NCBI GenBank assembly: GCA_003542955.1
Contig: DPJP01000373.1
Location: 143 to 23,001 of the forward strand
DNA: 22,859 bases
Direction: 5' to 3'
DNA from: Armatimonadota bacterium
GTDB taxonomy: Bacteria; Armatimonadota; Zipacnadia; Zipacnadales; UBA11051
Positions within the stretch are counted from its first letter, which is position 1; each line of letters starts with the position of its first letter. The notes under the pieces are model-generated. The model did not search any database. It was given only the letters and a program-made list of their open reading frames with translations, and was not told where the DNA came from. Made by a program: the position numbers and the translations under genes. Of the stretch, positions 1-22,859 are shown piece by piece.

Positions 1-40
1 ATTCAAGAGGTCAGGGGTTCGACTCCCCTCGGCTCCACCA
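1..40 (+). tRNA. tRNA 3' portion, probably tRNA-Ala(GGC), truncated by the window edge
   Basis: The window opens inside a tRNA. Visible are the 3' anticodon-stem strand (TCAAG), a five-base variable loop (AGGTC), a T arm with AGGGG, loop TTCGACT and CCCCT, the 3' acceptor strand CGGCTCC, discriminator A and an encoded CCA. Position 70 is T, which would form the G3-U70 pair typical of alanine tRNAs, and the anticodon-loop remnant (A37, T38) fits alanine tRNAs with a GGC anticodon. The anticodon itself lies outside the window, so the tRNA call is firm but the amino acid is inferred. Confidence 0.85.
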
Positions 41-54
41 CGATAGAATCGAAT

Positions 55-89
55 GGGCGCAGGCGGGAGTATCTGCCTGCGCCCCTTTT
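55..89 (+). terminator. Rho-independent terminator of the tRNA gene
   Basis: A perfect 10-bp stem, GGGCGCAGGC (55-64) with GCCTGCGCCC (75-84), encloses a 10-nt loop and is followed by CTTTT (85-89). It begins 15 nt after the tRNA CCA end, so it very likely ends the tRNA transcript and insulates the downstream gene. Confidence 0.85.
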
Positions 90-157
90 GTATCTGCGTG
101 TGGACGTGCCCACGCGAATGTCTTCAAGCGCACGAGATTCGATGCGCGTCCGTGTGA

Positions 158-175
158 CCCGCAGCTGATTGCGGG
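158..175 (+). promoter_or_regulatory. Hairpin abutting the ribosome binding site of the 186-872 gene
   Basis: CCCGCA (158-163) and TGCGGG (170-175) form a perfect 6-bp stem with a 6-nt loop. The stem runs directly into the G-rich Shine-Dalgarno sequence (GGGAGGAA, about 175-182) for the ATG at 186, so folding could limit ribosome access. No clear sigma70 promoter was found between the tRNA terminator and this gene. Confidence 0.4.
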
Positions 176-185
176 GGAGGAACTG

Positions 186-872
186 ATGAGCCTGCAGCGA
201 ATAGTGCTACTGGCGATTGCGGCGCAGGCCGTAACTGCCGGCCTGGCGCAACCGGCCGCCGAGCCCGATGGGGCAGCCGGCTCGGACTGCGCGACGGTGG
301 TCGTCCAGCTCTACCGGGGCCTGGTCAACTCGATCGACGTTGCGCTGCCGGCGGGAACGGACCCCCAGGTCGCCCCGCGGTGCATCGAGCGCATCCAGCA
401 GTATTCGGGATGGCAGTTCGATACGCCGATTGTCAACCTGCGCGACGGCGTGGGTGCGAAGGCCAATGCCGTCGGCTCGCACCCGGTGACGTTTGTTGAT
501 CTGAGCCCTATCGCCGCGATTGTGCTGGCAATGGATGCCCGTGACCGCGTGCTGATTACGTTTCTGCCGGTGGAGAGCACCGGCGACGGCGAGGGCAGCT
601 TCGAGAACGAGTTCGTGCGCATGCAGTGGCGGCAGCTCGGCGGCCTGCGCTACTACGATGTTGCCGTCAAGGACAACAGCTTCGCGTCGGTTGCCGACAT
701 CCTGTCGGAGGACCGCAGAGCACGTGCACGCGAGACGCGCGACACCGGCGGTCATCTGCCGCTGGGCCTGCTGTTTCTGGCTTCATTGCTGATTGGCGCA
801 GTGGCTTACTTTGTGTCACGGGCGGTGATTCTCTCGCGGGCCGAGGCCGGGCATGGCCGCAAAGGGCGTTAG
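186..872 (+). CDS. Secreted, C-terminally membrane-anchored protein of unknown function
   Basis: 228 aa, family not recognised. The start is ATG after a good Shine-Dalgarno (GGAGG, about 5 nt spacing). Residues 1-21 look like a signal peptide with a plausible cleavage after AGLA. A roughly 170-residue ectodomain follows, containing two cysteines (C35, C66) that could pair. A hydrophobic helix spans about 192-214, and a short basic tail (RAEAGHGRKGR) predicts an N-out, C-in single-pass protein. It lies 69 nt upstream of the first PilT-like ATPase on the same strand and is probably co-transcribed with it. An envelope role linked to the pilus-type ATPases is an inference from position only. Confidence 0.75.
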   Translation: MSLQRIVLLAIAAQAVTAGLAQPAAEPDGAAGSDCATVVVQLYRGLVNSIDVALPAGTDPQVAPRCIERIQQYSGWQFDTPIVNLRDGVGAKANAVGSHPVTFVDLSPIAAIVLAMDARDRVLITFLPVESTGDGEGSFENEFVRMQWRQLGGLRYYDVAVKDNSFASVADILSEDRRARARETRDTGGHLPLGLLFLASLLIGAVAYFVSRAVILSRAEAGHGRKGR

Positions 873-941
873 TACCCGCCCCGCAAGCCGGTGTCAGTCT
901 ACCCCGGCTACGCCGTCGGGAGTCGTGAAGGAGGAGCGGAG

Positions 942-2186
942 TTGGCAAGTGAACTGATTATGCAGTGGCAGGATATCGTCCGCTGGGGCGCAGAGCAGAA
1001 GGCCTCCGACGTATTCTGGAAGGCCGGTGTACCGCCGTCGGTGAAGCTGCAGGGCCGTGTCACGCGCCTGACCGACAAGCCCGTACTCACGCCGGAGGAT
1101 ACCGAGTGGCTGGCGCGTGAGCTGATGACCGACGAGCAGTGGCAGGAGTTCCAGACCTACCCGGAGCGCGACATCGGCTTGACCATCGGTGATGCGTGCC
1201 GGCTGAGAATCAACATCTTCCGGCAGCAGGATACCTGCGCGATTGTCATGCGCATCATCCCGCTCAACATCCTCAGCATCGAGGACCTCGAGCTGCCGGA
1301 AGTCCTCAACGACATCGCGCTACGACCGCAAGGACTGGTCCTGGTCACGGGGCCGACGGGCTGCGGCAAGTCGACAACGCTGGCGGCGATGCTGGACCTG
1401 ATCAACCGCAAGCGGCAGTGCCATATCGTCACCGTCGAGGACCCGATCGAGTACGTGCACCGCGACCGGATGTCGATTGTCAGCCAGCGCGGCGTTGGTG
1501 TGGACACCGCGGACTTCCAGGACGCGCTGAAGTTTGCCATGCGGCAGGCGCCCGACGTCATCCTGATCGGAGAGATGCGCGATACGACGACGATGTCGGT
1601 CGCGATGCAGGCGGCAGAGACGGGCCACCTGGTCTTCTCGACGGTCCACACCACCTCGGCCGCCGAGACCATGGAGCGCATCATCAACATGTACCCGCCC
1701 CATGACAAGCCGCAGATCTGCATGCGGATGTCGCGGAGCCTTGTCTCGGTTCTCTCGCAGGCGCTGGTCCCGCGGGCGGGAACCTCCGGGCGTGTCGCGG
1801 CCATCGAGATCATGGTTGTGACGCCGACGGTCTCGAAGTTCATCGAGGAAGGCAAGCCGGGGGAGATGTACTCGGCCATCGTCGAGGGCGCCCACTGGGG
1901 TATGCAGACAATGAACCAGGCGCTGCTGAAGCTGTACCGGCAGGGTCTGGTCTCGGCCGACCACTGTATGCACTACGCGGGCAACTACACCGAGATGCGG
2001 CAGATGCTTCGCCTCGAGGACGGTCTGGCCAAGGACAAGGCGGACGCCGACGCCAAGAAGGCTGCCGCGGAGGCGGCCAAGCGGAAGGCGCTCAGACGCC
2101 AGCAGCCACAGCAGCGGCCCGACGCCCCGGAGGGCACCAATGGCGCGCCGCCACCCCCGCCGGCGGAGCCCACTCCCGAGCAGTAG
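942..2186 (+). CDS. PilT/PilU-family type IV pilus retraction ATPase, paralog 1
   Basis: 414 aa from a TTG start. AAGGAGG sits 7 nt upstream, better placed than for the GTG at 891 or the ATG at 960. It is a cytoplasmic hexameric secretion-type ATPase. Visible are the N-terminal PilT PAS-like part (ASDVFWKAGVPPS), Walker A GPTGCGKST (about 137-145), Asp box VTVEDPIEYVH (about 163-173), Walker B ILIGEMRD (about 207-214) and the His box around AAETGHLVFSTVHT. The N-terminal wording (SDVFWKAGVPPSVKLQG) resembles PilU more than PilT. After the normal end it carries a roughly 45-residue Lys/Ala-rich then Pro-rich tail (KKAAAEAAKRK, then PPPPPAEP) not usual for PilT. It is followed after 116 nt by a paralog. 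PilT/PilU pairs normally power retraction, with PilU depending on PilT. Confidence 0.9.
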   Translation: MASELIMQWQDIVRWGAEQKASDVFWKAGVPPSVKLQGRVTRLTDKPVLTPEDTEWLARELMTDEQWQEFQTYPERDIGLTIGDACRLRINIFRQQDTCAIVMRIIPLNILSIEDLELPEVLNDIALRPQGLVLVTGPTGCGKSTTLAAMLDLINRKRQCHIVTVEDPIEYVHRDRMSIVSQRGVGVDTADFQDALKFAMRQAPDVILIGEMRDTTTMSVAMQAAETGHLVFSTVHTTSAAETMERIINMYPPHDKPQICMRMSRSLVSVLSQALVPRAGTSGRVAAIEIMVVTPTVSKFIEEGKPGEMYSAIVEGAHWGMQTMNQALLKLYRQGLVSADHCMHYAGNYTEMRQMLRLEDGLAKDKADADAKKAAAEAAKRKALRRQQPQQRPDAPEGTNGAPPPPPAEPTPEQ

Positions 2187-2302
2187 GCGAGCGGCGTGTT
2201 CCGAGCAACTCAGAGCGGCGGCTCCCGCGCCTGATTGATATGTCCAGCATGGCCCACGCACAGCATCATCCTGATGATGGGAAGAGAGGCCGGTGAGGAT
2301 CG

Positions 2303-3523
2303 ATGGCAACCGAAGAGAAGGCTGAGAAGAAACAGTGGCGTCGCACAGTGAGCGCGCCGGCCGACCTCGCCAAGCGGGGCGGCGACATCATGGACCATGA
2401 GATGATGGACATGCTCCTGGAAGGCTGTGTGAAGATCGACGCCTCCGACCTGCACCTGACGTTCGGCGAGCCGCCCGTCTATCGCCGGCACGGCCAGATG
2501 ATTGAGATGAGCGGCTTCAAGCTCATGGGTCACGAGGACATGATCGAGGCCTGCAACGTGTTCCTTGGGCAGAACACGCCCGACAACCGCTACTGGGCGC
2601 GGTACTATGAAAGCGGCGGCGCGGACATTGCCTACACGCTGGGCGATCTCGCCCGCTTCCGCGTCAGCGTGTTTCAGCAGCGCCAGCACCCCGCGCTCGC
2701 GTTGCGGATGATCCCGTACACGATGCTGACCTTCGAGCAGCTCGGGCTGTCGGAGCGGCACATGATCCCGCTGCTGACGCGCCCGCGCGGCATCATCCTG
2801 ACCACGGGCCCCACCGGCAGCGGTAAGAGCACGACGCTGGCATCCATGATCAACTGGATCAATGAGAACCGCTCGGTGCACATCGTCACCATCGAGGAGC
2901 CGATCGAGTACTACCACCCCAACAAGCGCTCGCTGATCAACCAGCGCGAGGTGGGCGTGGACGTGATCACCTTCGCCGAGGCCGTCGTTCGGAACATGCG
3001 CTCAGACCCCGACATCATCCTGCTGGGTGAGATGCGTGACCTCGAGACGATGCGCGCGGCGCTGCAGGCTGCTGAGACGGGCCACCTTGTGTTCGCGACA
3101 CTGCACACGGTCAGCGCGCCCAAAACCATCGACCGCCTGGTCACGGCCTTCCCGGCGGCGGAGCAGGAAGAGATCCGCGCCATGCTGTCAACCTCGCTGG
3201 CCGCCGTCATCGCGCAGGAGTTGGTGCCGCGCTGTGACAAGGACGGCCGCATCGCCGCGCATGAGGTAATGATGGGCGAAGCCGCGGGGTCGGCTGCTAT
3301 CGGCAACCTCATCCGCGAACGGAAGACCTCCCAGATGCGCACGACCATCCAGAGCAGCGCCAACCTCGGCATGAAGCTGATGGAACAGTCGCTGGCCAAG
3401 TTCGTCAATGAGGGGAAGATCGAGTTCCTCGAGGGGTTCAACAGGTCAAACGAGAAGACCGACTTCCTGACCTTCGTGGACTCGGAGAGGATACCGGCCG
3501 GGTTCACATTCAAGGATGAGTAG
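2303..3523 (+). CDS. PilT-family type IV pilus retraction ATPase, paralog 2
   Basis: 406 aa. The start is ATG with GAGG four nt upstream. After a charged 30-residue leader, the N-terminal domain carries ASDLHLTFGEPPVYRRHG (about 47-64). Walker A is GPTGSGKST (169-177), the Asp box is VTIEEPIEYYHP (about 195-206, with Glu-Glu in place of the usual Glu-Asp), Walker B is IILLGEMRD (238-246) and the His box is AAETGHLVFATLHT (256-269). The C-terminal NLIRERKTSQM segment matches the conserved PilT NLIREGK-x2-Q region. These are the hallmarks of an active twitching or retraction ATPase. No pilin, PilC, PilM or PilQ gene is visible here, so the rest of the apparatus must be elsewhere. A 6-bp hairpin (2264-2279) lies just before its ribosome binding site. 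Confidence 0.92.
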   Translation: MATEEKAEKKQWRRTVSAPADLAKRGGDIMDHEMMDMLLEGCVKIDASDLHLTFGEPPVYRRHGQMIEMSGFKLMGHEDMIEACNVFLGQNTPDNRYWARYYESGGADIAYTLGDLARFRVSVFQQRQHPALALRMIPYTMLTFEQLGLSERHMIPLLTRPRGIILTTGPTGSGKSTTLASMINWINENRSVHIVTIEEPIEYYHPNKRSLINQREVGVDVITFAEAVVRNMRSDPDIILLGEMRDLETMRAALQAAETGHLVFATLHTVSAPKTIDRLVTAFPAAEQEEIRAMLSTSLAAVIAQELVPRCDKDGRIAAHEVMMGEAAGSAAIGNLIRERKTSQMRTTIQSSANLGMKLMEQSLAKFVNEGKIEFLEGFNRSNEKTDFLTFVDSERIPAGFTFKDE

Positions 3524-3583
3524 GCCCTCGCATTGCGGCGACCGGAGTGCGCGCTCGGCAGCACTCCACACGGGAGTTGACCG

Positions 3584-4735
3584 ATGAGAGACAAGAGAAA
3601 GGTTGCACGGCAGGAGCGAGAGAAGCTCGACACGGGGATGCTCGTGCTCGGGTGGTCGCGCACGGTGCTGCAGATAGCCCTGATCGGCTTCTTCGTATCG
3701 CTCAGCTACATCCTCTACGGGCTCTTCAGTGGCAAGCTGCGCGGCGTCACCGACCCGTCGGAGATCAACCGACTCGTCGGCAACTTCACTCTGATGGGGC
3801 AGTTGCTGACGCTCACGAGTCTGCTGGCGGCCGCTTCGCTGCTTCTGTTGACATTCGGCGAGGTCGCCTACGCGGTGCTCATCGGCATGGTCGGCGCCGG
3901 GTTGATGTTTGGGATGCCGATCATCATCGGGAGCAACCTGGATCAGGGCTCCAACTTCGCGCAGCCGATCAGCAACTGGTGCACGAACGCGGGGCTGGCC
4001 GTGCTGTTCCTTGTCGCGCTACGCATCCTCTGGGAGATCGGGGCGCAGGTCCGCCGGGCGACGTACAAGTCGGAGGTTCAGAAGGAGATCGAGGAAGCCT
4101 CCGTCGCCGAGAGGCAGAAGAAGAAGAAGAAGGGCGCCAAGCTCGGGCTGTGGGACACCTGCTGGGACCTGCCCTACTGCCACGATGCCGTCAAGGACGT
4201 GTGCCCGGCTTTCAAGGCCCGCAAGTCGTGCTGGCGCTTCGGCTACGGCTGTAACTGCGATCCGGGGCTGATCGAGCAACTGATCCGCACCGGCGGGGCG
4301 AACAAGGGCAAAGCCGCCGCCAAGAAGACCTCCGCCGAGCGGACGGTGAGCGAGGCGTACATCCGCTCAGACCTGCAGGCGGACACGCCGGTCGGCCGCG
4401 AGCGGACCATCCCCTGCGTCAAATGCGCCATTTTCATTGAGCACCAGCGGCAGAAGTTCCGCGTCGTCAACCCTGTGGCTATCGTCGCCACGCTGGTCGG
4501 CCTGGTCTTCCTCTACCAGCCGCTGACGGGGCTCTATAGCTTCGTCATCAGGGCGGGCGCAGCGTGGGCGGCCCGGTTCACGCTCGAGAGCGACATGATC
4601 GACCCGAGCCGCTGGATCGGCTACCTCGACTCACCGTTCGTGAAGGGCTTCTTCTTCGTCTTCGTCGGCCTCATAGCGCTCTCCTACGTGCTCAGGGCCG
4701 TCGAGTGGCTGGTACTCAAGAAGATGGTGCTTTAG
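3584..4735 (+). CDS. Six-helix membrane protein with a Cys-rich loop, linked to the PilT/PilU pair
   Basis: 383 aa, family not recognised. The start is ATG with GGGAG about 7 nt upstream. Hydrophobic helices lie at about 26-48, 69-92, 94-116, 134-150, 296-312 and 354-372. Between helices four and five is a loop of about 145 residues. It starts with a basic stretch (about 178-186, RQKKKKKGAK) and carries eight cysteines: C193, C199, C207, C216, C223, C225, and the pair C278/C281 (PCVKC). By the positive-inside rule this loop is cytoplasmic. The spacing suggests a zinc or iron-sulfur site, but no named motif fits. It is 60 nt behind the second ATPase and ends the (+) run, so it is probably the membrane partner of the ATPases. 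That role is inferred from position. Confidence 0.75.
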   Translation: MRDKRKVARQEREKLDTGMLVLGWSRTVLQIALIGFFVSLSYILYGLFSGKLRGVTDPSEINRLVGNFTLMGQLLTLTSLLAAASLLLLTFGEVAYAVLIGMVGAGLMFGMPIIIGSNLDQGSNFAQPISNWCTNAGLAVLFLVALRILWEIGAQVRRATYKSEVQKEIEEASVAERQKKKKKGAKLGLWDTCWDLPYCHDAVKDVCPAFKARKSCWRFGYGCNCDPGLIEQLIRTGGANKGKAAAKKTSAERTVSEAYIRSDLQADTPVGRERTIPCVKCAIFIEHQRQKFRVVNPVAIVATLVGLVFLYQPLTGLYSFVIRAGAAWAARFTLESDMIDPSRWIGYLDSPFVKGFFFVFVGLIALSYVLRAVEWLVLKKMVL

Positions 4736-4827
4736 GCGCGCCGCCGTCGGATCTGGGCCAGATCAGCCGCGTCGGGGATGCCTGCCCGATCCGCGATGGC
4801 TCCCGTGCTCCTGCGCTTGAGCGGGTA

Positions 4828-6087
4828 CTATACCTTCACAACGTGGAGGGGTGTGACCTTCGCCACCATCCGGCCGAGGCCGCACTCGATAGTCCTGAAC
4901 ACGCCCTGCCTGCCGCGGTATTCCTGCGGCAGGTCGTGGGTATCGGTGAGTATCTCGGTGCCGTCCGCCCCGTGGGCGGCTGCATCGTTGCTCAGAGCGG
5001 GCGCCACGGACATTACGAAGTAGCGATGGTCGCCGTGATCGATGACGCGAACCACATCGCGGAAGCGGGGCAGTGCGTAGCCGGCCCCGTGCGGGATCAC
5101 ATTGGCGCCCAGGAGGTAGTCGAGGACCCCCGCCTCGACCGCACGCTCGTAGAAGCCGAGTTGACGGACTATCGGCTCGGCGATGTTGGGGAGGCCCTCG
5201 AAGAGGTAGCCCGGCAGGTCGCCGCGGATCATGATCGGCAGGTGCGGGCAGGCCGGGTCCTGGGAGTTGTGGCAGCCCAGGTAGACGGTGTTCATGTCGC
5301 CCATGCCCTGATGGGTCGCATTCGCGATCAGGTCGAAGTCACCGAAGATCGCCTGCGCGGCGGCCAACCGGCGGGCTTTGGCAAACTCCTCGGCCCGTTG
5401 ATAGAAGGCGAAGTACTCGACGGCATCTTCATCGAGCAGCACGTGCAGCGGCCCCCACGGGGTGCTCATCGTCCTGCTGCGCGCCTGCAGCGGCTCGGAG
5501 GCGTCCCAGTAGAGGCCGATGCCGAGGGGGTTGGGGCCGCGCAGTTCCGGGGCCGCGGAGTGCATGACAAAGGCATAGGGCGGCAGCTCCAACTGCGGGT
5601 CGGCCGTCTCGAGCGCGCACAGGTCGATGAAGTGATTGCTCTTGTGCATGTCCCATTCGCACTCGATGCCCTGGACGGTCGTCGTGGCATGGTGCAGTTG
5701 ATGCACGTTGGCGAGCACCTCGTCGAGCGAGGGCATCGAGCGGGTGGCGCCGACGAGCATCCCGCAGACGTTTGGCTTGGGGTCCAGCACCAGCAGCGGG
5801 CGGTCAACGGGGCCCCACTGCAGCTTGCCGCCGTAGCCGAAACCGGCGGCCCAGCGCGCGGAGTTGCGGGTGATGGTCATGTCCGGGGTGCCGACGAAGA
5901 GCGCGTCCGCCGGATAGCCCAGTTCCGTCAGCACGTGGGAGAGCTTGGCGATGCCGTAGACCATGTTGGCCTCGCACAGCTTCGCCGCGGCGTCGTTGAG
6001 TCCGAGTGAGAACATCCGATTGTGCGCATCACGCAGTCGGTCGTCGCTGAGCATAGTGGTCCACCCGTTGTTGGGCCCCGGCGGCAT
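4828..6087 (-). CDS. Divergent RtcB-like protein (RNA 3'-P ligase fold, atypical active site)
   Basis: 419 aa from the ATG at 6087; an internal ATG at 6054 has a somewhat better upstream GGGTGG and could be the true start. RtcB joins RNA 2',3'-cyclic phosphate or 3'-phosphate to 5'-OH using Mn2+ and GTP. RtcB landmarks occur in the right order: VCGML (C108, for DxxCGM), SNHFID (N151/H152, for GNHF), MHSAAPELRGPNPLG (H176, for VHSGSRGLG), THQG (H259, for HN), CHNSQDPA (H273, for HRKGATRA), LPIMIRGDLPGYLFEG (for PVIIPGSMG..SYVLVG), PHGAGY (H333, for the guanylylated His of HGAGR) and a C-terminal VAKVTPLHVVKV. The H259-H333 spacing of 74 is close to the 75 I recall for an archaeal RtcB. Differences: the Asp of DxxC is Pro, the HRKGAT Arg and Lys are replaced, and HGAGR is HGAGY. 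RtcB-related origin is likely; ligase activity is doubtful. No archease gene is adjacent. Confidence 0.7.
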   Translation of the reverse strand: MPPGPNNGWTTMLSDDRLRDAHNRMFSLGLNDAAAKLCEANMVYGIAKLSHVLTELGYPADALFVGTPDMTITRNSARWAAGFGYGGKLQWGPVDRPLLVLDPKPNVCGMLVGATRSMPSLDEVLANVHQLHHATTTVQGIECEWDMHKSNHFIDLCALETADPQLELPPYAFVMHSAAPELRGPNPLGIGLYWDASEPLQARSRTMSTPWGPLHVLLDEDAVEYFAFYQRAEEFAKARRLAAAQAIFGDFDLIANATHQGMGDMNTVYLGCHNSQDPACPHLPIMIRGDLPGYLFEGLPNIAEPIVRQLGFYERAVEAGVLDYLLGANVIPHGAGYALPRFRDVVRVIDHGDHRYFVMSVAPALSNDAAAHGADGTEILTDTHDLPQEYRGRQGVFRTIECGLGRMVAKVTPLHVVKV

Positions 6088-6095
6088 TCCCGAAG

Positions 6096-6124
6096 TTGAA
6101 CTGCGGTTGTATGGGTATTATACC
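6096..6124 (+). promoter_or_regulatory. Sigma70-like promoter for the LON-domain gene, overlapping the divergent promoter
   Basis: TTGAAC (6096-6101), a 17-bp spacer and TATACC (6119-6124) form a reasonable forward promoter about 50 bp upstream of the ATG at 6173. Its -10 shares bases 6119-6124 with the extended -10 of the minus-strand RtcB-like gene, so the two polymerases would compete for one site. Confidence 0.5.
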
Positions 6125-6125
6125 A
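6117..6125 (-). promoter_or_regulatory. Extended -10 promoter for the RtcB-like gene
   Basis: On the minus strand this reads TG-g-TATAAT, a perfect extended -10 element. The best -35 (TTGCGT) is 19 bp upstream, which extended -10 promoters tolerate. Transcription would start near 6110, giving a leader of about 22 nt to the ATG at 6087 or about 55 nt to the ATG at 6054. Confidence 0.7.
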
Positions 6126-6172
6126 AAGATGCACTCGGGTAACGCAAACACGCGGACCACTGAATTCGTCTG

Positions 6173-6856
6173 ATGAGCATGCCAAGAACAACAATGCCTC
6201 TGATGCCGCTCAACGCCGTGCTGTTTCCGGGGATGCCGATGCCTCTGGTGCTCTGGGAGGCGCGATACCTGCAGATGGCCGAGGAGTGCTTCGACCGCGA
6301 GGAGCCGTTCGGTGTCGCGCTGATCCGCAAGGGGCGGGAAGTCGGCGGCGAGACGGCCGAGACCTATGATGTCGGGACGACCGCGCATGTGGCCGAGTAC
6401 GATGACGGCGGCAATCACCTGAGTCTGCTGGCTATCGGCCGCAGGCGCTTTCGGATTCACTCCGTGCTCGATAGCGGGCCATATCCGCGAGCGGAGGTCG
6501 AGTTCCTGCCGGATGATGCCCAGGCGGGCGTCTCGCCCGAGTTCGTCGCGGACATCCGCGCGATGTTCGCCGAGGAGATCGAGCTGATCGTGCAGTTGCT
6601 CGGCTTCGGCGGGCTGCAACTGGAGATCCCGGCGGAGGCGGACAAGCTCTCGTACATGATCGCGGCGCACCTGCGGCTACCGCTCGTAGACAAGCAGATG
6701 CTGCTCGAGTTGCCCACCAGCGCCGAGCGGCTTGCGCGTGAGGTCGAGATAGTGCGCAGGGAGCGAGAGGACTACCGGCTGCTGCTGGCCGCCCGCGAGC
6801 ACGTCGACGAAACCGAGGCCCGTCGCGCCGTTGGCCGGGTCTTCTCCAACAACTGA
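6173..6856 (+). CDS. LON substrate-binding-domain protein (Lon N-terminal domain only)
   Basis: 227 aa. Almost the whole protein matches the Lon protease N-terminal domain (PF02190). It opens with a beta strand MPLMPLNAVLFPGMPMPLVLWEARY (about residues 8-32), where the LFPG-x4-L-x-hydrophobic-E-xRY pattern is the family hallmark. It continues with ECFDREEPFGVALI and GTTAHVAEY, ILGRRRF-like text (AIGRRRFRIHSV), and a C-terminal helical part ending near LPTSAERLAREVEIVRRE. There is no AAA+ or Ser-Lys protease domain, as in many free-standing LON-domain proteins, so a role in substrate recognition or protein quality control is inferred. The start is uncertain: ATGs at 6173, 6179 and 6194 are in frame and none has a strong ribosome binding site. 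Confidence 0.88.
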   Translation: MSMPRTTMPLMPLNAVLFPGMPMPLVLWEARYLQMAEECFDREEPFGVALIRKGREVGGETAETYDVGTTAHVAEYDDGGNHLSLLAIGRRRFRIHSVLDSGPYPRAEVEFLPDDAQAGVSPEFVADIRAMFAEEIELIVQLLGFGGLQLEIPAEADKLSYMIAAHLRLPLVDKQMLLELPTSAERLAREVEIVRREREDYRLLLAAREHVDETEARRAVGRVFSNN

Positions 6857-6857
6857 G

Positions 6858-6886
6858 TTGTTCAAAGCGGATGGGTGCGCTATAAT
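6858..6886 (+). promoter_or_regulatory. Sigma70-type promoter for the 7013-7540 gene
   Basis: TTGTTC (6858-6863), a 17-bp spacer and a perfect TATAAT (6881-6886) lie immediately after the LON-domain gene's stop codon. Transcription would start near 6893, which excludes the in-frame ATG at 6875 as a start and supports the TTG at 7013. Confidence 0.75.
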
Positions 6887-6911
6887 GTGACGTCCGCGCG
6901 CCGCACGCTGT

Positions 6912-6941
6912 GCCTCGATGCCCGCCGACGGGGGCCGAGGC
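6912..6941 (+). promoter_or_regulatory. Stem-loop in the 5' leader of the 7013-7540 gene
   Basis: GCCTCG (6912-6917) pairs with CGAGGC (6936-6941), and inside it CCCG (6921-6924) pairs with CGGG (6929-6932). This places a two-part hairpin about 20 nt after the predicted transcription start in a leader of roughly 120 nt. No known riboswitch class was recognised. It may be mRNA stabilising. Confidence 0.4.
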
Positions 6942-7012
6942 AGGAACCAGTACCAGATGTTCTACCCGCGGTGGCCACAGGCTCGCCGGAGGGGCTCTGG
7001 AGGGAGACGGAG

Positions 7013-7540
7013 TTGTCGGATAGCATCTGCAACCAGCGTTTGGAGCAATTCCAGCGGACCCTGGACGAACTGGTTGCCCTCTACCAGCGGCCTGAGGAGC
7101 GCCGCATCGGATACGGCAACCTCAGGCACGAGTACTCCAAGTACACCAAGGACGACAAGACGACGATCAATATCGCCGTGATCTACGAGACCCCCGGCGG
7201 CTCGACAACTCAGATCAACGTCACCTTCGACACCGATGCCGGTGTCTTCAGCTACCTCGACCGCGACCTCGAAAACCATATCGAATCCGAGGACCCCAAC
7301 CAGGTCCTCGAGACCATCAAGGAGCAGATCCGCGAGATCCCCGGCAAGCGCTCACAGCAACTGGTGACCCAGATAGATAGCTGGATGGATATGGGCAAGG
7401 GGCGTTACGAGATCTTCGGGGAACTCAACAAGCTCCTGCAGACCGAGTTCCTGGGCGGGCGTATCACCACCACCGAACTCAAAGAGGGCATCCAGCACGT
7501 CGTCGCCCAGCACGCCGCCGGCAGCCCCCAGGGCGCATAG
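7013..7540 (+). CDS. Hypothetical cytoplasmic protein, about 175 aa
   Basis: Family not recognised. The TTG start at 7013 follows GGAGGGA by 7 nt, and an upstream promoter overlaps the only earlier in-frame ATG (6875). The protein is acidic and soluble, with no signal peptide or membrane helix. An N-terminal helix (about residues 5-28, QRLEQFQRTLDELVALYQRP) is followed by a beta-rich middle (INIAVIYETPGGSTTQINVTF, about 52-72). A helical C-terminal half contains LETIKEQIREIPGKRSQQL and ends with HVVAQHAAGSPQGA. It has its own promoter and is convergent with the gene at 7664-8527. Confidence 0.7.
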   Translation: MSDSICNQRLEQFQRTLDELVALYQRPEERRIGYGNLRHEYSKYTKDDKTTINIAVIYETPGGSTTQINVTFDTDAGVFSYLDRDLENHIESEDPNQVLETIKEQIREIPGKRSQQLVTQIDSWMDMGKGRYEIFGELNKLLQTEFLGGRITTTELKEGIQHVVAQHAAGSPQGA

Positions 7541-7573
7541 AGGCGACGCCGCCAGAGGAAGTCGCTTCCAGCG

Positions 7574-7599
7574 GGCCCCGAGCTCCTGCAGCCGGGGCC
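7574..7599. terminator. Possible hairpin terminator between convergent genes
   Basis: GGCCCCG (7574-7580) and CGGGGCC (7593-7599) form a 7-bp stem with a 12-nt loop between the convergent genes ending at 7540 and 7664. There is only a weak T-rich tail, so this is a weak candidate for either direction. Confidence 0.35.
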
Positions 7600-7663
7600 T
7601 CCTGCGTTTCTCCGACCTGTCCTGCGCGCATCAGCGCACCTGAGCCGAAGTCCATTGCCCGCG

Positions 7664-8527
7664 CTACTCCCACCAACCGACCTCCGCGAGTTTCCCCCTG
7701 TGCTCGGCGATCCACTGCAATGGTGACAGCACATCCCGGAGGATGAAGCGGACCTGATCGGGTTGTTCGATCTTGCGGTCGGCGGCATCGACCCTGGCGT
7801 AGATCCAGCGTACCGCCATGAGGTCGGGCAGCGCCTGCAACTCCTCGGCTGTCGGCCGAATGCGACTCCCGTAGCCCTGCATGAAGGCCCGCATGCGATC
7901 GAGCCGCAACTCGGGCGTGCCCGTCAACGACCAGATATCGCCGGGGCCGTCGACGTGCGGGCGCACTCCGCAGAAGAACAGCATCCCATCGGCGACATCC
8001 ACCATCCGGGGCTGGCGGTCAAACCAGTCGAAATCGAAGATGCCGGTGACGGTGTCGCCGGAGAACTTGATGTTGGCGGGGTGCCAGTCGCCATGGATGA
8101 CGGCCGTGGGCAGGGCGCAGTAGGCGGAGTCGGGCAGTGCGCGGGCTACACGCTCGAGCTCGGAGGCGAGCGCGCTCAACTGCGCCTGTGCGGTCTCCAC
8201 AGCCGCGATAGCCTGCATCAGCTGCGCGGATGCGACATCCGTGGAGACGCGGCCCAGCAGTGAGCCGCGCTCTACACGGTCACCGTCCTCGACGAGCAAC
8301 TCCGCCAGCACGCCCGCCGCCTCCGGCGCCACTACGCTCTCCTGCAGGCCGGCGACCCGCCCGCTGAGCGTGATTGTCTGCACCACCGGCACACTGCGCG
8401 GACGCACGACCGCGACGGTCGGCGGACGGGAGCGGTTCACGACGACAACCGCCGCAACCGCGACTGGAATCGCCACCCACCACCACCTGCGCAACACACC
8501 GACCGCACCCACCACCGGCTTGCTCAC
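7664..8527 (-). CDS. Chimeric HlyD-like adaptor N-terminus fused to the C-lobe of an APH-type kinase
   Basis: 287 aa from a GTG start with GGAGG 8 nt upstream. Residues 1-130 look like the start of a periplasmic adaptor (HlyD/RND membrane-fusion protein). There is a membrane helix at about 15-30, the strand TITLSGRVAGLQESVVAPEAAG, half of a lipoyl-like barrel (VLAELLVEDGDRVERGSLLGRV, about 73-94) and the start of the alpha hairpin (VETAQAQLSALASELE). Residues about 140-287 are instead an aminoglycoside or homoserine-kinase-like phosphotransferase C-lobe: Brenner motif HGDWHPANI (145-153) and metal-binding DFDWFDRQPR (165-174). The kinase N-lobe and the second half of the adaptor are both missing. 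The membrane topology would put an ATP-using domain outside the cytoplasm. It is most simply read as an in-frame deletion between two genes, or an assembly misjoin. Neither activity is expected. Confidence 0.7.
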   Translation of the reverse strand: MSKPVVGAVGVLRRWWWVAIPVAVAAVVVVNRSRPPTVAVVRPRSVPVVQTITLSGRVAGLQESVVAPEAAGVLAELLVEDGDRVERGSLLGRVSTDVASAQLMQAIAAVETAQAQLSALASELERVARALPDSAYCALPTAVIHGDWHPANIKFSGDTVTGIFDFDWFDRQPRMVDVADGMLFFCGVRPHVDGPGDIWSLTGTPELRLDRMRAFMQGYGSRIRPTAEELQALPDLMAVRWIYARVDAADRKIEQPDQVRFILRDVLSPLQWIAEHRGKLAEVGWWE

Positions 8528-8624
8528 CTCATCGTCCTCCGCATAGTGTACGTTATCCACGGCCGACAATGGCCTGCCGACAACGCAGTCGGCAGCGATG
8601 CGATAGTGGCTGAGCCTGTACCGC

Positions 8625-11291
8625 CTACTCCCGCGCGATGCCCCAATCGAGCCGTGCGCCGACATGTGGCGGCAGCGGGCAGCCGGCCGGCGAACTGCTC
8701 AGGACCATCGACAGCGCGTCCTGCAGCGCCGCCAGCCCGCGGTATGCGACGCCATCGGCGGCAGGGCACAACTCACCGTTCTCCACATCGGCAAGCTCCG
8801 GGTCGCCGACGACCTCATACGCGCCGCCCTCGTACTCGCGCAACAACGGTGGCCTGGCATTGTGATAGAGGTTGTTCTCTATCAGTCTGGCGACGCCCCC
8901 GGGCCCGAACCTGACGCCGGGCGCGTCGGCGCCGGTGCCGACTAGGATGTTCCGGAGCGCCATGACCCGGCTGCCGTTGTCCACGTCGATCGGGTGGCGG
9001 CCGTTGCCGACGATTGTGTTGTGCGCGATCCAGACCTCATGCGGCGGCTCGTAGTTCGGTTCGGCGTTGTACGGCCAGCCGTCCTCCGCAGCGCCCGCGT
9101 TGGCGGAGAGGTGGATGCCATGCCCACCGTTGCCGTAGATCAGGTTATTGACGACAAAGTGGCTGCAACTGTGCAGTCGGATGCCGTAGTTTTTGTTGTG
9201 GTGGATGCGATTGCCGACAATCACGTTGCGCGAGCCGTACCGGGTCGTCACCCCACCGGTGCCGTTGTGGTGGATGTCGTTGTTGCGCAGCGTGTCATCG
9301 GTGGTCTTCGAGTGATAGCCGTCGCACGTGTTGTGGTGGAAGTCGTTGTTCTCGATGATGTGGTAGCCCGGTGTCGCGGTGGGGTACGAGCCGACGCCGG
9401 TCTGCACCGCGTAGTAGCAGCCGGAGATGTCGTTGTTGCGGATTGTCTCGCGGAAGTTGTAGCGCTGACACCAGATGTGGATGCCGCAGCCGCCGGCGTT
9501 GAGCCTGATGGTGTTGCCCTCGAAGGTGTTATCGCACGCGCCGGGGCCGACGACTGCCACGGCATGCCCGCCGCCCTCGGTCTCACGGATGATGAGGTTG
9601 TCGATGAACTCGCAGTGGCACGCGCGTTCCCCGACGCGTATTCCCTCATGTGGCGGATTGACGAGCTTGATGCCCTCGATGCGCAGGTATGAGCAGTATC
9701 CAAACTCGAGTTGGACGCCCTCGAATACTGCCGCATGGCGCTCCTGCGAGCGGATCGTGATCGGTGCGTCGGGCGCCCCGCTGTTGGTGATGCGGATCTC
9801 CTCACCCGTGTATGTTCCCGGGAGTAGCATGATGGTATCGCCGGGCAGGGCATGGTCCAGGGCCTCCTGGATTGAGTCGTACGGGGCCTCAAGTGTGCCG
9901 TCGCCGTGGGCACCGTCGGGCCCCACATAGAGCGTTCGGGGCTCACGCGTGCCGGGCGCCTCGTACGCTCCCAGACTCCCGCGAGTCCCGCGCGGTCTTC
10001 GTATCCCCTCCGCGTCGTGCATCATCGCGAGTTCATGGGCCTTGCCGATGGCGGGGCTGTCCTCTCGCAGGTGGAAGTCGCCGTTTGCCGGGTCCCGGAA
10101 CTTCGGGTCCCCGATCAGTGCCAGCTCGCCCGCGACGCTCTGGGGGAGCTTGTGCGAGTAGAGGTTGCGCGTCGCGGTATCCCCCTTCCCCCTCTGTATG
10201 AGTTCACCGGGCCCGGCAATGATGTTGTGCTTGATCGTGGCCGGCTGCTCTTCCGTATCCGACACTGTCAGAAGCGCTTCCTCAGTCTCACTCTCGGAGT
10301 AGATCGTGTTCCCGATAAGCGTGTACAGACCGTCAGTCAAGTCGATACCCGCGACTACTGGGTTGGCCACGACGTTGTTGGAGATCTGTGTTCGCTCACA
10401 GTCAGCAGCCAGTATCCCCGTCTCGCCGCCGGTCACCACGTTCCCGAAGAGTATCCCGACCGCATGGCGGAGCTCGATACCGTTCTCGAAGCCGTCCCTG
10501 ACGGTATTGAGCAGCACCCGTGCGAAACAGCGCAGGACGACAATCCCGCAACCGTTGCCCACGCACCTGTTGTCAACGGTTCGCGCGTAACTGGTCGAGT
10601 GCGGGTCGCCCTCCTCCGGGTCCGCGGCCAGCCAGATAGCTGTCCCGCAGCCACTAACCTGGTTCCCGTAGACGAGGTAGTCACAGTGTACCGCCGATTG
10701 TGGGATTGCCTCGATGCCGGTTGCTCTCCACTGCGGCTCTCCATTCTCGGGTTCAATATCCACGACGTTGCCAATCACGAGGCAGTCATCCAGATCCATC
10801 CCGGTCAGCTTGATCCCGGCACAGCCATCACCAATCCGCGTGATCCGGCAATGGCCGATCTCAGCATCGTGGGCGCCGTCGGTGACCACGATGCCGTCGC
10901 CGTCGGAGCGGACCTCCAGCCCGCGTACCTTCGTCCACGCCGCCCGCACCCTAATCGTGCCCTCGACGATGACGCCGTATTGCTGCGCGGGCATGATCCA
11001 GAACACCCCGCGGTGGATGTCGACATCCTCACGGTAGATGCCGGGGAAGATGAAGATACAGCCCCAGTCGGCGTCATGCTTGTCGATGGCCTCCTGAATG
11101 GAGCGGAACGGCGTCTCGCGCTCGCCGTCGCCGCCGGGCGGCGCGCTCGCCCGCACGTAAACATTGCGGCAGCTCATCCCGTCCAGCTCGGGAGCGTCGA
11201 GCAGCATCATCGCGACGATGAATGCGATGCCGAAGCACAGCAGCGTGAAGGTCTCAGGTGTCGTCAGAAGGTACGTCAGCAGTTCAGGCAT
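8625..11291 (-). CDS. Membrane-anchored protein with two tandem right-handed parallel beta-helix modules
   Basis: 888 aa; the ATG at 11291 has GAGGA 9 nt upstream. One N-terminal hydrophobic helix (about 13-31) anchors or exports it. Two modules share the same opening, as in DUF1565/pectate-lyase-like proteins: module 1 from about residue 43 (NVYVRAS, then TPFRSIQEAID, then IFIFPGIYRED) and module 2 from about 451 (TLYVGPDG, then APYDSIQEALD, then IMLLPGTYTGEE). Both continue in short N-rich coils, such as NNDIHHNGTGG and GNRIHHNKNYGIRLHS, characteristic of a parallel beta-helix. The family binds or cleaves polysaccharides, but no catalytic residues can be assigned from sequence alone. The chimera gene follows 97 nt downstream on the same strand, and the GH38 mannosidase lies divergently, so a glycan role is plausible. 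Confidence 0.85.
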   Translation of the reverse strand: MPELLTYLLTTPETFTLLCFGIAFIVAMMLLDAPELDGMSCRNVYVRASAPPGGDGERETPFRSIQEAIDKHDADWGCIFIFPGIYREDVDIHRGVFWIMPAQQYGVIVEGTIRVRAAWTKVRGLEVRSDGDGIVVTDGAHDAEIGHCRITRIGDGCAGIKLTGMDLDDCLVIGNVVDIEPENGEPQWRATGIEAIPQSAVHCDYLVYGNQVSGCGTAIWLAADPEEGDPHSTSYARTVDNRCVGNGCGIVVLRCFARVLLNTVRDGFENGIELRHAVGILFGNVVTGGETGILAADCERTQISNNVVANPVVAGIDLTDGLYTLIGNTIYSESETEEALLTVSDTEEQPATIKHNIIAGPGELIQRGKGDTATRNLYSHKLPQSVAGELALIGDPKFRDPANGDFHLREDSPAIGKAHELAMMHDAEGIRRPRGTRGSLGAYEAPGTREPRTLYVGPDGAHGDGTLEAPYDSIQEALDHALPGDTIMLLPGTYTGEEIRITNSGAPDAPITIRSQERHAAVFEGVQLEFGYCSYLRIEGIKLVNPPHEGIRVGERACHCEFIDNLIIRETEGGGHAVAVVGPGACDNTFEGNTIRLNAGGCGIHIWCQRYNFRETIRNNDISGCYYAVQTGVGSYPTATPGYHIIENNDFHHNTCDGYHSKTTDDTLRNNDIHHNGTGGVTTRYGSRNVIVGNRIHHNKNYGIRLHSCSHFVVNNLIYGNGGHGIHLSANAGAAEDGWPYNAEPNYEPPHEVWIAHNTIVGNGRHPIDVDNGSRVMALRNILVGTGADAPGVRFGPGGVARLIENNLYHNARPPLLREYEGGAYEVVGDPELADVENGELCPAADGVAYRGLAALQDALSMVLSSSPAGCPLPPHVGARLDWGIARE

Positions 11292-11522
11292 GGCAGATGG
11301 TCCTCACTACGCACCCCGTAAGCCTCGGGGACGCGGCAGATGGCAAACTGCGCGGAGATTCGCCGCGGATGTGCCTGTTGCCTGCAAAGCATGCGAGCCG
11401 ATCGCGGGACGAAGGGCGCTCATCCACCACATCCGCTGTAGCTCTCTGAGCAGGTCTCCACCGGCGAGGCTGAGAACTTGCTCGTGCATCGACTACCGCC
11501 GACACGCCCCGGAGGACCTCCT

Positions 11523-14500
11523 GTGATAACCGACGCACGGACGCTGCGCAAGCTCGAGAACATCCGCAGACGCTATGAGGCGCTCCGCTTCCAGCCCATA
11601 GTCGATGTCCCGATGGCATTCACACAGACTACTGAGTACCTCTCCGATGAGCCCTCGGACGCCGAGTACGCGCCCATCGCCCCCGGCGCGCACTGGGGTG
11701 ACAGCTGGGTCACCGCCTGGTTCCGCGGCGATGCCGTGCTGCCGGAGGTGTGTGCGGGCAGGCGCGTGTTCGTCAACGCCCGGACGGGTGGCGTCGAGAC
11801 GCTGATGCTCGTCGATGGCGACCATCGCGGCAACTTCGACCCGAACCACCACTATGTGATGCTGGTCGATAGCGCGGAGTCCGGTGCCCGCTACCGTCTT
11901 GCCTTCGAGGCATACGCCGGCCACACATTCCCCGGGACGCAGCCGGACGATGCCGGCCGTTTCGTCCCGCCGAACTCGTGCGTGTTCGACGGCGTCGACA
12001 TTTGCCTGGAGCGCGAGGACGTCACCGCCTTCGTCTTTGACCTCCGGGTGCTCTGGCAGCTCATGACGAGCCTGGATGAGCATAGCCTCCGGCGCAATCA
12101 GGTAGCGCTGGGCCTCGCGCAGGTGTTTTCGGTGGTGGATGCCAGGCCCGAAGAGCTCCCAGAGGAGGTCTGGCGGCCGAAGCTCACCCGCGCGCGGGAA
12201 CTGATGGCCGCGCTGCTGGCCCTGCGCAACGGCCCCACCACGCCGCACTTCGCCGCCATCGGCCACTCCCACATGGATACCGCCTGGCTGTGGCCGCTAC
12301 GGGAGACCTGGCGCAAGTGCGCCCGCACCTACTCGGGAGTGCTCAACCTGATGGAGCAGTATCCGCACCTGCTCTTCATCCAGGCCGCCCCTCTCCATGC
12401 GGAGAAGATGCGCGAGCTCTACCCGGATATCTTCGAGGGCATCAAGCAGCGCGTAGCCGAGGGTCGCTGGGAGCCCAACGGCGCCATGTGGGTCGAGCCC
12501 GACTGCAATATCGCCTCCGGGGAGGCGATGGTACGCCAGCTTCTCGTCGGCCAGAAGAGCACGCGCGAGATGTTCGGCTACACCGCCGACACACTCTGGC
12601 TGCCCGATGTCTTCGGCTACTCTGCCGCGCTGCCGCAACTGCTGCGCGGCGCGGGCGTCGAGTTCTTCTGCACAACCAAGATAAGCTGGAATGACACCAC
12701 GCGCTTCCCGTACGACACGTTCGTCTGGACGGGCATTGACGGGAGTGCTGTCACCACACACTTCCACCGCATCGAGCTGTGGCCGGAGCCGCAGATGCTG
12801 GCCGATGAGTGGAGCCGCGTGCAGCATAAGGACGTGCAGGATCGCGTTCTGTGCACCTACGGCCATGGCGACGGCGGCGGCGGCCCCACGCACGAGATGC
12901 TCGAGCTGCTCAAGCGGGTCGAGGACCTCGAGGGTTGCCCGCGTGTGACGCCGATGACCGTCAGCGCCTTCATGCAGTCGATCCGCGATGACCTGGGGCC
13001 GCGCCTGCCCGAGTACACGGGCGAGTTGTACCTGGAGTTGCACCGCGGCACGCTGACATCAATCGCCCGCGTCAAGCAGCTCAACCGCCGCTGCGAGTTG
13101 ACGCTCCGCGATGCCGAGTTCCTTTGCACGCTTGCCACTCTGCGCGGAGCGCCCTATCCGGCCGACGAACTGCTCTTGCTCTGGAAGGAGTTCCTCACCA
13201 ATCAGTTCCACGATATCCTCCCCGGCTCATCGATATCGGTGGTCAATGATGAGGCTATCGAGTGCATGGAGGGTGTTGTGGAGCGCGCGCGAGCTCTCGG
13301 CGCCGCCGCCCTGGAAGCCCTGGGCGCGACCGACGGTGGAGAGCACATCCTGCTCGCCAACACACTGAGCTGGGATCGCGACGGGGAGATTGTGCTCAAG
13401 GGCCTGCCGGTCGGCAGGAGCATCCCCGGCGCAGTCTGTCAGTGGATAGAAGGCATCGACGGGCAGCCCCGCCTGGCCGTCAGCGGCCCCACGATCCCCG
13501 CTCTCGGCGCGGTCGCCCTGCCCCTGACTGACGCCGTCGCCGAGGCCGACAGCCCATTCACCGTCACCGCTGAACAGATCGACACGCCGCTGTTGAGGGT
13601 GCGCTTTGATGTCGAGGGGCGCATCCTGTCGGTCTTCGACACGCAGGCCGGGCGCGATGTCTGCATCCCCGGCGGGGCGATCAACGCCCTGCTCATCGGC
13701 GAGGACGTCCCCCTGGCCCATGATAACTGGGACATCGATGCCGACCAGGATGTGAAGATGGTCGCCGACCACCGCCTGGTCTCGCGCGAGGTCGTCGCCG
13801 ACGGCGCGATGCAGTTGCGCATCCGCAGCGAGTACCAGATCGGCCTGCGTTCGCGCCTGAGCCAGGACATGGTGCTCCACAGCGCAAGCAAGCAGATCGA
13901 CTTCGAGACGCGCGTCGAGTGGGCGGAGGGTTACAGGCTGCTGAAGGCCGCCTTCGACACCAATGTGGCAGCCGCGGAGGCGCGCCACGAGATACAATAC
14001 GGTCATGTCGCGCGCCCCACGCATACGAACCGCCCCGAAGACCGCGCCATGTTCGAGGTCGCCAACCAGAAGTGGACCGATCTTTCAGATAACGGTTACG
14101 GCGTGGCACTGCTCAATGACTGCAAGTACGGCATCCGCGCGTCTGGCAACAGGCTGGCGCTGAGCCTGATCAAGTCCAACCGCCACCCGGATGACCGCGG
14201 CGATGCAGGGACGCACCTCTTCACCTACTCGCTCCTGCCGCATGAGGGACCCTTCAGCGTCGAGAGGGTCGTCCGCCAGGCATACGAACTCAACATCGCC
14301 CCGATCGTCGCCCCGGCGGGCGATGCGGCGCATGACCTCGCTTCCCTGGTCACTGTGTATGCGGCCAACGTCATCGTCGAGGCGGTCAAGTGGGCGGAGG
14401 ATGGGCGTGGCTTCGTCGTGCGGCTCTATGAGGCTGGCGGCATGGCAACGCGGACGCTGGCCACATTCGGAGCGCCTGTTGCCCATGTTCTCGAGGCAAA

Positions 14501-14600
14501 CCTGCTGGAGGAGAATGGTGTCGATGTGGCGCTCACAGACGCCTCCGTGCCCCTCACCTTCAGACCCTTCGAGGTGAAGACCCTGGTGTGCACGCGGTAG
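11523..14600 (+). CDS. Cytosolic-type alpha-mannosidase, GH38 family
   Basis: 1025 aa from a GTG start with GGAGG 7 nt upstream. GH38 retaining enzymes hydrolyse alpha-linked mannose using a Zn2+-bound site. The catalytic domain carries the metal motif HSHMDTAW (H248, D252) followed by LWP, the nucleophile-bearing WLPDVFGYSAALPQ (D362), and the second metal motif YGHGDGGGGP (H448, D450). A middle three-helix region is visible around GTLTSIARVKQLNRR, LRDAEFL and EFLTNQFHDILPGSSI. A long beta-rich C-terminal domain follows. About 1,000 residues is normal for the Ams1-like class II group. There is no signal peptide, so it should act in the cytoplasm on imported oligosaccharides. The 231-nt divergent region with the beta-helix gene holds no promoter I could defend. 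Confidence 0.95.
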   Translation: MITDARTLRKLENIRRRYEALRFQPIVDVPMAFTQTTEYLSDEPSDAEYAPIAPGAHWGDSWVTAWFRGDAVLPEVCAGRRVFVNARTGGVETLMLVDGDHRGNFDPNHHYVMLVDSAESGARYRLAFEAYAGHTFPGTQPDDAGRFVPPNSCVFDGVDICLEREDVTAFVFDLRVLWQLMTSLDEHSLRRNQVALGLAQVFSVVDARPEELPEEVWRPKLTRARELMAALLALRNGPTTPHFAAIGHSHMDTAWLWPLRETWRKCARTYSGVLNLMEQYPHLLFIQAAPLHAEKMRELYPDIFEGIKQRVAEGRWEPNGAMWVEPDCNIASGEAMVRQLLVGQKSTREMFGYTADTLWLPDVFGYSAALPQLLRGAGVEFFCTTKISWNDTTRFPYDTFVWTGIDGSAVTTHFHRIELWPEPQMLADEWSRVQHKDVQDRVLCTYGHGDGGGGPTHEMLELLKRVEDLEGCPRVTPMTVSAFMQSIRDDLGPRLPEYTGELYLELHRGTLTSIARVKQLNRRCELTLRDAEFLCTLATLRGAPYPADELLLLWKEFLTNQFHDILPGSSISVVNDEAIECMEGVVERARALGAAALEALGATDGGEHILLANTLSWDRDGEIVLKGLPVGRSIPGAVCQWIEGIDGQPRLAVSGPTIPALGAVALPLTDAVAEADSPFTVTAEQIDTPLLRVRFDVEGRILSVFDTQAGRDVCIPGGAINALLIGEDVPLAHDNWDIDADQDVKMVADHRLVSREVVADGAMQLRIRSEYQIGLRSRLSQDMVLHSASKQIDFETRVEWAEGYRLLKAAFDTNVAAAEARHEIQYGHVARPTHTNRPEDRAMFEVANQKWTDLSDNGYGVALLNDCKYGIRASGNRLALSLIKSNRHPDDRGDAGTHLFTYSLLPHEGPFSVERVVRQAYELNIAPIVAPAGDAAHDLASLVTVYAANVIVEAVKWAEDGRGFVVRLYEAGGMATRTLATFGAPVAHVLEANLLEENGVDVALTDASVPLTFRPFEVKTLVCTR

Positions 14601-14612
14601 CCGCATAGACGC

Positions 14613-14685
14613 GGAGGACGGTAGGGGAGGGGCCGCATCCCGCGCCTGCGGGAAGGTCGGCCCGCGTGTCGCGCATCCGTCCTCC
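14613..14685. repeat. Structured intergenic repeat element downstream of the mannosidase
   Basis: GGAGGACGG (14613-14621) and CCGTCCTCC (14677-14685) form a perfect 9-bp stem. It encloses an inner CCCGC/GCGGG hairpin at 14639-14652. The inner 15 bases (14639-14653) recur exactly at 20186-20200, also intergenic. The stretch GTAGGGGAGGGG before it resembles REP-like elements seen in many metagenomic genomes, which is recollection rather than a search result. Nothing codes here; the rest of 14601-14814 shows no further recognisable structure. Confidence 0.5.
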
Positions 14686-14814
14686 CGAATGCCCGGGACA
14701 GGGCTCAGCCGGCGCGCTTCGCAGAAGGGCCGCGCGGGGAGGCGCCACGGAGTAACGCAGGGCTCCCATCCGGCCCGTGCGGAACGACCCCTTCCGCGTC
14801 AAGACTCTGCCGCC

Positions 14815-15315
14815 TCAGCGCTCCTCCCCGACTACCACGACGTCCTCTGAGTCCGCACCGCCGGCAGCGCGCACGACCGCCTTCGAGATGACGACCTCAC
14901 CACGGCGCAACTGCCGCGCCGCCTGGTTGGCCGCATCACCGACGATGTCGAATCTGCGGATCGACGGCGGGCCCATCTCGCCCGCAACGACAGGTCCCAT
15001 CGCCAGTGCGACGGCTAGCCGCATGCCGGCGCGGTCGCCCACGCACGACCTCAACTGGTCGAACTCCCTGCGCATCCTGCCCGCAGCCTCGAGCGCCCTG
15101 GTGGCGTCGGTGGGCTCCCATACGATCAGCGCCGCGTCGCCGATGGTCTTCACCAGTCTGCCCCCGTACTGCTCCGCGATGGGCAGGACCTGCTCATAGA
15201 ATGCCGACAGGAACGCGTAGACCTCGCCGGTGGTATGACCCGATGTGCCTTCGGAGTAGTGCCGTATATCGACGAACCCGACGATCATTTGCCTGACTGG
15301 CGGCATTCCACTCAT
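14815..15315 (-). CDS. Stand-alone class III adenylyl cyclase catalytic domain
   Basis: 166 aa; ATG at 15315, preceded by an 11-nt perfect complement of the 16S 3' end (AGGAGGTGATC). It converts ATP to cAMP. All six canonical class III residues are present with standard spacing: metal Asp16 (FVDIRHYSE) and Asp60 (KTIGDA), base-selecting Lys56 and Asp123 (RFDIVGDAAN), and transition-state Asn130 and Arg134. D16-D60 is 44 residues, and D123, N130 and R134 follow the classic +7/+4 pattern. The Lys/Asp pair indicates adenylyl rather than guanylyl specificity. There is no sensor, membrane or HAMP domain, so activity would be controlled by transcription or by partners. Active enzymes of this class are dimers. 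It is divergent from the membrane-protein/winged-helix operon and shares its intergenic inverted repeats. Confidence 0.92.
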   Translation of the reverse strand: MSGMPPVRQMIVGFVDIRHYSEGTSGHTTGEVYAFLSAFYEQVLPIAEQYGGRLVKTIGDAALIVWEPTDATRALEAAGRMRREFDQLRSCVGDRAGMRLAVALAMGPVVAGEMGPPSIRRFDIVGDAANQAARQLRRGEVVISKAVVRAAGGADSEDVVVVGEER

Positions 15316-15418
15316 CACGATCACCTCCTCTGAAGGCGCGCAGCGCGCACCTCCTCCATTGAGTGTTCTACCCGTCTGACTTCGGGGCGTGCTCAAGTGA
15401 TTCTCAAGTACTCGATAC

Positions 15419-15433
15419 GTTTGTGTTCCAAAC
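15419..15433. promoter_or_regulatory. Operator-like inverted repeat A
   Basis: GTTTGTGTTCCAAAC, an inverted repeat of the form GTTTG-N5-CAAAC, about 104 bp upstream of the cyclase start codon. Its centre is 17 bp from that of repeat B. Confidence 0.6.
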
Positions 15434-15435
15434 AA

Positions 15436-15450
15436 GTTTGCAGAGCAAAC
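15436..15450. promoter_or_regulatory. Operator-like inverted repeat B
   Basis: GTTTGCAGAGCAAAC, with six-base arms GTTTGC and GCAAAC around a 3-nt centre, perfect. It has the same GTTTG-N5-CAAAC form as repeats A and C. It is separated from A by only two bases, so the pair could bind two dimers cooperatively. Confidence 0.65.
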
Positions 15451-15641
15451 CATGTGAACCCGGTCGCGTGGGCGCGTACTGCCTGCCGGCCACATTTGCT
15501 GCCGTGAAGCCGTTCGGAGGCCCAACGCGGTCGACGGCCGAGCGGTCTCGCGCGCCGGCCATCTGTTCCGGCGCTCGGGGGCGGCGTGCGCCTCTTGTCC
15601 AGGCATGCGGCATCAGGCTCCCATCGACGGGCGCGATTGCC

Positions 15642-15670
15642 TTGACTCGTGCTATAGTTTGTGCTACAAA
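15642..15670 (+). promoter_or_regulatory. Sigma70-type promoter of the membrane-protein/winged-helix operon
   Basis: TTGACT (15642-15647), a 17-bp spacer and TACAAA (15665-15670). Transcription would start near 15677, leaving a leader of about 118 nt before the GTG at 15795. The -10 box lies inside operator-like repeat C. The rest of 15316-15794 has no coding signal beyond shadow frames. Confidence 0.65.
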
Positions 15671-15674
15671 CTAT
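15654..15674. promoter_or_regulatory. Operator-like inverted repeat C, overlapping the -10 box
   Basis: Perfect 9-bp arms ATAGTTTGT (15654-15662) and ACAAACTAT (15666-15674) around a 3-nt centre. Its 15-bp core (15657-15671) matches repeats A and B as GTTTG-N5-CAAAC. Occupancy would cover the spacer and -10 of the operon promoter, as expected for an autorepressor. The likely ligand is the winged-helix protein encoded at 16540-16833 (inference). Confidence 0.75.
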
Positions 15675-15794
15675 CTGACAATTCAGACTATTGCCCTCCA
15701 CAAAGTAGTATGCATCGCAGACCATCGCCGTCCGGGCTCACTTCCACAGCAGCCGCAACGTGTGCAAGGAGCCTGAGACGCGGGAGGGACGCCG

Positions 15795-16553
15795 GTGACA
15801 CAACTCCACCGGGACTTGCGCGGACCCGCCATCGACGGGTTCGTTGCGTGGGATCGCAGGCGGGCTCAGGCGCATCGGCCGGGGCGGGTATTCACCGGCC
15901 TGTATGTCGCCGGTTGCGCCGCGGCTCTCGCCCTCGGCTATCTCACTATCCGGACTCACCAGAACGGGCTGCCGCTGCTCGCGGCCACCGGAGTCGTGCT
16001 GTTATCCGCGACCGCGGTCGCGATGCTGTGGCTGTGCACCCCCGGCGGTGAGCGCCTCGTCAACGCCGTCGCCGACCGCACGTCGCGCCGCACGGAGCCC
16101 ACGTCGGTCGTTGACTTTCCGGGCGCGTCCTGGGTGCCCGACGGCGTACCGAGCTGGGTCTGGCTCTCGCTGGTGTTCTGCATACTGGTGCAGACGGGCT
16201 TGAGCGTGCTCGGTGTCGTGCCCGCAGTGTTGATGCAGCCGCTGTCGATCATCTGGGCGGTTCCGCTGCTCTACCACGCGTCGGGGAGGTTCTTCAGACG
16301 CTTCCACCCGCTCAAGATGCTCTGGCCCGGTTTGTACGGGGTCCACGCCGTGCTCGTTCTGCTGGGGCTGCCGCTGAGTCTCGGATCGCCGCTTCAGGGG
16401 CTGGACATCCTCATGCCGGGGGCCGTCTACGGGCTGATCGCCTGCGCCGCGGCGCAGGCGCATCGCCACCTGGCGCTCCAGCACACCCGGGCAATTGCGC
16501 GCAGCCCGCAGACACACCGCTGTGTGCGGGGCCAGAAGCATGTCCGAAGTTGA
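15795..16553 (+). CDS. Six-helix integral membrane protein of unknown function, in an operon with a winged-helix regulator
   Basis: 252 aa; GTG start with GGGAGGG about 6 nt upstream. Family not recognised. Predicted helices are at about 33-51, 60-81, 120-141, 143-160, 177-195 and 205-222. A roughly 40-residue hydrophilic loop follows helix two (about 82-119), and both termini are Arg/His-rich and probably cytoplasmic. The end overlaps the regulator gene by 14 nt, indicating translational coupling. Small winged-helix regulators are often encoded with the membrane protein or transporter they control, so a transport or sensing role is possible but not shown. Confidence 0.75.
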   Translation: MTQLHRDLRGPAIDGFVAWDRRRAQAHRPGRVFTGLYVAGCAAALALGYLTIRTHQNGLPLLAATGVVLLSATAVAMLWLCTPGGERLVNAVADRTSRRTEPTSVVDFPGASWVPDGVPSWVWLSLVFCILVQTGLSVLGVVPAVLMQPLSIIWAVPLLYHASGRFFRRFHPLKMLWPGLYGVHAVLVLLGLPLSLGSPLQGLDILMPGAVYGLIACAAAQAHRHLALQHTRAIARSPQTHRCVRGQKHVRS

Positions 16554-16833
16554 CCCCGTCATCCACCAGCCGACCCGTCTGCGCATCATGATGCTGCTTT
16601 CAGGTGTGCGGAGCGCGGACTTCACCTTCCTGGCCGGGGCACTGGCGCTGACCAAGGGCAATCTCTCCTCCCACATGAACCAGCTCGAGAAGGTCGGCTA
16701 CATCGAGATCACCAAGACCTTTAAGGGCAAGATGCCCAACACCAGCTACGCCATCACCGCGGAGGGCCGCAGGCAACTGGGTGCCTACTGGCAGGCCATA
16801 GACGAGATTCGTCGGCTCACGGTCTCGGACTGA
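16540..16833 (+). CDS. Small winged-helix (MarR/HTH_34-like) transcriptional regulator
   Basis: 97 aa from the ATG at 16540, inside the end of the membrane-protein gene. The whole protein is one winged-helix domain of the PF13601 (HTH_34) type: first helix PTRLRIMMLL (about 11-20), second helix and turn FTFLAGALALTKGNLSSHMNQLEKVGYIEI (about 28-57, recognition helix NLSSHMNQLEKVG), then a Lys-rich wing (TKTFKGKMPNTSYAITAEG) and a C-terminal dimerisation helix (RRQLGAYWQAIDEIRRL). There is no ligand-binding domain. Such proteins bind inverted repeats as dimers. The three GTTTG-N5-CAAAC repeats upstream of its operon are the obvious candidate sites. Confidence 0.88.
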   Translation: MSEVDPVIHQPTRLRIMMLLSGVRSADFTFLAGALALTKGNLSSHMNQLEKVGYIEITKTFKGKMPNTSYAITAEGRRQLGAYWQAIDEIRRLTVSD

Positions 16834-16854
16834 TTGCCGAGGCCCTTGACACAG

Positions 16855-16885
16855 AAAACCGCCCGGCGGTTGTCCACCGGGCGGT
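16855..16885 (-). terminator. Rho-independent terminator of the flotillin operon
   Basis: A perfect 9-bp stem, ACCGCCCGG (16858-16866) with CCGGGCGGT (16877-16885), has a 10-nt loop. The AAAA at 16855-16858 is a TTTT tract when read on the minus strand, so it terminates transcription coming from the flotillin gene. On the plus strand there is no T-run, so it would be at most a weak terminator for the winged-helix gene. Confidence 0.8.
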
Positions 16886-16912
16886 CTGCACCTCAGCTAT
16901 GCCCTGGATGCC

Positions 16913-18535
16913 CTATACACCCGGGTCGGCCTGCGTGGTGTCAGGGGCCGCTGCCTTACGGGCCGGGGCCTCCTGACCGCGGCCGCCGGCGAGCTTCTCG
17001 TTCAACAGGCTGGCCAGGTCCAGCCCGAACATCGCCTTCAACTGCTCATTGAAGGCAAGGAACTGCTCGGGTATCTGGTTGACCAGGCCGGCGATCGGCG
17101 TGGTCTTGCCGTCGCCCCGGCCGTTGCCGCCGATATCGACGATCGAGATGCTGTCGACTGCGGCCAGGCCGTTCCCGATGGCCTCCATGGGCCACCGCAT
17201 GGCGCTGATGATATCCGGGTACTGCTCGAGCAGCATCTGGAGCACAGCCGCATCGCCGTACTGGCGCCACGCGTCGGCCTTCTCCATCATGCCTTCGGCC
17301 TCCGCGAGCAGGCGCGCCTTGATGGCGTCGGCTTCCGCCATACCCTTGGCGCGGATGGCGTCGGCTTCACCCTCGCCGGCGGCACGGGAATGAGCACCGT
17401 CACCCAGACCGCCGCGCTCGCGCTCGGACTGGTCGGCTTCCGCGGCCCTGATACGCGCGTCGCGCGCACCCTCGGCCTTCAGCACTGCCGCCTGCTTGTT
17501 GCCCTCGGCGTCGACGATCGCCGCCTGGCGCTTTGCCTCGGCGTCGATGATCAGACGCTGCCGCTCGGCCTCGGCCGGCTTGATCACCGTCGCGAGCAGT
17601 TCCTGCTCCCTGCGCAGGGCCTCCTGCTCCTGAACGGCGATCTGCGCCTGCCGCTCCAGTTCCTCGATCTTGACCTCTTCCTGCTTGACCTGCTGGCGGG
17701 CCTGAGCGGATGACAGCGGCCCGGCCTGGTCGGCCTTGGCCCGCTCGGCCTCCGCCTGGGCATCAAACTGCGCCACCTTGATGCGCTTGTCGCGCTCCGC
17801 ATCGGCGATGCCGACGTCGGCCTGTATCTTCGCCGTCTCACCGATCTTGCGGGCCTCGGAAGAGGCGAGGTCGGCGTCTCGCTGGGCCTGCGCGATACCT
17901 ACCTGCGCGTCGCGGCGGACCTCGGCGATGCGCCGCTTGCCCAGCGCCTCGATATAGCCGTGGTCGTCGGTGATCTCGCGGATCGGCATGTTGTCGATGA
18001 GCAGCCCCATCGTCTCGAGGTCGCTGGCGGACTGCTCGACCAGGTTCGATGAGAATGCGGCCCGGTTGCGGATCAGGTCCTCGACCGTCATCGTGCCGAC
18101 GATTGCGCGTAGGTGGCCCTCCATCGTCTGCTGGATGAGTTGGTAGACCTCACGCTCATCCATGGTCAGGAAGCGCTCCGCGGCAGCTCGCTGCAGGCTC
18201 TCGGTGGAGCCTATCTTCACGTTTGCGAGCGCATCGACACGCACCGGCACGCCATCGATGGTGACCGAGGCGGTCGTCGTGACCGGGATCGGCATCACCT
18301 CGAGCGACAACCACTCGACCGACACAACGACAGGCCATCTGACGAAGCCTCCGCCCTGAACCAGGCGGAAACCTGTCCGCGCACCCTCCGCGTCGCGTGA
18401 CCGACGCCCGAACACAACCGCTACCCGGTTCGGGGGGACGCGAACGTAGTACCTGGCTATGATCCCCAGGAACGCGAACAGCAGCAGTATCAGGAGCCCG
18501 ACGTACAGCGCGATCATCCCTATGCCTTCGAACAT
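16913..18535 (-). CDS. floT: Flotillin-like SPFH/Band 7 membrane scaffold protein
   Basis: 540 aa; ATG at 18535 with AAGGAGG 7 nt upstream. An N-terminal membrane helix (about 7-27) precedes an SPFH domain (about 30-190, with RVPPNRVAVVFGRR and SVTIDGVPVRVDALANVKI). A long Ala/Glu/Lys/Arg coiled coil runs to about 430, with heptad-like KRQAAIVDAEGNKQAAVLKAEG and AIRAKGMAEADAIKA. A C-terminal segment contains QMLLEQYPDIISAMRWPMEAIGNGL. The protein oligomerises at the inner face of the membrane in functional microdomains. It lies 35 nt downstream of the YuaF/NfeD-like gene, the same pairing as yuaF-floT in Bacillus. A Gly-rich patch (about 383-398) interrupts the coiled coil. Confidence 0.92.
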   Translation of the reverse strand: MFEGIGMIALYVGLLILLLFAFLGIIARYYVRVPPNRVAVVFGRRSRDAEGARTGFRLVQGGGFVRWPVVVSVEWLSLEVMPIPVTTTASVTIDGVPVRVDALANVKIGSTESLQRAAAERFLTMDEREVYQLIQQTMEGHLRAIVGTMTVEDLIRNRAAFSSNLVEQSASDLETMGLLIDNMPIREITDDHGYIEALGKRRIAEVRRDAQVGIAQAQRDADLASSEARKIGETAKIQADVGIADAERDKRIKVAQFDAQAEAERAKADQAGPLSSAQARQQVKQEEVKIEELERQAQIAVQEQEALRREQELLATVIKPAEAERQRLIIDAEAKRQAAIVDAEGNKQAAVLKAEGARDARIRAAEADQSERERGGLGDGAHSRAAGEGEADAIRAKGMAEADAIKARLLAEAEGMMEKADAWRQYGDAAVLQMLLEQYPDIISAMRWPMEAIGNGLAAVDSISIVDIGGNGRGDGKTTPIAGLVNQIPEQFLAFNEQLKAMFGLDLASLLNEKLAGGRGQEAPARKAAAPDTTQADPGV

Positions 18536-18570
18536 CTCACTGCCTCCTTACAGACCCACTCATACGGCGT

Positions 18571-19170
18571 CTATACAGCCCTGACTATCAGGGTACTGCC
18601 GATCTGCTCGACAACACGAACGGTGGCGCCCGCCGCAACGTGCTCATCGGGGTTGCTCACGCGTGCAAGCGACTTCACAGCGGTGCCGCGCACGTTGACC
18701 CTGACCTCGCCCATGCCACCGGCCGGGATCGCCGTCAGCACCACGCCGTCCTGCCCGATGAGGTGCGCGACACCGATGGTGCTGGTCGCCTCCTGCTGAT
18801 GCAAGAAGCGCATGAAGTAGTACACCGCCAGCGCCATGGCAAATCCGACCAGGGCGCCGAACGGCAGGCTCATCACGCCCCAGGACAGGCCGTCCAGGCC
18901 GATCAGTCCACCCCAGCCCCATCCGCCAAGGAAGGCCATCATCGTCCGGATGCTCACCGGGCTTGGCCCGCCTTCGCCCTCGCCCATGTCGTGCCCATGC
19001 CCCAGGTCGCCCTCGGCATGCAGGTCGATGTCATGGCCGATGTCGATATCCGCATCGTGGCCGAAGTCGTGTTCTGCCCCGAACACCAGCAGCGCAATCA
19101 CAACCAGCGTCCCGACCCCACCCATGACCCAGTAGCAGAGCCGCAGGAATTCAATGGTCTCCACCGTCAT
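18571..19170 (-). CDS. YuaF/NfeD-like membrane protein with OB-fold C-terminus
   Basis: 199 aa from the ATG at 19170, with GGAGA and GGAGG elements upstream; earlier in-frame ATGs lack a ribosome binding site. Helices lie at about 11-31, 75-95 and 98-120. Loop 33-65 holds a striking His/Asp cluster (H34, D35, H38, D39, D41, D43, H46, D47, D49, H51, D55, H58, H60, D61). The C-terminal 70 residues form the NfeD/YuaF OB-like barrel (GQDGVVLTAIPAGGMGEVRV, then TVRVVEQIGSTLIVRAV). NfeD-type proteins partner with flotillins, and this gene precedes the flotillin gene in one operon. Acidic loops here are common in this family, but the histidine content suggests metal binding. Confidence 0.88.
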   Translation of the reverse strand: MTVETIEFLRLCYWVMGGVGTLVVIALLVFGAEHDFGHDADIDIGHDIDLHAEGDLGHGHDMGEGEGGPSPVSIRTMMAFLGGWGWGGLIGLDGLSWGVMSLPFGALVGFAMALAVYYFMRFLHQQEATSTIGVAHLIGQDGVVLTAIPAGGMGEVRVNVRGTAVKSLARVSNPDEHVAAGATVRVVEQIGSTLIVRAV

Positions 19171-19230
19171 CGCCTCCGTTCTCCGATAGGCACTGCTTAC
19201 ACATTCGCGCAGCACGGCATGCAGTCCTAC

Positions 19231-19248
19231 CAGTTTGATACGAAACTG
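19231..19248. promoter_or_regulatory. Inverted repeat between the divergent YuaF/NfeD-flotillin and PspA genes
   Basis: CAGTTT (19231-19236) and AAACTG (19243-19248) are a perfect six-base inverted repeat with a six-base centre, 61 bp upstream of the NfeD-like start and about 200 bp upstream of pspA. It could be a shared operator. I found no convincing sigma70 or SigW-type promoter in this 275-bp region. Confidence 0.4.
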
Positions 19249-19445
19249 CGGGCAATTGTGCGCTCTGCCCAATCATCTGCCCGTAGTATTGTGTCGCGGC
19301 TGTATCGGGTTTTGTCTACCGACTCGACGATTCCGCCTGCGGCCGCCCGTCGGTGTCGCCGCCGGTTGCAGGATTCATCACCGTCCGCTCGGAACCGTAG
19401 AGGGACACAGTCACTGTCCGCATTCAGTCCCCGAGAGGTCTCGCC

Positions 19446-20135
19446 ATGTCTGGAGCACTCGACCGCCTGAAGGCGCTGATGAGGGAGAATCTCGACGCGA
19501 AGCTCGCGCGCTCCAAGAGCCCGGACCGCCTGCTCGAGCAGTATGTTGAGCGTGCGATGGCGGTTCGGGGTGAACTGCGCGAGGAACTCGTCGATGCCCG
19601 AGCGGAGTTGCTGCTGGTTCAGCAGCGGCAGAACGCCTCGGAGGAGCAGGCGCGCAACTGGGGAGCGCGCGCGCTTGATGCCCTGCGCCGAAGCGACGAA
19701 CAGGAGGCCCGGTCCGCGCTGCGCCGCCAGCGCAGCTTCGAGGTGGCGCTCGAGGATTGGGCGGATGCCATCTCCGCGCATGAGCAGACCGTCAAGAGCC
19801 TCGAGCAGGCCAGCCGCAGCCTTGCGGAGCTGCTCGAGGATGCCGAGCTACGCATGACCTCCCTCGTCTCGCGCCAGAAGGCAGCCAGGGCCGCCCTGCG
19901 CGTTCAGACCGTGCTCCAGGCCGTCGGCGACAGCCAGTCGACCGACTCCGAGAGGATGGTCGAGTCGGTCGAGGAACAGGAGGCACGGGCAGCGGCGATG
20001 GCGGAGGTGGCCGCGCGCACCGTCAAGGACCGCATCGCGCAGTTCGAGCGCGGCGCCGCCGATGCGGAGATTGAGCTCCGTCTCGAGCAGATGAAGCGGA
20101 GGCTCCGGGAGCCGGGGCAGACAGAGCGCCAGTAA
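19446..20135 (+). CDS. pspA: PspA/IM30 (ESCRT-III-like) membrane-stress protein
   Basis: 229 aa; ATG with AGAGG about 7 nt upstream. PspA/Vipp1 proteins form ESCRT-III-like helical polymers that protect and remodel the inner membrane. The sequence is almost entirely helical and shows the family layout: an N-terminal amphipathic start followed by LKALMRENLDAKLARSKSPDRLLEQYV (the usual 'NINDLLDKAEDPEKML' region), then long coiled coils rich in Arg, Glu, Gln and Ala (about 30-160), and a final helix FERGAADAEIELRLEQMKRRL. It is divergent from the YuaF/NfeD-flotillin pair, genes that belong to the same envelope-stress response in Bacillus (SigW regulon). Confidence 0.9.
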   Translation: MSGALDRLKALMRENLDAKLARSKSPDRLLEQYVERAMAVRGELREELVDARAELLLVQQRQNASEEQARNWGARALDALRRSDEQEARSALRRQRSFEVALEDWADAISAHEQTVKSLEQASRSLAELLEDAELRMTSLVSRQKAARAALRVQTVLQAVGDSQSTDSERMVESVEEQEARAAAMAEVAARTVKDRIAQFERGAADAEIELRLEQMKRRLREPGQTERQ

Positions 20136-20150
20136 TGCCCTCCGCGCGCG

Positions 20151-20370
20151 ATTCGGGGACTGCCACCCGAAGGTCCCGCCGTAGCCCCGCGCCTGCGGGA
20201 CGAAGGCGGACGGCGCGCTCTGTCACCCGACCAGCGACGACCGATCAGCGCCGGAGTTGGTCGCTGTCCCCAATGCGCTCTGTATGCGGTGAATCGGGGA
20301 CAGGGACCCATTGCGTGGCATAGGGATGGGCTTCAGGCTGGGACGGCAGGCGCAATGGGTGCCAGTCCCC
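20151..20370. repeat. REP-like array: four alternating copies of a GGGGAC(A/T)G unit
   Basis: Four related units alternate in orientation: ATTCGGGGACTGCCACCC (20151-20168, +), GGTCGCTGTCCCCAAT (20259-20274, -), AATCGGGGACAGGGACCCATTGCG (20292-20315, +) and CGCAATGGGTGCCAGTCCCC (20351-20370, -). Read in one direction all contain ATT/AATC-GGGGAC(A/T)G-N2-ACC. The last two form a large inverted pair around a 35-nt centre. This is the layout of bacterial interspersed mosaic elements mobilised by REP-associated Y1 transposases (RAYT). No transposase is present in the window. It fills the gap between pspA and the gene ending at 20379 and may also serve as a bidirectional transcription barrier. Confidence 0.65.
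20186..20200. repeat. Second copy of the CCCGCGCCTGCGGGA intergenic repeat
   Basis: An exact 15-base match to 14639-14653, with CCCGC and GCGGG as hairpin arms. It lies inside the REP-like region after pspA. Both copies are 3' to a plus-strand gene and follow a GTAG tetranucleotide. Confidence 0.5.
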
Positions 20371-20378
20371 GCCCACTC

Positions 20379-22709
20379 TCACTTCACCGTCACATCGCCG
20401 AGGTCGACGGTCTCCCCGCCCCTGGGCGTGAACGTCGCCTGCCAGGAGCGTTTTGGTCTCGTGGCCCCAGGCTCGAGCTCCCACGAGTACACCCGGTACT
20501 CCGCGCCGCATGCGATGCTGTCTGCTACCCATGCCCCGTCCGGACCAGTCTCCACAAAGCCTCGGACGCGTACCCCGCCCAGTCGTGCATCGACCTCTTC
20601 GGCGGCGCGGAGAAAGGGGACGCTGCGGGGTCCGATGTACACCCGCCAGCCCTTCAGGGGCTTGCCGTCCGCGTCCAGCAGCCTCCCGCGGACGCTCCCG
20701 AGCTGCTCGAGGACCAGGTCGAAGGGCATGTTCCATGCCGGGTCGACGTTCGCATCGATGCAGAAGAGCGCCTTTCCCGGGTGTCTCGCGAACAAGCACG
20801 GATGCGCGTCCTGATACGGCAGCCCGGACAGCACGAATGTCCCATCGGCGGCGGAGACGGTCCTTGCCGTGCCGCACAGATCGATGATGTCACACCCGTC
20901 CAGCAGATTGCGGTCCGCATCCATCGTGCGCCCCGTGATGCTTGACCCCCTGCGGTCCACGATGGCGGCGCCGATGTCGCGGACCTCGCCCGCACCGAGT
21001 GTCAGGTCCTCCGGCCACTGACACTCCCTGATGTAGCTCTCCTCTGAGCTGACAACCCTCATCTGGAGGGGGTATCCGGGCGGCACCGCGCGCACCTCGA
21101 ACTCGCCGCGCGCGTCGGTCATCGTCCACTCCCGGATTACGCATTGCCGCTCTCCATTGGGTCCGCCGAGGCGCACGCACAACAGTTGGACGTCCCGGAC
21201 GCCCTTGCCCGTGGCGTCGACAACGCGCCCCGTGATGCTCGCGGCCTGCAGCAGCTCGACTCGCAGGTGTGTCGCGTCCGGCTCAAGCCTGGTAAAGCCG
21301 ACCTCGGTCTGGTCGGCATTGGTGATCATCACCTCACAGGGCAGATACTCGCGGGTGGCCGATAGCCGCAGGTACCCCTGCGCATCAATGTCTCTGTCTC
21401 CGAGGGCGTCGGATGCCGCGCCTTCGAGAAACCGGACGCTGCCATCGCTCAGCGGCTGTCCGTCTGCGTCGAGGAGCAGGCAGGCAATCACGTAGGGCGG
21501 CACCAGCCTGAACCCCGGGGCGGTGACCGTCTTGCCGTCCATAGCCTCGACCATCTGGTCTCGTGGGGTGGGCTCACCACTCCCCTCGCCCACATAGATG
21601 CGGTGCTGCCCGGCTGGAAGCCTGAAGCTGTAGTGGCCCCCGGCATCGGTGTAGGTATCCCCGCTCCAGGCGTAGTCCGGCCCTCGCCCGGGCCCATGCG
21701 AGCATACGCGGACGCCCGGCATCGGTTCGCCGGTCGTGGCGTGAACTACGCGCCCGGTGATGAAGCCCCCCCGGATGAGCCTGAAGTCGATGCTCTCCGT
21801 GACTGCGCCGGGCATGCACGAGACACTCTGTCGCGCCGCCGCAGTGTGCTCGGTATCGGCGCGCAGATCGAGGCAGACGGTGTAGGCGCCCTCAGGGAGG
21901 GAATCAATCCGGTAGCGGCCGGCGTCGTCACTGACGGCTTCGCCCTCGCCGAAAGGTACCCCACCCAACGTATCGCCCGCGCGAGAACGCTGGCGGTCCG
22001 TCGCCCGTGCCCCGACGTGGATGCCACTCACAGGCTGCCCATCGCGCGTGATGGTGCCCGCGATGGCTCCCCCGGGCTGCAACACAACATGCAGCGGCCC
22101 GTCATCGCCGAGAGCGTGGGCTTCCCACAGCATTCGCGAGTACCCATCGGCCGTGACAATCAGCCGCGTTAGTGCACCCTCGGGCAGACAGCGGAGCAGA
22201 AAGACGCCATCGTCATGGGATACTGCGAAGAGGTCTTCCGGCGGGGATGGCCCAATCGTCCGCGCCCGGCCCTGGACGTGCCTGACGGCCACGCGGGCAC
22301 CGGCTATCGGCTTGCCCGTCAGGTCACGGACCTCGCCGGATAGCGTGGTCTCCGGGTGGAGCGTGATCGCGCAGTTCGCCGCCCTCCTGGTCGTGGGCTC
22401 GAGCCAGCCGATACCGAAGCCCTCCTTGATCGCGTAGACCCTGCCTACACCGATCCCCGCCTCACCCCCGATCACCTGCATAGCGAAGCTGCCGTCCTCC
22501 GTAGTGGTGGTCTCCGCCCGCACCCCATGCCAGTACGGTTTCCTGAACTCCCATCTGGCCACCACCTTCGCCCCCGCCGCCGGCTGACCGTCCGGCGTGA
22601 GCACCGTCCCGCTGACGGTGACCTCCTCAGCGATACTCGATACGCACAGCGCCAGCCCCACCGCCACACACACCGCTCTCTGGAGAAGCACCTGCCTGTT
22701 CGGTTGCAT
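20379..22709 (-). CDS. Exported protein of about eight CarboxypepD_reg-like (Ig-type) repeats
   Basis: 776 aa from the ATG at 22709, chosen because it begins a clear signal peptide (MQPNRQVLLQRAVCVAVGLALCVSSIAEE, residues 1-29) and has AGGGAG upstream; the longer frame would bury that peptide. The rest is a string of carboxypeptidase-regulatory-like beta-sandwich repeats (PF13620 type) opening with SGTVLTPDGQPAAGAKV, SGEVRDLTGKPIAGARV, AGTITRDGQPVSGIHV, TGRVVHATTGEPMPGVRV, ACLLLDADGQPLSDGSV, TGRVVDATGKGVRDVQL, TGRTMDADRNLLDGCDI and RGRLLDADGKPLKGWRV. There is no peptidase, glycosidase or TonB-plug domain and no C-terminal anchor. A role in surface binding or structure is likely. Proteins of this build are common in Planctomycetes-like and Armatimonadota genomes. 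Confidence 0.88.
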   Translation of the reverse strand: MQPNRQVLLQRAVCVAVGLALCVSSIAEEVTVSGTVLTPDGQPAAGAKVVARWEFRKPYWHGVRAETTTTEDGSFAMQVIGGEAGIGVGRVYAIKEGFGIGWLEPTTRRAANCAITLHPETTLSGEVRDLTGKPIAGARVAVRHVQGRARTIGPSPPEDLFAVSHDDGVFLLRCLPEGALTRLIVTADGYSRMLWEAHALGDDGPLHVVLQPGGAIAGTITRDGQPVSGIHVGARATDRQRSRAGDTLGGVPFGEGEAVSDDAGRYRIDSLPEGAYTVCLDLRADTEHTAAARQSVSCMPGAVTESIDFRLIRGGFITGRVVHATTGEPMPGVRVCSHGPGRGPDYAWSGDTYTDAGGHYSFRLPAGQHRIYVGEGSGEPTPRDQMVEAMDGKTVTAPGFRLVPPYVIACLLLDADGQPLSDGSVRFLEGAASDALGDRDIDAQGYLRLSATREYLPCEVMITNADQTEVGFTRLEPDATHLRVELLQAASITGRVVDATGKGVRDVQLLCVRLGGPNGERQCVIREWTMTDARGEFEVRAVPPGYPLQMRVVSSEESYIRECQWPEDLTLGAGEVRDIGAAIVDRRGSSITGRTMDADRNLLDGCDIIDLCGTARTVSAADGTFVLSGLPYQDAHPCLFARHPGKALFCIDANVDPAWNMPFDLVLEQLGSVRGRLLDADGKPLKGWRVYIGPRSVPFLRAAEEVDARLGGVRVRGFVETGPDGAWVADSIACGAEYRVYSWELEPGATRPKRSWQATFTPRGGETVDLGDVTVK

Positions 22710-22760
22710 GGCTGCACACTCCCTGTCGAATGCGAACGCGTTCCCGCTATGCGCCCAGTA

Positions 22761-22782
22761 CGTCAGGCGCCCCCGCCTGACG
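22761..22782. promoter_or_regulatory. Perfect hairpin upstream of the CarboxypepD_reg-repeat gene
   Basis: CGTCAGGCG (22761-22769) and CGCCTGACG (22774-22782) form a perfect 9-bp stem with a CCCC loop, 52 nt upstream of the ATG on the gene's own strand. There is no T-tract on either side, so it is not a standard terminator. A separate 10-bp palindrome (GAACGCGTTC) lies at 22734-22743. Either could be an operator or a leader element. Confidence 0.4.
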
Positions 22783-22859
22783 CGAATACGGACCCTTGGC
22801 ATCCCGGCGCGTTGCCACGGTGCGTGTCGTTGTCCTCTGGGGGTCGGGGCTTTGATCGT

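Follow-up and report, generated by a model that had tools for sequence, protein, structure and literature searches.

A probable operator of HTH_34 regulators and its three copies between a nucleotide cyclase gene and a membrane protein–regulator operon in an Armatimonadota bacterium

Three copies of the palindrome GTTTG-N5-CAAAC lie between a nucleotide cyclase gene and an oppositely oriented operon in the 22,859-nucleotide stretch of Armatimonadota DNA analysed here (the window), and they raise the question of which protein binds them and which genes are thereby controlled. Site 1 (GTTTGTGTTCCAAAC, positions 15419..15433), site 2 (GTTTGCAGAGCAAAC, 15436..15450) and site 3 (GTTTGTGCTACAAAC, 15657..15671), all read on the plus strand, are where a preliminary description of this DNA had put them, and its statement that the window holds no further match stood even when one mismatch was allowed. 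In 100 shuffled versions of the window the mean was 0.21 matches, and three were reached in one shuffle. The whole assembly (6,644,211 bp in 512 contigs) contains exactly these three copies and one copy of the reversed-pattern control. Since about two exact copies per genome are expected from base composition, three within 253 bp are far beyond chance. The centres of sites 1 and 2 are separated by 17 bp, and the joining sequence, CAAAC-AA-GTTTG, forms an inverted repeat of its own. A longer pattern, RGTTTGYNNNRCAAACY, matches sites 2 and 3 exactly and does not include site 1; with one mismatch it is found in two extra places in the assembly, a number equal to that of the reversed control.

The operon on the plus strand starts with a gene for a multi-transmembrane protein of 252 aa (15795..16553, P0002), which has a GTG start behind GGGAGGGACGCCG and matched no Pfam or NCBIfam family. 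It overlaps by 14 bp the gene for a 97-aa protein (16540..16833, P0001), and overlap or close spacing of these two genes is common among homologous loci. The small winged-helix regulator that had been described in this operon is present, P0001 being a member of the HTH_34 family (PF13601, 84.8 bits against a cut-off of 27, positions 2-79 of 80). Its structural model has a winged-helix fold with a C-terminal helix as in 1ub9, the nearest fold, followed by proteins of the MarR/HxlR type. The Pfam HTH_5 domain is also above its cut-off (32.8 vs 22). Assignment as an ArsR metalloregulator was rejected, with 27.3 bits against the 55 of NCBIfam HTH_metalloreg and no cysteine in the protein, as were the SdpR family (15.0 bits vs 100 required by NF033789) and MarR and PadR, for which the Pfam scores were under the cut-offs. 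Proteins resembling SPFH/flotillin, NfeD (27 bits, below the cut-off of 29.1) and PspA/IM30 adjoin the operon at 16913-20135 and are perhaps a membrane-stress set. At 891-3523 the window also holds two neighbouring T2SSE secretion ATPases (PF00437), and adjacent ATPases of this kind are familiar from type IV pilus clusters.

The third site was described as a 9+3+9 palindrome covering the -10 element of a promoter, and the letters agree: the palindrome is perfect from 15654 to 15674, and its right half forms the -10 (15665-15670) of the predicted operon promoter TTGACT-17-TACAAA (15642..15670, plus strand, -35 at 15642-15647). This is the top plus-strand promoter candidate of the intergenic region, with a score of 14.1 where the 99% background value is 15.1. 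A strict promoter scan of 14700-17000 returned no promoter and so missed that of site 3, whose -10 does not end in T.

Presence of the motif upstream of orthologous operons had been set beforehand as the test of the proposed operator. A search with 25 aligned HTH proteins yielded 285 loci, of which the best 80 were retained, and the upstream region was taken as the 1 kb before the HTH gene (two of the 80 loci had less than 900 bp). Of these best 80 of 285 loci, 26 have the exact core upstream of the HTH gene; such sites number 28 in 79 kb, as compared with 2 in the remaining 619 kb. The controls, four permuted palindromes and the core with its spacer altered to 3, 4, 6 or 7 bp, gave no copy upstream of the HTH genes. 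The motif extends outward in the relatives, and a 27-bp matrix was built from 34 sites, three of them the window's, with the consensus AAACTAGTTTGTACTACAAACTAGTTT and a score threshold of >=15; sites 1, 2 and 3, belonging to this training set, score 23.0, 27.6 and 24.3, and site 3 has counterparts upstream of homologous operons. The matrix found operators upstream at 47 of the 80 loci, 21 of which lack the exact core and hence were not training loci, and the matches amounted to 63 positions in 79 kb upstream vs 2 in 617 kb elsewhere. The remaining 33 loci have no operator by matrix within 1 kb of the HTH gene, and 24 of them are titled Hydrogenedentota, Hydrogenedentes or Hydrogenedens; two Hydrogenedentota loci (L093 and L124) do have one. 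Judged by record titles, the operator is found at the HTH gene in Armatimonadota, Planctomycetota, Acidobacteriota, Chloroflexota, Deinococcota, Myxococcota, Actinomycetota and Bacillota. At ten Thermoactinomycetaceae loci and at L093 no gene for a transmembrane protein was found before the HTH gene and the operator is located directly upstream of the latter, at 63-103 bp, so the motif tracks the regulator and not the membrane protein. No fixed neighbour gene emerged from a Pfam scan of 26 of the 48 neighbouring genes, downstream or divergent, that were considered; 74 families were matched, and among the 25 of these listed none matched more than two of the neighbours.

Placement relative to promoters is also shared by part of the loci. 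Of 76 operators, 14, including site 3 of the window, have a TTGACA-like hexamer (5 or 6 of 6 positions) 15 bp ahead of the core, as compared with at most 6 operators at any of 24 other offsets. In these 14, of which L011 and L052 represent one genome, the -35 stands 17 bp before the right half-site, itself placed as the -10, and this -10 reads TACAAA or TATAAA in all except L094.

The regulator and the motif are further linked by residue 39. This residue, a lysine in P0001, opens the predicted recognition helix (codons 39-51, 16654..16692, plus strand) and covaries with the outer base pair of the operator. When the inner eight bases may contain one mismatch, K, R or N at position 39 goes with an outer G:C pair (GTTTG) at 49 of 50 loci, and D or W with an outer C:G pair (CTTTG) at 13 of 13 (L012, L038, L039, L041-L046, L048, L049, L098 and L106); 38 further loci had no such site. 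With zero mismatches the corresponding counts are 30 of 30 and 9 of 9. The lone exception, L056, has a poor palindrome and is probably a chance match. A tree built from 62 of the proteins requires the operator type to change three times, with two of these changes forced by the starred branches, and because independent switches are this few the Fisher P values overstate the evidence from residue 39.

Occurrence over whole genomes was followed with an extended pattern. Twenty genomes picked for their motif-bearing loci gave 28 matches, vs 7 for the reversed control. By comparison of coordinates 21 of the 28 are at the module of the two genes (in 19 genomes) and 7 are elsewhere (in G155, G161, G163 and G169); in G163 the module site is off by one flanking base, and the sole exact match is elsewhere. 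Since 16 of the 20 genomes have the pattern nowhere but at the module, the regulon seems as a rule to consist of the module only. A second sample, 12 genomes drawn from the 33 loci without a module operator, gave 9 extended matches in 8 genomes (control 2) and none anywhere in the other 4. Seven of the nine, in seven Hydrogenedentota/Hydrogenedentes genomes (L169-L175), precede genes of one small exported-protein family (163-205 aa, PWFVDNA ... SYAHLLPPG); the remaining two (L176 and L177) do not. Six of the seven promoters concerned read TTGAC(A/T)-17-TACAAA, while in L172 the -35 is one base further off. These placements suggest that the HTH_34 protein would act in trans on the exported-protein genes in Hydrogenedentota. 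Of this family five members tried against Pfam gave one weak match, under the cut-off, and a search run without a positive control did not find it in the genome of the window or in 150 relatives.

From these comparisons the HTH_34 protein encoded behind the multi-transmembrane protein very probably has GTTTG-N5-CAAAC as its operator. The regulator's predicted site lies in its own promoter, and autorepression of the two-gene module is well supported by comparison across loci; this part of the earlier proposal, an autorepressor that also controls cAMP synthesis, has held. We therefore favour with considerable confidence a self-regulated two-gene module, in which a repressor dimer would sit on site 3 and sites 1 and 2 would either repress the cyclase gene or assist site 3. 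The intergenic DNA would be the control region of the pair made up of the membrane protein and a small HTH_34 repressor of MarR/ArsR-like fold. Bound to site 3, the putative dimer would cover the -10 together with the 3' portion of the spacer and so block RNA polymerase. Residue 39, going by its covariation, may read the outer G:C pair of each half-site and account for part of the specificity. Sites 1 and 2, on the side of the divergent cyclase, would make up a tandem operator of four half-sites for the same repressor. The membrane protein is most likely a sensor or partner that relieves the repression, by analogy with SdpI/SdpR.

Whether the cyclase belongs to this circuit is a separate matter. 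Its gene is transcribed opposite to the operon, as had been described (14815..15315, minus strand), and encodes a protein of 166 aa from an ATG at 15315 behind AGGAGGTGATCGTG, a start backed by this ribosome-binding sequence and by the 166-aa homologues P0130 and P0133. The protein matches PF00211 (38 bits against a cut-off of 21.9, E 1.7e-9, determined on the longer ORF) and cyclases in the PDB as well. D16, K56, D60, D123, N130 and R134, which we take to be the catalytic residues, are all present in the sequence. The PF00211 domain together with the expected Asp pair, Lys, Asp, Asn and Arg places it among the class III adenylyl cyclases.

In the first reading of sites 1 and 2 they are the operator of the cyclase gene, and the repressor would also set the synthesis of cAMP or another cyclic nucleotide. 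We give this reading close to an even chance. The two sites precede the cyclase start by 104-135 bp, and the two best minus-strand promoter sequences overlap operators: TTGTCA-16-AACTAT, the top candidate, crosses site 3, and TTCACA-17-TTGTTT (15430..15458, minus strand), which may be a weak cyclase promoter, spans site 2 and part of site 1. Both are however weak, with scores of 9.2 and 8.4 vs a 90% background value of 8.8; promoter scans of the region found no strong cyclase promoter, and sites 1 and 2 lack the composite of promoter and operator seen at site 3. Homologues of the cyclase and the HTH protein, twice also of the transmembrane protein, are on longest contigs of equal size: 99,774 bp (P0006, P0014 and P0130), 4,601 bp (P0010 and P0132) and 5,340 bp (P0005, P0013 and P0133). 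This suggests that the linkage of cyclase and module is kept in three close relatives, equal size not being proof of identity. Cyclase homologues of the same genus in G001-G003, with 48-53% identity, come from genomes that gave no HTH or transmembrane-protein match, and in agreement with a common control the DNA around these cyclase genes shows no motif as far as it was covered, the upstream part being just 10 bp long in G001 and some 300 bp in G002. The operators at other genes in Hydrogenedentota likewise speak for targets outside the module. Against this, a tblastn search with the cyclase (E <= 0.1) over the module loci L001-L129 returned the window's own stretches only, and P0133, whose contig also seems to carry the module, has D16 and N130 replaced. 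A receptor for the product would be expected to contain PF00027, and this gave 0 matches in the assembly, which is 89.98% complete so that a gene may have been missed; the search control was positive in 10 of 14 genomes. To that extent the assembly shows no sign of cAMP signalling of the CRP type. Unlike autorepression, control of cAMP synthesis, the other half of the earlier proposal, is not well supported by the comparisons, though a link of the cyclase to the module is plausible.

Sites 1 and 2 may instead be auxiliary operators of the module promoter, working through looping or cooperative binding with the cyclase as a bystander, a reading that we hold at somewhat below an even chance; between it and control of the cyclase the choice is about even. 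Single modules are served by operator pairs elsewhere, 45 bp apart at eight Actinomycetota loci (L094, L097, L100, L113, L116, L119, L120 and L123), 46 bp in L089, 48 bp in L090, 58 bp in L125 and 64 bp in L096. The distance from site 2 to site 3, 221 bp, corresponds to 21.05 helical turns at 10.5 bp, but site 1 is out of phase with site 3 at 22.67 turns. Spacings across the loci are also shorter, 17-70 bp, except in L108 (184 bp) and L103 (about 2.7 kb). In the last, Hazenella coriacea, good operators are at -2779 and -82 from the HTH start, and the distal one, near other genes, is a possible further target.

Activation or dual regulation by the HTH_34 protein, in place of repression, is unlikely. 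Small winged-helix proteins are able to activate, and 62 of the 76 operators have no good -35 at the offset found in the window, but in the window, its near relatives and the sites in trans the core promoter is taken up by the operator, and a dimer bound there should keep polymerase out. Binding of the motif by some other transcription factor is very improbable, given that in various phyla the motif accompanies HTH_34 genes, whether or not a transmembrane-protein gene precedes them, and that its outer pair varies together with the HTH_34 recognition helix.

With the self-regulated module as the preferred reading, the HTH_34 family gains a predicted operator together with a likely target, a way of acting and a specificity residue that can be tested, in at least eight phyla by record titles. 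Should the cyclase indeed be a second target, the locus would illustrate in simple form how a local repressor module can recruit a signalling enzyme. More tentatively, all the loci may be instances of a widespread and apparently undescribed membrane-gated switch, made up of a transmembrane protein and an HTH_34 repressor with usually one strong operator per genome and a one-residue specificity rule at position 39, which in single lineages would have captured a further target, the exported protein in Hydrogenedentota and the adenylyl cyclase in the Armatimonadota lineage of the window, in the latter case for CRP-free transcriptional control of cyclic-nucleotide synthesis. In the literature searched, which included few subscription journals, no title or opening of an abstract dealt with this regulator or its operator, and a term search of PMC8457756 gave no match.

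Among known systems the nearest in structure is PH1061 of Pyrococcus horikoshii (1ub9), which is named only as a hypothetical protein or transcriptional regulator homologue, and for which we know of no operator. The class III adenylyl cyclases share with the window protein the PF00211 domain and the canonical residues, the difference being that the latter is a free-standing catalytic domain of 166 aa. The MarR and HxlR/DUF24 repressors (MepR, OhrR, YodB and HxlR) differ in that the HTH protein of the window is under the MarR and PadR cut-offs of Pfam, and presumably also in their operators, which we take to be unlike the one found here. In Bacillus subtilis the membrane protein SdpI sequesters the autorepressor SdpR in response to SdpC, according to PMC1626106, and the likeness to the window is in an operon whose two genes encode a small autorepressor and a multi-transmembrane protein. 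In the window, by contrast, the membrane-protein gene comes first, P0001 reaches 15 bits of the 100 needed for SdpR, and P0002 is without a family. Even so, of the known cases in which a membrane protein relieves a repressor of this kind, SdpI/SdpR comes closest.
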